The notes beneath the pieces were generated by a model. It saw only the letters and a list, made by a program, of their open reading frames with translations, made no database searches and was not told the DNA's origin. This document shows, piece by piece, positions 1-64,000 of a DNA stretch of 64,000 nucleotides (position 1 is the first letter of the stretch; every line of letters starts with the position of its first letter). The position numbers were made by a program, and so were the translations under genes. The stretch lies in assembly GCA_004524545.1 (NCBI GenBank), contig SDNX01000002.1, forward strand, positions 1 through 64,000, written 5' to 3'. The DNA comes from Promethearchaeota archaeon (GTDB lineage Archaea; Asgardarchaeota; Lokiarchaeia; Sigyniarchaeales; Promethearchaeaceae).

Positions 1-747
1 TAAAGTCGGCTCTATATTAGATGATATAGTTACACTCTGAATTGATTTTCCTACTTTGAAATAACCAATGATGAAAAGGATGGGAATAATTATATCAAGC
101 AGCATACTCCCAATCAAAATTACCCACAAAATAATCGTTATTAGTATATTATAGGGAATTCCACCAAAGATAATAAAATATATAAATATTGAATCGAGAA
201 TAGCAAAGATTCCTGAAAATATAGATAATATAGCCCCAATTCTAATTAAGTTGCTTCCTTGTGCAATATTTGGATTGTATCTTCTATCAGTTGAATATTT
301 ACTGAAAAATGACCATGCTGAAATTACCGGGATTATTCCCATTAGTCCAATGATATTTGCAATTATAAACCCGAGTTGTTCTGTGAAGGTAGTTGTATAC
401 CAGATCCATCTAACGATCAAAGTATGTATTATTGGATATACTAATCCAACAGTTGCTAAAATAAAACTAACTAGCAGTCTGGAATAGAATTTTTTTAAGA
501 ACGGATGGTTGTCAACTAGAGTTAACTGATTCGCGGTTATTACAATGAGTAGCGTTATTACTAACCCAATTATAGCAAATGCCAATGAGATACCGGACAA
601 AATCCTATAAAATGGACTGTAAATTGGCACAAACATCAATAATATTGTTCTAATGATAAATATCAATCCAAGAATCATACTAAAAATTGAGAAATAGGCA
701 CGTACTAAAATCATTTTTCCAAAATTCGTAAATTTAAGATTTGACAT
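1..747 (-). CDS. Partial multi-TM membrane protein, runs off the left edge (absent from the ORF track because its stop is outside the window)
   Basis: Reverse strand opens at ATG 747-745 (MSNLKFTNFGKMILVRAYFSIFSMILG...) and stays open to base 1; strongly hydrophobic; resembles the 13403-14110 protein (SLAFAIIGLVITLLIV vs SLIFAIIGLAISLIVAV). Confidence 0.75.
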   Translation of the reverse strand, partial: MSNLKFTNFGKMILVRAYFSIFSMILGLIFIIRTILLMFVPIYSPFYRILSGISLAFAIIGLVITLLIVITANQLTLVDNHPFLKKFYSRLLVSFILATVGLVYPIIHTLIVRWIWYTTTFTEQLGFIIANIIGLMGIIPVISAWSFFSKYSTDRRYNPNIAQGSNLIRIGAILSIFSGIFAILDSIFIYFIIFGGIPYNILITIILWVILIGSMLLDIIIPILFIIGYFKVGKSIQSVTISSNIEPTL

Positions 748-812
748 AAATCTTTAGTAGATTATTCGAATTTAAAAATTTAATATAAGAACAGAAAAAA
801 TCGAAAAATGCG

Positions 813-1178
813 TTATAAAATTTGCTTTTGGAGATCTAAGGTGAACAGACGTTTCTTAATGGTCCGATTCCGATAAAGCACATGTTGTAATTCATATAAA
901 TTGCGTTCATCCACGTACCCTGTCATTGTTTCATTAATGTAATACAATAACAACGCACCGTTGAATTTATCCCTGAATGCACTCACTTTGAAGTTACCGC
1001 ATCCACATTCAACATAGATCGAATCATCTTGCACATCATAGCTTAATTTCGTCTGATGGCAATGAGGGCATTCATTATGTTCCAAGCCGGTAATTACATC
1101 TTGAAACTTAAATTCAGGAAGGGTCTGGTTTTCTATCTCCATCTTAATCACACACAATATAATCCAGCCATCTTGCAC
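813..1178 (-). CDS. Small zinc-ribbon-like hypothetical protein (start possibly 1142)
   Basis: ORF with CPHC...CGC cysteine pattern. Confidence 0.6.
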   Translation of the reverse strand: MQDGWIILCVIKMEIENQTLPEFKFQDVITGLEHNECPHCHQTKLSYDVQDDSIYVECGCGNFKVSAFRDKFNGALLLYYINETMTGYVDERNLYELQHVLYRNRTIKKRLFTLDLQKQIL

Positions 1179-1255
1179 TTTAGAAGTCGAATGTTATTGT
1201 GGTGTTATTCGAATATTAAGATCGATTTTGAGTGGTTGTACCGAATAAAAAAAAA

Positions 1256-1816
1256 TTAGAGAATTTCTTGAATTGTGAGACTGGAATTATAATCTACAAT
1301 AGCATTATTGAAAAGCGCATACCCATATTCCGGATCAAGATCAAACAATGACCGCGCCATTACATAAACCCGATAGGTTCCCGCTGGTAATATTGCCGTT
1401 GTATATGTTAACATAAACGAAGTTGTCACTTCCCGAATGGATTGAATACCAGTATCCAAGTATCCCACATATGTCGTTCGATTACCACCATTTTCTACAC
1501 AAAGAGCAATTTCATAAACCATACGATTATCACTGAGATACCCTAACATGAGTAGCGAATTGAATGTGGCTTCAATTTTTGAATCATGCTGTTTAGTAAA
1601 ATTTAGTTCAATTCCTGTTAGATTTTGCCATGCAAGATCCGAATCATAAATTATGATTTCATTATCAAATTCTTGATATACATAAGCGGGTGTGCTCATC
1701 CCAGGAAAAAACATAGGTAATCCAAAATAAGCACCTAAGCCCACACCTACAAACAGGATTAAACTGAGAATTATCGCCCCTGCTGCACTGCTACTTCCTT
1801 TTGCCATACTATTCAC
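1256..1816 (-). CDS. Hypothetical protein with N-terminal TM anchor and beta-rich extracellular part
   Basis: Hydrophobic segment AAGAIILSLILFVGVGLGAYFGLPMFF near N-terminus followed by beta-rich sequence. Confidence 0.6.
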   Translation of the reverse strand: MNSMAKGSSSAAGAIILSLILFVGVGLGAYFGLPMFFPGMSTPAYVYQEFDNEIIIYDSDLAWQNLTGIELNFTKQHDSKIEATFNSLLMLGYLSDNRMVYEIALCVENGGNRTTYVGYLDTGIQSIREVTTSFMLTYTTAILPAGTYRVYVMARSLFDLDPEYGYALFNNAIVDYNSSLTIQEIL

Positions 1817-2019
1817 TTTTTATTTTTAAGGATATAAATTGCCTCTAAGCAAGATGATCTCGTTGTTTCCGCTTATAATGCATACCTGGTAAAATTCAAA
1901 AAATCTTATGGAATAGAATTTTATACTTAGATTGAGAAAATTATTGACACATGGATTTTGGAATAGAATATCTTTCCATCAATAGTCTCCTGAGTTTTTA
2001 TTAAATTCAACGTAAAAAA

Positions 2020-2403
2020 TTATATGTAACTCATACGATAGCGATGGTCTGCTAATTCTTTACGAGTAGAAAAATAATAGTATTCAGTCAATTCTCCCAT
2101 ATCTTTTGTGCATAGCAAAATTCCTTTCTCGATGATCTCTCCGCGTATTAATAAAGGTAGTTCATCAAAGAACCGAATATCAAATTTGTCAATATTTCCA
2201 GAAATTCCTGATGCGTATGTTTTATAAATTGGATAATGATCTTGGTGGGGGGCAACGATACAAATATCAATATCACTCATAGTATGATATTCCCCTGTGG
2301 CAAATGAACCATAAAGCACTACTCCCAAAACTCGAGGGTCCTTACACAGAAATTTAAATCGCTCTTGTAAATCTTTTATCAATTTATCATCTGGTTTAGC
2401 CAT
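2020..2403 (-). CDS. MNT-type nucleotidyltransferase (antitoxin of HEPN-MNT module)
   Basis: GS-x10-DxD motif: GSFATGEYHTMSDIDICIV; overlaps upstream HEPN gene. Confidence 0.85.
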   Translation of the reverse strand: MAKPDDKLIKDLQERFKFLCKDPRVLGVVLYGSFATGEYHTMSDIDICIVAPHQDHYPIYKTYASGISGNIDKFDIRFFDELPLLIRGEIIEKGILLCTKDMGELTEYYYFSTRKELADHRYRMSYI

Positions 2404-2825
2404 GCAGTAATCTCCTTATGAAATTCATTCATCGTATGAATATTTTCCCAAATAGCAGACCACGCAAATTCATCAATAATTCCATTATACTCATGAACTA
2501 ATCGATTTCGCAGACCTGTTAACTCAATAATTCCGCTCTTGAGATCTTGTGGAATTACATTTTTGCGTATTATGTTTTCTATATTGGATAGTCTGTCTTC
2601 TGCAAGATTTATAAGATCTTTACACACCATAGCGATAATGTCAATAATAGATTCAATGGCATTTTGAGCTGCATGAAAAATGCCGTACAGTGACTGTATA
2701 TCTTCTTTCTCTTTAATTATTTTAAGAGAGGATCTTCCCATCCATTCTCGCAATCTTGTGATGTTTTGCTGAAGGAATCCTAATTTCTTGCGATATCGGT
2801 CCACTCTACCAGAATCTATATCCAT
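2379..2825 (-). CDS. HEPN domain (DUF86-like) toxin
   Basis: Helical protein with RNRLVHEYNGI (Rx4H HEPN motif), overlapping MNT gene. Confidence 0.85.
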   Translation of the reverse strand: MDIDSGRVDRYRKKLGFLQQNITRLREWMGRSSLKIIKEKEDIQSLYGIFHAAQNAIESIIDIIAMVCKDLINLAEDRLSNIENIIRKNVIPQDLKSGIIELTGLRNRLVHEYNGIIDEFAWSAIWENIHTMNEFHKEITAWLNQMIN

Positions 2826-3100
2826 GTATAATTCATATCAAATTGGCTATTAATTTCTAACGTTCCTTTGATAAAAAGACAGTTGAAGTATAGAATTTCC
2901 AATTGTGAACTAAATAATTACTTAAGTTGACCTCTCATTGATCTTTTTATCGTGGAAGAGCGATGGAACTGAAGTTCATTTGAGTATGAATTTTTGATGC
3001 GAATAAGATCTAACAATCACTGTTTAAATGCTTCATTAACTAAGGAATAATTTTACTTTATCTGTGAAGCACTCCGACCAAATAAACAGTATAATTCCCG

Positions 3101-3126
3101 TTTTTTTTAACGTACGTTAAAAAAAA
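3101..3126. promoter_or_regulatory. Perfect 26-bp palindrome TTTTTTTTAACGTACGTTAAAAAAAA, probable operator adjoining a TATA-like element
   Basis: Both 13-nt arms are exact reverse complements; followed directly by tttatatgg, about 60 bp before the oxidase ATG. Confidence 0.7.
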
Positions 3127-3188
3127 TTTATATGGAGCTGAGATGAGTTAGGCTTAACTTTCTTATAAGAGAATTTTGTGATTGCTAT

Positions 3189-4682
3189 ATGACACATTAC
3201 AATAATATTGAAAAAAGAGACATCGAGTACTTTGAATCGATTGTTGGAAAACAATATGTTTCTGATAATCCTGCAATTCGAGCTTCTTATTTGGCAAAGT
3301 CAGTTATGGGGCTTGAAAGTCAAATTGCCGAGGTCATTATTCGTCCGAGATATACGGAAGAAGTGCGTAAAATACTCGTTTGGTGTAGTACACGTAAGAT
3401 CCCCGTATCCCCTATTAGTGGTGGATTATCTGGTGGATTTGGATGTGCGCTTATTAAACCAGGAGGCGTGCAATTAGATTTATCCCGGATGAACCGAATT
3501 ATCGAAATTGATGAAGATTCCCGATATGCCGTTATTGAACCAGGAGTTACCGCAGGTGAATTGTGGGCTTACATGGAGAAATACCATCCTGCATTTTGCC
3601 CCCCAATAGCAGACGGAGCACCTCCTGCTGCTACTGTAATGGGTGATGCCATTGATCGTGGTTTCTCTCTCTACACCAGTTCTGTAGGTCCACAAGGCGA
3701 CAACTTCATGGGCGGCGAGGTATGCCTCCCAACCGGGGATATCATCAAATTAGGCTCTTGGGCACTTCACGGGGTTAAACCATTTTACAAATGGGGTCTA
3801 GGTCCAGAACTTTTTAGTATGTTTATGGGCTCACAAGGGGCGATGGGTGTCTTCACAAAAGGTGTCGTGAAAATTTATCCACACCCAGAGCATAAAACCA
3901 TAAAAGCTTGGGCAATGTCTAATCCCTACGATATGCAAAATCTTACATTAGAATTAGGGAAATTAGAATTTGGAATAGCACACAATACAGTAATGGTTCA
4001 AGGAGGAAACTGGCCGCTAATCATGACTAGATGGCCAAAAGATAAAGTTCCTGCTGAATATGACTTCTACAAAAAAATCGGAGTACCAGAATGGTGGATG
4101 AACTGGGAAATTTGGGCACAAACAGCAGAAGAGCAGGCATTTGTAGAGAAAACAATCGATAAATATGCAAATGACTTCAAGAAGAATCCAAAATGTAAAG
4201 ATCCCGAAGCTATCAAGGAATGGAAACTCCATCCCAAACAAATAGCATCGCGATTGAAGAAACCCAATAAGATAGCAATTCCATATTCCTACTATGAGGC
4301 AGGATTCTTATTCATCACATGGTATACTCCATGGAATGAATGCGCTGATTTCTGTGTGGAATATAATAAAATCTTAAAGAAGTATGACTTCCCGGAGGTT
4401 ATGTGGGTTGCAAGCATTGAACGTTGCAGACAAGCCATTTGTATGCCTATTGTATGCTTTGATTCGAGTAAACCAGAAGACTTCCAACGTGTTCAAGATA
4501 TGAACCGAGAAAGTTCAGAAATGTGTTTGAAGCACGGATGGATTAACTACAGACCAGACCCTTACGTACACGCTCCCATGATGTATTCCCAAGCAGGTAT
4601 GTATCTGAAATACCTACGTAAGGTCAAAGAAATGTTTGATCCGAACTATATAATGCACCCCGGGAGACTAATGCTGCCATAG
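3189..4682 (+). CDS. FAD-binding oxidoreductase (GlcD / FAD-binding PCMH-type family)
   Basis: PVSPISGGLSGGFGCALIKPGGVQLDLSRMNRIIEIDEDSRYAVIEPGVTAGEL and C-terminal FDPNYIMHPGRL typical of the family. Confidence 0.85.
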   Translation: MTHYNNIEKRDIEYFESIVGKQYVSDNPAIRASYLAKSVMGLESQIAEVIIRPRYTEEVRKILVWCSTRKIPVSPISGGLSGGFGCALIKPGGVQLDLSRMNRIIEIDEDSRYAVIEPGVTAGELWAYMEKYHPAFCPPIADGAPPAATVMGDAIDRGFSLYTSSVGPQGDNFMGGEVCLPTGDIIKLGSWALHGVKPFYKWGLGPELFSMFMGSQGAMGVFTKGVVKIYPHPEHKTIKAWAMSNPYDMQNLTLELGKLEFGIAHNTVMVQGGNWPLIMTRWPKDKVPAEYDFYKKIGVPEWWMNWEIWAQTAEEQAFVEKTIDKYANDFKKNPKCKDPEAIKEWKLHPKQIASRLKKPNKIAIPYSYYEAGFLFITWYTPWNECADFCVEYNKILKKYDFPEVMWVASIERCRQAICMPIVCFDSSKPEDFQRVQDMNRESSEMCLKHGWINYRPDPYVHAPMMYSQAGMYLKYLRKVKEMFDPNYIMHPGRLMLP

Positions 4683-4698
4683 GCGGAGTTGAAGAATC

Positions 4699-6051
4699 AT
4701 GGAAAGACTAAAAGAATTAAAAACCGATATTTACAGATGTATACATTGTAAAGCTTGCTTATTTGCGTATTCGGGTGAACCTAGCCGCAAAGGTGTTGGT
4801 GAACATAAAGGAACATTCGGAAAAGAAGGTGTACTCTACGAAGGTATGTTGAGATCTTGCCCCGCACAAATTGAATATGGTTGGGAAGCATACTCCAATG
4901 CTGGCAAAGTTTGGATTGCACGAGCCGTTCTGGAAGGCGAGATTGAACTTGATGAGAATGTGGCAGAGGTAATCTATCCTTGCATCACGTGTGGCCTTTG
5001 TGAAGAACAATGTGAGAACGACGTGCGCACTGTAGACATTATCGAGGCATTACGTGCAGCAGTGTTAGAAGCTGGAGTACCTGCTCGAGATAAACACGAC
5101 TTAGTCGATGGAATTACTAAGAAGGAAGACAATCCGTATGGTGGAAAGAAAGTCGACCGTATGAATTGGGTTGAAGAAGCCGGTATTGATCCTAAAATCT
5201 TGAACAAAAAAGATGCTAAAATTGCATACTTTGTGGGATGCACAGCAGCTTATCGCCAGAAAAATATTGCAGGCGCAACTGTGAAACTCCTTCAGAAAGT
5301 TGGGCTAGATATTACCGTTTTAACCGAAGAAGTATGTTGTGGTAGTCCATTTTTCCGAGTTGGTAAAACAGAGACCGCCAAACGCTTAATGAACGATAAT
5401 CTTGCGCTTTTTTCAAATTATGACATGGTATTATTTTCCTGTGCAGGCTGTTACCGAACTTTGACCATCGATTATCCAAAATGGACGGGTGAGAAAAATA
5501 CATTCAAAACTATGCACGCAATGGAATTGATTGCCAATCTCGTATCAGAAGGCAAAATTGAATTCAAAGAGCATAAAGATCTGGTGGGAAAAACCGTTAC
5601 TTATCACGATCCTTGTCATACAGGTCGTCATTTCGCCGAGCATTTCAAACACGAGCTAATTGCGGAATCTGACAACCTCTTCATGGATAAGCGAAAGTTA
5701 AACAAGAAAGTTGAGGATTGGTTTGAAGTTCCACGAACGATCATTCGAGCACTACCAGGCATTACATTCAATGAAATGTATCGTATAAAGCAAGACTCGT
5801 TCTGTTGTGGTGCCGGTGGTGGTGTAAGGGCTCAGTATCCTGAATTCAGTTTAAATACAGCAAGCAGACGTCTAGACGAAGCAGAAGCAGTTAAAGCTGA
5901 TATCATGTTGACAGAGTGTCCATTCTGCTGGAGAAACCTCAGTGATGCGAATGATCGTGATAATCACGGTATTCCAGTGTATGGAATCTTGGAATTAATC
6001 GATACCTATGATTTAATCAAAGGTGCAAAAGCTACACCCAAAAAGAAATAA
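4699..6051 (+). CDS. Fe-S protein with CCG domains (GlcF/HdrD-like), partner of the FAD oxidase
   Basis: CIHCKAC, CITCGLCEEQCEND cluster motifs; two CCG-type motifs (EEVCCGSPFFR...SCAGCYR; DSFCCGAGGGVR...ECPFCWRN). Confidence 0.85.
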   Translation: MERLKELKTDIYRCIHCKACLFAYSGEPSRKGVGEHKGTFGKEGVLYEGMLRSCPAQIEYGWEAYSNAGKVWIARAVLEGEIELDENVAEVIYPCITCGLCEEQCENDVRTVDIIEALRAAVLEAGVPARDKHDLVDGITKKEDNPYGGKKVDRMNWVEEAGIDPKILNKKDAKIAYFVGCTAAYRQKNIAGATVKLLQKVGLDITVLTEEVCCGSPFFRVGKTETAKRLMNDNLALFSNYDMVLFSCAGCYRTLTIDYPKWTGEKNTFKTMHAMELIANLVSEGKIEFKEHKDLVGKTVTYHDPCHTGRHFAEHFKHELIAESDNLFMDKRKLNKKVEDWFEVPRTIIRALPGITFNEMYRIKQDSFCCGAGGGVRAQYPEFSLNTASRRLDEAEAVKADIMLTECPFCWRNLSDANDRDNHGIPVYGILELIDTYDLIKGAKATPKKK

Positions 6052-6152
6052 ACAATTTTTTTCCTATCTCTTTTCTTTCATTTCATTCTCGATTTCAGAA
6101 TTTACTTCTATTTTCCGAAAACACATATTAACTCGGAATCATTAGTTATTTT

Positions 6153-6407
6153 ATGTCAACACAAGATGAGACCATAGTAGGGAAAAAAGGTGAAATACTT
6201 CCCAAAAAGGCGCTACGAGAATTATCTGGAATAACTCCTGGGGATAAAGTGATTATAGAAGCAAGTCCTGGTGTATTGACAGTAAAGAAAGTTTATTCAG
6301 TTGAAGAACTACTAAAAATGCCTAAAATCGCTCATGGAACTCCTGACGAATTAGAACAGGAAATCAATGAAGAGGGTAAGAAACATGAAGAATTGGTGGC
6401 TAAATGA
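6153..6407 (+). CDS. AbrB/SpoVT-fold antitoxin-like protein
   Basis: GKKGEILPKKALRELSGITPGDKVIIEASPGVLTVKK; overlaps PIN gene by ATGAG. Confidence 0.85.
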   Translation: MSTQDETIVGKKGEILPKKALRELSGITPGDKVIIEASPGVLTVKKVYSVEELLKMPKIAHGTPDELEQEINEEGKKHEELVAK

Positions 6408-6913
6408 GTTCCACTATCCAAAAAATTGTGTTAGATACCACTTATATTCTACCATTATATGGTATTGAAGTGGACGGGTTGAAGGATCTTGAAAAAAACC
6501 TAATCTCATTATTAAATGGCAACAATAGTAAAATTTCCTTATACATTCCATCAGTTACGATGCTGGAAGCATTATATAAGTTGATCAGAGAATTCAAGTT
6601 ACAAGACGATAAGAATATTTTAAATCGTTATCCGATGGCAACACGATCTATTGTGGAAAATCCCGTTCTTGTAATTGTCAATCCTCTTTTACACCCAGAG
6701 ATTAGTAACATTGCGCTGAATATCCGATCTGAAGGGCATACTGATCTATTTGATTGCTTAATTGCAGGTACTGCGATTTTTCACAAAGCAATATTGGTAA
6801 CCCAAGATAACGAATTGGAGCGGATCATTAGGAACATTCCTCAATATTATAATCAACAGATTTTAGACTGGAAGAAATTTATGCAACATCCTTCTTTTCA
6901 AAAACTTGAATAA
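6404..6913 (+). CDS. PIN-domain toxin (VapC-like)
   Basis: VLDTTYILPLYG... SEGHTDLFDCLIAGTAIFHKAILVTQDNELERI acidic PIN motifs. Confidence 0.85.
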   Translation: MSSTIQKIVLDTTYILPLYGIEVDGLKDLEKNLISLLNGNNSKISLYIPSVTMLEALYKLIREFKLQDDKNILNRYPMATRSIVENPVLVIVNPLLHPEISNIALNIRSEGHTDLFDCLIAGTAIFHKAILVTQDNELERIIRNIPQYYNQQILDWKKFMQHPSFQKLE

Positions 6914-6942
6914 TACAACACCCAATGAATATGTTTATTCTC

Positions 6943-7023
6943 GGTATTCCGGTGTAGTATATCCTTGAATTAATCGATGCTTACGATTTAATTAAAGGTA
7001 AAGCTTCGGCTAAAAAGAAATAA
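6943..7023 (+). pseudogene. Decayed copy of the 3' end of the Fe-S gene at 5968-6051
   Basis: ggtattccggtgtag...cttgaattaatcgatgcttacgatttaattaaaggtaaagc...aaaaagaaataa; GIPV*YILELIDAYDLIKGKASAKKK vs GIPVYGILELIDTYDLIKGAKATPKKK. Confidence 0.88.
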
Positions 7024-7041
7024 AAAATATTCATTTCTCTA

Positions 7042-7352
7042 TCAATTTTTTGCATTTTCTAATTCATCAATAAAGTTATCAGGATAATATTCTTCCCAGT
7101 CGGACTCCTTGATAATCTCGTTGTAAATTTTTCTTGCCAATCCGGTAGGTCATTCACAAGATCCAGAAAGGATTTTTTATAATCTTCGCTATAAAGGAGT
7201 TCCCATGTATACAAAGGTTCAAAAAATTTCGCACTTGGATTCTGTTTGAAAATATAAGGTAACATTTTGGGAAGGGTATCAAATACAGCCAATGGATATT
7301 CTCCAAAATTCTCAAAATAACTCCAAACCGATTGTGGATAAGGGAATTCCAT
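7042..7352 (-). pseudogene. Hypothetical protein, probably frameshifted near C-terminus
   Basis: ORF 7352-7059 loses a natural-looking frame at the aaaaattt tract; a +1 correction gives ...DLPDWQEKFYNEIIKESDWEEYYPDNFIDELENAKN* ending at 7042. Confidence 0.6.
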
Positions 7353-7444
7353 AGTTTCGACGCTCTCTATTTAATTCCTCCAATGTTAGAACAATTGTTT
7401 CTGCACACCACAGATTTTTTTATTCCAATTTCATTAGCCATTAT

Positions 7445-7630
7445 ATGGCATCCGCAAAGGAAACTGTTGAATCTATCCTAAAATCTCTTCCAGATAATGC
7501 TACGTATGAAGATATTATGTATGAAATCTATGTTCGATGCAATATTGAAAAAGGTTTAGAAGACATTGAAAAGGGAAACGTTGTTTCTGAAGAAGAGATG
7601 AACAAGTGGTTGCAGAAATGGTTGAAGTAG
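7445..7630 (+). CDS. Small antitoxin-like protein, no adjacent toxin
   Basis: 61-aa ORF MASAKETVESILKSLPDNATYEDIMYEIYVRCNIEKGLEDIEKGNVVSEEEMNKWLQKWLK; resembles small prokaryotic antitoxins. Confidence 0.6.
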   Translation: MASAKETVESILKSLPDNATYEDIMYEIYVRCNIEKGLEDIEKGNVVSEEEMNKWLQKWLK

Positions 7631-7664
7631 AATGGTCAGATTGTGACATTTTAAGTTGTTTTAT

Positions 7665-7775
7665 GATTCAAATTACGATTTTGAAAGGTTTTTAGGGCTG
7701 GAAATGGGAACGTGGTTTCTGATGAAATGATGGACAAGTAGTTCCAGAAATGGCTGAAAGAGAATAGTCAGAGAA
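7665..7775 (+). pseudogene. Decayed copy of the 3' half of the 7445-7630 gene
   Basis: gggaacgtggtttctgatgaaatgatggacaagtagttccagaaatggctgaaagagaatagtcaga vs gggaaacgttgtttctgaagaagagatgaacaagtggttgcagaaatggttgaagtagaatggtcaga. Confidence 0.88.
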
Positions 7776-7852
7776 TTCACGTGAGAGCTTTCGCGAAATC
7801 CATTTATATTCAAGTTTTTCTTGTAGTATTTTTTAACCCTAACAGATATATT

Positions 7853-7864
7853 TGTGTATACACA
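7853..7864. promoter_or_regulatory. Perfect 12-bp palindrome TGTGTATACACA with adjoining acacata repeats, candidate TA operator
   Basis: Lies ~35 bp upstream of the VapB-like start; followed by atacacataatatac. Confidence 0.5.
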
Positions 7865-7898
7865 TAATACACATAATATACAAGCGAAGTGTAATATC

Positions 7899-8129
7899 AT
7901 GGCTAACATAACTTTATCTTTATCTAAAAGGATGAAAGAAGAAATGGAACAATTTCCTGAGATTAATTGGTCTGAAGTTGCTCGTTCATCTATAAAAAAG
8001 AAACTAGCTCAATTAAAGTTCATGGAATCATTCTTAAAAGACAGCACATTCACTGTTGAAGATGCAAGTAAATATGGTGACGAATTAAGTAAATTGGTTT
8101 ATGAGAAATACATTAAAGATCTTAAGTGA
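7899..8129 (+). CDS. VapB-like antitoxin
   Basis: MANITLSLSKRMKEEMEQFPEINWSEVARSSIKKKL, RHH-type pattern; ORF track start at 7854 is likely too early. Confidence 0.8.
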   Translation: MANITLSLSKRMKEEMEQFPEINWSEVARSSIKKKLAQLKFMESFLKDSTFTVEDASKYGDELSKLVYEKYIKDLK

Positions 8130-8140
8130 GAGAAGGGGAA

Positions 8141-8551
8141 ATGAGGTTAATTCTTGACGCAAACGTATTATTTGCTGCTTTAATAAAAGATGGGATAACC
8201 TCAAAACTCTTCCATTCAAAAAGCTTAAAGCTGTTCACTCCAGAATTTATATTTCTCGAATTTTCCAAATATGAGGATATAATTCTTGATAAAACAAAAA
8301 GGTCTAAGGAAGACTTTCGAGATTTTTTGGAATTTCTCAAAGATAAAATTAGAATAGTTCCTGTTGATTTATTTAAAGATTTTCTTAAAGAGGCAACAGA
8401 AATATCTCCAGATCCTAAAGATATAGCCTATATTGCTTGTTCTTTGGCGATTAAAGCAAAACTATGGACTAACGATAAAGCACTAAAGGGCAATCTACAA
8501 AAAGTACAAGTCATAACAACCACAGAATTATTTGAACTATTCAAAACATAA
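8141..8551 (+). CDS. PIN-domain toxin (VapC-like)
   Basis: MRLILDANVLFAALIKDG...SPDPKDIAYIACSLAIKAKLWTNDKAL. Confidence 0.85.
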   Translation: MRLILDANVLFAALIKDGITSKLFHSKSLKLFTPEFIFLEFSKYEDIILDKTKRSKEDFRDFLEFLKDKIRIVPVDLFKDFLKEATEISPDPKDIAYIACSLAIKAKLWTNDKALKGNLQKVQVITTTELFELFKT

Positions 8552-8660
8552 ATTTCGCTTAGAAGCCTTAAAACTGTATTAATATGTGAGATTTTCTCCA
8601 CTCGTGCAAACTGGTGAATGAATTCGTTTTTCATCTTTTTAACTACAAGAAACTGATTTC

Positions 8661-9704
8661 TCATTTTTCGTCATTTTTTGAAAAAGCACCGATTGCAGTC
8701 ATCAAAGTATTTAATTGTGCCTTATGTGATGTTCCAACATAGATTAGATAAATTGTATTCCCCTTTTGAATTGTTGTAGGAGTAGCAACTTCTTCACAGT
8801 CAAATGAATTTTTATTACCAACAGATAAAATTTTCTGGGATGGTCTGGTTATTGTTTTCCCATCTCCAGCAACAAATATTTCATATAATTCTGTGCATCT
8901 CACTTTATTTCCCCATGCTCTAGTACTCGCATCACAGATTATGACATATTGATCCTCTCCTATTCTTCGAATAGAGTTAGGATCTACAGTGTGCCAATTG
9001 AGAATTTTGTCATCTTCTTGCATGCCTAAACCCTCTATCGCGTTAAAAATTTGGAGTATATCCCAATGGATAGCATCATAGGATCCCCACATAGCAGTTT
9101 GAAAGTATTTTCCTCCATGAAATAGTGAATATCCAATAAATTTATGTTTAATACGATGGAATGGATTAACTGCCCATCGAAAATAGCCTGTATGGGAATT
9201 TCTAAGCTTACTTCGCAATATAATTGAATCGCGAGCTCCATTTATCCGTTGAAAATTTATTCCGTCATCGGAAGTCGAGAGTAATGTAGGTTGATTTCGT
9301 CCAAAACTTCTTAGAAAATTCTTATGATAGGTAAGATATACTTTATTATCAATGATATTTACATAAGGGGTTTCCATATGCCCCAATCCTTGTTTTCTAT
9401 CAATATAAATCGGATTTTGGGTGGGTTTATCCTTTAAATAATTAAAATTTCCATCTATAACTGCTTGGTCATAAGATTTCCAGTTTTTGGATTCTGAGGG
9501 TATTCCATTGCACAAATAAAGCCAGATTCCTCCTTTTCCTAGATGATGGTCTGTAGAAAAATACAATGCATATTCAAAAGGAAAATCCTTGATTTTGTTC
9601 ATCTTCACTAAGCAAGGATAATAAGGACCTGGTTTCGGCATTCCCTTGGGAAATTCTATGAGTTGTCCTTGTTTTTCAAAATGAAAAAAGGTTTCCGCTT
9701 CCAT
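8661..9704 (-). CDS. Five-bladed beta-propeller glycosidase-like protein (GH43/GH32 clan-like)
   Basis: Repeated propeller-like segments (ALYFSTDHHLGKGGIWLYLCNG; ETPYVNIIDNKVYLTYHKN; TLLSTSDDGINFQRI; TAMWGSYDAIHWDIL). Confidence 0.6.
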   Translation of the reverse strand: MEAETFFHFEKQGQLIEFPKGMPKPGPYYPCLVKMNKIKDFPFEYALYFSTDHHLGKGGIWLYLCNGIPSESKNWKSYDQAVIDGNFNYLKDKPTQNPIYIDRKQGLGHMETPYVNIIDNKVYLTYHKNFLRSFGRNQPTLLSTSDDGINFQRINGARDSIILRSKLRNSHTGYFRWAVNPFHRIKHKFIGYSLFHGGKYFQTAMWGSYDAIHWDILQIFNAIEGLGMQEDDKILNWHTVDPNSIRRIGEDQYVIICDASTRAWGNKVRCTELYEIFVAGDGKTITRPSQKILSVGNKNSFDCEEVATPTTIQKGNTIYLIYVGTSHKAQLNTLMTAIGAFSKNDEK

Positions 9705-9857
9705 TAATTATCTACCCTATTTCTGACTCAATTCAGATCTTTTTACGACATTTTTCAATTGCTTAATTCCATAATCCATAATTCGATATTTTTTTGCCTA
9801 TATAAAAAATAATCAGCTCGCAAAAAGACAAAAAAATGAATAAACATTATTGGGTAC

Positions 9858-10604
9858 ATGTCTGAAAAAAACTCAATAATCGATAAAGATGATACCCCTT
9901 TACCTTTCTGGTTTATTTCTATAGTACCGGTAATGATTGTCGTTGTATTTGGTCTTTTTCTCTTTCCAGCTTCCAAATGGGCATGGGATTGGCTAGAAGC
10001 ATGGCTTCTTATAGGGGTCATGGCTGTAATTACTTTTGTTGGCTACGCTATTATAAATCAAAAGAATCCACGAGTGATTCGTAACCGTGCAAAAATCAAA
10101 AAAATTGGTCTCACGAAAGATACTAAGAAATCTGCTGAATCTGATTGGTATATCATGCCATTAATGACTATTGGATTTCTCGGAGCGTTTTTATTTCCCC
10201 CGTTGGAAAAGCGGTTTAATTGGTATCCTTCATTATTTCCGCTCCCACTATGGGCTGAGTTAATTGGATTAGTAGTAATGGCAACAGGGTTTATATTCTT
10301 AATGATCGCACAAGTCCAGAATGCATTCGCTTCCAAGCTTCTGGATATAAATAAGGCCCAAAAACTCATTGATACAGGTTTATATGCCAAAGTCCGTCAT
10401 CCGCTTTATTCAGGGGCGATTTTCTGGGCGTTGGGTTCACCAATTGCGTTAGGGTCAGTTATCGGACTAGCCGGGTCATTTCTTGTCATTCTTGCGCTCA
10501 TAATTCGCATCAAACCTGAAGAAGAAATGCTTATTCAATGAATGGAAGGATACGAAGATTATAGAAAACGTGTGAAATATAAGCTGTTTCCTGGTATCTA
10601 TTAA
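9858..10604 (+). pseudogene. ICMT/PEMT-like membrane methyltransferase interrupted by in-frame TGA at 10539-10541
   Basis: LIDTGLYAKVRHPLYSGAIFW...RIKPEEEMLIQ*MEGYEDYRKRVKYKLFPGIY*; the segment after the stop matches the family's usual C-terminus. Confidence 0.8.
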
Positions 10605-10660
10605 TTCCCTTTTTTCTTGTTCCATCAGATTAGAGCAATTTGAATAACAGAGCGAAGATT

Positions 10661-10792
10661 ATGGACAAATTTGGAAAATTGGCATGCTTTTCAATAGGTT
10701 TAACTATAATGAGTTGTCCAAAATCAGAACTACCAAGAATTCCAATATTTTTTGTAATGAGTGTCTTTACTGTTTGCTACCTTCTTATATGA
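10661..10792 (+). CDS. Possible 43-aa hydrophobic small ORF
   Basis: MDKFGKLACFSIGLTIMSCPKSELPRIPIFFVMSVFTVCYLLI*; no further support. Confidence 0.2.
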   Translation: MDKFGKLACFSIGLTIMSCPKSELPRIPIFFVMSVFTVCYLLI

Positions 10793-10893
10793 CTAAAAAT
10801 AAGAAGAATATATATCAATTAGAACAGTTACTAACCTTCGACCACATCCATTTATTAAGCTAATACACAATAGAGGTGTTAGGAGGGTATTTC

Positions 10894-12543
10894 ATGCTAC
10901 AAAAAACAAAATCTAAAATAATACTCCTAATACTGTTATTCTCGTTTCCCCAACTATCTTTTATTCCACTATCTAATCTAAGTAAGAACTTTCTCCCACC
11001 ATACATTGCTGAGAATGATTGCATAGATGCTTGGATTATTGTTTGTGGAGATAGATCGGATCACGAGCTTTCAACACAGATTTGGCTCACATCACAATGG
11101 GTATATCACCAAGTTCAAGCTTGCGGTATTGATGAAGAGGACATATATTACATTGTTGCTGATTATGATAAAGGTTATACTGCATTTGAAGATAATATTA
11201 CGTCAGATGCCAGTCTCGAATATGCATTCCAGACTTGGGCTCCTTCAAAAGTAGGTGCGAGTGGCTTTCTTGGTGTCTATATGGTAAGTCACGGGGGTTC
11301 TAATTCCATGTCAATCACACCATTTGGTTCCTATACTGCGGCGGAATTAGACGAAGATCTGGCTGCATTTGAAGCAGCTTCAGGTTGTGATCGAATTCTA
11401 GTAATTTATGAAGCTTGTAGTGCAGGTACCTTTTTAGATGAACCTTCGGATGATAATCGAATTATTATTACCTCGACTGCACCTAGTTTAAGTTCGTATT
11501 TAAGTCCAACACCACCTAATCGGGCAATGTTTGCAGATAACTTCTTTCCATACTTAGTAGCAGGCTATTCGGTAGGAGAGGCATTTGCTCATGCTAACGT
11601 CGATATTACTGCCTTAGGTTATGGGACTTCACAAGAACCACATATAGAAGATAGCCACGATGCCATTGGACACCCTGTTAATGCTTGGGGGATACTTCCG
11701 AATGGGGGTGATGGGATTGATGCTAACCTTCTTTTCATCTGCGGTCCGTGTCAAGATATATTCATTCTACCGCCATTCTATCTCAAAATACCAATAAAGC
11801 AATGGTTCCCATGGGATCAAGTCGTGGTTACTATCCCTGTTAACGTGCAGATAGAACATACTACTGTTATTGATAGTGCACATGTTAGAGTAGTTCCTAG
11901 CAATTGGGAACCGCCGATTCCAACAGATCCCGAAGCAATGGGAGGATGGGACCAAGCAGAAGATACGTATAGATTTCCTCTAACTCTGGATCCCACAGGA
12001 TCTGGAAATTGGACGGGAATGATAGAATTGTTTGGACCAGATCGAGGTGATTATAGAATGACTTTTATCGTTGAAGACGTTGATGGAAATCGTGGTCCAA
12101 TAGCAGCTACGCAATTGGGGATAAATGATGAAGGTACAGCACCAGAAGATACTGTTGATCCTACTGTAACAATCCGCAATCCTTACGAAGGACAGATAAT
12201 TACTGAACCTATAACGGTTGTTGCTTTTGGTGCAGATGATAATTCTGGTTTGGAAGATATTCAACTTCTAATAAATGGAGATATTGTTGAAACAGAAGTA
12301 ATGCCAAATTATTTGCCATATCCTGAATTAACCTATAACTTGGATCCTGCTGCTTATGGGAATGGGGACTTAAACATCACGGCTATTGCTACGGATAACG
12401 AAGGTAATACTGCTAGCTTCTCAATAACAGTAACTATTGAAAGTAACCCGAAAATTCCAAGTTATTCCGTATGGGTACTAATGAGTGCTGTATCAGTAGG
12501 CTTGTTTGTAATCTATCTCGTTGTAAAGCGAGAAATAAAATAA
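10894..12543 (+). CDS. Secreted, C-terminally membrane-anchored C13 (legumain-like) peptidase with Ig-like domains
   Basis: GGAGG upstream of ATG 10894; signal peptide; catalytic-type motifs MVSHGG and YEACSAG; C-terminal TM SVWVLMSAVSVGLFVIYLVV. Confidence 0.8.
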   Translation: MLQKTKSKIILLILLFSFPQLSFIPLSNLSKNFLPPYIAENDCIDAWIIVCGDRSDHELSTQIWLTSQWVYHQVQACGIDEEDIYYIVADYDKGYTAFEDNITSDASLEYAFQTWAPSKVGASGFLGVYMVSHGGSNSMSITPFGSYTAAELDEDLAAFEAASGCDRILVIYEACSAGTFLDEPSDDNRIIITSTAPSLSSYLSPTPPNRAMFADNFFPYLVAGYSVGEAFAHANVDITALGYGTSQEPHIEDSHDAIGHPVNAWGILPNGGDGIDANLLFICGPCQDIFILPPFYLKIPIKQWFPWDQVVVTIPVNVQIEHTTVIDSAHVRVVPSNWEPPIPTDPEAMGGWDQAEDTYRFPLTLDPTGSGNWTGMIELFGPDRGDYRMTFIVEDVDGNRGPIAATQLGINDEGTAPEDTVDPTVTIRNPYEGQIITEPITVVAFGADDNSGLEDIQLLINGDIVETEVMPNYLPYPELTYNLDPAAYGNGDLNITAIATDNEGNTASFSITVTIESNPKIPSYSVWVLMSAVSVGLFVIYLVVKREIK

Positions 12544-12588
12544 TTCAATAACTTTTCTTTTTTTCCTCTTTTTCACTTCATTTAAAAG

Positions 12589-13305
12589 TTAAAGTCTTTC
12601 CAAGTTTGAGAAATTTCTTATTGCGTGGATTTTAAGAAGAATAGAGATTACAATATATATCGTAGATAGAGTATACACTATTGAAAGATATAATACATCA
12701 CTAATTGGAGTGTTTTCAACAATTTGGAACTGTATTATCATAGAAAATAGATAACCCACTATGAATATTGAACAGAACACCAAATTTAATATTAATAGAT
12801 TGATGTTGATTTTTCTTTCAAGCGTATGTGAATGAACCTTCTTCACTCTATAAAACCAGATAAAAATAGGCAATTGCAGCAGTACTTGGAGAACTATGTT
12901 CCCTGCAGTAAACAAATACCCAGCAACAACCATATCCCCCCAAGCTCCTACTCCTGCATAGACATAATAGATCACTGATAAAGGAACTATAACAACCAAA
13001 CCGATTGTGATGTTTCGCATAATTTTCAGTGTATTTTTGGAATTAGGATCAACAAGTGATTTCTTCATCCCAATGAAAGAAATTAATAATATTACCGTTG
13101 CAATAAAGGGAATAATAATTTTTACCCAGAATGTGATAGGATAGAGAATATCAATAGGATTAGTATTAACTTGAGGAAATATACTCAATAAAGATAAAAC
13201 ACTTTCCACAAAAATGATAACGGTGAAACCGATTAGAAAACCGAATCCAATTTTTCCTAAAAGGATGGAATTCTTCCTCTCCATATTGCATTTTTTATTT
13301 AACAC
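12589..13305 (-). CDS. Multi-TM hypothetical protein
   Basis: Six or so hydrophobic segments. Confidence 0.6.
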   Translation of the reverse strand: MLNKKCNMERKNSILLGKIGFGFLIGFTVIIFVESVLSLLSIFPQVNTNPIDILYPITFWVKIIIPFIATVILLISFIGMKKSLVDPNSKNTLKIMRNITIGLVVIVPLSVIYYVYAGVGAWGDMVVAGYLFTAGNIVLQVLLQLPIFIWFYRVKKVHSHTLERKININLLILNLVFCSIFIVGYLFSMIIQFQIVENTPISDVLYLSIVYTLSTIYIVISILLKIHAIRNFSNLERL

Positions 13306-13402
13306 TGCATATAAGAATAATCCCTATAATCCATTTCTTTTGATGGTTTATAACATGTTATTAAATTGGACAAAATTGGATACAATAAAAATAAAATTAA
13401 GA

Positions 13403-14110
13403 CTAATCTTGTAATTTCAAGCCTACCCAAAGGTGACCAGTGATTTCAAAAATTGGAATCAAAATACTTAGTGTCAAACCAATATATCGATACATGATTA
13501 AAACTGTCGAATATAATTGGGAAATATCCAATGCTGCATCTAAATATAAAGTTTCAACAATATGATGAAAGAGTGTCAATGAGTACATTCCTACTATAAT
13601 AAATAGGTATATCCTTATCCAAATTGATCCTTTGGTCCTTTTCTTTGACAAATTTATCTCCGAAAATTTCGTGAAGTTTTTCCATCCCACTATTCGAATG
13701 ATGCTGGCTATAATATACAGCAATCCTGCTATTCCTGGACCGAGTTCAAACAGAACATCATTGAATCCTACTAAATTATATACAAGTATGTTGTGAAGAA
13801 TTGGGTAAAAAATCGCAATAAGATCAAGAATGATGCTAATTAGCAATGATATCCCAAAGCGCTTAACTTCAACTGTATTGTAATGCTTTTTTAAAAATAA
13901 GCCAAAAACTGCAACAATCAAACTAATAGCTAACCCAATTATTGCAAAAATTAATGAGATGTCGGATAATGTATTGAAAAGTTCGAAAGGAAACCTTTCT
14001 GGGATCAATAGATAGATTCGAAACAAGATTATGAACAGTGAATGGAGAATTAAAAAAAACCCTCTAATTAAGATGGCAATTGCAAAGTTTTTGTAGTTTT
14101 GATTTTCCAT
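13403..14110 (-). CDS. Multi-TM hypothetical protein, paralogous to the CDS at 1-747
   Basis: Shared segments and layout with the partial left-edge protein. Confidence 0.65.
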   Translation of the reverse strand: MENQNYKNFAIAILIRGFFLILHSLFIILFRIYLLIPERFPFELFNTLSDISLIFAIIGLAISLIVAVFGLFLKKHYNTVEVKRFGISLLISIILDLIAIFYPILHNILVYNLVGFNDVLFELGPGIAGLLYIIASIIRIVGWKNFTKFSEINLSKKRTKGSIWIRIYLFIIVGMYSLTLFHHIVETLYLDAALDISQLYSTVLIMYRYIGLTLSILIPIFEITGHLWVGLKLQD

Positions 14111-14156
14111 GATTATATCTTACGATTTTATTATTTATTACGCTTCATCCTTCGAA

Positions 14157-14276
14157 TTATATTATATAAAACCCAATTACTATTAACGCAGCTAAACCAC
14201 CAATAATTGTTCCAAAAATTTGATTAAAAATATCATGTTTGAGATCTTGCTCTAGATAAATAGCAGAATGATTCAT
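14157..14276 (-). CDS. Candidate 39-aa single-TM small protein
   Basis: MNHSAIYLEQDLKHDIFNQIFGTIIGGLAALIVIGFYII*; amphipathic start then clean TM segment. Confidence 0.4.
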   Translation of the reverse strand: MNHSAIYLEQDLKHDIFNQIFGTIIGGLAALIVIGFYII

Positions 14277-14591
14277 TCCTCCGGTCTTGATATTCTATTC
14301 AAACTTACACCCAACAAAAAAAAAGAGTAATTTCGAATTTAGCCCTCGTCCCATGTTAATAATAATATCAACAAAAAAAACATTTTTGGGTAAGGTTTTA
14401 CAAAAGTGGTTTTAAATTACTTAGGGATAGTGTTATCGAAATGAAACGATATCTTTTTTGTCATTATTACATTGAAAATGTAGTCATTTGCTAAAAGGTA
14501 GCCCTAGGTATTTTTTAATTGTTCGACATCTGATTCATTTACAAACGTTTCCTTACATTTTTGTCGCACAACGTCACAATAAAGTTTAAAA

Positions 14592-16034
14592 ATGAAACGT
14601 TATAATATTTATATTAAATGGGTGCTTGATATGTTTAAAAAAATTAAAAAAGCGTATAATTATTATCCGACGGAATATTGGGTGATAATTCTAGCAGTGT
14701 TTATAGATTTAATGGGGGGATATATGTTGGGTCCCTTCTTTGGCTATTTCGTCAGTGCGCAGTTTTCCGTCAATTTTCGTGATATTGGTTTCATGTTTAC
14801 TATGTTTAGTTCAGGAGCTATCTTTGGAGGTATTTTTGGTGGCGCTATGGCGGATAAAGTGGGAAGAAAACCAGTTATAATATTTGGACTGATATCAAGC
14901 GCTTTATCATCACTCGCGATGCCTTGGATCCAGGAATTAGAGTGGTTTTACGCATTAGCTGCATTATCAGGCTTATTGGGATCAGTAGGGGGACCAGCAA
15001 GAGGAGCTTTACTAACTGATATACTCCCAGTGGAAAAAAGGGCGGAAGGATTCGGAATATTCCGAATAGCGTTCAATATCTCCGCTTTTGTAGGACCTAT
15101 AGCAGGGGGATTTATCTTTACAGCGACTGGAAATTACAAAGCATTGTTTATTTTCGACGCGGTGACTAGCGTAATAACTGCAATAATCGTATGGGTTAAA
15201 ATTCCAGAGTCACGACCTGATGCTAAACCAAAAGCCGAAGAGCAAAGCATAAAAAATATAACTGTAGATACTAACGGGACTCAATCGGCGGAAAAGAAAG
15301 GATTCGGACAAACAATGAAAGGATATATCCAAGTATTAGGTGATGGAAAATACATGTTCTATGTGGTTGTTGTGATGTTGATGTCCTTTGTATATATGCA
15401 ACTGAATAGTACACTGGGAGTTTTCTTACTAAACGTTCATGGATTCCCTGCAAATTGGTTTGGTTACTTGATAAGTGCAAATGCTGCTTTCGTAATTGTA
15501 TTTCAATGGATTATATCCCGTACTACACGTAAGTTTCCACCTTTTATTATGGTTGCAGCTGGAGTCTTCCTCTATGCCATTGGGTTTGGAATGTATGCAT
15601 TTGTTAACAATTGGGGTATGTTTTTCGTTGCAATGATTGTGATAACCATTGGGGAATGTTTATGTGCCCCTCACATGCAAGCAATGATAGGATTATTTGC
15701 TCCTGAGGACAAACGTGGGAGATATATGGCAATAGGGTCCTTTAGTTGGATTATTCCAAATCTCTTCGGTGTAGTCGCCGCAGGTTCTCTAATGGATACA
15801 GTAAATCCAAGATGGCTTTGGGTCCTTATATTTGGAGTTGGTGCTTTAGCAACAATAGGATTTTTAATATTATACAAATTGACTAAGGAACGCTTTGCTG
15901 AATACCAAAAACAACTAGAACAACATCGATCTACTCATGTAGAATCTGAAACGGTAGCCGAAACCATATCTGACAATATAGTAGAACTTCAATCAACCAG
16001 TGACGAAATTCCCGAAGTCGAAGTCAAATCTTAG
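14592..16034 (+). CDS. MFS transporter (start possibly 14631)
   Basis: GGAMADKVGRKPVIIFGL, 12-TM pattern. Confidence 0.9.
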   Translation: MKRYNIYIKWVLDMFKKIKKAYNYYPTEYWVIILAVFIDLMGGYMLGPFFGYFVSAQFSVNFRDIGFMFTMFSSGAIFGGIFGGAMADKVGRKPVIIFGLISSALSSLAMPWIQELEWFYALAALSGLLGSVGGPARGALLTDILPVEKRAEGFGIFRIAFNISAFVGPIAGGFIFTATGNYKALFIFDAVTSVITAIIVWVKIPESRPDAKPKAEEQSIKNITVDTNGTQSAEKKGFGQTMKGYIQVLGDGKYMFYVVVVMLMSFVYMQLNSTLGVFLLNVHGFPANWFGYLISANAAFVIVFQWIISRTTRKFPPFIMVAAGVFLYAIGFGMYAFVNNWGMFFVAMIVITIGECLCAPHMQAMIGLFAPEDKRGRYMAIGSFSWIIPNLFGVVAAGSLMDTVNPRWLWVLIFGVGALATIGFLILYKLTKERFAEYQKQLEQHRSTHVESETVAETISDNIVELQSTSDEIPEVEVKS

Positions 16035-16332
16035 ACTTTTTATTTTTTTATTCTTATACGACTTGAGTAGTGAAAATGATGATAGGTAAGGATTCAGAAA
16101 ACTCAAGTTCGCACCACACCATACTACAGAAATGGCTTGAGATAGGAGAACTTCCACGATCCTTACAAAAAATTACATTTTTTTATATCTCCATTAATTG
16201 CTGTTTGGATTAGGATTTCATATAACCGAAATGTTTCTTACACTATTTTTGTCGGAGAAGTTATCATGTCCTTTAACTACACTAATTGTGATTGGAAGTT
16301 GTGTTATAGAGTAATACTACAAGCGTATGGAC

Positions 16333-16395
16333 TCTTATCAAGGAAGAATTCAGTTCCCGAAATTGAAATTAAATCATAACTTTTTACTACTTATT
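16333..16395 (+). pseudogene. Short decayed copy of the 3' end of the 14592-16034 MFS gene
   Basis: cagttcccgaaattgaaattaaatcataacttttta (SVPEIEIKS*) vs aaattcccgaagtcgaagtcaaatcttagacttttta (EIPEVEVKS*). Confidence 0.65.
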
Positions 16396-16422
16396 CCTCC
16401 ATAAATCAAAAGGTGACCTTTT

Positions 16423-17691
16423 ATAGGCAATCGAATTAAAAAAATAGTTCAAGAATTTCCCAAACCCTTTTGGGTATTAAGCTTATCCACTTTTGTAGAT
16501 AGGCTTGGTAGTTTTCTCTTATATCCGTTTTTCGGATTTTATCTTAAACAACGATTCGCTGCAGATTACACAGGAGTGGGATTATTATTTACCATGCTTG
16601 CGGTAGGTGGTATCTTTGGAGGAATAATTGGTGGCGCTATCGCAGATAAACTCGGAAGAAGAACTGCGTTATTACTTGGTCTAATTGGCTCTGCTTTTAC
16701 AACTTTGTTTATGGGATTTGTTAATACTATTGAATTATTTTATCTGTTTTCATTTTTAAACGGTCTTTTAGGAGATCTTGGGCACCCTGGTAGAATGGCA
16801 ATGGTGATCGACCTTTTACCTGCCAAAAAAAGGTCTGAGGGATATGCTATTATGCGAATTGCAACCAATTTATCCGCTACGATTGGTCCCGCGCTAGGAG
16901 GATTTATCTCTGCAACAACAAATAACTATCTTATTCTTTTCATCGCAGATGTCGTTAGCAGTTTCATTACAGCGATTATTGTGTTTTTTGTCATTCCGGA
17001 GACAAATCCCAGAAAGAAACTAATAAAAATAGATAATGGGGAAGAGGTTCCTCAAAAAGAGAGATTTGGTTCAAGTATTATTGGATATTGGAAAGTGTTG
17101 AAAGATTGGCAATTTTTGCTTTTTATTTTAGTAGGAATCTTATCCACTTGGATATATATGCAATTTAATACAACCTTACCAGTATTTTTATTGGTTGAGC
17201 GTGGATTCTCAGAAGGATCTTTTGGATTATTACTTAGTATGAATGCATTGATTGTAGTATTGTGCCAATTCTGGGTATCTCGATTAGTTTCCAAATATCC
17301 TCCGATGATTTTCATGGGGGTCGGAGTAACTCTTTATGGAATAGGATTTGTACTATTCGGATTTGACACCGCTTCTTGGATGTTTTTTGTGGCAATTGGC
17401 ATAATTACTATAGGAGAACTTATTAATGCACCTCATGTTATGGCAGTTCCAGGATTATTTTCTCCTGAAGACATGCGAGGAAGATATCAAGCACTATCAG
17501 GGTGGAGAAGAATCATTCCTCGATTATTTGGGATCATTCTATCAGGATATATAATGGATAACTCTTCACAACCCTCAATTCTATGGTATATTGTAGGCAT
17601 CGCTGCAATTTTTGCATTGTTAGGATATATTGGACTTCATTACATTACTAAGAAGAGATTTTCCCAAATTGAGGAACAACCCAGTATGTAA
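16423..17691 (+). CDS. MFS transporter, paralogue of preceding gene; apparent ATA start
   Basis: In-frame codons upstream of the ORF-track start (16576) encode (ATA)GNRIKKIVQEFPKPFWVLSLSTFVDRLGSFLLYPFFGFYLKQRF, matching the first MFS N-terminus; AGGTGA lies 6 nt before ATA. Confidence 0.8.
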   Translation: MGNRIKKIVQEFPKPFWVLSLSTFVDRLGSFLLYPFFGFYLKQRFAADYTGVGLLFTMLAVGGIFGGIIGGAIADKLGRRTALLLGLIGSAFTTLFMGFVNTIELFYLFSFLNGLLGDLGHPGRMAMVIDLLPAKKRSEGYAIMRIATNLSATIGPALGGFISATTNNYLILFIADVVSSFITAIIVFFVIPETNPRKKLIKIDNGEEVPQKERFGSSIIGYWKVLKDWQFLLFILVGILSTWIYMQFNTTLPVFLLVERGFSEGSFGLLLSMNALIVVLCQFWVSRLVSKYPPMIFMGVGVTLYGIGFVLFGFDTASWMFFVAIGIITIGELINAPHVMAVPGLFSPEDMRGRYQALSGWRRIIPRLFGIILSGYIMDNSSQPSILWYIVGIAAIFALLGYIGLHYITKKRFSQIEEQPSM

Positions 17692-17711
17692 TTATGAATA
17701 CTCGTGCTATA

Positions 17712-18566
17712 TCATCTATTTTTCTTTTTCCTTCGAATGATAAGCACCACAATAGTTGATGCTATCCCAATAAAACCCACTAGAAAAAACGAGAAAACCC
17801 ACCATACACTAATAGGAGAATCTGCACAATCGGATGGGATAAATTCGAATGATTTTATGATTACTTCTGTTTCGGTGTAGTCGGATGGAGCTAGACCTTG
17901 CATTAACCAAAGATTCATATTAACATGCTCACTACTCGGAAGAGGGATTCCTGAACCATAATATCTCCAGCTAAACTCTTGAGACTCTGTAAACGACCAA
18001 AAATCAATGTTGTTTTTACACCATCTGAATCCATGCACTGAATCTTCTCCAGCGGGATCGAAATCAAAACGTTCAATATGATTGGGTTTCCATGAAGGTT
18101 GCAACACATATTGTCCATTTTGTGCTGTTTCTTGACCCCATTGTGCAAATTCGATATCAATCTCATTGAGATCATCTAAATACGTAAAAAGACCCAAGAC
18201 TACGTTCTTATCTAAGTTCTCAAATCCCGAAGCCAGGGTAAAATTATAGGTTCCATATCCAAATGACTGTACGGAATACACTTCCGCACAAAACCATTGG
18301 TCTAAACATAATCCGTGAGTAATGCGTAGGTGAAGAGACCCATTCGAATCTGCCCATACATTTTGAATGCTGTCATTCCATAGATTAGGACCAGGACCCC
18401 ACAAAGCTCCATTAGAGTTTTTGACATTCCATTCATACCCCGAAAACATTATTGTTTCAGATGTAGCGCTAGATTCAACGGACATATCGATATTTATGTT
18501 TGGAGATTTCGACAATATGGGGATTAAAATAAATATAGTACACCATTTGAGAGTTTTGAACTTCAT
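17712..18566 (-). CDS. Secreted/anchored GH16-like (concanavalin-like) protein
   Basis: Signal peptide; W...GSLHLRITH...SFGYGTYNF...NEIDIEFAQWG; C-terminal TM plus RRKKKNR. Confidence 0.75.
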   Translation of the reverse strand: MKFKTLKWCTIFILIPILSKSPNINIDMSVESSATSETIMFSGYEWNVKNSNGALWGPGPNLWNDSIQNVWADSNGSLHLRITHGLCLDQWFCAEVYSVQSFGYGTYNFTLASGFENLDKNVVLGLFTYLDDLNEIDIEFAQWGQETAQNGQYVLQPSWKPNHIERFDFDPAGEDSVHGFRWCKNNIDFWSFTESQEFSWRYYGSGIPLPSSEHVNMNLWLMQGLAPSDYTETEVIIKSFEFIPSDCADSPISVWWVFSFFLVGFIGIASTIVVLIIRRKKKNR

Positions 18567-18607
18567 ACAATGTTAATGATACATTCTCTTATCCTTAATA
18601 GTTACGA

Positions 18608-19501
18608 CTAAAAGTGCGGTAACCCTTGATGTGCGGGATAGATTTTTCTAATATATTCACATGATTCACGAATCTCGTGATCTTCCAACTCAAAAATTAA
18701 TGGTCCTTGAAATTTTCTCGAGTTTAGGACTTCAAAAAATTCCGCAGTAATTTTGCATGTGGTTCCTAATGCGGCATGATCAGACATTGAATCTTGGCTG
18801 TTTGTATTGTATTCTTGTAGATGTATTTCCGAAATTAAATCATAATTATCTCGTAGAACTTCACAAACATCCAAATTTTCTGCTGAGTCCCCCAATAAAT
18901 GAGCTGTATCAAGACAAAATCGAGTCTGAGTTTCTTTAATAATTTCAAGGGTTGGTTTTAAGGGAAAATCTAAGTTTTCAATCGCTAATTTCCTTAGATT
19001 AATTCCTGTTTTCGCGATAAAAGTATTCACACTGTGGATGGCATTCTGCTTAAACATCTCCACAGCAAATAATTTGATTTCAAGATCGCTGATATAATGT
19101 AAAATCTCAGTGGTTGTTTCTCCAGTCGGATGAAGCACAAAACAGTCTATATCTGATTCTATATCTTTTAGTAGGTTGTATATGTCAATTATTGCAGAAA
19201 TACTCCCTTCACGTATGAATTGATTTGGACCGGAGAAATCCAAGCTCAAGAATGGGAAATGACAAGAATAACTGATATTTAACTCCTTTTTGATTTGATG
19301 GAGTTTTTCCAGTTCTTCTCTTAAAATAGGAATAGGAAAGGTTTGGAATATATCTAGCCCGATTTCAAAATGATTGTATCCAAGAGTTGCGGCATCATGG
19401 ACGTATTTTGAGATAGAAAATGTAGCTAAGGCTTCTAATCCTTTTGCTGCGATAATATCTATCACGAAATTGTAATTAAACGGGGAGGGTCCAAATTTCA
19501 T
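18608..19501 (-). CDS. Sugar phosphate isomerase/epimerase (xylose isomerase-like TIM barrel)
   Basis: LAIENLDF...RFCLDTAHLLG...EIHLQEYN...SDHAALGTT. Confidence 0.75.
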   Translation of the reverse strand: MKFGPSPFNYNFVIDIIAAKGLEALATFSISKYVHDAATLGYNHFEIGLDIFQTFPIPILREELEKLHQIKKELNISYSCHFPFLSLDFSGPNQFIREGSISAIIDIYNLLKDIESDIDCFVLHPTGETTTEILHYISDLEIKLFAVEMFKQNAIHSVNTFIAKTGINLRKLAIENLDFPLKPTLEIIKETQTRFCLDTAHLLGDSAENLDVCEVLRDNYDLISEIHLQEYNTNSQDSMSDHAALGTTCKITAEFFEVLNSRKFQGPLIFELEDHEIRESCEYIRKIYPAHQGLPHF

Positions 19502-19571
19502 ATGTATTTTGTTAGAAATCTACACAATTAAAGACTAGTCCTTCTTACCACTAGATTTTTAGGAGAACTTT

Positions 19572-19634
19572 ATGGCGGATTATCAATATGGATGGAGTTC
19601 ATCTTTAAAAATTTCGACTGCCAATATGAAGTAA
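19572..19634 (+). CDS. Candidate 20-aa leader ORF coupled to the fucosidase
   Basis: AGGAGAACTTT ATG; MADYQYGWSSSLKISTANMK with TAA overlapping ATG (taATG) of the GH29 gene. Confidence 0.4.
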   Translation: MADYQYGWSSSLKISTANMK

Positions 19635-21097
19635 TGTTTAAACCCACAAAACGATCGATCATAAAGCATGAAGTTCCCGAGTGGTTCCATGATGCGAAAC
19701 TTGGCATTTTTATTCATTGGGGATTATATTCTGTACCTGCCTTTGCTGAAATTACCAAGAGTTTTGGAGAAATTATGGAGTCAGAATCACTCGGCTACCA
19801 ATTTAAGCATAACCCGTATTCAGAATGGTACTTAAATTCTCTTCGATACGAGGGAACAGAAACACAAAAATATCACACAAAAGAGTATGGGTCCGATTTC
19901 AAATATGAAGAGTTCGCTCCTATCTTCAATGAAGAAATCAAAAAATGGAATCCTGAAGAAATGGCCGATATTTTCCGAGAAGCCGGAGCAAATTATGTCG
20001 TACTAGTAACTAAACACCATGATGGGTTTACGTTATGGAAATCGGATCATCCTAATCCAAACCCTGGTAAAGAAAATTATCATGCATCGAGAGATATCGT
20101 GGGAGAATTAACAAATGCCGTTGGTAAACGAGGAATGAAGATGGCTTTGTATTATTCAGGCAAAATTGATTGGTCTTTTGATGAAACTTTCATAGAAGAT
20201 ATTCCTACTTTTCTGGATAATGAGCCAAGGCAGCCTGAATATGCTGCCTATTCCCAGAATCATTGGTACGAATTAATTAAAAAATATAAACCATGGATTT
20301 TGTGGAATGATATAGGTTTTCCTGCGGGAGCAAACAAATTACAATTATTTGCTGATTATTTTAATGAAAATCCAGAAGGGTTGATTAATGATCGCTGGAA
20401 TCAAATCCCAAATTGGGCAAGACGGCTAATTAGACGACCGAAAATTTCGAAAATGATAACCAATGTCGCAAATCGATTTATTGCTCGACGAAGGAAGAAA
20501 GGCAAGAAAATGGAAACTCCCTATAATCCTCTCTATGACTTCACAACTCCTGAATATCAAACTGAATCCGAAATAAGGAAACATAAATGGGAATCTTGCC
20601 GAGGAATGGGAAATTCCTTTGGATATAATAGGATGGAAAAGGAAGAACATTATATCAAACCCAAAGAATTGATCCATCAATTAATAGATGTAGTGAGTAA
20701 GAATGGAAACCTATTAATCAACGTCGGACCCAAAGCAGATGGGAGCATACCGGAAATTCAAAAGAATTTACTTACGGATCTGGGTGCATGGTTGAAAATC
20801 AATGGAGAAGCGATATTTGAAACGCGTCCATGGAAAATGGCTCAAGCTATGACGAAATGTGGGATTCCTATTCGATTTACTAAGAAGAAATCTGAACTTT
20901 ATATGATATTTCTTGAAAAACCTTCTCAGACTTCGATTATGATCGAAAATATTCAATTTCCGACTATTGCTGGAATTCAATTAATTGGGAGTGAACAAGT
21001 GATTAAATGGGGAACAAAGGAAAAAACACTGGTAATAGAAACTCCTACAGATATGTTAGAAAGCCCCGCGTATACATTTAAAATAACTTTAGAATAA
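19634..21097 (+). CDS. Alpha-L-fucosidase (GH29)
   Basis: HEVPEWFHDAKLGIFIHWGLYSVPAF; YVVLVTKHHDGFTLW; NGNLLINVGPKADGSIPE. Confidence 0.92.
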   Translation: MFKPTKRSIIKHEVPEWFHDAKLGIFIHWGLYSVPAFAEITKSFGEIMESESLGYQFKHNPYSEWYLNSLRYEGTETQKYHTKEYGSDFKYEEFAPIFNEEIKKWNPEEMADIFREAGANYVVLVTKHHDGFTLWKSDHPNPNPGKENYHASRDIVGELTNAVGKRGMKMALYYSGKIDWSFDETFIEDIPTFLDNEPRQPEYAAYSQNHWYELIKKYKPWILWNDIGFPAGANKLQLFADYFNENPEGLINDRWNQIPNWARRLIRRPKISKMITNVANRFIARRRKKGKKMETPYNPLYDFTTPEYQTESEIRKHKWESCRGMGNSFGYNRMEKEEHYIKPKELIHQLIDVVSKNGNLLINVGPKADGSIPEIQKNLLTDLGAWLKINGEAIFETRPWKMAQAMTKCGIPIRFTKKKSELYMIFLEKPSQTSIMIENIQFPTIAGIQLIGSEQVIKWGTKEKTLVIETPTDMLESPAYTFKITLE

Positions 21098-21113
21098 AAG
21101 GTAGATGATTTTT

Positions 21114-21473
21114 TTACCATTCAATCTTTCCTGTCTTTCTCAACAATATGATACTAACGACCAGCAGTATCCCAATTATAATCCAAGCAACAGAAATTGG
21201 GACAATATAATAAATCAGATGAGTTACTATTCCATCGATAATAAAAAGTACAAACACAACTAGCCAAACAAATCCGACCAATATCACATATTTGATTGCT
21301 TTGATCATTACATAGATAGCAAAGACGAAAAGGCCTAGTATTGACCAGCCTATTGCTAGCCACATCCAAAATAATATATCTCCTGGCATGAATGGAAACA
21401 TAACCCATAGAGTAATCAAGATAATAAGCCACAAGATCGCAAATAGGGCTTTTATATTTTTTAATTCAACCAT
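21114..21473 (-). CDS. Small multi-TM protein
   Basis: Four hydrophobic segments over 119 aa. Confidence 0.55.
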   Translation of the reverse strand: MVELKNIKALFAILWLIILITLWVMFPFMPGDILFWMWLAIGWSILGLFVFAIYVMIKAIKYVILVGFVWLVVFVLFIIDGIVTHLIYYIVPISVAWIIIGILLVVSIILLRKTGKIEW

Positions 21474-21789
21474 TGCAACATCACATTTGATACTGCTTTT
21501 TAAGTTGTTAATTCCGCATAAAAAAATATCTAATCGTAGATTTGTGGAAAAAATTTTATATTAATCAACAACTATCTCACTCCTAAAGGTTCAAAATGTC
21601 AAAATAACCATGTTATTCAAATCTAAATTTACGTAGAAGTTCAATAACACTATTTTTTCAAAAAACCAATCTATTAAAACATCAATATATTTTTCATTCA
21701 TCTATATAAAAAAATAACGCTTGTCAAGTACCAGTTTAACCTTGTTTTCGAAGTTCACATTTTAAAGCAACTTGTTCTATATTTCCATC

Positions 21790-23007
21790 ATGAGTGAAGC
21801 ACGAACTCCTATGGAGGAACATCTCAAGATTATCCAAGAAAAGCATGATAATCTACCTAAAATAATGAGAAATGCAGGAATTGATTGTTGGATAATTTTT
21901 GCACGAGAAACTTCCACCACACCTGATAGCTCCATGCAATTTGTCGTAGGCGGAGATGTGGTTTTATCTTCTGCTTTTATTTTTGCGCTACAATCAGACA
22001 AGTCCCTAAAGAAAGTTGCTCTTGTAGCAAATTTTGATGCTGAAGCAATGCGTAAAAAAAGAATTTGGGATGAAGTCATTGGGTATGAGAAAGGAATAAA
22101 ATCCCATCTAAAAGAGAAATTAAGTGAAATAAACCCTCACAAGATAGGATTGAATTATTCAATTGACGATTATTCCGCAGATGGATTAACTCATGGCATG
22201 TTCCTACAATTACAAGAGACGATTCCTGACTATCGAAACAAGTTCACAAGCGCTCGAAAAATCGTAAACGCTATACGAAGCAATAAATCGCAAACTGAAA
22301 TAGATCTTATTCGTAAAGCTTGTGAAATCACTATGGAGATTAATAGAGATATTACCAAACAACTCAGATTAGGTCAGAATGAATTAGAGATCCAGCAAAT
22401 GTTTCATACGGAAGTAGAAAAGCGGGGTTTAGGTTTTTCATGGCAAAAGATGGGCAATCCAGCGGTTGATGTGAGTCCCAAAGAATTTGGACATGTTCTA
22501 CCTCAATCTAATAATGTAACTGTGAAAAATTGCACCTTACACAACGATTTTGGTATTCTTTATCACGGATATGGTAGTGATCTGCAAAGAATGTGGTACT
22601 TTGGAGCAAAAGAAGATGTTTCTGATGAACTAAGGCATGCAATGGATACAGTTGTTCATGGTATCCGACTTGGAGCTGATGCTATAAAGCCTGGAATTCC
22701 AGGATTTGAAGTTGATAAAATTGTTCGTGAATATCAGATTTTTAGGGGGTATGATGAATTTAAACACGGATTAGGTCATCAAGTAGGAATAATGGCACAT
22801 GATGGTGGGGGAGGTCTATTCCCACTCTGGGAACGCTATAGAGATTTGCCAAAAATGAATATAGAGGTTGGACAAGTATATACTCTTGAACCAAGTTTGA
22901 GAACTAAGAACTATGGTAGTGTATCACTGGAAGAAATGGTGGTAGTGACGGAAGCTGGATGTAAATTTCTCGTTCCCCCAGCTGAAGATTTCATCTATAT
23001 ATATTAA
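21790..23007 (+). CDS. M24 family Xaa-Pro peptidase
   Basis: Creatinase-like N-domain and M24 C-domain (HNDFGILYHGYGSDLQRMWYFG; GHQVGIMAHDGG; VYTLEPS). Confidence 0.88.
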   Translation: MSEARTPMEEHLKIIQEKHDNLPKIMRNAGIDCWIIFARETSTTPDSSMQFVVGGDVVLSSAFIFALQSDKSLKKVALVANFDAEAMRKKRIWDEVIGYEKGIKSHLKEKLSEINPHKIGLNYSIDDYSADGLTHGMFLQLQETIPDYRNKFTSARKIVNAIRSNKSQTEIDLIRKACEITMEINRDITKQLRLGQNELEIQQMFHTEVEKRGLGFSWQKMGNPAVDVSPKEFGHVLPQSNNVTVKNCTLHNDFGILYHGYGSDLQRMWYFGAKEDVSDELRHAMDTVVHGIRLGADAIKPGIPGFEVDKIVREYQIFRGYDEFKHGLGHQVGIMAHDGGGGLFPLWERYRDLPKMNIEVGQVYTLEPSLRTKNYGSVSLEEMVVVTEAGCKFLVPPAEDFIYIY

Positions 23008-23018
23008 TTGAAATAGGG

Positions 23019-24194
23019 TTATTTTGGTAAATACCCGCAGAGTTCATCTTTGTTCATCTTTTTCTTAGACGCAATCAACTCTCTTGCATTATCTACTTGG
23101 TCCCAGACATTCCATAATAACACGCCAACTACAATCCCGTTTTCTCGGTAATAAACTACACCTTCATCAAATTCTTTTTTCCAATCTTCTATCATCTCGA
23201 GATTGGAGTTTAGGGTTCCTATTGCTTCATATCCATAATCATATAAGTCCGAATAAAAAAATGGTAGATGATTATACGGTTCTTCTGCTCCAGTCATGTT
23301 TTTACCCGCAATTTCACCTTGTGTATATGCACCGTCTTCATGTTCCACCCGAATTCTTTTTTCGAGGTCGGGAGAATAAAAATTCGCGACATCTCCTGCT
23401 GCATAAATATTTGGGTCGGACGTTCTTAGGTACTGATCTACTTTTACTCCACTTTCTAGATCAATATGAATTGATTTTAGTAATTCCATATCAGGATGAG
23501 CTCCTACACCAATTACTAAAACATCAAACGAGTAGTCTTTATTCATTGTTTGTACATGAATTTTCTTTTCTTCTTTATGTATTTTAGTGACTGAGGTTTC
23601 AGATAAAATAGAGACTCCATGATTCTCGTAATAATCATTTAAATGTTTAGCTAATTTCTCGGGAAAAATTAGCCCTCCTACTCCTTTTTCTATGAAAAAC
23701 ATAGTTACTTTTTTTTCAGTATTTGTTAAAGCCGCTGCTATTTCAGATCCGATAAACCCTCCCCCAATGATACCAAAATTTGAATACTTCTTAGTTAATT
23801 GTCTCAATTTCTTGAAATCATCTAAATTTTTATAATAAATTATTCTCTCTGATTCGTCTGAAATTTTTTTTGGTGTCACTCCTGTTGCTATCAAAAGCTT
23901 GGAATATTTATATTGATGATTTTTACTATCTGTAACTACCTTTTTATCTCGATCCACATTTTTAGCGGTTGTTGACAAATGGAACGATACGTTTGGTGCA
24001 TCCATTTCAAAAAAAATATCATCCATTCTTTTATCTTTCCATAAACCTTTTGATAATGGAGGTCGTTCATATGGTTTATATTTTTCTTCAGAAATAACTC
24101 CAATAGATCCATCAGCATCCAAACTTCTAATTCCGTCAATTGCTGCTTTGGTGGTCATCCCACCACCAATAATTAGATATTTATATATTTTCAT
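23019..24194 (-). CDS. FAD-dependent pyridine nucleotide-disulphide oxidoreductase
   Basis: YLIIGGGMTTKAAIDGIR; FGIIGGGFIGSEIAAAL; NIYAAGDVA. Confidence 0.85.
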   Translation of the reverse strand: MKIYKYLIIGGGMTTKAAIDGIRSLDADGSIGVISEEKYKPYERPPLSKGLWKDKRMDDIFFEMDAPNVSFHLSTTAKNVDRDKKVVTDSKNHQYKYSKLLIATGVTPKKISDESERIIYYKNLDDFKKLRQLTKKYSNFGIIGGGFIGSEIAAALTNTEKKVTMFFIEKGVGGLIFPEKLAKHLNDYYENHGVSILSETSVTKIHKEEKKIHVQTMNKDYSFDVLVIGVGAHPDMELLKSIHIDLESGVKVDQYLRTSDPNIYAAGDVANFYSPDLEKRIRVEHEDGAYTQGEIAGKNMTGAEEPYNHLPFFYSDLYDYGYEAIGTLNSNLEMIEDWKKEFDEGVVYYRENGIVVGVLLWNVWDQVDNARELIASKKKMNKDELCGYLPK

Positions 24195-24292
24195 AGGTTT
24201 TTCATAGTTAAACAAAGTTCGAATAATAAAATAGCTACCGCATACAAAATATAATTCCTTTGCAAAATTGTCCTTAGTTCACTTAGATCGGG

Positions 24293-25648
24293 CTAAAATT
24301 TTTGTTCTTTTTTATCGCGATTTTTTAATATGTAATTTACCAGTAGGATTAATCCGATGAGGAATGCCCAAAATATGCTGGAAGTTATGTGTAACCATTG
24401 AAATCTTAACACTTTTGCTAACCCAGATATAGATATCTGACCAATCGCATAAAAGAGCATACCAACCGTACTTAAAATACCACTACCTAACGAAAGATTA
24501 TTCTCATCCATATGATTTGTAACATATGAAGTCGTAATAGGATCTTGCATAGCTAGGGTGAAAGCTAGAAGTAAATTGGTAGACACGTAAAGATACAAAT
24601 TAGTTTCAACAAAACTCGTTGCAAGTATAAATACTGCTAACGCTATGGATGTTATTATTATATATGTGAAATATGAAATTTTTTTACGCAGTTTTGGCGC
24701 AATATATAACCCAATTATATAAAAAATTGTCAAGATCAGTAATATTATGCCTTTCCATGTTCCTGATAAATTGTAAATATCTGTATAATACCAAATTTGA
24801 ATTGCTAGAAATCCACCAAAAAAGAAATTTTTAACTCCATGCATGACTAAACCAAAGATAAATGGTAACCCATAAGGTTTCCGAGTATTTTTTTGGCATT
24901 TTTTTAAGTTATGAACTTCAATTTTTGAATTTTGTTCTATTCCGAGGAATTTCATATTTGTTTCAGGAATAATTCCCATTAAAAATACAAATCCAATAAA
25001 ATTGAGAATTGCTGAGATAAAAAATAACCAACTAAAGGACTCTATATAATCTGTAATCACGCCCCCTAGAAAATTTCCTAAAATGTATCCCACAGTCAAA
25101 GACATTGTATAAAATGAAAAATGTTTTGCACGTTCACTTTCGTCATACAAATCTGAAAGTGTGGCAAAAATAACAGACGCATAGACTCCGATACCTGAAA
25201 TCGCCCGATATAAAATGATTTGCCATATCTGAGTGGAAAAACCACATAAAACGGTACCTATTATATGGATTACATATCCAATCGCGATAGCTTTCTTTCG
25301 TCCAATTTTATTCGAAAGGAAAGCATAAGGTAATTGAAAGATAGTTTGAGTTATCTGTAAAATCCCAATTGCAAGCCCATATATTACCACAGTACCTTCA
25401 AAACTTTTAACGAAATCGGGAAACCCAGGATTGACAAAATTATACCCCATGTTTCTAATGATATTCACAAGCACAAGAGAGAGAAAAATGGATTTCCGTT
25501 TGGATATCGAAATACCCATCTCCTTTAAATGTCCCTCATTCGTCATCTCGTGAAAACTCTTATAGTTTGTGATTTTGCACTCTATAGTGTTTTGAGTTAG
25601 AGAAAATTCCTTAAATCTTCTTCTGAAGTTTAAAATCGGATATGACAA
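24293..25648 (-). CDS. MFS transporter
   Basis: LPYAFLSNKIGRKKAIAIGYVI, 12-TM pattern; exact start uncertain. Confidence 0.85.
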   Translation of the reverse strand: MSYPILNFRRRFKEFSLTQNTIECKITNYKSFHEMTNEGHLKEMGISISKRKSIFLSLVLVNIIRNMGYNFVNPGFPDFVKSFEGTVVIYGLAIGILQITQTIFQLPYAFLSNKIGRKKAIAIGYVIHIIGTVLCGFSTQIWQIILYRAISGIGVYASVIFATLSDLYDESERAKHFSFYTMSLTVGYILGNFLGGVITDYIESFSWLFFISAILNFIGFVFLMGIIPETNMKFLGIEQNSKIEVHNLKKCQKNTRKPYGLPFIFGLVMHGVKNFFFGGFLAIQIWYYTDIYNLSGTWKGIILLILTIFYIIGLYIAPKLRKKISYFTYIIITSIALAVFILATSFVETNLYLYVSTNLLLAFTLAMQDPITTSYVTNHMDENNLSLGSGILSTVGMLFYAIGQISISGLAKVLRFQWLHITSSIFWAFLIGLILLVNYILKNRDKKEQKF

Positions 25649-25699
25649 AAGCCTTTAATTAGGAACATGGTACTATTTTCGAAAATACGAGTAATTATT

Positions 25700-27019
25700 A
25701 TGAATGACGATTTAACATCCAGCAGACCACAGAGAACTCGCGCTTATTTGATATTTCTATTTATTTTCATGATGTTGTACGAGTTTATGGATTCTTACAC
25801 CACAAGCTATTATACATCCGTAGTTTCTTATATTCAAGCGGATCTTCAAATAAACGATTCGACTTTTTATTTAGTGCAAGCAATTGCCTCAGTTGGATTA
25901 CTTTTGGTAGTCTTTGTTCAGAACCTTGCAGATCGAGTAGGAAGAAAACCGATGATGATTGTGGTTTTTTTTGGAATGGGATTGGCCTCATTGATTATGC
26001 ATCTTTCAAAAGGAGTAGTTCTATTCACAGTAGGATTCTTATTATCTTGGATCTTTTTTTCTAGCGATATTTGGGTTATAATAGTTTCCGAAGAAGCCCC
26101 TGCAAAGAAACGTGGAAGATATTCCTATTTAATTGCAGTCGTTGGCGCATTAGGCGCTATCGCAATTCCTGTATGTAGAACTATTTTCGTGGGGGATGTA
26201 TCACCCTTGGTTGATCCAAGTGTATGGCGCGGCATGAACTATCTTGCTTTCTTTGCTATGGGATTTGCGCTTATGGGTTTTGGAATGAAAGAAACAGATG
26301 CCTTTCTTTTAAAAAAGGAAAATACATTGAGTTTGCGTTCAGATGAGAAAAAAAATGCACGATCCAAACTTTCATTACCATTTAAACAAAAAGAATCTCG
26401 AAAACGTGTAATTGCATTTATGATTATTGGTTTTTTACTTGGTATGATGGCTGCGGTCATAAGCACATTTGAAGATTACTTAACAACTACTATTGTTACT
26501 AATTTTGGCGGTGATCCGAGCCAAGTTACCACTGTTATTTATGTTGCAACTTTGGGAACATTTGTGTTTTTCGGAATTACTGGATTTTTGGCAGATAAAT
26601 TAGGGAGAAAGCCCACCATGTATCTCTATGCTGCAATGAATCTGATATTTTTTGCGGTAATGGCGTTAACAGCCAATATTTTCGCGAGTAACTCATTGTT
26701 TTGGATATTTTCTATTTTCGGTTTCTTTATGAATGGATCTTTTTGGGGAATGTTTATGCTATCTAAGACATTTTGTGTTGAAAATTTTCCCACAGAGATG
26801 CGTGGAACTGCAACGGGATGGCGTAGCCTCTTTTATGCGGTAGGACTGATATTGGGCTCTTTAGCTTCAAGTTTTCTTGTATCTTTAATAGAATTGCAAT
26901 ATCTCTTCTTGTTAGCATCTGGTGTTACGTGTATTGGTGTTTGTGTATTAACATCAGGATTTCTACCGGAGACAAAAGCAATAAATATAATAGATACCCC
27001 CATTAACGAAACGGCGTAG
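25700..27019 (+). CDS. MFS transporter
   Basis: LADRVGRKPMMIVVFFGMG; FLADKLGRKPTMYLYAAM. Confidence 0.88.
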   Translation: MNDDLTSSRPQRTRAYLIFLFIFMMLYEFMDSYTTSYYTSVVSYIQADLQINDSTFYLVQAIASVGLLLVVFVQNLADRVGRKPMMIVVFFGMGLASLIMHLSKGVVLFTVGFLLSWIFFSSDIWVIIVSEEAPAKKRGRYSYLIAVVGALGAIAIPVCRTIFVGDVSPLVDPSVWRGMNYLAFFAMGFALMGFGMKETDAFLLKKENTLSLRSDEKKNARSKLSLPFKQKESRKRVIAFMIIGFLLGMMAAVISTFEDYLTTTIVTNFGGDPSQVTTVIYVATLGTFVFFGITGFLADKLGRKPTMYLYAAMNLIFFAVMALTANIFASNSLFWIFSIFGFFMNGSFWGMFMLSKTFCVENFPTEMRGTATGWRSLFYAVGLILGSLASSFLVSLIELQYLFLLASGVTCIGVCVLTSGFLPETKAINIIDTPINETA

Positions 27020-27023
27020 AAAA

Positions 27024-28664
27024 ATGGAAGATTTACTAATATACAACGCAAAAATCTACTCTCTTGAAAAAGAAGGTGAAAATTTTTCTGCTATGACCAT
27101 AAAAAATGGTAGAATTACTGAACTCTATCCAGATAATCCGCCACTTGATTGTATTCGAAAAATGAGCAGAAATTCAATCGATGCAGAAAATCAAACCATA
27201 CTACCCGGTTTAATAGATAGTCATATGCATTTCGTTATGACTGTAGCAATGAGTGTACTTTCGACGCCAATATCTGTGTATCAAGATGGTGAATTCAGTC
27301 CAAAGAACCTTGCAGAAGTTAAAGAAATTATTAAAACTAATTCTCAAGTTTCTTCGAAATCGACACCTTTGATTTTTAATAATTACGTTATTCCCACAAT
27401 TGAAGAAAATAGATTACCTACACGAATGGAGCTAGATCAATGGGCGCCAAACAGACTAATTACAATAATTGCGATTGATGGCCACTCCTTTTCTCTCTCA
27501 TCAGAAGGATTACGAAAACTAGGGATAAATCCTGAAAATCACGATGGGATTCTTAATGAAGATATGGAAGAATTCAACATGGATAAGTTGGTCAATTTAT
27601 TCACTTCAACCCTTAACATAAAATTACTTGTAGAAGGAATTCAGAAGACCATCAATTCAGCAATTGATAAAGGGTTAGTTGGCTTACATTGTTTAGAAGG
27701 ATTTCAAGATGATCCCTCTGCAGATTTAAGCCTCAAAGTTATGAAATTAGTGGGAAGGAAAATTCCACTAAAATTGCGCTTGTATCCCCAAGTAAAACAT
27801 GTTTCAAAGTTAAATCCCTATTTTAAAAAAATGCGTTCCAGACGTATTGGGGGTTGTGGAGCTTGGGATATGGACGGTGCAGTCGGTGCTAAAACTGCAG
27901 CCTTTGAGAAACCATATTTAGGAGGATCGGATAATTATGGGAGTTTATTGTTGACTAAAGATGAAATTTTTCCTCTAATGTATGCCGCTCAATCTTCAGG
28001 TACTCAAATTACGACACATGCGATTGGAACCACAGCTATTAATGAATTACTTGAAGCGCATACGCTACTTAAAACGGAATTTGGAATAGACACTAAGAAT
28101 CTAAGACACCGAATTGACCACTTTGAATTTCCTACTAAAGAAGCAATTGATCGGGCGATTACTGATTTAGATTTATTGATAGTTCCTCAACCCGGATTTA
28201 ATTGGGTGGATGCGAATTATCCTGGAATGAATACATATAATAAATTTTTAGATCCGGAAATAGTTCAAAGACAAAATCCCATGAAGACAATAATTGGGAA
28301 AGGTGGCATTATATGTGGTTCCTCCGATAGTCCAGTGCAATCACTTGATCCTTGGTTACAAATTCACGGTATGGTCAATTTTCCAATCGAATCTGAACGT
28401 ATTTCAATATATGAAGCTCTGAGAACGTATACTTATAACGGCGCATACGCAACTTTTGAAGAAAATGACCGCGGAACCATAAAAAGTGGAAAATATGCTG
28501 ACTTTATAATGCTTTCGCAGGATCCCTTTGATACAAATCCTGAAAATTTATTGTATATAAAAGTAAATAAGACATTTATCAATGGGATAGAACTAAAAAA
28601 GACAAATTTAGCTCCTATTCCTTATCTAGTCAAATTACTTTTTTCCAAGACTAATCTGATTTGA
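27024..28664 (+). CDS. Amidohydrolase (YtcJ-like)
   Basis: AENQTILPGLIDSHMHFVM; ITTHAIGTTAINELL; GKYADFIMLSQDPF. Confidence 0.85.
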   Translation: MEDLLIYNAKIYSLEKEGENFSAMTIKNGRITELYPDNPPLDCIRKMSRNSIDAENQTILPGLIDSHMHFVMTVAMSVLSTPISVYQDGEFSPKNLAEVKEIIKTNSQVSSKSTPLIFNNYVIPTIEENRLPTRMELDQWAPNRLITIIAIDGHSFSLSSEGLRKLGINPENHDGILNEDMEEFNMDKLVNLFTSTLNIKLLVEGIQKTINSAIDKGLVGLHCLEGFQDDPSADLSLKVMKLVGRKIPLKLRLYPQVKHVSKLNPYFKKMRSRRIGGCGAWDMDGAVGAKTAAFEKPYLGGSDNYGSLLLTKDEIFPLMYAAQSSGTQITTHAIGTTAINELLEAHTLLKTEFGIDTKNLRHRIDHFEFPTKEAIDRAITDLDLLIVPQPGFNWVDANYPGMNTYNKFLDPEIVQRQNPMKTIIGKGGIICGSSDSPVQSLDPWLQIHGMVNFPIESERISIYEALRTYTYNGAYATFEENDRGTIKSGKYADFIMLSQDPFDTNPENLLYIKVNKTFINGIELKKTNLAPIPYLVKLLFSKTNLI

Positions 28665-28899
28665 GTATATATCTTCCTTTTTTATTCTGAAAAAAACCTA
28701 AATAAAAATTGGAAGATCCCATCTCATTTTTTCAAGGTTAGAGATTTAATAGTAAAAGAAAGACGACTTCAATGGGGGGAAACACCATCCAAGACATTTG
28801 CAGTTATCATACTAATATGCACATCAATTTCGGGACTTATCTGTGGAATTGCGTTATTGTTTCCTAAAAAAGTGTTTGGAAAACCAGACCAAGAATGAA
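28665..28899 (+). pseudogene. Open in-frame extension after the amidohydrolase TGA; start-less TM-containing remnant
   Basis: ...KVRDLIVKERRLQWGETPSKTFAVIILICTSISGLICGIALLFPKKVFGKPDQE*; no ATG/GTG/TTG in frame. Confidence 0.4.
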
Positions 28900-28951
28900 A
28901 TTTAAATTAGAGAAAATTAACATTTTGTTTCATATATATTCAGTGATTATA

Positions 28952-30004
28952 ATGAAAAAAAAATGCGCTATAATTGGTTGTTCTGGGATGGCAGGGCAAC
29001 AATTTATTGAAAGTCTCCAAAATCATCCATGGTTTGAAATAACTGGGCTTTTCGGATCGAGCCGTACTGGTAAATCTTATAAAGACATATTGCGTTATAC
29101 TGATATTAAGTTTACACAAAATATCGAGGAAATGCAAGTAAAAAAAATGGATGCGTTCCAAGCGGATGAGTTTGATGTGGCTTTTTCTGCAGTCCCTTCT
29201 GAAGCTGCTGCAGAAATCGAGACCTCTATAGCACACAAAATACCAGTAATTTCTACAGCATCCTATTATAGATATTTTGAAGATGTTCCGATTTTTCTTC
29301 CAATAGTAAATGCAAAACATGTAGATCTATTCAAAATTCAACAAGAAAATCGGAATTGGAATGGTTTTGTTTGTCCAGGACCCAATTGCACTACTGTTGG
29401 ACTTTCAATAAGTTTATATCCGATTTATAGAAAATTCGGATTGGCATCAGTGCACATGGTTTCTATGCAAGCTGTTAGTGGAGCTGGATATGATGGTGTC
29501 ACTTCTTACGAAATTTTGGGAAATATTATTCCACATATACCAAAAGAAGAAGAAAAGGTTCAAAAAGAATTAAAGAAAATTTTTGCTACTTACATAAATG
29601 GGAAATTAAATCTCCCTGATTTCCCTATAGATGCAAAATGCAATCGAGTTCCAGTTCTTCATGGACATACGCAAAGTATCTTTTTTCAAACCCAAAAAGA
29701 GACGACAATGGAAGCAATTCAGAAAGAATTGTCTGAATTCCAAAGTGAAACCAAAGAATTCAACTTATTGAATTGTCCGAAACATCCCATTTGTTTATTT
29801 TCAGAAAAAGAACCATTCCGACCTCAACCTCGGTTGGAATTAAAACACCCTGAAAGTGGCATGATTACTTTCGTAGGGGGATTAGAGAAAACAGATCATC
29901 CTAATGGATTCAAAATGACGGTTTTATCCCATAATACGCAAGTTGGTGCTGGACGAGGAGGAGTATTAAGTGCAGAATTTCTATTAAAAAAAGGATTAAT
30001 TTGA
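28952..30004 (+). CDS. asd: N-acetyl-gamma-glutamyl-P reductase/aspartate-semialdehyde dehydrogenase family; aspartate-semialdehyde dehydrogenase
   Basis: CAIIGCSGMAGQQFIESL; FVCPGPNCTTVGLSISLYPI; lysine-cluster context. Confidence 0.85.
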   Translation: MKKKCAIIGCSGMAGQQFIESLQNHPWFEITGLFGSSRTGKSYKDILRYTDIKFTQNIEEMQVKKMDAFQADEFDVAFSAVPSEAAAEIETSIAHKIPVISTASYYRYFEDVPIFLPIVNAKHVDLFKIQQENRNWNGFVCPGPNCTTVGLSISLYPIYRKFGLASVHMVSMQAVSGAGYDGVTSYEILGNIIPHIPKEEEKVQKELKKIFATYINGKLNLPDFPIDAKCNRVPVLHGHTQSIFFQTQKETTMEAIQKELSEFQSETKEFNLLNCPKHPICLFSEKEPFRPQPRLELKHPESGMITFVGGLEKTDHPNGFKMTVLSHNTQVGAGRGGVLSAEFLLKKGLI

Positions 30005-30021
30005 AAATATAGGATAAAATC

Positions 30022-30927
30022 ATGGCAAACAGAATAAAATTGTTGAAAAATACGTTTACTGCCCTCATTTCTCCAATGGATTCAGATGGAGATTTAGATA
30101 AACAAAAATATCACGCATTCATCCGATCTCAGATAGAAGCTGGATGTGGTCTTGTTCCGTGTGGCACTACTGGAGAATCGGCAACCTTATCTCACCAAGA
30201 ACATGAATCCGTGGTACGTTGGTGTGTCGATGAAGCACACCAATCCACAAAAAAACCTTTTGTACTTGCAGGAGCGGGTTCTAACTCAACACGTGAAGCA
30301 ATTAGTTTATCAGTTCATGTGGAGTCTTTAGGTGCTGATGGAATTTTAAGTGTTACTCCCTATTATAATAAACCCACACAAAAAGGCTTATTTGAGCATT
30401 ATTCAGCCATTGCAAAAGCTGTGCAAATTCCAATAGTGATTTATAATGTTCCTGGCAGGACTGGATGTAACATTTTGCCTGAAACGGTATCTAAATTAGC
30501 AAATAAACACGAAAATATTATTGGATATAAAGCTGCAAGTGGGAATTTAGAACAAATCCGACAAGTGATTGAACAAACTCCGGATAATTTCATCGTTATG
30601 AGCGGAGATGATGGGAAAACTTATGATATAATGAAAATGGGAGGTCGGGGGGTTATAAGTGTTGCATCTAATATCATTCCCAAACAAATGGTGGAATTTA
30701 CTCAATTAATGGAAGCACAAAAATGGGATAAAGCATTCGAAATCCATCAGAAACTTTTATCCATTTTTAATGTACTTTTTATTGAATCCAATCCCGGTCC
30801 TGTAAAATTTGCAGCCGATTTGATGGGCATCATGGATAAAACTCTTCGCTTGCCATTAGTGCCCCCTGAAGAGACATCCCAAAATTCAATACGAAAGGTA
30901 TTGAGGGATTTAGAGCTAATACGATGA
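30022..30927 (+). CDS. dapA: 4-hydroxy-tetrahydrodipicolinate synthase
   Basis: VPCGTTGESATLS; SVTPYYNKPTQKGLFEHY; IYNVPGRTGCN; YKAASGNLEQ. Confidence 0.93.
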   Translation: MANRIKLLKNTFTALISPMDSDGDLDKQKYHAFIRSQIEAGCGLVPCGTTGESATLSHQEHESVVRWCVDEAHQSTKKPFVLAGAGSNSTREAISLSVHVESLGADGILSVTPYYNKPTQKGLFEHYSAIAKAVQIPIVIYNVPGRTGCNILPETVSKLANKHENIIGYKAASGNLEQIRQVIEQTPDNFIVMSGDDGKTYDIMKMGGRGVISVASNIIPKQMVEFTQLMEAQKWDKAFEIHQKLLSIFNVLFIESNPGPVKFAADLMGIMDKTLRLPLVPPEETSQNSIRKVLRDLELIR

Positions 30928-31781
30928 CCAACTTCAACTCTTTGAATATAGCATTAATTGGGGCGGGAGGAAAAATGGGACAAATTATGATCTCCTTGAT
31001 AGGACAGCATCCAGATATTAATTTAGTAGCTGCCATCGAACATCCAGAATTTAAAGAATTAGGAAATTCGGTACATATACAATCGAATCATCCTTCTGAA
31101 TTAGTTTTTGAATCTATTCAAAATTTAGATTTGCTATTATCTAATAATCAAATTGATGTCTGTGTTGATTTCTCCCATCCCGAAAGTACAACTAAGTGGG
31201 CTCCAATTTTCTTAAGGAGGAAAATTCCAATTGTAATAGCGACCACAGGATTATCAGAGCATTTTATTAACAACATCCAAGAAGTTGCGAAATTAACCCA
31301 GACCTCTTTATTAATTTCTACGAATATGGCCTTTGGTATGAATATATTTATTAAAATGGCAAAAGAAATTGCTAAATTCATTCCAAATTGGGATATTGAA
31401 ATTATAGAGAAGCATCACCATCATAAATTAGATTCCCCCAGTGGTACCGCATTGACCATTGCGAATGAGATAAAGGAAGTTGTAGCAAAAGATTTCAAAT
31501 CTGATGATATGTTCACATTTGGGAGAGGAAAAGGTAGATTTCCGCGAAAATTCGGGAACAAAGAAATTGGAATCCATGCAGTAAGAGCGGGAGATATTGT
31601 AGGAGAACACACAGTAATATTTGCAGGAGCCGGAGAACGCATAGAATTTACACACCAAGCACAATCACGTAATAGTTTTGCAGAAGGTGCACTAAACGCT
31701 GCTAGATTTCTAACGAAGGTGAGAAATCAAGGGAGACTTTTCAATATATCTGATGTTATCGAATATGCAAAAGGGAGTTAG
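30924..31781 (+). CDS. dapB: 4-hydroxy-tetrahydrodipicolinate reductase
   Basis: IALIGAGGKMGQ; VCVDFSHPEST; IEIIEKHHHHKLDSPSGTAL. Confidence 0.93.
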   Translation: MTNFNSLNIALIGAGGKMGQIMISLIGQHPDINLVAAIEHPEFKELGNSVHIQSNHPSELVFESIQNLDLLLSNNQIDVCVDFSHPESTTKWAPIFLRRKIPIVIATTGLSEHFINNIQEVAKLTQTSLLISTNMAFGMNIFIKMAKEIAKFIPNWDIEIIEKHHHHKLDSPSGTALTIANEIKEVVAKDFKSDDMFTFGRGKGRFPRKFGNKEIGIHAVRAGDIVGEHTVIFAGAGERIEFTHQAQSRNSFAEGALNAARFLTKVRNQGRLFNISDVIEYAKGS

Positions 31782-31782
31782 C

Positions 31783-33945
31783 ATGAAGTATATAGATTGG
31801 CTGAAATACAACGATTTAGAATTTCGGAATGATCAACTGTTCTTTGGGGAACAACAATTATCTTCGTTAGGCAAAACATATGGAACTCCTTTATTTGTTA
31901 TAAACGAAACTACTGTACGAAAACGTTATGAAGAATTATCTTCAGCTTTGAATAATGTTTATTCCGATACCCAAATCCATTATGCAGTGAAAGCAAATAA
32001 TAATTTAACTCTCTTGGCTTTACTCAATGACTTAGGTGCACATTTTGATGTGGTTTCTTCAGGTGAGATCTTCTTATGTAAAGCAGCGGGAATTTCACCA
32101 TCAAAAATAATGCAGACCAGTAATAATTGGACAGATGAGGAACTTGAATATGCCGTACAGAATGAAGTTTCGATTAATTTGGATGCTCCTTCCCAAATCG
32201 CACGCTTAAAAAAGATTTGCAACTCAAATAATGGCAAAATTCCAATTATTTCATTTCGAGTCAATCCAATTTTTGGAGCAGGGCATCATATTCACACGAT
32301 AACTGCTGGAGAACATGTAAAATTCGGCATAATGGAGGATGAAGTCGTGGATGTTTATAACCAAGCCATGGATGCTGGATTCACCTCTTTTGGAATACAT
32401 ACTCACATTGGTTCAGGAATTTTGAATATAGAAGATTTCGACAAAGCTGTTGAAAAATATTTCAATATTATCTCGAAAATTATATCTGAACTGGATATAA
32501 AGTTTAAATTCATCGATTTTGGCGGAGGATTGGGAATACCTTATAAACCTGATCAAAACCCATTATCTATCCAAGATTACGCGAATAAAATCAAAATTTA
32601 CTATGATAAATGTGCGAAACGTACCAATCTTGGGAATCCTCAATGGATTTTTGAACCAGGAAGGTTTATTGTGGCTGAATCTTGTGTTATTGTCTCAAAG
32701 ATAAACACAATAAAAGAACGCAAATCCAAAATATTTGTTGGATGTGATACAGGATTTAATACTCTAATTCGACCTGCATTCTATGGCTCTTATCACCACG
32801 TGATTCCTACACGACAAGTTAACACAAATTTTTCAAAACCAATAGACATTGTTGGTCAGATTTGTGAGTCAGGGGATGTAATAGCTAGAGATCGGCAATT
32901 TTCAAATGTAAGAGAAGGAGATTTTCTCTGTATTCTGGATGCAGGCGCATATGGCTATGCTATGTCTTCAGATTATAATGCACGACCACGTGCGATGGAA
33001 TTGTGGATTAGTGAAATTAAATCCCCAGAAATTATCAGAACTCGAGGAACTTTAATGGATTTACTGTCCCACCAAGTCAAACCAAGTATGGATTCAAAAT
33101 TAAGCCGTGTCATCCCATTCATAAAAATGCATGGTATTGGTAATGATTACATCTATCTGGATTATTTAAAGTATAGTTATCCAGAGATTGATTATCAACT
33201 TTTAGCGCAAAGAATAAGTCATCGGAAATATGGCATTGGTGGGGATGGGTTAGTTCTAATATTACCGGGATCAACCGGTACCATTCGTATGCGTATGTTT
33301 AATGCGGATGGATCAGAAGCTGAAATGTGCGGTAATGCAATTCGATGTGTTGGAGGATATTGCTTCCAAAAAGGGTATATTAAATCAAAAATTTTTTTGA
33401 TTGAAACGAAAGCGGGACCCAAACAAATTATAATAGAAAATGAGAATTTGGTCAAAGTTAATATGGGAAAACCAAACTTGAATGGTCTAGAAATTCCCAC
33501 TACGATTAATCGAATTCCAATTATCGATGAACCTATGGAAATCGAAGGCTTTTCCGGTGCATTTACTGCAATATCTATGGGTAATCCACATGCAATTTAT
33601 TTTGTAAATAATCTTTCGAATCTAGATTTAGAGTGGATCGGTCCAAAACTTGAAAATCATCCATACTTCCCAGAACGTATAAATTCAGAATTCGTCGAAA
33701 TAGTCAGCAAGAAGGAAGTAAACTTTCGAGTATGGGAAAGGGGTTCTGGGGAAACATGGGCATGTGGAACTGGAGCTTCTGCTGCACTTGTAGCTGGAGT
33801 TTTAAAAGGACTTTTAGAAAATAAGGTACTTTTTCATCTAAAAGGGGGAGATTTACTTCTCGAAACCAATAAAGACTTAACCGAGGTATGGAAAACAGGC
33901 CCTTGGGAGTTGGTTGGTGAGGGAATATTTAACCTCAATAATTAA
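31783..33945 (+). CDS. Fused diaminopimelate decarboxylase (LysA) - diaminopimelate epimerase (DapF)
   Basis: LysA motifs HYAVKANNN, GGGLGIPY, EPGRFIV, GAYGYAMSSDYNARPR; then DapF motifs IKMHGIGNDYIYLD, AEMCGNAIRC, ETWACGTGASA in one frame. Confidence 0.93.
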   Translation: MKYIDWLKYNDLEFRNDQLFFGEQQLSSLGKTYGTPLFVINETTVRKRYEELSSALNNVYSDTQIHYAVKANNNLTLLALLNDLGAHFDVVSSGEIFLCKAAGISPSKIMQTSNNWTDEELEYAVQNEVSINLDAPSQIARLKKICNSNNGKIPIISFRVNPIFGAGHHIHTITAGEHVKFGIMEDEVVDVYNQAMDAGFTSFGIHTHIGSGILNIEDFDKAVEKYFNIISKIISELDIKFKFIDFGGGLGIPYKPDQNPLSIQDYANKIKIYYDKCAKRTNLGNPQWIFEPGRFIVAESCVIVSKINTIKERKSKIFVGCDTGFNTLIRPAFYGSYHHVIPTRQVNTNFSKPIDIVGQICESGDVIARDRQFSNVREGDFLCILDAGAYGYAMSSDYNARPRAMELWISEIKSPEIIRTRGTLMDLLSHQVKPSMDSKLSRVIPFIKMHGIGNDYIYLDYLKYSYPEIDYQLLAQRISHRKYGIGGDGLVLILPGSTGTIRMRMFNADGSEAEMCGNAIRCVGGYCFQKGYIKSKIFLIETKAGPKQIIIENENLVKVNMGKPNLNGLEIPTTINRIPIIDEPMEIEGFSGAFTAISMGNPHAIYFVNNLSNLDLEWIGPKLENHPYFPERINSEFVEIVSKKEVNFRVWERGSGETWACGTGASAALVAGVLKGLLENKVLFHLKGGDLLLETNKDLTEVWKTGPWELVGEGIFNLNN

Positions 33946-33980
33946 AAACAAACATTGAAGAAAGAAGCTAAAATAAAAAA

Positions 33981-35438
33981 ATGACAATAGAAGTTCAAAT
34001 AATGAAAATTGGAGGATCTTGTTTATCTAATGCAAGATCATTTGACCGAATTTTGAAAATAATTGAAGAAACGCCTACATCGATAGTCTTGGTCTTTTCT
34101 GCATTTAACAGTATAACCGATCTACTAATTCAGACCATCGAATATGCGTGTGAAGGTAATTCACAACCATTGAATGCGAAACTGAAGGAAATTCAAGATT
34201 TTCACAATGATATAATCACTGCTTTGTTTTCAGACTATCCCAAGGTATATAATGAAATGCGATTGATGCTACAAGAAGTGATAGGAAAACTAGTTTATTT
34301 GCTAGAAGAGTTAAAGGAATTCGGATGGAGTCCATATTTTAAAGATTCTATTATATCATTCGGAGAGAAATTAAGTAACGCTATCATTTCTCGATTTTTG
34401 AATTTGCACCAAATTGATCATATTTTGTATCACGGAGAAGATTTGATTATTACTAATGATCATTTTGGGGATGCTATAGCAAACTTGCAATACACACAAA
34501 AACGTATTGAACGGGATCTTATCCCCCGATTGGTTAACAATCATTACAAACGAGTCTTCTGTGTTGAGGGATTTATTGGTCGAAGTGTTTCAGGCTTAAC
34601 TACGACATTAGGTAGAGGTGGAACTGATTATACAGCAGCTGTTATCGCTCGAGCTTTAGCAGTGAGTGGTAAATTTTCCTCTATTTCCTTAACTTTATGG
34701 AAAGATGTAGCTGGAATTTATTCTGCTGATCCAAAATTTGTCCAACATGCAAGATACTTAAACTCGATAAGTTACGCGATGGCAAAAGAATTAAGTTTTT
34801 TTGGAGCTAAAATACTCCATCCCAAATGTATATCGATTATTGAATCATTCAATATACCTGTTTATATTAAGAAATTTCCAGATAATGATCAAACGGAAGG
34901 AATAGAGACCCCATTTAAAAAAGAAGATCATGGTACTTTGATTTCATCTCAAGACGGAGATAAAAACATCTATTCCATAAGTATCATTCAAGAAGCATAT
35001 ATTGTTACAGTATCTTCTGAAACTTTTGTTAATGCTCCTGGTATTTTAGGTGAAATATTCTCCAAATTAGGCGAGGAGGAAATCAGCGTTAACGTAGTTA
35101 CTCAATCCAGTTCAGAGATCAACACATCATTTATAATTTCCAAAACTGATGGACCTGAAGCGATAAAAATCTTAAAATCAAATCCGAACTTCGAAGAATG
35201 GTTTAAAATTAAAATGGAATTAGTTGGAGTCGTCGCTATCATTGGAAGGGATATAGCCAATAGTAAAAACCAAATGAAAATTTACCAAGCTTTGAGTAAA
35301 ATGGGAATCAATCCCATTGCAGTGGCACAAGCCAGTGATGCACTCAATATATCTATTGTAGTTCCAAAAAATGATGTAAAACCGGCAGCTAACGCAATAA
35401 ATGAAGTATTCTTCAAACCCATGAGTGTGAAAAAGTAA
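33981..35438 (+). CDS. lysC: Aspartate kinase with ACT domains
   Basis: MKIGGSCLSNA; TTTLGRGGTDYTA; two ACT-like segments. Confidence 0.9.
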   Translation: MTIEVQIMKIGGSCLSNARSFDRILKIIEETPTSIVLVFSAFNSITDLLIQTIEYACEGNSQPLNAKLKEIQDFHNDIITALFSDYPKVYNEMRLMLQEVIGKLVYLLEELKEFGWSPYFKDSIISFGEKLSNAIISRFLNLHQIDHILYHGEDLIITNDHFGDAIANLQYTQKRIERDLIPRLVNNHYKRVFCVEGFIGRSVSGLTTTLGRGGTDYTAAVIARALAVSGKFSSISLTLWKDVAGIYSADPKFVQHARYLNSISYAMAKELSFFGAKILHPKCISIIESFNIPVYIKKFPDNDQTEGIETPFKKEDHGTLISSQDGDKNIYSISIIQEAYIVTVSSETFVNAPGILGEIFSKLGEEEISVNVVTQSSSEINTSFIISKTDGPEAIKILKSNPNFEEWFKIKMELVGVVAIIGRDIANSKNQMKIYQALSKMGINPIAVAQASDALNISIVVPKNDVKPAANAINEVFFKPMSVKK

Positions 35439-35440
35439 TT

Positions 35441-36676
35441 ATGGTCCAAATTAACGAAAACTACTTAAAATTAAAAAACAGATATCTCTTTTCTCAAATT
35501 GGAGAAAAAACTAAATCCTATCAAAAAAGCCATCCTGATAAAAATATTATTCGTTTTGGTATAGGTGATGCCACATTACCATTAACTCCTGCTGTTATAA
35601 GTGCATTTCATAAAGCAGTAGATGAAATGAGCGTAGTTTCTACCTTCAAAGGATATGGTCCTGAGCAAGGCTATGAGTTTCTACGTGAATTGATCTCTAA
35701 ACATGAATTTGAGAAGCGTGGTGTCAACATCTTTTCTGATGAGGTATTCATTAGTGATGGAGCAAAATGCGATACTGGTAATATTTTGGATTTATTTGGA
35801 AAAAATATTATTGGAATCACGGACCCAGCATATCCTGTTTATGTGGATACGAATGTTATGGCAGGAAATACGGGGAATTTACAAGAAAATGATCAATATG
35901 AAGGACTAATTTATTTACAAGCAACAGAAGAAAATGGATTTTGCCCAGAACCTCCTGATAGACATGTAGATATCATATATTTATGCTCACCAAATAATCC
36001 AACTGGAGTTGCTTTATCAAAAACACAGCTTTCTGCTTGGGTTACTTATGCATTAAATCACCACTCAATAATTCTATTTGATGCCGCTTATGAACGATAT
36101 ATTCAAAATCAAGACATTCCTCATTCTATTTACGAAATTCCACAAGCAAAAAAAGTAGCAATTGAATTTCGCAGTTTTTCTAAAACAGCCGGATTTACAG
36201 GAACACGATGTGCTTTTACAGTAATCCCAAAAGAATTAACTGGAAGAGATAGTTCGGGTAATGAAACTTCTATTTGGAACTTGTGGAATAGACGTCATTC
36301 AACTAAATTTAATGGAGTATCATATACTGTCCAACGAGCAGCAGCTGCAATTTATACTCCAGAGGGTTCCAAGGAAGTAAATGAATTAATAAAATATTAT
36401 CGTTATAATACCGAATTAATCAAATCTGTTCTGAAAAAGAAAGGTTTCTCTTTTTGGGGCGGAATTGATTCACCTTATATATGGGTAAAAGTCCCTCAGC
36501 AAATTACCTCTTGGGAATTCTTTGATTATATATTGAATAATCTTCAAATAGTTGTTACACCTGGTATCGGATTTGGTAAATCTGGAGAAGGATTTTTCCG
36601 TATCACTTCTTTTGGCCAACATGAAGATACAATGGAGGCAATAAAAAGAATAGAAAATTGGGAATGGTCCTTTTAG
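35441..36676 (+). CDS. dapL: LL-diaminopimelate aminotransferase
   Basis: FGIGDATLPLTPAV; YLCSPNNPTGVALS; FRSFSKTAGFTGTRCAFT. Confidence 0.92.
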   Translation: MVQINENYLKLKNRYLFSQIGEKTKSYQKSHPDKNIIRFGIGDATLPLTPAVISAFHKAVDEMSVVSTFKGYGPEQGYEFLRELISKHEFEKRGVNIFSDEVFISDGAKCDTGNILDLFGKNIIGITDPAYPVYVDTNVMAGNTGNLQENDQYEGLIYLQATEENGFCPEPPDRHVDIIYLCSPNNPTGVALSKTQLSAWVTYALNHHSIILFDAAYERYIQNQDIPHSIYEIPQAKKVAIEFRSFSKTAGFTGTRCAFTVIPKELTGRDSSGNETSIWNLWNRRHSTKFNGVSYTVQRAAAAIYTPEGSKEVNELIKYYRYNTELIKSVLKKKGFSFWGGIDSPYIWVKVPQQITSWEFFDYILNNLQIVVTPGIGFGKSGEGFFRITSFGQHEDTMEAIKRIENWEWSF

Positions 36677-37023
36677 TTTTTAACTGGGATGATGTAGTAA
36701 CACTCATTTACTCAAAATATTTCGACTTTTTATGGATAAATTCTCCATTTTTCTTGTAGATTAACTTGGTAAAACCATCCTAATGGGAAAAGACGAAAAA
36801 ATCCTTGATATAATAGGTAAACTTTATTTTGGTATAGGGGATGATGATCTGTAGCTATTATATCTACGCAGGAATTTTGTATGATGATAACAAGTGGGGA
36901 ATATTCAGTGTATGTTTTCTCGTAAAGGTATTTATCATAGTATTAGTGATCTCAATAACCTACCAATTAGTAACTGGTATTATAGCATAAAAAAAACACC
37001 CTATTTTCGGATTTATTTTCAAA

Positions 37024-37953
37024 TTACTTCTTTACAGCAAGACATCGATCGATTTCTTGTAGTAAAAATGCGTCAAATTCTCTCTCTGACTGTAGACGAA
37101 GAATTTTCCATTCCTCTTCTGTCTTTTGAACCCCTTTTTTAATCTCCTCATTAATGATTCGTTGTCCATATTCAAAACCTTCTATAATATTGCCTTGAAG
37201 TACTCCAAAAATGAAGTAGGTGTATTGAAGGGGGTTTTCGACAAATATTTCTTCATTCTGAATTGCTCTATTTAAGACTTGAACTATTTTGTTCAGAGTC
37301 TTTTTCTCTTCGAAATTTTCTTCATAGCGACCGACTGGAGGTGCATCCTCCTCTTTAGTGACTTTTGGGGGAGGTGGTGCCTTTGTGAAGAACATCATCT
37401 GGTGTCGTGGATAATTGTCTCGAGAAAATTTCAGAAATTTCTTGATTATATTTTTGAATAACTCAATATTGCTAACTGAATTATTTTGAATTGTTTCATC
37501 GACAATTTTATCCAATTCGTCAAAATATCTTTGAGTAATTGCGTACCATAAATCTCGTTTACTTGTTACATAAGCATAAAGATTACCTACGGTCATATCG
37601 CATTTTCTCGCTAGCTTGCGCATTGAAAATTCCCTTACTTCCTTATTTGTGAATAAGTCTGTGCCGTGGTATATAATTTGTTCCATCATATCAGTTTTCT
37701 TCTTTTTAGAACGGGATCGTGTGTTTTCGGTCCAAACTAAACGACTTTCATTAATAATTTTTAATTCTTGAAATGTGAATTTTTTACTCGCAAAAAAATG
37801 GGGTGCAATGTCCTCAAGATTGATTTCTGTATTCGAATTAGCTAATTTCGCTTTTTGTTTATCAAAAAAAAGCGTTACATAAGGAGAACCCGCCAGTTTT
37901 TTCTCAAAGTCATAAGGACCGTATACTTTTACAACAGAATTTTTGTCGATCAT
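37024..37953 (-). CDS. TetR-family regulator with ~85-aa N-terminal extension
   Basis: FSMRKLARKCDMTVGNLYAYVTSKRDLWYAITQRYF HTH. Confidence 0.85.
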   Translation of the reverse strand: MIDKNSVVKVYGPYDFEKKLAGSPYVTLFFDKQKAKLANSNTEINLEDIAPHFFASKKFTFQELKIINESRLVWTENTRSRSKKKKTDMMEQIIYHGTDLFTNKEVREFSMRKLARKCDMTVGNLYAYVTSKRDLWYAITQRYFDELDKIVDETIQNNSVSNIELFKNIIKKFLKFSRDNYPRHQMMFFTKAPPPPKVTKEEDAPPVGRYEENFEEKKTLNKIVQVLNRAIQNEEIFVENPLQYTYFIFGVLQGNIIEGFEYGQRIINEEIKKGVQKTEEEWKILRLQSEREFDAFLLQEIDRCLAVKK

Positions 37954-38034
37954 AAGAACTGATTAATCTAATTTATGACTATTTTATATGTTTATGTTGG
38001 TTCATTATTCGTCGAAATAAGTAATATTATGTTT

Positions 38035-38391
38035 TCATTTAATCCGATGCTTCTTTTTTTGCTCAGAGATGAATTCTCGGAGTTGGGTAAGAATAAACAC
38101 ATTTTCGAATTTATTCTCATCATAGGATGCATTTTCTAAATCCTTTTCAACAATTTCTACTAACCGTTTAAACAATTCTTCGTTATCCACAGCGCGTCCA
38201 TGGTGCCCTCGAACCAAATTTTGTTTCTGTTTTAAGTGAGCAATGGTTTTAGCAAATTTGGCTTGCATTCCTCCTTTTTTCCCAGGACCTCCCGGAGCTT
38301 CATTAATAATGCGTTGCAGTTCTGTTATAAAGTGGTCATAATCATCAGCTTCAAAGCGATTCTCAGGGGATAAAGGATCAAAACCAGACAT
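38035..38391 (-). CDS. Hypothetical protein
   Basis: Clean 118-aa ORF. Confidence 0.5.
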   Translation of the reverse strand: MSGFDPLSPENRFEADDYDHFITELQRIINEAPGGPGKKGGMQAKFAKTIAHLKQKQNLVRGHHGRAVDNEELFKRLVEIVEKDLENASYDENKFENVFILTQLREFISEQKKKHRIK

Positions 38392-38500
38392 AGGTACGAC
38401 ATTAAAGTGAATGGATGAAAATAAATTTGTGCAACTTAGAGCACTGAAGAATGCATTTCATATGAAAATCGTGAAAAAATGAGTAAAATACTGTTAAAAA

Positions 38501-39433
38501 TTACAGAGTGGCCATTATCTGATAAAAATTAAATTCCTCTTTTGATTTATCGTTTCGTCTAACGGGTTCTGCTTCTTTAAATAATTCATTAAATTTGTCT
38601 GAAAAAACTTCTACAATTTCTGGAGGGCTTGATATGAAACATCCAATTAAATTATCTCCTGAAGGATCAAAGCTCGGTTGTATTAAGACGGAGTGATCCT
38701 TTAACACAAAATTACTAAATTGTTTCTTAGTGTGGCGCAAGTCAAAATTTAGATTAGAATCTAGCAAATTTTCCAGAGAGGGAATCATTTCTTTCTTCCT
38801 TTCATATAAATCGTCAATTTGTTTTAAGTACTCATCGCTGACTAGAACCTTAAATTTGTTATTCTTAATAATCCGTGAAATATTCTGGTTAAATTCCTCA
38901 GAGAACTTTTTAATTGCATCAAATGTACGGTTATAATCGTACTTGTAGAATATACCATGCGCGATCCACGATTCTGCTTGACATATCATCGTGAAAAACT
39001 CACTTTCTAAATCCAATTCTGGAGTGACAAAGGAAACAAACTCCACAGGTACTTGAGGGGTTTTTACTAATTCATATGCAGAAAACATCTTTTCTAAAGA
39101 TTCGTGGCAGTATTTGATTTTACTAGATGCTTCTTCTTGGATTACATTAATCTTCATTTGAATTAATTTTTCCCACGATTCCAATGGATTCATTAGTTGG
39201 ATTTTCATTGGACGATAATAAATTTGAATCAATCCTAGTTCCTTAAGAACAGAATTGATTTTATAGATCCTTTTTGGTTTTAAATCTAGCGCATCTACTA
39301 AAATATTCAAATCCTCAATAATCGGTTGTTTGAGAAGAAAATCATATACTTGCTCAATACCTTTTTCTACGATACTTATCGATTCAAATAAATCGATAAG
39401 CGATGAAAATTTGGGTTGATGCTCATGATCCAT
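38501..39433 (-). CDS. TrmB-like winged-helix protein
   Basis: N-terminal wHTH (IEQVYDFLLKQPIIEDLNILVDALDLKPKRIYKINSVLKELGLI) plus C-terminal sensor-like part. Confidence 0.55.
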   Translation of the reverse strand: MDHEHQPKFSSLIDLFESISIVEKGIEQVYDFLLKQPIIEDLNILVDALDLKPKRIYKINSVLKELGLIQIYYRPMKIQLMNPLESWEKLIQMKINVIQEEASSKIKYCHESLEKMFSAYELVKTPQVPVEFVSFVTPELDLESEFFTMICQAESWIAHGIFYKYDYNRTFDAIKKFSEEFNQNISRIIKNNKFKVLVSDEYLKQIDDLYERKKEMIPSLENLLDSNLNFDLRHTKKQFSNFVLKDHSVLIQPSFDPSGDNLIGCFISSPPEIVEVFSDKFNELFKEAEPVRRNDKSKEEFNFYQIMATL

Positions 39434-39435
39434 GG

Positions 39436-40032
39436 TCAGTCACCTATGATTATGGGGGGCTTAGTGTTGGTGGATTTGTCTTGTTCTTCTAGTTGTTTCA
39501 TCCGTTTAACCATTAGTTTTGCAATGGCTTGAAATGTACTTTCTATATTCATTCCGGTTTTTGCGGAAGTTTCTGAAAATCCTGTAAATCCTGAGCGTTT
39601 TGCTACTTCAATTCCATGCTCTGTCGAAATCGCTCGTTTATCTTTTAAATCGCTTTTATTTCCAACCAGCATTATTGGAACATCCCGACCACACCGTTCT
39701 TTAACTATATATGTCCAAGAATGGTGTGAATTTAATGTAGAAGGCCGAGTAGTATCATACATAAAGATGCAACCATGACTGCCTAAACATAGAGTAGGTA
39801 CCATAATCCGGAACCGGTCTTCTCCACCAAAATCCCAAATTTGGAGCTTCACCTTTTTATCATCAACGATTATTTCTTGTTTGATAAAGAACTGAATGCC
39901 TACAGTCAATCTAATATCAGGTGTAAACACGTTTTCAATATAATATTTTGATAAACTGGTTTTCCCTACTGCTGCGTCACCTAACATTAGGATTTTAAAG
40001 ATATAATCGGGTCCGGATTCTTTTTTTGTCAT
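39436..40032 (-). CDS. Rab/Ras-like small GTPase
   Basis: GDAAVGKTS; switch I LTVGIQF; G3 WDFGGEDRFR; NKSD; ETSAKTG. Confidence 0.95.
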   Translation of the reverse strand: MTKKESGPDYIFKILMLGDAAVGKTSLSKYYIENVFTPDIRLTVGIQFFIKQEIIVDDKKVKLQIWDFGGEDRFRIMVPTLCLGSHGCIFMYDTTRPSTLNSHHSWTYIVKERCGRDVPIMLVGNKSDLKDKRAISTEHGIEVAKRSGFTGFSETSAKTGMNIESTFQAIAKLMVKRMKQLEEQDKSTNTKPPIIIGD

Positions 40033-40258
40033 ACTTATTTGACTCTATTTCGAGTTGTTCTCTTTGCTAATATAGAGGGTTCTAGAAATTAGACTTAATA
40101 TAGTCTTACGCAAATATGAAAAAGATACTTCAACCTTAATATAATGCTATAAAAAGGATCTACGTTCATGTTTCTGTTATGTCAATCTTTAATTAGGCGA
40201 ATCTCCATGTTTTACTCAGATATTTTGAAAATCACGAAACCATTGGTGCAACCAAATC

Positions 40259-41062
40259 ATGATAACTTGGATATTGGCAATTTTTCTATTCCTCTGGATC
40301 TTAGCAGAGAGAATAATTAAGAAGAAAAAAATAGTAGGAGTTCCACTCGGCTTACCCGAGGGAACTGTAAGAGCATGTATTGCATTATTGATCGTATCAT
40401 TTCCACTAAATCAATTTATAATGAATTCACTAATCAGTTCCCCTCTATCAATTCAAAAATGGTTCATGAATACACTTTTTGTAGTAGTTGCGTTTTATTT
40501 TGAAGCACGAGCTTTCGAGAAAACTATTCCCCAACTACTTAAAGAAATAAAAGATCCTGCAAAATATAAGAAAACTCGAAATGAACTCCCAGTTTATTGG
40601 CCAAGATTTACGGTTCGGATAATATTATTCACATTATTGATATTAACGGTAGTATTACTCACTACTGGAGTATTTACCGAACCAACAAGCCTCGTTCCCC
40701 AAATTCCTATAACGGATACAATAACGGAATTGATTTTTATTGTCTTTTTCTTCATGGTTGGACTAATTATACGCAGAATTCATCAAAAATCGCTTACACG
40801 CAAAATTAGACGACAGCTGAAAACTCACGATGGTACTCAAGAAGAATTAATTGAAATACTTGAAAAAAAGGAAAGAAGGAACGGTAGAATCACTGAAGGA
40901 ATATTGGCCTTTGTTATGCTTATTACATTAATCATTGTGCTTATATTTTATACATTACCATGGAATTTGGACTTATTTATAATTCCTATTATAGATTTAA
41001 CCGTCAGCATCAGAATGGGTATGATTTTATTGTTGAGTCTATACTTTGGTTATCGGCAATAA
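40259..41062 (+). CDS. Multi-TM membrane protein
   Basis: GVPLGLPEGTVRACIALLIV and further TM segments. Confidence 0.65.
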   Translation: MITWILAIFLFLWILAERIIKKKKIVGVPLGLPEGTVRACIALLIVSFPLNQFIMNSLISSPLSIQKWFMNTLFVVVAFYFEARAFEKTIPQLLKEIKDPAKYKKTRNELPVYWPRFTVRIILFTLLILTVVLLTTGVFTEPTSLVPQIPITDTITELIFIVFFFMVGLIIRRIHQKSLTRKIRRQLKTHDGTQEELIEILEKKERRNGRITEGILAFVMLITLIIVLIFYTLPWNLDLFIIPIIDLTVSIRMGMILLLSLYFGYRQ

Positions 41063-41071
41063 TCCCTTTTT

Positions 41072-41656
41072 TTACTTATCTTGCTGTAATATTATTTTTA
41101 ATTCTTTATTTTGAGTTTTTAAATCCACAATGAGTTTGTTTAAAGTTTCAATTTTTTGTTGCAAGTCCGTAATTACTTGTCCTGGCTCACTAGGCGTAGC
41201 TCCCGCTTCATATTGTTGCGTCCCTTTTAGTCGCGCATTTTCATCTTCTAATTGTTTTACTCTATCTGCTAATGCACCAAAAACGTACAATTTGTCTTCT
41301 AGAGCCTTAATTTGCATTTTCAATTTTTTCTGTTGGTTGAATTCTTGGACAGCCTCAGTACTAATTTCTAACCCACTTTCATTCAAAATTTCAAATCTAA
41401 TATTAAGATCTCTTACAAATTCTTCTTGTTCCTTTAATTTGGCATCTTTTTGAGATAGGGATTGCTCAAGCAGTTTTTTTTGTTCATTCAGATCTGAGAT
41501 GTCTTCTTCTAGCTTCTCAATTTTTATATTAAGTTCGAGTACTTTGTCCTTATTCTCTTGTAACAGTTCTTTTAGCTCCCCAATTACGCTGGTCTTACGA
41601 GGAGCGGAATCCATTTTATCTTGCCACATAGTGGTAAAGTCTTTCTTGTTAGACAT
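41072..41656 (-). CDS. Coiled-coil protein
   Basis: Long heptad-like sequence rich in E/K/L/Q. Confidence 0.7.
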   Translation of the reverse strand: MSNKKDFTTMWQDKMDSAPRKTSVIGELKELLQENKDKVLELNIKIEKLEEDISDLNEQKKLLEQSLSQKDAKLKEQEEFVRDLNIRFEILNESGLEISTEAVQEFNQQKKLKMQIKALEDKLYVFGALADRVKQLEDENARLKGTQQYEAGATPSEPGQVITDLQQKIETLNKLIVDLKTQNKELKIILQQDK

Positions 41657-41696
41657 CTTTTTCTTAACCTATCTCATCTGTTTAATCAACATCGGA

Positions 41697-42728
41697 ATGC
41701 ATTACCTTAAAAAATTCCCGTTATTATTGAAACTGATGAATTCCTCCTTCGATATTATTTTTATGGGACATTTTGCCCGGGATACAATTATCTCTCCAGA
41801 TGGTACCATTTCGAGTTCTTTAGGAGGAGGAGTAACCTTTGGAACTTTAACAGCGCATATTTATAACAATAATCATAAAATTGGGATTTTTAGCGAAAAA
41901 GGAAAGGACTTTAATAATAGCTGGTTAGAAATTTTTGATTCAGAAATCGATATAACTGGATTGTGCTCGAACTCAGATTATTCTACAAATTTCGAAATTG
42001 AATATTTCCCAAAAGGAGGGCGAAAATTAACTCTTAAATCGAAAGCTGCCCCATTATTGTTTGAAAATCTACCTGCCCATTATCTAAACTCAAAAAGTTT
42101 CATGATTTCATCGATTGCGAATGAAATAAATTTTGATTTCATCCGTCAACTTGTCGATAATACTGAAGGATGGATAAGTATAGATATTCAAGGATTTATT
42201 CGAAATTTCCAACAAGATGGTACCATAAATCTAGCTCCAATTGCCCATATAATAGAAAAAACGCATCAAATTATCAAATATTGCGGTAAAAGGCTCATTC
42301 TCAAAGGTTCTGGAAATGAAATCAATTATATCGCAAACTGTAACGATGTGATTGAAAGCACACGAAAAATAGCGAAACTAGGAAATTTCATTGTTTGCAC
42401 TACATTAGGAGCTCAAGGTTCTCTAGTTAAACAAAGTGATAATAAAATGATTCATGTTCCAGCGTTTATACCGGATAGGGGTATTATAGATGAAACGGGG
42501 GCTGGAGATTGCTATATTTCCGCTTTTCTATCTGAATTTATAGAATCTCATCATCATTGGAATGATCTAGCAAGATGTGCTAATATTGGGAGTAGCGCTG
42601 CATCCTTTTTATTAGAACATAAAGGACCATATGGATTTGGAACGAAAAAACAAATTCAGAAGAGAATTGAGAAAGGAAAAATCATCCCCTCACACTTTGA
42701 AAATACCGTAAATAATAACAACTTCTAA
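41697..42728 (+). CDS. PfkB-family carbohydrate kinase
   Basis: IIFMGHFARDTIISPDG...DETGAGDCYISAFLSEF; ORF-track start at 41499 overlaps the opposite gene and is unlikely. Confidence 0.85.
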   Translation: MHYLKKFPLLLKLMNSSFDIIFMGHFARDTIISPDGTISSSLGGGVTFGTLTAHIYNNNHKIGIFSEKGKDFNNSWLEIFDSEIDITGLCSNSDYSTNFEIEYFPKGGRKLTLKSKAAPLLFENLPAHYLNSKSFMISSIANEINFDFIRQLVDNTEGWISIDIQGFIRNFQQDGTINLAPIAHIIEKTHQIIKYCGKRLILKGSGNEINYIANCNDVIESTRKIAKLGNFIVCTTLGAQGSLVKQSDNKMIHVPAFIPDRGIIDETGAGDCYISAFLSEFIESHHHWNDLARCANIGSSAASFLLEHKGPYGFGTKKQIQKRIEKGKIIPSHFENTVNNNNF

Positions 42729-42746
42729 CACCTAATGTGTTTATCC

Positions 42747-43373
42747 ATGCATACAAATGTACATTTTGCTGTAGGAATTTTATTTGCATCCATAGCCCAT
42801 AGACTATTTCCGTTAAATATTTGGTTTTTTCTCATTATTATTATCTCTGCAGCAATAGCAGATTTAGATTTGATCGTTTCGAAGATTGCATTAAACAACG
42901 ATCACCGTAATTTTTTTACCCATTCCCTGTATCCAGCACTAATTCTCATAATAATTGGAATACCAATTGGGGTCATTTGGAATATTCATGTTGTATGGAT
43001 CTCGGGAATCGGATATTCAAGCCATATCTTTTTGGATTGCATAGATTGGAAAACACGATTGTTTTTTGGGAAAAAGCAATATGGATGGGCTTTTTTGATA
43101 ACAGAAGATGAAAAAAATCTGGGAAAAACCCGAAAACAGTTGCAAATTGAATCAAAAATGGATTTTACCAGCTTTTCAGTTCACAGATATTTTCACAGTA
43201 TAGGTATGCTAGTTTTAGGAATTACATTAGCGGTTCTTTCCTTTTTACTGTTATTTGTGTTCGCAAGTGAATTTTGGTATGTTTTTTTCGGTTATTTTAT
43301 ATTATTGGAGATACCTCTTTATCAGAAAAAGAAGATGGAAGAAAAATATGAACAAATTGAGGATGATGATTGA
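42747..43373 (+). CDS. YdjM/DUF457-like membrane metal-dependent hydrolase
   Basis: MHTNVHFAVG...AIADLDLIVSK...NDHRNFFTHSLYP. Confidence 0.65.
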   Translation: MHTNVHFAVGILFASIAHRLFPLNIWFFLIIIISAAIADLDLIVSKIALNNDHRNFFTHSLYPALILIIIGIPIGVIWNIHVVWISGIGYSSHIFLDCIDWKTRLFFGKKQYGWAFLITEDEKNLGKTRKQLQIESKMDFTSFSVHRYFHSIGMLVLGITLAVLSFLLLFVFASEFWYVFFGYFILLEIPLYQKKKMEEKYEQIEDDD

Positions 43374-44266
43374 AATTGAAAACAGAACGGCATGCGAAAG
43401 AAATTTTCGAAAAAATTATTAGTGGTGCAGATGTTATTTTTCAGGTTTTAGATGGACGGAACCCTGGCGGAACCCGTAATCAAAAATTAGAAGAATTTGT
43501 TCAAAAAAACACCCCTAACAAAAAGATCTTTCTAATTATTAATAAAATCGATTTGATACCCCAGCAAGTACTTCAAGAATGGATTGAATATTTCAGAAAA
43601 ACAACTCCTTACATGGTGTTTGGATTAAGCGCCTTATATTCACGCGGTTTAATCACTTTCAAAAAGAAACTATCTCATCTATTTGCTAAGAGACAAACCA
43701 AAGCGATTATAGTTGGCTATCCAAATTGCGGAAAAAGTTCTCTGATTAAAGCTTTTACAAAAGACAAGAAAAATGTACCCGTTTCTTCGAGAGCAGGTCA
43801 CACTAGGGGCATCATCGAAATTAAAATTACCCAGTATCTGAGTCTTCTGGATACACCCGGTATTATTCCCATTTCGGATAACAATGAAGTAGATCAAGGG
43901 ATCAAAGGAGTCATAAATCCCGATAAAATCAAAGATAAAGAAGCAGTGGTTCAAGCTTTGCTCGATTTGTATATTACACCCAATATAATTATGGAGTACT
44001 TTAATATTGATGAAAATTATATCAAAGATACAATACCTGAGTATTCTCAAACATTTATTCACAAATTTCTTCAACCAGAATTTAACAATACAATGAGTTA
44101 TAGTGAATTTGAGTACCTTATTAGATTAATTGGGAAAAAAAGAGGACAATTAAGTCCAGGTGGAGAAGTGAATGAAAATAAAGTTCTTACTACAATTATT
44201 CATGCATGGCAGAAAAATAAAATAAAATACTATACACTCCCTCCAAGAAATGAGTCTATTAAGTAA
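43370..44266 (+). CDS. Circularly permuted YlqF/YawG-like GTPase
   Basis: Order NKID (G4) before GYPNCGKSSLIKAF (G1) and LLDTPGI (G3). Confidence 0.88.
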   Translation: MKLKTERHAKEIFEKIISGADVIFQVLDGRNPGGTRNQKLEEFVQKNTPNKKIFLIINKIDLIPQQVLQEWIEYFRKTTPYMVFGLSALYSRGLITFKKKLSHLFAKRQTKAIIVGYPNCGKSSLIKAFTKDKKNVPVSSRAGHTRGIIEIKITQYLSLLDTPGIIPISDNNEVDQGIKGVINPDKIKDKEAVVQALLDLYITPNIIMEYFNIDENYIKDTIPEYSQTFIHKFLQPEFNNTMSYSEFEYLIRLIGKKRGQLSPGGEVNENKVLTTIIHAWQKNKIKYYTLPPRNESIK

Positions 44267-45161
44267 ATACAGCAGAAAGATATCCCACACAATATTCACA
44301 AGGACCTTTCCCGCCCATTTTTTCATAAGATGTGTAATATTTGAGAATATTTCCAGCTGTTGCTCCTAATTCTTTTGCAATGATCATTCCAGTTACTATC
44401 GTTTGAGGTCCACATACTGTGGTACTAAGAGCATTTTCAAAGGTTTTTACCAAATTATATTGGGTAATTGAATCCATAACAGCTTTATCCTTTAAGTACA
44501 TATCATCGAGATCTTTTGCAGGTTGGTAGTAGTCATTAGGTTGTTTGTGGGTCATATCACTAGATGAGATCACTGCAATGTCTTTTTTTCCAGATTTGAT
44601 GATCGATCCAATTTTTATTCCAACATCCTCCAAACGCTGTAAATTCATATCTCCTAACTTAATTGGAACAAGTTTTATGTCTTTTTCATGAAGATTGGCT
44701 GCGTATTGTATGAATGGAATTTGCACTTCGATGTTATGTTCTCGCCCGTGGAATCCAGAAAAAGCATTATCATCTTCTTTAATGATGGTTGAAGATGACA
44801 ATATTGAATTGGCTAAATCTGAATCTACGGGAATTTGTCCCAATGGAGTTTCCCATGCTCCATTTTGCATCAAAGAAATCCCTCGATACCCAGTATGTTG
44901 TGTTCCCAAGATTATAATTGAATCCGGACATCTATCCTCAAATATTGCTTTTATTGTATAAGCTGCTGCAGACCCACTATACACATAGCCTGCATGAGGG
45001 CAAATGCCACCAAATACTTTTCTTCTCGTTTTGGGATTTTGATTCACTGAAATTTTTCCAGGACCAAAATCTGTATCCTTGAAGCACTCTTCAATATTTT
45101 GAATAAGTTTCGTTTTGTTATAAGGATAAAAACTTCCAGCAACAGCAGCTTTTCGAATCAT
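44259..45161 (-). CDS. MEMO family protein (AmmeMemoRadiSam B)
   Basis: RKAAVAGSFYP; GGICPHAGYVYSGSAAAY; GFHGREHNIEVQIPFIQY; ISSSDMTH. Confidence 0.9.
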   Translation of the reverse strand: MIRKAAVAGSFYPYNKTKLIQNIEECFKDTDFGPGKISVNQNPKTRRKVFGGICPHAGYVYSGSAAAYTIKAIFEDRCPDSIIILGTQHTGYRGISLMQNGAWETPLGQIPVDSDLANSILSSSTIIKEDDNAFSGFHGREHNIEVQIPFIQYAANLHEKDIKLVPIKLGDMNLQRLEDVGIKIGSIIKSGKKDIAVISSSDMTHKQPNDYYQPAKDLDDMYLKDKAVMDSITQYNLVKTFENALSTTVCGPQTIVTGMIIAKELGATAGNILKYYTSYEKMGGKGPCEYCVGYLSAVFT

Positions 45162-45308
45162 AACATTACCTTCTTTGATATATAGCGAACGAATCCCTAT
45201 TAATAATTACGACACATCTGAAAGTCTTTGTATGAGAAAATAACTTAGGTTCATGATCCAAATATCTCTTTAGTTTAATTCTTTAGTTTAAAAACAGCGT
45301 GAACTAAA

Positions 45309-48300
45309 ATGATAAGAAAACAATACGCTTCTTCAGCGTTAATATTAATGTTCTTTGTGCAAATTGTTTTCGTTTCAGTTAGCTTATCTCCTTATATTAA
45401 TTCATCTACCAACGACATCGGATCTGATGGGAACACTACCATTGATACACCACTCGCCTTACCCTTTGCATCCGATACTGCAGATACATGGTGGAATGAA
45501 TCATATACCCATAGGCTGCTCGTTACGATACAAGAGCCGAATATTAATCAAAGAGCAAATGAACCTGTAGAAGTATACACTGAATTTGAAGATGGGACCC
45601 ATCTTATTGATTCAACTCGTCTCGTAAAATATACATCTGGGAGTTGGACACCAATATCCTTCCAATTGAGCAATGTTACTGATGATAGTACCTACATTCA
45701 GAGTTTCACCATAACATTTCAAATCACAATCAACTTGAACGGAACCCAAGAATATTATATCTATTACTCAGATGATCCTGGAATCTCTGCATATTCACCC
45801 ATTTCTTCCCTTGTGACTAATTTTGATGGAACAACTGCTTATATAGATAATGGACATTATGAAATAGAATTTGCCGAGGGTGCTGCGATTTATTATTTTG
45901 AATATCAAGGGCATAATTACCATACAGAAAACTCCTTTGGGGCTCTAAGTAAGGTTGTTCAACCAGGAGAAACTACGTATTCGACTGATTCTAGAGGGTT
46001 TATTAGAGATTGGTTACTTGTTGGACCTTTTAACGAACCTTGGAATTCTTGGAATTCATTTGCTTCTATCAGCAACACCGCGCATTTAGATTTAACCAAA
46101 GATTATGTTGCAGGTGACTACGCTACTGGAGGAAACGCCACTACTGGTCTCGATGAGTCGAAACAGTGGGTAGAACACCATGACGCTGATTATCGTATTA
46201 ATCTTGGTGACATTTATCCGGGCACTGAAGACTGGGTCACAGCCTATGCAATGCTTTATATTTATACTTCTGTAGATTTGGAGAACATATATTTAAAAGT
46301 GGCAGCAGATGACGGAATCGGTGTGATCATGGATCATAAATGGCCTCGTTTATTATATGATCATACTCCAACTTCATTAGGAAGTGCAGATAGGTATGTA
46401 AGCTCTGCATTCAACATGTCACAAGGATGGCATTCATTTATCGTATTTTGTGAAGAAGCTGGTGGAAATTGGGAATTTACTCTGCGATTTTCAACAGATG
46501 CGACATTACGATCCCTCACAGATAGTACAAATGCAATTACTGATTTAACCATATCTTTAACTGCCCAAACCGAAATCTCAAATATAAATGAAATTGTATC
46601 TGGTCCAGTTTATAGCCAATACGAATTAAATTGGACGGACAGTCAAGATATGACGTTTTACGATACGTATACCTTCTATGAAAATTTGAATATGTGGAAA
46701 TGTGAACGAACGTTCCATTGGGACGAATATCATGTATATCCGGACAATTCTTCATTTTCTGCATTGAATACCTACTATGATGCAACCAATTTTGATGAAT
46801 TCTTGTATGACAATAAGCGAACCTTTGGATTAACGAATGCAATTACTGCTCAAGACTATACCTTAGTTCGGGATTTTAATGGGGGAAATAGTCTGACTAC
46901 ATTGGGAATATTCTTAACAGATATCAAAAATGGTAGTCAATATATTAGCTTAGATGAAGTTAACTGGACAACTATCTATGAAGCAGGGACTCCTAGCACC
47001 ATAAATATTGTTCCAGGAAATGAAACTAATCTGAATAATAATGAAGGATCAAACCCTGATTCCTATACAATCACTATGACTTTCTGGGAATTCATTGATG
47101 ATAATGTAGGTATTGTCAATGATTATGCAGCGGCTTTAACCTATGTTGAAGGCATTTACAACGGTTTAATGAATCCGGTAGATGTATCTTTTGGTACTGT
47201 AGAAGACTTGTTTTTCAACTTGGATATTACATGCCTGGATCATGACTCTTCAAATGCTCCTGGTATTAATGTTACCCTCATTAATGCAACTGACCCAGGA
47301 GTATGGGATAATCCAGGTTCCAATAGCGCCATAACTGATGAAAATGGTTATGTCTTTTTCGAACGCTTGAAAGAGGCTGATTACCTAATCAACGTGACTT
47401 ATGAAAACTTTGGTAAAGTACTTGATCTGAAAACAGTAGCTTTTGGAATCTTAGATTCTTCTCAATCATTAGTGATTGATGAACTTGGACTGACAAGGTT
47501 AGATTTAAGTCTTCAAAGTGAGTCGTCTACACCTGAACCCATAATTGGTGCAAGTGTGAGTTTTTACTCAAATATATCTGGAACTACCGATTTAATCGGG
47601 GATGTGTATTCAGATTCTTTTGGGGTTGCATCCTTTTATTGGGAAAATAAATCTGAGAGTGTAATGAATTATACATTTGAAGTAACCTTCCTCGGTGCGA
47701 TACGACAGATAAATGTTGATGGTATCTTTGAAGATAATTACACTACACCTTTAGAAAGCTACACCAATTTAGATGTCAATGTCAGTGTGAACCCATTTAA
47801 CACCTTTTTAATCATGGAATCGGGATTAACTTTGGATATGTACACGTGGGGTGACATTTTTGATATTACTGTGTATTATTACTACACGTTAGATGCAGCA
47901 TCTAATCCAATAACGGCTGCAACTGTCACTTATACTATACCAGGATTTCCTGCTGCTAAGGATATCTCACTTGCACCAAATGGAACACAAGGATACTATA
48001 CTGCAACAATTAATACACAATCAATTGGTTTACCTGCTGATACTCCTCTGAACATATATGTCTCAGCTACTCGTCCAGGATATACACCAATGACAAATAC
48101 GACTTTATTGACACTTCAACCGGTCCCATTAGTGATATTGGCATCTGAAACTAGTAAAGATGTTACTTGGGGAGATGATATAACTCTAAGTGTGCAGTTA
48201 AACGATACATATTATGAACAGCTTATTACGGATGGAATAGTATCGTATTCAGTCGCGAATAATCCTCTGATTTTTGGTACATTGACTCCAAATGGTTCTC

Positions 48301-49403
48301 AATATGATCTCGATATAAGCAGTACGGTATTTGGAAGCACTGGAACCTACATCTTAAGAATTCAAGGAGAAAAAGAAGATTATACGACACCTTCGGTTGA
48401 AATTTCGTTAAGAATTCGTGATATTCATACTGAATTGAATGGGACGATATTTTTGCAAAATTCCTACGACATCTATGTAACAACAAGTCATAATTATTTG
48501 TTTGAATACACCTCAAGTGGAAATGGAATTTCAAATGCAGACACCTTGGATTGGGAACTGCAAAACAATGCGAATCCCTTAGATTATACAAGTGGTATTT
48601 TAGTCGAAACTTCAACAGCGGGAGTATATGAACTAGTTGGTTTTGATACGACTTCGTTAGAAGTAGGCTCCTATAGTCTGGTCATTCACATTGGAGCAAA
48701 TAACTATATTGAACGTCAATCTGCAATTAATTTGGATGTTCTGCAAATACCTATTGAATTGGGAACCGATATTACTGGTAGAGTTTTTACTGCTCCAAAA
48801 GGAGAAATTATCAATATTTCCATTCAACTTAATGATCCGGTATACAATACAGTCATCACAGGCGCTAATGTTACCATAACTTATGATGGAAATACCTATG
48901 CTATGCTAGAAATTGGTACAACCGGAGAATATTATCATACAGTGAATACGGATGCATATAAAACTCTAGCAATGGATAAGATCTTTGAAGCACAAATTAT
49001 CATCTTCATGAATGAGAATTATACGATCGATGATATTCCAGTAACAATTCAAATTCGACCACCATTAGGCCCACTCAACATTCCTTTAATTTATTGGTTA
49101 ATTGGTGGAGGCGTCGCTGTGATCGCTCTTGGTGTGTTTGGAACTGTCAAAGGAATACAATATGCACGAATCCCATGGATAGTAAAACAGATTACCTCAA
49201 CCAGGAAGGGAATCAAAAAGAAAACACGATTTACTCCGGCTAAAATAACCCGCTCATTAGATGAAATTATTGGGGATGATGCAGAAGGAGCATTTTCAAT
49301 ACTTGGCTTATCACTTAAAGGAAAAAAGCCAGGGAAAGGAGAAGGAAAATCGAAGGGACCAGAAACGTATAAAGATCTAGAAGATATGGGAGGTAATCAA
49401 TAA
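45309..49403 (+). CDS. Large surface protein: signal peptide, DUF2341-like and PA14-like N-terminus, multiple Ig/MG-like domains, C-terminal TM and basic cytosolic tail
   Basis: 1364 aa; WWNESYTHRLLVTI...EYYIYYSDDPG; VYSDSFGVASFYW-type repeats; TM YWLIGGGVAVIALGVFGTVKGI. Confidence 0.8.
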   Translation: MIRKQYASSALILMFFVQIVFVSVSLSPYINSSTNDIGSDGNTTIDTPLALPFASDTADTWWNESYTHRLLVTIQEPNINQRANEPVEVYTEFEDGTHLIDSTRLVKYTSGSWTPISFQLSNVTDDSTYIQSFTITFQITINLNGTQEYYIYYSDDPGISAYSPISSLVTNFDGTTAYIDNGHYEIEFAEGAAIYYFEYQGHNYHTENSFGALSKVVQPGETTYSTDSRGFIRDWLLVGPFNEPWNSWNSFASISNTAHLDLTKDYVAGDYATGGNATTGLDESKQWVEHHDADYRINLGDIYPGTEDWVTAYAMLYIYTSVDLENIYLKVAADDGIGVIMDHKWPRLLYDHTPTSLGSADRYVSSAFNMSQGWHSFIVFCEEAGGNWEFTLRFSTDATLRSLTDSTNAITDLTISLTAQTEISNINEIVSGPVYSQYELNWTDSQDMTFYDTYTFYENLNMWKCERTFHWDEYHVYPDNSSFSALNTYYDATNFDEFLYDNKRTFGLTNAITAQDYTLVRDFNGGNSLTTLGIFLTDIKNGSQYISLDEVNWTTIYEAGTPSTINIVPGNETNLNNNEGSNPDSYTITMTFWEFIDDNVGIVNDYAAALTYVEGIYNGLMNPVDVSFGTVEDLFFNLDITCLDHDSSNAPGINVTLINATDPGVWDNPGSNSAITDENGYVFFERLKEADYLINVTYENFGKVLDLKTVAFGILDSSQSLVIDELGLTRLDLSLQSESSTPEPIIGASVSFYSNISGTTDLIGDVYSDSFGVASFYWENKSESVMNYTFEVTFLGAIRQINVDGIFEDNYTTPLESYTNLDVNVSVNPFNTFLIMESGLTLDMYTWGDIFDITVYYYYTLDAASNPITAATVTYTIPGFPAAKDISLAPNGTQGYYTATINTQSIGLPADTPLNIYVSATRPGYTPMTNTTLLTLQPVPLVILASETSKDVTWGDDITLSVQLNDTYYEQLITDGIVSYSVANNPLIFGTLTPNGSQYDLDISSTVFGSTGTYILRIQGEKEDYTTPSVEISLRIRDIHTELNGTIFLQNSYDIYVTTSHNYLFEYTSSGNGISNADTLDWELQNNANPLDYTSGILVETSTAGVYELVGFDTTSLEVGSYSLVIHIGANNYIERQSAINLDVLQIPIELGTDITGRVFTAPKGEIINISIQLNDPVYNTVITGANVTITYDGNTYAMLEIGTTGEYYHTVNTDAYKTLAMDKIFEAQIIIFMNENYTIDDIPVTIQIRPPLGPLNIPLIYWLIGGGVAVIALGVFGTVKGIQYARIPWIVKQITSTRKGIKKKTRFTPAKITRSLDEIIGDDAEGAFSILGLSLKGKKPGKGEGKSKGPETYKDLEDMGGNQ

Positions 49404-50482
49404 TGCCTATTGGATTAGTTTTAATGCGCTGGGACGAAAGAATCGGTGCGGAAACTCTCGCAAAATATCCTGAAGAATTACTAGTTACGGATAAAACGTT
49501 GATGCAAGTGTATAGTACCCACGAATACAACCAGGAAGCTGGAATGATATCGCTTATGGCTGGAGCGTCCACTATTGCAAGTTATTTTAGTGGACCTGAC
49601 CATAGTCTATATGTAATTCTTGTGTTAACAGTCGATGAAGACCCAGATACATTTGAGGACGGCTTAGCAGATGTTTGTAGATTAGTTGTACAAAACATGG
49701 AAGGAGAAGCTTATCGTCAAATTCTTCCATCTTTGTTCCAACGAGTGTCCATCTATCCTAAACTCGATGAAGAACAACGGTTAATGATGTTGTATTTCGA
49801 TGAAACAAAACGAGTAGTAATTCAACGATTGCGAGAGGAAGGCTCTGTTGCTCGCTCCGAAGTGGCTGTTTGGCTGAAAGATTTGTATCGCTCAGGATTC
49901 GTTGATCTTGAAAGTGTGGTATCTAGTTTCGTAAAAGCGGGAATTGTAAAACAGATCTCGGTCAAGCAATTAGCTGTGGAAACTTTGTTTCTGTGTGGAG
50001 ACATAATGATCTACCGACAACCTGTAGTGAATATAATCAAAAATCCGATTCCTCGTGGATTACCTGCTGAATTAGAAGAAGATTACATGACTGAATGTAA
50101 AACTCTCTTTGCATCATATGAGCCTAACGATGAAGACAATTTTGCAATGGTAGATACACTCCTCGATCCTCAAACCTACGAAGCAATGAGATTAATGCGA
50201 CAAGCCGTTGTTACCCGAGATGATCTCGAGAAACTTCAGAAAAAAGGCGTAGAGGATTTAGAAATGGTCTTAAAGCGATTATGGGATGCAAATTTCCTTG
50301 CTGTTATGCAAGATCCAGCTGGTAATGAGTATTATGCGTTAAAATCCGATATTTGCATTAAAAAAGTGTTCCCTGAATACATTCTGAATGCAATCCGACA
50401 AGACTACAATGATAAAGTGAAGAATGAAATGGTCTTGATGGAACATCTCGCAATTCTGGAAGATACCTATAAAATTAGATAA
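49403..50482 (+). CDS. Longin-like N-domain + winged-helix-like protein
   Basis: IGLVLMRWDERIGAETLAKYPEELL...; paralogue of 58398-59441; TAATG overlap with surface protein. Confidence 0.65.
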   Translation: MPIGLVLMRWDERIGAETLAKYPEELLVTDKTLMQVYSTHEYNQEAGMISLMAGASTIASYFSGPDHSLYVILVLTVDEDPDTFEDGLADVCRLVVQNMEGEAYRQILPSLFQRVSIYPKLDEEQRLMMLYFDETKRVVIQRLREEGSVARSEVAVWLKDLYRSGFVDLESVVSSFVKAGIVKQISVKQLAVETLFLCGDIMIYRQPVVNIIKNPIPRGLPAELEEDYMTECKTLFASYEPNDEDNFAMVDTLLDPQTYEAMRLMRQAVVTRDDLEKLQKKGVEDLEMVLKRLWDANFLAVMQDPAGNEYYALKSDICIKKVFPEYILNAIRQDYNDKVKNEMVLMEHLAILEDTYKIR

Positions 50483-50664
50483 ACTATTTTTTTCCCCCTT
50501 TTTTTTACTAATTCCAAGATTCATTGAATAAAAGCAGTTAAGTACTTATCACCAAAGAAAATTAGGCAAAGGAAAATAAAGATATTAAAGAAAATAGTCA
50601 AAAATTTAAATTACTTTTTATCCATAATCTAAGGCTTTATGAGACAAATTATGTATGAATTCTC

Positions 50665-51219
50665 ATGGATCTTTCAATTCTCAATCAAATGGAACCTCGT
50701 TTCCTTAAAGATAAGGAGTTTTTGTCAAATGTTATTCAATCACTAAATTTACCTTTAGATGCAAAAATTGTCGATATTGGGACTGGTTGGGGTAAAATGT
50801 CTATATATTTGGCTCTTCATGGATACTCCGTTATTACGGGGGAACCTGAAAAGTGGTCCGATTGGGAAACATATGCGAAACAAGCTGGTGTTTTAGATAA
50901 GATTTACTATCAAAAATTCGATGCTCATCAATTAATGTTTTCTGATAATACGATTGATGCCATTTTTCTTCTAGGTAGTCTTCATCACATTTCTGACAAA
51001 ATGAGTGGATTAAAGGAAATTTTGAGAATTCTAAAGAAAGATGGAAAAATTATCTTGTTTGACTATACAGATATTAGAATCGAGCAGATCAAACAACATT
51101 CACCTCATCATCCTCCTGCAATCAATCCTAAAGAACTATTAGATGACTTACCTGTATCTTACACAGAATCTATTGATGAAAAGAAAGAGATTTTTTGCTA
51201 TGTTATAAAGAAAAATTAA
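50665..51219 (+). CDS. Class I SAM methyltransferase
   Basis: IVDIGTGWGKMSIYLALHG; FLLGSLHHISDK; ILKKDGKIILFDY. Confidence 0.85.
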   Translation: MDLSILNQMEPRFLKDKEFLSNVIQSLNLPLDAKIVDIGTGWGKMSIYLALHGYSVITGEPEKWSDWETYAKQAGVLDKIYYQKFDAHQLMFSDNTIDAIFLLGSLHHISDKMSGLKEILRILKKDGKIILFDYTDIRIEQIKQHSPHHPPAINPKELLDDLPVSYTESIDEKKEIFCYVIKKN

Positions 51220-51248
51220 TACTCCTTGGTTCATAAGAAGACTTAGGT

Positions 51249-51803
51249 ATGCCCGATATCAAAATACAGTGCAAATTGGTCGAGTCTTCGATAATTGTAT
51301 TTGATCATGAAGTTGCCACTTTTCTATATACAGGAGGTAGGTATTTCGGGAAACCTATTGGTGTACGTAAGCCTAAACCCGATATGTTTTATGATAAACC
51401 TCTCGAATTATCTCTTATTGAGGGATATTATCTACTCAACAAAAACAAAATTGAGATCTATGATTCAAACCGTGACAAAGTAATTGAAATGCAAGAGCTC
51501 CTAGATATTGCCGAAAAAACCTATGAAAATTTCCAATCTAAGTATGAAATATATGAAGACCTTCGTGATAAAGGGTATGTGGTGAGACCAGGGTTAAAAT
51601 TTGGGGCAGATTTTGCTGTATACAAGGAAGGTCCTGGGCTAGATCACAGTCCCTATCTTATTCAAGTGCTCCCAAAACATGCCAATTTAACAGCAATTGA
51701 CATTGTTCGAGCTGGCAGGTTGGCAAATTCAGTAAAGAAAAAATTTATTATTGCAAACGCATTAAATCGCACTTATTATGGGTTTAAATGGTTTAGGCCA
51801 TAG
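51249..51803 (+). CDS. endA: tRNA-splicing endonuclease
   Basis: YEDLRDKGYVVRPGLKFGADFAVYKEGPGLDHSPYLIQV...RAGRLANSVKKKFIIA. Confidence 0.92.
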   Translation: MPDIKIQCKLVESSIIVFDHEVATFLYTGGRYFGKPIGVRKPKPDMFYDKPLELSLIEGYYLLNKNKIEIYDSNRDKVIEMQELLDIAEKTYENFQSKYEIYEDLRDKGYVVRPGLKFGADFAVYKEGPGLDHSPYLIQVLPKHANLTAIDIVRAGRLANSVKKKFIIANALNRTYYGFKWFRP

Positions 51804-51918
51804 TGTGGTTAATTCTGTAGTACACTAACTTAAACATTTATTAAATTGAGAGAAAATTAAGGATTAAACATATATTACTGTGTTTCATTAATAAGATAGA
51901 CACTAATCTGGGATACAT

Positions 51919-52614
51919 ATGGACGAAAACAAGAATTCTCAATCGCAAAATCCCCAAAAAAAACATCAAATTATCAAACCTTCGTTTTACGTAGATGATG
52001 AAAGGAGAGTCATTTGCGAATCACACAGTCAAATTGAGCGAATTCGGACTCTTTCATCTTTAGCAGATCTTCCCGCTTTTCAAGAATCACGAGAAATCGA
52101 AAAAATTTTGACATGTAAGGCATGTAATCATTACCACAATGATGTTTGCTATTTTCCGAAGGAGGAAATCGACCGAATTGAGAAAGATCGTCTTGCCTAT
52201 ACTTTTAATTGCAAACTATGTGGAGGTTCCATAGATCGTCCCTTAACCGTCATGTATAGTATCTACAATAAAGAAAAATTCAATGTTCAGATTCCTTTGA
52301 TATGTTGTACATGTTTTAGCAACTTAGATGACGATTCTTTTATAGCAAATTCGCGAAAAAGGATACTTATGTTATCCCTTTCTTTTGCATTTTCAATATT
52401 TATGGTCATTTATTATGGAAGAATCGCGATTTTGTCAAATATCTGGGGTATATTATTATTCGGGATAACCTTAGCCTTTTGGATCTATTTAGCTATTAGG
52501 GACGTAAGAAAGATCATATTCTTATTTCGAGGTAGGAAGTACTACAAAAAAACCTATGGTATCGCTAAAAAGAGAGACAAAGGAAAATATGTTGACGAGT
52601 TTCCATTTGATTGA
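51919..52614 (+). CDS. Cysteine-rich, two-TM hypothetical protein
   Basis: CKAC, CKLCG, CCTC pairs then two TM segments. Confidence 0.6.
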   Translation: MDENKNSQSQNPQKKHQIIKPSFYVDDERRVICESHSQIERIRTLSSLADLPAFQESREIEKILTCKACNHYHNDVCYFPKEEIDRIEKDRLAYTFNCKLCGGSIDRPLTVMYSIYNKEKFNVQIPLICCTCFSNLDDDSFIANSRKRILMLSLSFAFSIFMVIYYGRIAILSNIWGILLFGITLAFWIYLAIRDVRKIIFLFRGRKYYKKTYGIAKKRDKGKYVDEFPFD

Positions 52615-52629
52615 TTTTTTCTAATTTTA

Positions 52630-53943
52630 TTATTTCAATATAGTGTTCATGTGATCGATTCGCTTCTGCAATAATTTGTTAGTTCCAATGTCTGCTCTGT
52701 GGAATAAAGGTCCTTTCACATGCTTTGTAGCTTGTTCTGCAAGGTTTTCTGCCTCTTCAAGAGAGTTTCCAGTCCCTAAAAGACCCATAGTCCGGGATCC
52801 AGTCGTATATACATTTTCTTCACGTTTATCAACAGAAGCATAATAATATTGCACACCAAGAGAATCTAATGAGCTTTCATCCACTTCAATTGGGTAATTT
52901 TTTGCAGGATTCATCGGATATCCAGCAGGTACCAAATATTTACACACTGTCGCAACTGATTTGAATTCAAGTTTGTCAGTTAGCGTTCCGTCAATTATTT
53001 TCAAACAAATATCGACCATGTTACTTTCCATTATACTGAGCACATTCATTGCTTCTGGATCTCCAAATCGCACATTAAATTCAACTAATTTTATCCCTTT
53101 ACGTGTTTTCATATACTGTCCATATAAAAATCCTTTATATTCTGCGTTCGTCTCTTTTTTTAAGGCGGAAATTGATTGTTCCATTTCTGCTAGAGCCAGA
53201 GAGACATCTTCTTTTGTAATAAATGGCATTAGGTGATCCTTCATGGAATAAGAACCCATTCCACCTGTATTTGGTCCTTCATCTCCTTCAAAGGCACGTT
53301 TATGGTCTTGCACCAAAGGTGTCGGGATCACGTGAGTTCCATCCACAAAAGTTTGTAAGGTAAATTCCTCTCCATCTAATTTCTCTTCAATTACGAAACC
53401 TCCGCTACTATTCAAACATTCCTGGCAGTATTCTAATACCTCTTGTTTATTATGAAGATGGGCTCCAAATACTCTGACTCCTTTACCCCCCGTTAATCCG
53501 TCAGGTTTTACAACCACATTTTCCAACCCCAATTCATCAATCCAGTGTTCAACCCCTTCCATTGTGTCAAATGACTCAAATGGAATGTTGGATTTGATAT
53601 CATATTTACGTAACAATTCCCTAGTGAACATCTTGGATCCCTCCAATTGTGCTGCTTCAATTGTAGGTCCAATACAAGGAATACCCGCTGATTCCAGAGC
53701 ATTAGCTACTCCGACCACTAAAGGGGCTTCTGGTCCAATTACTACAAAGTCTGAACCTTGTGAAAAATCAATTAATTCCTTAAAATTATCCAATGAAGAG
53801 AGTTTTACGTTATTTTGTGCGAGTTTTGCAATCCCCGGATTATTTGACGACATAAAAGCCTTTAGATTCGCTCCTCCACGAACAAGTGCTTTTGAAATCG
53901 CATGTTCTCTCGCACCGTTCCCGACAATCACTGCTAGTATCAT
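52630..53943 (-). CDS. purD: Phosphoribosylamine-glycine ligase
   Basis: IVGNGAREHAI; FVVIGPEAPLVVG; GPNTGGMGSYS; EFNVRFGDPEAM. Confidence 0.95.
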   Translation of the reverse strand: MILAVIVGNGAREHAISKALVRGGANLKAFMSSNNPGIAKLAQNNVKLSSLDNFKELIDFSQGSDFVVIGPEAPLVVGVANALESAGIPCIGPTIEAAQLEGSKMFTRELLRKYDIKSNIPFESFDTMEGVEHWIDELGLENVVVKPDGLTGGKGVRVFGAHLHNKQEVLEYCQECLNSSGGFVIEEKLDGEEFTLQTFVDGTHVIPTPLVQDHKRAFEGDEGPNTGGMGSYSMKDHLMPFITKEDVSLALAEMEQSISALKKETNAEYKGFLYGQYMKTRKGIKLVEFNVRFGDPEAMNVLSIMESNMVDICLKIIDGTLTDKLEFKSVATVCKYLVPAGYPMNPAKNYPIEVDESSLDSLGVQYYYASVDKREENVYTTGSRTMGLLGTGNSLEEAENLAEQATKHVKGPLFHRADIGTNKLLQKRIDHMNTILK

Positions 53944-54083
53944 ATATCAAAATTTGAATCAAAATTTTTAAACAAATCTTATAGAGGATTAATAGGATGC
54001 ATATCGTTTTCTTAGAAAACTGATTTATACTTGGAATACCCAAATTATAACATACATAACAAACTGAAGAACGGTCTTTCATA

Positions 54084-55799
54084 ATGTTGCGGCAAGTGTT
54101 TTTGTTAAAAGATAAAAGAATCATCTACCGGCGAAGTTTTGCGCTAGCGTACAATCAAGAGCAGTTTGATCAAGTTTTGGAGAAAATTAATGAATTTATC
54201 GTCCAACCTGCACAAAACCAGTTATTCCACAGACCTATCAATAATTTTCAAATAGTGTTTGGGCAATTAGGAGATTTATTTTATATTTTTGTGGTTGATA
54301 CTGGAGACCCTTATAAAACTGTACAAGAGGAAATTCAAACATTATCTAATACTTTATCTGGTAGTGGATTAAATATAACGGATCTATTGGCAGATTTAGA
54401 AAATAAACGAGAACTTGATGCTCTCATAGAAGAAATTCATTATTCTCTTCACCCAAAAATTGTCTTGATCGGCCCCCACGGAAGTGGAAAGACAACCTTA
54501 GCAGAGCGTTTATCGAATAAAGGAGAAATCATAAGGGATATTAGCGAATTCGCCAAAGTTTACAAAATTCAGTTAGGTCAACTTAAATTTGATTTATGGG
54601 ATTTTGTCTTAGATGATGATTTTAGCCCGTTATGGGGAAACTACATTCGTGGATCCGATTTGGTTGTTTTTATTTACACCTCCACTGAGAAAACCCATAG
54701 GAGGATTGAAAATTTCATCAATTTATTTAAACGTGAAGTGCCTTTCAAAAGAAAATTCTTCCTTTTATCTCATTCTAAAGATGCGGACGAGTCTGTTATT
54801 GCTAAATTCAATGAAACCTATGCTGCAGAATTAGACACGGATGCATTGAAGTATGATATTATGGACGAAGATTCGGTTGCTGAAGTGAAAGATTTATTGA
54901 TGATACACTTGGAATTGAAACGTCCACTCCCACCTCGTTTCAAGGATTTAATCCTAGAAAGTAATGCTGCAATTGAAAAGAATGACTTTCCGAAAGCAAT
55001 CAAAATTATTGAGCAAATGATAATGATTGCTGAGGAACACCAAGAACTGGAATATTTAGCGTTATTCCGCAAAAAGATCGCAGAATTAAAAGGTGAGCCT
55101 TTGGACGAAAAGCCTCTCGAAGAAATTAAAACTGGAAAAAAATTCACTGCGCCTCAAAAATTAGCATTCAAAGATGTAATTACAGTGAAATCCTTGGATG
55201 GTTCGACAACACATAAAGCAGGACAAAAAATCTCAGTTCCTACTATTACTTCCTTAACAGAAGATCCTTACCAATCCACCACAAAACGAGAAACTTCAAG
55301 GTATGCCCGTGAAGGAAAATTTACGGGGGTCAAGGACAGAAAATTAACTTTTGAACGCTCTCCCTTAATAAAAAATGAAATTGTGGGACTCAAACCTAAA
55401 GTGATAGAAAAAGAAGAGGAAATTGAAAAGCTAGCAGAGGAACCAAAAAAAGAGGATAAATATGTTCAGCTAGAGGAGAAAAAGCACAAAGAAAAGCAAT
55501 CATTTCTTCACGATGCATTTACTCATTCTAGACCACTTCCTATTACTGAGCCATTACCGATTCCAAAGGATGAAGTTGGAAGTCCAGCTGAAGAAAGGTT
55601 ATTGTATGAATCGGAATTGCTCCACAAAACCATTTTAGCACTAGGTAGAAATTTGAGTTTAGAGAATTGTCGTACTTTTATCCAACAAATTCAACTAAAA
55701 TTGGGAAAGGATTTATTGGATGAAAAAGATATTGCTAACGCTGCCCAGTTATATGTAAAAAAATTGGAAGACCGGGAAAAATTCACAGAATCCACCTAA
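54084..55799 (+). CDS. Longin-like domain fused to divergent Arf/SRbeta-like GTPase domain and disordered tail
   Basis: N-terminal VFLLKDKRIIYRRSFALAYNQEQFDQVLEKINEF; P-loop GPHGSGKTT; LWDFVLDDDF; LSHSKDAD. Confidence 0.75.
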   Translation: MLRQVFLLKDKRIIYRRSFALAYNQEQFDQVLEKINEFIVQPAQNQLFHRPINNFQIVFGQLGDLFYIFVVDTGDPYKTVQEEIQTLSNTLSGSGLNITDLLADLENKRELDALIEEIHYSLHPKIVLIGPHGSGKTTLAERLSNKGEIIRDISEFAKVYKIQLGQLKFDLWDFVLDDDFSPLWGNYIRGSDLVVFIYTSTEKTHRRIENFINLFKREVPFKRKFFLLSHSKDADESVIAKFNETYAAELDTDALKYDIMDEDSVAEVKDLLMIHLELKRPLPPRFKDLILESNAAIEKNDFPKAIKIIEQMIMIAEEHQELEYLALFRKKIAELKGEPLDEKPLEEIKTGKKFTAPQKLAFKDVITVKSLDGSTTHKAGQKISVPTITSLTEDPYQSTTKRETSRYAREGKFTGVKDRKLTFERSPLIKNEIVGLKPKVIEKEEEIEKLAEEPKKEDKYVQLEEKKHKEKQSFLHDAFTHSRPLPITEPLPIPKDEVGSPAEERLLYESELLHKTILALGRNLSLENCRTFIQQIQLKLGKDLLDEKDIANAAQLYVKKLEDREKFTEST

Positions 55800-56044
55800 A
55801 TGAAATTTATTACCTTTAAAGGTATTTTTCACTCTATGCTCAAAGGGAAAAGAAACCTCAATTATTTTTTTTTCAAACCGATTTAAACTGACTTGTTCGA
55901 CAAAAATATCGTGAATTAATGCCGTTTTTCAAGAGATGCTAGGATTAAAATCAAGATTTTTTCGATGACCGAGTCAATTTGAATCAATTTGTTTTTTTTT
56001 CTTCTCATCTCCTTTTTTAACAATTTTATTAGTCTTAATTTTAA

Positions 56045-56205
56045 TACCAATGATAGCTATTAAATCACATATAACGATCTTAGATCTAGGTTTAGGATTA
56101 AGTCTAGAGAACTGCTGTCCATCCACCAAATTTAATTCAAATTAGACAAGGATATATTGGATGCAAAAGACTAGAAGATCGAAAGAAATATTCAATTAAG
56201 TAAAA
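56045..56205 (+). pseudogene. Decayed copy of the 3' end of the 54084-55799 gene
   Basis: aagtctagagaactg...tccaccaaatttaattcaaattagacaaggatatattggatgcaaaagactagaagatcgaaagaaatattcaa vs tccaacaaattcaactaaaattgggaaaggatttattggatgaaaaaga...ttggaagaccgggaaaaattcac. Confidence 0.8.
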
Positions 56206-56282
56206 GGTGTGCCCATCTGTCATTCAACTCTGATAATTTATATAAAGTATTCAAAAAATCACGAAATCGCGAACAACAGATT

Positions 56283-57191
56283 ATGATGGGATATCTTAAG
56301 GAATATATTGATGCTCTATGTGAAGATTGTGTTTCCGACCGTATGAACAATGTGCTGAACCCCAAATGCCGACGACGTTTTTTAATCAGTGTTAGAATCC
56401 TCTCAAGTAGCCCGAAATCTGAATTACCATTATTCTGTTATAATCAAGTAGTTTCGAATATAACTCGATTTATTGATGGGAAAACGACACTGTTCACCCC
56501 GATAGATGTCATCATTTATAATGAGGATTTTTTCAACCTTTTCTTCGGTAAAGATGCAAAAGAAATCCTAAACCACACAAAGGATCTTACAGACGATAGC
56601 ATCAAAAAAATTGTCAAAATTATTTCGAAATCTAATACACCAGCGATTTATTCCAAAACTCGTAAAGAACGGCCTGGGATTTTGCGTACGATTTTAAAAC
56701 GTGAGAAAATGATTCGCGAGGGATCCTTTATTTATGATTTAAATCCGAATTTTTTCATAATATGGAGATCTAATACGTTATTTATTGCGGATCTAAGAAA
56801 AGGATATGCAATTTGCAATGTACATAGGGAACCCATAGAATCTCTTGATATTTTAGAGATGATCATCCCATTATATTCCGAAGGGAAAGAATTCCAGATC
56901 ACCCTTCAAGAAATTGACCAATTTCCCGCAAAAACTTCCTTGCAAATAGGAATTAATCGTAAAGCATTAAAAAATATTGCAGACGAGCAATTGGATAAGA
57001 AATTTACTGAAATCACTGAGGAATTAAGTCCAAAATTCGCTCGCACTACTTTCAATTTTACGGATAAATTAGACTTACAAATATATGTAGAAGTTCAAAG
57101 GACTTCGACATTTGATGACGTAAATTTCGTCTTTAATACAATTTCCACATTGATGGAAGCTGAAAGTATAAATCTATTAAATGAGATATAG
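56283..57191 (+). CDS. Hypothetical protein
   Basis: Clean 302-aa ORF, no recognised family. Confidence 0.6.
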   Translation: MMGYLKEYIDALCEDCVSDRMNNVLNPKCRRRFLISVRILSSSPKSELPLFCYNQVVSNITRFIDGKTTLFTPIDVIIYNEDFFNLFFGKDAKEILNHTKDLTDDSIKKIVKIISKSNTPAIYSKTRKERPGILRTILKREKMIREGSFIYDLNPNFFIIWRSNTLFIADLRKGYAICNVHREPIESLDILEMIIPLYSEGKEFQITLQEIDQFPAKTSLQIGINRKALKNIADEQLDKKFTEITEELSPKFARTTFNFTDKLDLQIYVEVQRTSTFDDVNFVFNTISTLMEAESINLLNEI

Positions 57192-57215
57192 ATAAGAAAA
57201 TAAGAGAGAATAGTT

Positions 57216-58304
57216 ATGGAAGAAATATTTGACCTGTTAGCGACTGATCAGACTCAAAAAGCAATTGACATCATCTTGGAACGCCTATTGGCGGAATCAA
57301 ATGATGAATTTATCGAACTTTTGATTAATAACTTAAATCGAATAAACGCAGAGCATTCAGAAGTGATTAAAGCCATTTATACCCAATTATTAAAGTTAAT
57401 AGGTATAGAAAATGATGTCTTGCGTTATTCCCTTGTTTTATCGCTGAAAACTGTAATTGAACAAGATCCTCAATTAGTCATTCCTTTTGCTAAAGAATAT
57501 TTAATTTCGGAAAATGCAAATACACGGGAGAGCATTGTCCAATTATTAGCTTTTGTTGCAAATACCTATCCAAATGATGCTAAAGGTCTGTTAAAATCGG
57601 TTATTCCTTTATTAGCAGATAAGGAAGATTTTGTGCAAAAAAAAACAATTGAATTTCTCCAAACACTGGGTAAACATTGTAATTTAGAAGTTGAAGAGCG
57701 AATTTTAGAATTTTTGAAAGACACCACAGACGAAAAAACCCATGAAAATGCCGAGACTGTTTTGAAGAAGTTAGTTAGTATAAAAAATCTCGAATCGGAA
57801 CAATTAGAAAAAAAACACTTGGAGATTCAAAAGAAAGTTCTGGATAAAAAAGAAAAAGATGTAACTGAGGAAGAAGTTAAACTTAAGCAAGAAGAGATCA
57901 AAAAGCGCGAAGAAGAAGTTGCCCATCAAAAAGTGCGTAACGAACAAGAAGAAATTAATGATCAAAAAAGAAAGGAATTAGAAGAAAAAGAACAAGCCCT
58001 TCGAGATAAAGAATTTGCATTAAAAGAAGCCAGACTGAATATAGAAGAAAAAGAGAAAGAATTCCAAGAAGAAATTATCAGACGAAAAGCAGAAATGCTC
58101 GAACAAGAAATGGAGATCAATCGTAAGCGTGCTGAACTCGAAAAAGCTGAAAATGAACTTGAATTAAAGGAATTACAGGAAAAAGAAAAGACAATAATTG
58201 AAGTTGAAGACAAACGAGTTGAAAAACGTCTAAATGCTTTGGATAAGGATCATGAAAAAGAAGACGATGAAGATTACGAAAAACTCGAGACTGAATCCAA
58301 CTAA
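57216..58304 (+). CDS. HEAT/ARM-like repeat protein with long C-terminal coiled coil
   Basis: Helical repeats (NTRESIVQLLAFVANTYPNDAKGLLKSVIPLLADKEDFVQKKTIEFLQTLG) then E/K/R-rich coiled coil. Confidence 0.7.
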   Translation: MEEIFDLLATDQTQKAIDIILERLLAESNDEFIELLINNLNRINAEHSEVIKAIYTQLLKLIGIENDVLRYSLVLSLKTVIEQDPQLVIPFAKEYLISENANTRESIVQLLAFVANTYPNDAKGLLKSVIPLLADKEDFVQKKTIEFLQTLGKHCNLEVEERILEFLKDTTDEKTHENAETVLKKLVSIKNLESEQLEKKHLEIQKKVLDKKEKDVTEEEVKLKQEEIKKREEEVAHQKVRNEQEEINDQKRKELEEKEQALRDKEFALKEARLNIEEKEKEFQEEIIRRKAEMLEQEMEINRKRAELEKAENELELKELQEKEKTIIEVEDKRVEKRLNALDKDHEKEDDEDYEKLETESN

Positions 58305-58397
58305 ATCGACAAATACTTGCACCAATAGATATTTTTTTTAATCTCAACTTTTTCTATTGAATTATAGACAACAAATTTGGCTTAGGGGAAAATTGTA

Positions 58398-59441
58398 TTG
58401 AAATTATCACTTTTTAAATGGGACCATCAATTAGGACCGGAACCCCTTATTCAGTACCCTCCTGATCCTCAGTCACTATTTCCAAAGAAAGAGGTTTTAT
58501 TACGAATTTGGTCAATACATGAGTTGAACAGTGAACCGATAGTCAGTTTTGCACAAGAACCTCTAAATTATTTGTCAATAATGCATAAAAATTTGAACGA
58601 ATTTTATTTTGCACTGTTAGAATTAGATATTCAAGAAGATCCCAGCAAATATAAAGATATTTTTCTAAACATGTCTTCTACTTTATTCAAATCAATCGGA
58701 ACAAACAATTTCACGCTTATTCTTTCTGAAACCTACTCGATGATTGATGAGTATTCCAAACTTAATCAAGATCAATTGTATTTTAATCTCTATAGAGATA
58801 GAAATAAGGTTAATATACTGAATTCTTTAAGAAAAGGCGTTGTTAGCAAAAATAAACTATGTGAAACTTTACGAACGCATTATGGAATCGCGGAAACCAA
58901 TTTTAATATCTTAATCACACCATTTCAACATCTTGGTTTAATTATGGAAAACTCAATTCATGGATGCAGTAATTTTTATCTTATAAAAGATGTATATGGT
59001 GCTAGAATTCCTCCAGATGCATTATATCATGAACTTTTAAAAAGTTCAGACGAAATGGACAAAAAATACATTGGCTATTTGACCGATTTTTTTACTCATT
59101 ACCGTCCTGAAAATGATGATGATGACACTTTGCTTCAAATCTCAAAATTGCTCAGTGATACTCAAATCTACAACAGTTTACGAGTTTTATATGAAAATAA
59201 ATTGAAGAGAAATCGCTTTATAGATATGATTTCTCAAGATGTACAGTCCTACACAAAATTACGTCAGCTCAAACTCATCATAGAAATTGAAGATTTTCTC
59301 TATCCACTTTCTGAGATTCATTTCTATACATTTACCCCATTTTATCTTATTCGCAATCTTGGTAAACGATTCCAAAAGAATGATATATCTACCGAGGAAT
59401 TATTTTATCATATTAGACTTCTACAATCCATGAAGGAGTAA
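58398..59441 (+). CDS. Longin-like N-domain + winged-helix-like protein (paralogue of 49403-50482)
   Basis: LSLFKWDHQLGPEPLIQYPPDPQSL... aligns with LVLMRWDERIGAETLAKYPEELL.... Confidence 0.65.
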   Translation: MKLSLFKWDHQLGPEPLIQYPPDPQSLFPKKEVLLRIWSIHELNSEPIVSFAQEPLNYLSIMHKNLNEFYFALLELDIQEDPSKYKDIFLNMSSTLFKSIGTNNFTLILSETYSMIDEYSKLNQDQLYFNLYRDRNKVNILNSLRKGVVSKNKLCETLRTHYGIAETNFNILITPFQHLGLIMENSIHGCSNFYLIKDVYGARIPPDALYHELLKSSDEMDKKYIGYLTDFFTHYRPENDDDDTLLQISKLLSDTQIYNSLRVLYENKLKRNRFIDMISQDVQSYTKLRQLKLIIEIEDFLYPLSEIHFYTFTPFYLIRNLGKRFQKNDISTEELFYHIRLLQSMKE

Positions 59442-59445
59442 CTCA

Positions 59446-60027
59446 ATGAGTTCTAAAATCCAAACTGTTAGTAAAATTATAACCATTCATGAATATCTGG
59501 ACCATGCAGAAGAATACCAGCACTTGTTTGAAATATGCCTACAACCACCAGATAATATAACCTGGCAGATCCATGATGAGTTCGTTTTTGCAGGCACGGC
59601 ATTTCTCGGAGATTTAAATCTTCACGAGCAAGAGACTGAAAATATTGAAATTCATCCATTCCCTGAATGGGTAATAAAGATATTCCAACCCAACAAAAAG
59701 CCAGGAAAAGCGTACGCAATTTTTCCACTTTTGCCTAAAAAATTTATCCAAAACACTTTACCGCGAAAAAATTTTTCGACTCGCATTCAAAAAATTCAAG
59801 AAAAAATCAATTCTCTTACAGCAGATGAAATAGTTGCGGTAGAATACCAGGATGGGGTCTGTATCAAAGTTCCAGAAAATGTTCCTCATTATTTCTTATC
59901 CGTTGTTGAAAAAGGTGAGGATGTTCCCTATCTTCAAGTATTTGAACCACGAATCGATTTTATTAAATCCCATATGGGGTTTGATACTCCTTATTTCCAA
60001 CTCCCCTTTAAATTGAAGGTAAAATAA
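59446..60027 (+). CDS. Possible cupin-fold protein
   Basis: C-terminal VCIKVPENVPHYFLSVVEKGEDVPYLQVFEP resembles cupin sugar isomerase-type tails. Confidence 0.45.
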   Translation: MSSKIQTVSKIITIHEYLDHAEEYQHLFEICLQPPDNITWQIHDEFVFAGTAFLGDLNLHEQETENIEIHPFPEWVIKIFQPNKKPGKAYAIFPLLPKKFIQNTLPRKNFSTRIQKIQEKINSLTADEIVAVEYQDGVCIKVPENVPHYFLSVVEKGEDVPYLQVFEPRIDFIKSHMGFDTPYFQLPFKLKVK

Positions 60028-60029
60028 CG

Positions 60030-60779
60030 ATGAAAACTCCTAGTATAATCCATGCATCGATAAATGAAATCCCATTAGTTATTCCAGAATCAATGATTGT
60101 GTTTGCAGGACATCCAGATGATGAACTAATATCGGTTGGAGGAACCATATTAAAATATGCAGCATTAGGAACTAAGGTAACTGCAGTGGTGGCAACGAGT
60201 GGATTAGGTGGATACGCAAAACCGGATGAGAAAAAGAAAATAGCGGAAACTCGTGCGAAAGAATTTGAACTGGTTTCAAAATATCTGAATTGTGACTTCA
60301 TTGAGTTAAACTATAAGGAAATTAATGTTACAAGACCAATTGTATCAAAATTCACCAACCTTATTCGCAAACACAAACCACAAGTGATATTCATGCCTCA
60401 TCCTTCAGACATTCATCGAACGCACAGAAAACTCGCAAAAGTAGTTCGTGAAGCAATTTACCATACCGCAACAGGTCGAGCTTATGGGGGGTTTGGAAAA
60501 GATTTCATGCCTTCCGCGGTATATTGCTATGAAAGTCCCTCATGCAAATTTCAGTATGTGGATGCTAATGTATTCGTTACCGTAGATATTTCTGATTTTT
60601 GGAATAAAAAAGTCGAGATTTTCAAAAAAGTATATGCATCTCAAGTAGAAGTATTGGCTCGCGTATTGGATTGGGCTCAAGATACAGCGACTCTTCGAGG
60701 TAATGAAGTAAATGGGGAATATGGAGAAGCATTCATACCATTGACTGAATACGTTCCGATGAGAATTTTGCTAGGTTAA
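60030..60779 (+). CDS. PIG-L/LmbE family deacetylase
   Basis: MIVFAGHPDDELISVGGTI; PHPSDIHRTHRKLAKVV. Confidence 0.92.
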   Translation: MKTPSIIHASINEIPLVIPESMIVFAGHPDDELISVGGTILKYAALGTKVTAVVATSGLGGYAKPDEKKKIAETRAKEFELVSKYLNCDFIELNYKEINVTRPIVSKFTNLIRKHKPQVIFMPHPSDIHRTHRKLAKVVREAIYHTATGRAYGGFGKDFMPSAVYCYESPSCKFQYVDANVFVTVDISDFWNKKVEIFKKVYASQVEVLARVLDWAQDTATLRGNEVNGEYGEAFIPLTEYVPMRILLG

Positions 60780-60805
60780 TGAACCGTAAAGGATGTAAAC
60801 AATAT

Positions 60806-61912
60806 ATGTCAAACATTGTCTCTGTAGTTCTGGATATTGGAGAGTTTTCTTGCAAAATTGGATACGCAGCAGAAAATGAACCCAGAACGACGTTTTATTC
60901 AATAGTAGGAGAACCTAAATATCAAGATATAGAAATGGGGGGAAGTAAACAGTACTACATTGGTAATGAGGTTGCTAGCTCAATTGGATTGTATAAAATA
61001 CATCACCCTATTAAACTTGGAAGGATAGAAGATTGGGATTTCTTCGAGAGACTCTTGGATTATGTATTTTACACCTTAAGAATTGAACCTTCTTCAGTCA
61101 ATGTTCTCTATACTCATCACCCTTTACTCTCTAAAGACGAGAAAAAACACCTTTTTCAATTGTTTTTTGACAAATATCAAGTAATGGGATTTTACCCAAT
61201 ATTAGACTCACTACTTACAATGTATTCGGGAGGATTCCAAACCGGATTAGTAATCGAAATGGGAGCTAGTTCAATTAGAATTGTCCCGATTTACAAGGGA
61301 TACATGATCTCTCATGCAATAGAAGTAATTCAAATGGGAGGGACTGTTTTAGATAATTTTATGTTTGACCAATTGCAGAACGCAGGATTCTCAACAGACT
61401 CCTCTGTACGTCGTGAAATAGGCCGAGTTCTTAAGGAACGTTCGTGTTTTGTCTCATTAGACTTCAACGAAGATAATAAGCATGTAAAAAAAAAGGAATT
61501 CCGTTTACCCGATGGGGATATGATAGAATTAGGATCAGAGAGATTTATGGTCCCGGAACTTTTGTTTAAACCGGAATTATTTAATTTAGAAGAAAAAGCC
61601 CTCCATACTGCGGTTTTGGATGTAGTAAATAATTGTGATATGGATACGCGCACAGAACTTTTAGAAAATATTTTTCTTTCAGGAGGATCTTCGGTTATTC
61701 CTCAGTTAGAACTTAGACTACAAAATGAGCTAGAAGTTGGACTAGCTCAAAGAGGAATCGATATGAGAACTCCTCGAATAATTGCCCCAAAACAAAGATT
61801 TTTTTCTTGCTGGATTGGTGGTTCAATCTTAGCAAGTTTACCGGGATTTCAAAGTTCTTGGGTTACTCGACCTCAATACTATAAAGGTGAGATCCCAGAG
61901 GATTTATTATGA
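60806..61912 (+). CDS. Actin-related protein (divergent, Asgard-type)
   Basis: VVLDIGEFSCKIGYAAENEPR; TGLVIEMGASSIRIVPIYKGYMISHAI; FLSGGSSVIPQLELRLQNEL; IIAPKQRFFSCWIGGSILASLPGFQSSWVTRPQY. Confidence 0.93.
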   Translation: MSNIVSVVLDIGEFSCKIGYAAENEPRTTFYSIVGEPKYQDIEMGGSKQYYIGNEVASSIGLYKIHHPIKLGRIEDWDFFERLLDYVFYTLRIEPSSVNVLYTHHPLLSKDEKKHLFQLFFDKYQVMGFYPILDSLLTMYSGGFQTGLVIEMGASSIRIVPIYKGYMISHAIEVIQMGGTVLDNFMFDQLQNAGFSTDSSVRREIGRVLKERSCFVSLDFNEDNKHVKKKEFRLPDGDMIELGSERFMVPELLFKPELFNLEEKALHTAVLDVVNNCDMDTRTELLENIFLSGGSSVIPQLELRLQNELEVGLAQRGIDMRTPRIIAPKQRFFSCWIGGSILASLPGFQSSWVTRPQYYKGEIPEDLL

Positions 61913-61928
61913 CCTTTGAAAAAAAGTA

Positions 61929-62603
61929 TTAATCACTATACACAACGTATTTTAATTCCTTTCCATCCCGATCATAGAGTTTTATATTCTCTGGTTTATC
62001 ATAGGGATAAGCTAATAACATAGTAAAACGTCTTTTCCTCATTACTGCATTAAATACTTCGTTTCGCTCCAAATCTCCATCGGGACGTGAGATGAAAGTA
62101 CCCTCATATGAAAAGTCAAATGGTAAGGAACACATAGACTGGAAATTCACATAGTTAATTCTATTACCTGGTTCTGCACATTTAATAGCCGGAATGATTA
62201 ATTCTGAAACCTTTCCTTTATCTACGGATAATAATCCTTGAACCTTTTGGGGATGATACCTTTTACTCATTTCGATTAATCCATTAAAGCAAGATTCGGT
62301 AAAAGGAATTACGCGATTTAAAATACTCTCAATTACAAGAAAAATTTCATTTAATACATCCACAACAGCGAAAGGTTCCTTCTCATTCCACTCTCTAAGG
62401 TGCGATAAAATAGTGGTTAGTTTAAAGGTTCTCCCATTATCTTTAACTAATTTTACTTTTGGAGCATTAGGATACCTTTTAAAGTTGACAGAGATATACA
62501 CTTCCTTGGTTAGGGGGATATGCATCAAATACTCTCGATTTTTATAATTGGTTGCTTCAGGATATTTTTGCTTTATCGTTTGTGCAATTTCCGCAAGAAT
62601 CAT
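61929..62603 (-). CDS. Candidate UBC/RWD-like domain fused to JAB/MPN-like domain lacking JAMM zinc ligands
   Basis: N-part VYISVNFKRYPNAPKVKLVKDN...REWNEKEPFAVVDVLNEI; C-part FNGLIEMSKRYHPQKVQGLLSVDKGKVSELIIPA...YEGTFISRPDGDLERNE...FTMLLAYPYDKPENIKLYDRDGKELKY. Confidence 0.6.
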   Translation of the reverse strand: MILAEIAQTIKQKYPEATNYKNREYLMHIPLTKEVYISVNFKRYPNAPKVKLVKDNGRTFKLTTILSHLREWNEKEPFAVVDVLNEIFLVIESILNRVIPFTESCFNGLIEMSKRYHPQKVQGLLSVDKGKVSELIIPAIKCAEPGNRINYVNFQSMCSLPFDFSYEGTFISRPDGDLERNEVFNAVMRKRRFTMLLAYPYDKPENIKLYDRDGKELKYVVYSD

Positions 62604-62676
62604 AATATGATTAGCTTCACGTGATTAAAAATTGTTGATATTCGATCTTAATGGAAAAAGAAAGGAAAAAGACTAG

Positions 62677-62810
62677 GAACAATAAAGCTTAGCAATCATT
62701 ATCTATCAAAAAAGAATCCACTTCTTCAAGTGTTGGATTGGCAGAACAATAAAGCTTAGCAATCATTATCTATCAAAAAAGAATCCACTTCTTCAAGTGT
62801 TGGATTGGCA
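62677..62810. repeat. Exact tandem duplication, 2 x 67 bp, covering the 3' end of the ribokinase-like gene
   Basis: gaacaataaagcttagcaatcattatctatcaaaaaagaatccacttcttcaagtgttggattggca at 62677-62743 and 62744-62810. Confidence 0.95.
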
Positions 62811-63694
62811 GAAGAAGCTCCAATTCGAGTAATATTTATGGCAGCTGCAGCGGAGGCAAACTTGATTGATTGTATTATGTCTTTTGTAGAAGCATACTTG
62901 ACCGCAAAAGCGCCTATAAATGCATCTCCTGCACCCGTCGTATCTTTTACTTGTACTTTATAGGAATGGTGGAAATACTCTTGTATACCGTCCCACACAA
63001 TGACTCCCATCTCTCCCAGTGTTACAATTGAGATAACATTTCGAGATTTAGTGATGATTTTAGCGGCTGTTAAAGCACTTTCTCTTGAGTTTACCTCATA
63101 ATTAGAGATCATTGAAGCTTCAATTTCGTTCATTACCAGAATATTCACATATTTAAACACTTCTTGGGGAAACGGATTTCTCATAGGTGCAGGATTTAGA
63201 ATTATCGTGCTTCCAGCACCGTGCGCAATTTTCATAGTATGCAGTATAGCTTCTATATTATTTTCAAACTGGAATATAACAACATCACTTCCTTCAATTT
63301 GAGGTCGTAAAGTATCCAATTCTTCTAACGATATATGATGATTTGCACCAGGAGCAACCGTAATCATATTTTCACGGGATATTTCATCTACTAAGATAAC
63401 TGCGGTGCCAGTTCGATGAACTTCATCTTGGAAGATTCCTTGAATATCCATTTTTTCAGAATGTAAATAGGAAATCGCAGCATCTCCAAAAGGATCTTTA
63501 CCCACTTTTGCGATTAGAGTAACATTTCCTCCTAATTTATGAATTGCATTTGCTTGGTTATTCCCTTTTCCTCCTGGATTCAAATGCATTACTGCACCCG
63601 TAATAGTTTCTTTAGGGCGGGGGATTTTTGGAGTAATCATGGTAACGTCTTGATTGTAGCTTCCTAAAACGGTGATTTTTACCATATTATTCAC
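62756..63694 (-). CDS. Ribokinase-like PfkB kinase
   Basis: LGSYNQDVTMITPKIPRPKETITG...NPGGKGNNQANA...DTTGAGDAFIGAF. Confidence 0.92.
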   Translation of the reverse strand: MNNMVKITVLGSYNQDVTMITPKIPRPKETITGAVMHLNPGGKGNNQANAIHKLGGNVTLIAKVGKDPFGDAAISYLHSEKMDIQGIFQDEVHRTGTAVILVDEISRENMITVAPGANHHISLEELDTLRPQIEGSDVVIFQFENNIEAILHTMKIAHGAGSTIILNPAPMRNPFPQEVFKYVNILVMNEIEASMISNYEVNSRESALTAAKIITKSRNVISIVTLGEMGVIVWDGIQEYFHHSYKVQVKDTTGAGDAFIGAFAVKYASTKDIIQSIKFASAAAAINITRIGASSANPTLEEVDSFLIDNDC

Positions 63695-64000
63695 TCTGTT
63701 ATTGATTTTTCAGGGCATTTTGCCTTCATAACTTTCACACCTATTTTTGCTATACGATCGGATAATTCGGATATTTTCCAATCTTCATGCCCCTTAACAT
63801 AAGTGTGAAATTCATCTCTTAGTGGTTTGGTCCATTTCTTTGGAATCTTATCTGCTCCATATAGGGTACCCATTATCGTGCCTATATTGCCACAATTACA
63901 ATCCGTGTCCATTGCCATCATTCCTGCTATGCAAATTGGTCTCCCAAATGGATCTTTTTTATCATTTGCGCCATATAGCAATGATAACACGATGATACCG
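63691..64000 (-). CDS. ADP-ribosylglycohydrolase family, C-terminal part (truncated by right edge)
   Basis: MAMDTDCNCGNIGTIMGTLYGADKIPKKW; open to the edge. Confidence 0.82.
   Translation of the reverse strand, partial: GIIVLSLLYGANDKKDPFGRPICIAGMMAMDTDCNCGNIGTIMGTLYGADKIPKKWTKPLRDEFHTYVKGHEDWKISELSDRIAKIGVKVMKAKCPEKSITE

Follow-up and report, generated by a model that had tools for sequence, protein, structure and literature searches.

The closest described counterparts of the protein reported here belong to the JAMM/MPN superfamily. In archaea, AfJAMM (AF2198, PDB 1oi0/1r5x) is an intact, stand-alone JAMM protein, and Caldiarchaeum and Asgard archaea carry Rpn11-like JAMM proteins of the same superfamily (CsRpn11, from a ubiquitin operon). 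Among eukaryotic proteins, Rpn8, CSN6, eIF3f and Abraxas/ABRO1 have the JAMM/MPN fold without its metal site, and such MPN- subunits scaffold and activate an MPN+ partner (PMC7692841, PMC6043591), while BRE/BRCC45 of BRISC and BRCA1-A contributes UEV/RWD domains that act beside MPN proteins. We analysed a 64,000-nucleotide stretch of a Lokiarchaeal genome (the window), which encodes a 224-aa protein whose C-terminal half aligns with AfJAMM over nearly its full length but lacks the E, H, H, S and D that AfJAMM shares with the intact members of the window protein's own family. AfJAMM also differs in having no RWD domain. CsRpn11-type proteins are active, likewise lack an RWD domain and fall in another subfamily (Pfam JAB, ubiquitin operon), of which the window's genome holds an intact copy. 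Compared with the eukaryotic MPN- subunits, the window protein appears to have arisen independently inside Lokiarchaeia, carries an N-terminal RWD-like domain and no C-terminal coiled coil, and has an MPN+ partner that is only hypothetical. BRE stands apart as a subunit of three domains, whereas the window family fuses a single RWD-like domain to JAMM; four family members match Pfam BRE below its cut-off. The component parts (JAMM, RWD and pseudo-DUB) are of known kinds, and a literature search of incomplete coverage found no paper on an Asgard RWD-JAMM fusion or on a dead archaeal JAMM.

The gene occupies 61929-62603 on the minus strand, with an ATG start at 62603, a coding sequence of 61932-62603 and a stop codon at 61929-61931; the plus strand of the same interval has many stops and no open frame. 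The earlier note had described a 224-aa reading frame beside an actin-related gene, and both statements held: the motifs YPNAPKV, W72, GTFISRP, LERNE and YPYD are all present in the protein, and an actin-family gene lies at 60779-61912 on the plus strand (Pfam Actin, E 2e-81). The window derives from an assembly of 2.55 Mb that is 76% complete (contig 78). A sister species of the same genus (G001) retains an orthologue at 65-67% identity within a syntenic gene block, which rules out an artefact of assembly. A single-sequence protein search matched it in 62 of 99 genomes, and the frame is conserved across these Asgard relatives. This is a real gene and not a chance reading frame.

Further neighbours encode a PIG-L-type deacetylase and a pfkB kinase, and proximity to the actin and pfkB genes is found across the window's genus. 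We rejected a functional link to actin, since the actin gene is convergent, the adjacency is confined to the genus and a URO-D-type gene intervenes in the sister species; the actin neighbour is incidental. Elsewhere in the window, a gene at 54084-55799 on the plus strand encodes a 571-aa protein in which a Roc/Arf-like GTPase domain (Pfam Roc, 1.4e-8) follows a weak N-terminal clathrin-adaptor/longin-like match (Clat_adaptor_s, 0.008), possibly a longin-GTPase fusion. It is flanked by genes for a pair of paralogues, each about 350 aa long (49403-50482 and 58398-59441, both on the plus strand), the second of which has no match in Pfam.

Searches of Pfam and NCBIfam with the whole 224-aa protein returned no match, so its domains had to be identified through relatives and profiles. 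The full-length relatives, about 220 aa long, have one layout in common, an N-terminal domain with YPxxPKV and W followed by JAMM, and 33 of the 44 family members matched Pfam Prok-JAB when each was scanned singly. The earlier note had read the C-terminal half as following the archaeal JAB/MPN layout, and this was borne out by profile and structure alike. In hmmsearch, the family profile matched both AfJAMM entries across positions 100-219 (1oi0, E 2.2e-28; 1r5x, E 3.9e-28). An AlphaFold2 model of the whole protein, built from the 44-row family alignment, reached a mean pLDDT of 85.8 and a pTM of 0.78 with an uncertain loop at 140-160, and its top Foldseek match in the PDB was again AfJAMM (1oi0, E 4.6e-7; TM 0.81-0.86, normalised by target), followed by the MPN domains of Rpn11/Rpn8, CSN and eIF3. 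The C-terminal half (residues 99-224, 61932..62309, minus strand) thus belongs to the JAMM/MPN superfamily. Other Asgard lineages contain JAMM-only relatives of 124-142 aa (L031-L035), which suggests that the joining of RWD to JAMM was probably a derived step within Asgard archaea, and the window protein is a member of a Lokiarchaeia family of such fusions that has no existing name. A further RWD-JAMM fusion with an extra ubiquitin-type domain is encoded in the sister species (L049:5099-6556, minus strand), where an AN1 zinc finger, TPR and RWD-like segments and an intact JAMM (HSH) are combined in 486 aa.

We then compared the catalytic columns of the 44 aligned members. The earlier note had proposed that GTFISRP stands where an active enzyme has GTVHSHP, with the upstream Glu and the Ser and Asp also lost, and had suggested surveying Asgard orthologues for a retained HxH..D; the columns align exactly with those of intact orthologues, and the survey separated the family cleanly. 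The full JAMM set (E, H, H, S, D) is retained by 33 members, whereas the other 11 have K, I, R, N and a gap at these five positions, identically in every one including the window protein, with no intermediates between the two sets. In the window protein, K120 (62244..62246) replaces a glutamate that is Glu in 33 of 33 intact members and Lys in 11 of 11 dead ones; I171-S172-R173 (62085..62093) replaces H-S-H, removing both zinc-ligand histidines; and N181 (62061..62063) replaces the JAMM serine, with the column of the next zinc-ligand Asp deleted (all on the minus strand). The active JAMM/MPN+ set E...HxH...S-x-x-D is consequently absent from the window protein and from all ten other aligned dead-clade members. 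An MPN fold, loss of the metal ligands and a conserved gene, the features by which MPN- pseudo-DUBs are recognised, are found together in the window protein. Judged from the alignment, it is a descendant of a JAMM enzyme of the ubiquitin-removing type in which every catalytic residue has been lost.

In a maximum-likelihood tree, all 12 dead proteins (the 11 above and the partial L012) form one clade with support of 100/100, nested within a 100/98 clade whose remaining members are intact. This nesting among intact members indicates that inactivation is ancient, most likely derived and happened once. A dead-clade motif scan of 85,488 species genomes recovered only 11 loci, all labelled Lokiarchaeota/Lokiarchaeia; the scan requires near-exact matches, and divergent dead-clade members may escape it. 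Pairwise dN/dS between close dead-clade members (Nei-Gojobori) was 0.08-0.21 in the dead JAMM half versus 0.20-0.50 in the RWD half. At positions 165-182, which span the old H-S-H and S, 12 of 18 residues never vary, making this one of the most conserved stretches of the protein; for positions 191-201, conservation reaches 93% within the dead clade compared with 71% in intact relatives. The replacement residues are invariant in the 11 proteins at identities down to 36%. The low dN/dS and the invariance within 165-182 show that the dead site is not drifting: the dead branch is under purifying selection, which acts most strongly on the JAMM half and near the old active site. A decaying or misannotated gene might be expected to have lost all its catalytic residues and to have a narrow distribution, as this one does; however, the frame is open in every genome, the origin is single, dN/dS lies well below 1 and the replacements do not vary. 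We rejected decay on the dN/dS and the invariant replacements, and regard such an explanation as extremely improbable.

The N-terminal half (residues 1-98, 62310..62603, minus strand; YPNAP at 44-48 and W72) had been described in the earlier note as a cysteine-free E2/RWD-like module. It contains no Cys and so cannot be an E2 enzyme. Modelled alone with AlphaFold2, it reached a mean pLDDT of 91.8 and an alpha-beta-beta-beta-beta-alpha order with a long C-terminal helix. A helix, then strands, then a long C-terminal helix is the order expected of RWD/UBC domains. Foldseek of the 100-aa N-half model against the PDB and BFVD listed no UBC/RWD structure, so the RWD assignment rests on sequence profiles. 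In hhalign, the N-half aligned with the second RWD repeat (repeat 2) of RWD-RING proteins from Asgard archaea at a probability of 98.7 (E 3.5e-16), and repeat 2 matched repeat 1 (92.6, 4.7e-7), which in turn matches Pfam UQ_con at about 1e-6 and solved E2 enzymes at E 1.7e-4; repeat 4 of the same proteins matches Pfam RWD at 8e-6. A combined profile of the N-half and repeat 2 scored 36.5 against repeat 1, compared with a maximum of 20.3 among 60 column-shuffled and 4 reversed decoys. This transitive chain supports placing the N-half in the UBC/RWD/UEV superfamily, so that the earlier description stood in its profile relationship and its lack of Cys, while a direct structural match to UBC/RWD did not emerge. 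The blank Foldseek result, and the lack of any Pfam domain in the N-half of the window protein, would also suit a novel alpha/beta domain that merely resembles RWD/UBC, making the E2-like reading wrong. We consider this quite unlikely given that the chain reaches bona fide UBC/RWD repeats clearly above the decoys, the YPxxP and W are conserved and the helix/strand order fits.

The RWD-RING proteins themselves constitute an Asgard family of about 550-620 aa in which four UBC/RWD-like repeats in tandem precede a RING-like zinc finger at the C-terminus, a layout reminiscent of FANCL. The family was detected in 42 of 99 genomes at E 1e-30 (L064:4545-6194, plus strand; L087:9105-10958, minus strand, in G001; and L046, L063, L067, L069, L070 and L047), and its members are candidate E3 ligases.

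Gene order outside the window's genus raised a different prospect. In nine Lokiarchaeia genomes of one other genus, the dead RWD-JAMM gene lies between hypE and hypD on the same strand (L072-L080, e.g. L072:8762-11647), with typical gaps of 67 bp to the preceding hypE and 19 bp to the following hypD. Sister genomes without the dead gene have hypE adjoining hypD or two small opposite-strand ORFs between them; such ORF pairs (99 and about 115 aa) fill the hypE/hypD intergenic site in other genomes. The close same-strand placement, together with sister genomes in which hypE and hypD are adjacent or two small genes apart, could indicate that the protein serves hydrogenase maturation as a helper of HypE/HypD and not a ubiquitin pathway. 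The arrangement does not extend to the window's genus, however, where the gene sits elsewhere: in the sister species hypD is on a different contig from the dead gene, and the window's own assembly (76% complete) yielded no hypD. A basal dead copy in G045 also has different downstream neighbours. We therefore rejected the hypE/hypD operon link as a general feature, real as it is in one genus, and judge a role in hydrogenase maturation very unlikely. Neither the actin nor the hyp neighbourhood by itself reveals function.

The window's own genome (G000) encodes a ubiquitin system. The earlier note had placed the protein in an Asgard ubiquitin-type pathway and looked to E1, E2 and ubiquitin genes elsewhere in the genome, and such genes exist: on contig 131, a ubiquitin-like protein, a ThiF-type E1, an E2 (L115:7459-7983) and an Rpn11-like JAMM with intact HSHP (L115:8006-8803) are encoded side by side. 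The next gene is a probable RING gene, encoding a protein whose C-terminus has a RING-like Cys/His cluster, seen by eye and not called by Pfam. The operon ubiquitin (L115:5752-6108, plus strand) ends in PASTAGI without Gly-Gly, and contig 24 holds a second ubiquitin-like match; the E1/E2 operon may work with a non-GG tail or require a processing step. The dead RWD-JAMM gene is unlinked to this cluster. The presence of ubiquitin, E1, E2 and an Rpn11-like JAMM in the same genome nevertheless means that there is a ubiquitin pathway in which the dead protein could act.

We also assessed possible partners. An active RWD-JAMM paralogue accompanies the dead protein in 4 of 12 genomes (G020, G045, G054 and G075) and is absent, at the thresholds used, from G039 (99% complete), G041 (100%) and G071 (98%), all of which have the dead copy; the four genomes with both invite comparison with MPN+/MPN- pairs, but we rejected the paralogue as an obligate partner on this co-occurrence. 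The four-RWD-RING protein was rejected likewise, having no match at E 1e-30 in G039 and G041 and being represented by a fragment in G071. Every genome checked encodes further JAMM-domain proteins, and the dead protein could possibly partner with one of them. In the sister species, two overlapping long homologous JAMM genes with helical C-terminal regions (L120:5040-6407 and 6392-7657, both on the plus strand) encode one protein with intact HSHP and a second that reads SSRL there, while in the counterpart pair of G039 (L121) both neighbours are intact. The L120 pair is possibly a second MPN+/MPN- pair in Lokiarchaeia; the window's genome, which is 76% complete, yielded no such pair.

Collectively, these data lead us to favour, as the probable reading, that the gene encodes a conserved pseudo-deubiquitinase, which would serve the Lokiarchaeal ubiquitin system as an adaptor or regulator without catalysis. 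The comparisons show descent from an ancestral Lokiarchaeia protein in which an RWD-like domain preceded an active metallo-isopeptidase domain of the AfJAMM type. On one branch, and most likely once, all five catalytic or zinc-ligand positions changed to fixed residues that do not bind metal, and this branch is retained by purifying selection. The dead protein would no longer cut and would instead work by binding: its JAMM fold would retain a surface for ubiquitin, a ubiquitin-like protein or an MPN partner, and the RWD half would supply a second protein- or ubiquitin-binding surface. In principle it would thereby resemble MPN- subunits such as Abraxas, CSN6 and Rpn8, although its origin is separate from theirs. 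Such a putative scaffold role is plausible: eukaryotic MPN- pseudo-DUBs stabilise, activate or scaffold MPN+ enzymes (PMC7692841), and Asgard ESCRT UEV domains have been found experimentally to bind ubiquitin (PMC9192718). The limited co-occurrence with the paralogue, the lack of linkage to the ubiquitin cluster and the blank Foldseek result for the N-half count against this reading.

The conservation of the dead site also invites a more specific explanation, in which it was recruited for a new small ligand or a carboxylate, for example the ubiquitin C-terminus, so that the protein would be a sensor or reader and not a passive scaffold; the invariant K and R would then form a new basic pocket that accepts a carboxylate or another anion. 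Basic K120 and R173 occupy the glutamate and zinc-histidine positions, R191-R192 are nearby in sequence, the replacements do not vary across the 11 proteins even at the lowest identity, and 165-182 and 191-201 are the most conserved stretches of the JAMM half; because a protein interface or fold packing could equally explain this conservation, we regard recruitment for a ligand as rather unlikely. A possible though doubtful elaboration of the pseudo-deubiquitinase reading is that K120 and R173 turned the metal site into a conserved basic pocket, used either to read the C-terminus of a ubiquitin-like protein or to activate a partner JAMM, which would make the protein an archaeal analogue of eukaryotic MPN+/MPN- logic, fused to RWD and independently evolved in Lokiarchaeia.

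Together, these findings suggest that the non-catalytic 'pseudo-enzymes' of the ubiquitin system arose in archaea too, here in a Lokiarchaeon, whose lineage is closely related to eukaryotes. They also indicate that Asgard archaea recombined RWD/E2-like domains both with deubiquitinases and, as in the related RWD-RING proteins, with a finger of RING-like type. With a strictly conserved dead JAMM, many intact relatives and intact paralogues in some of the same genomes, the family makes the origin of a pseudo-deubiquitinase directly testable in archaea.
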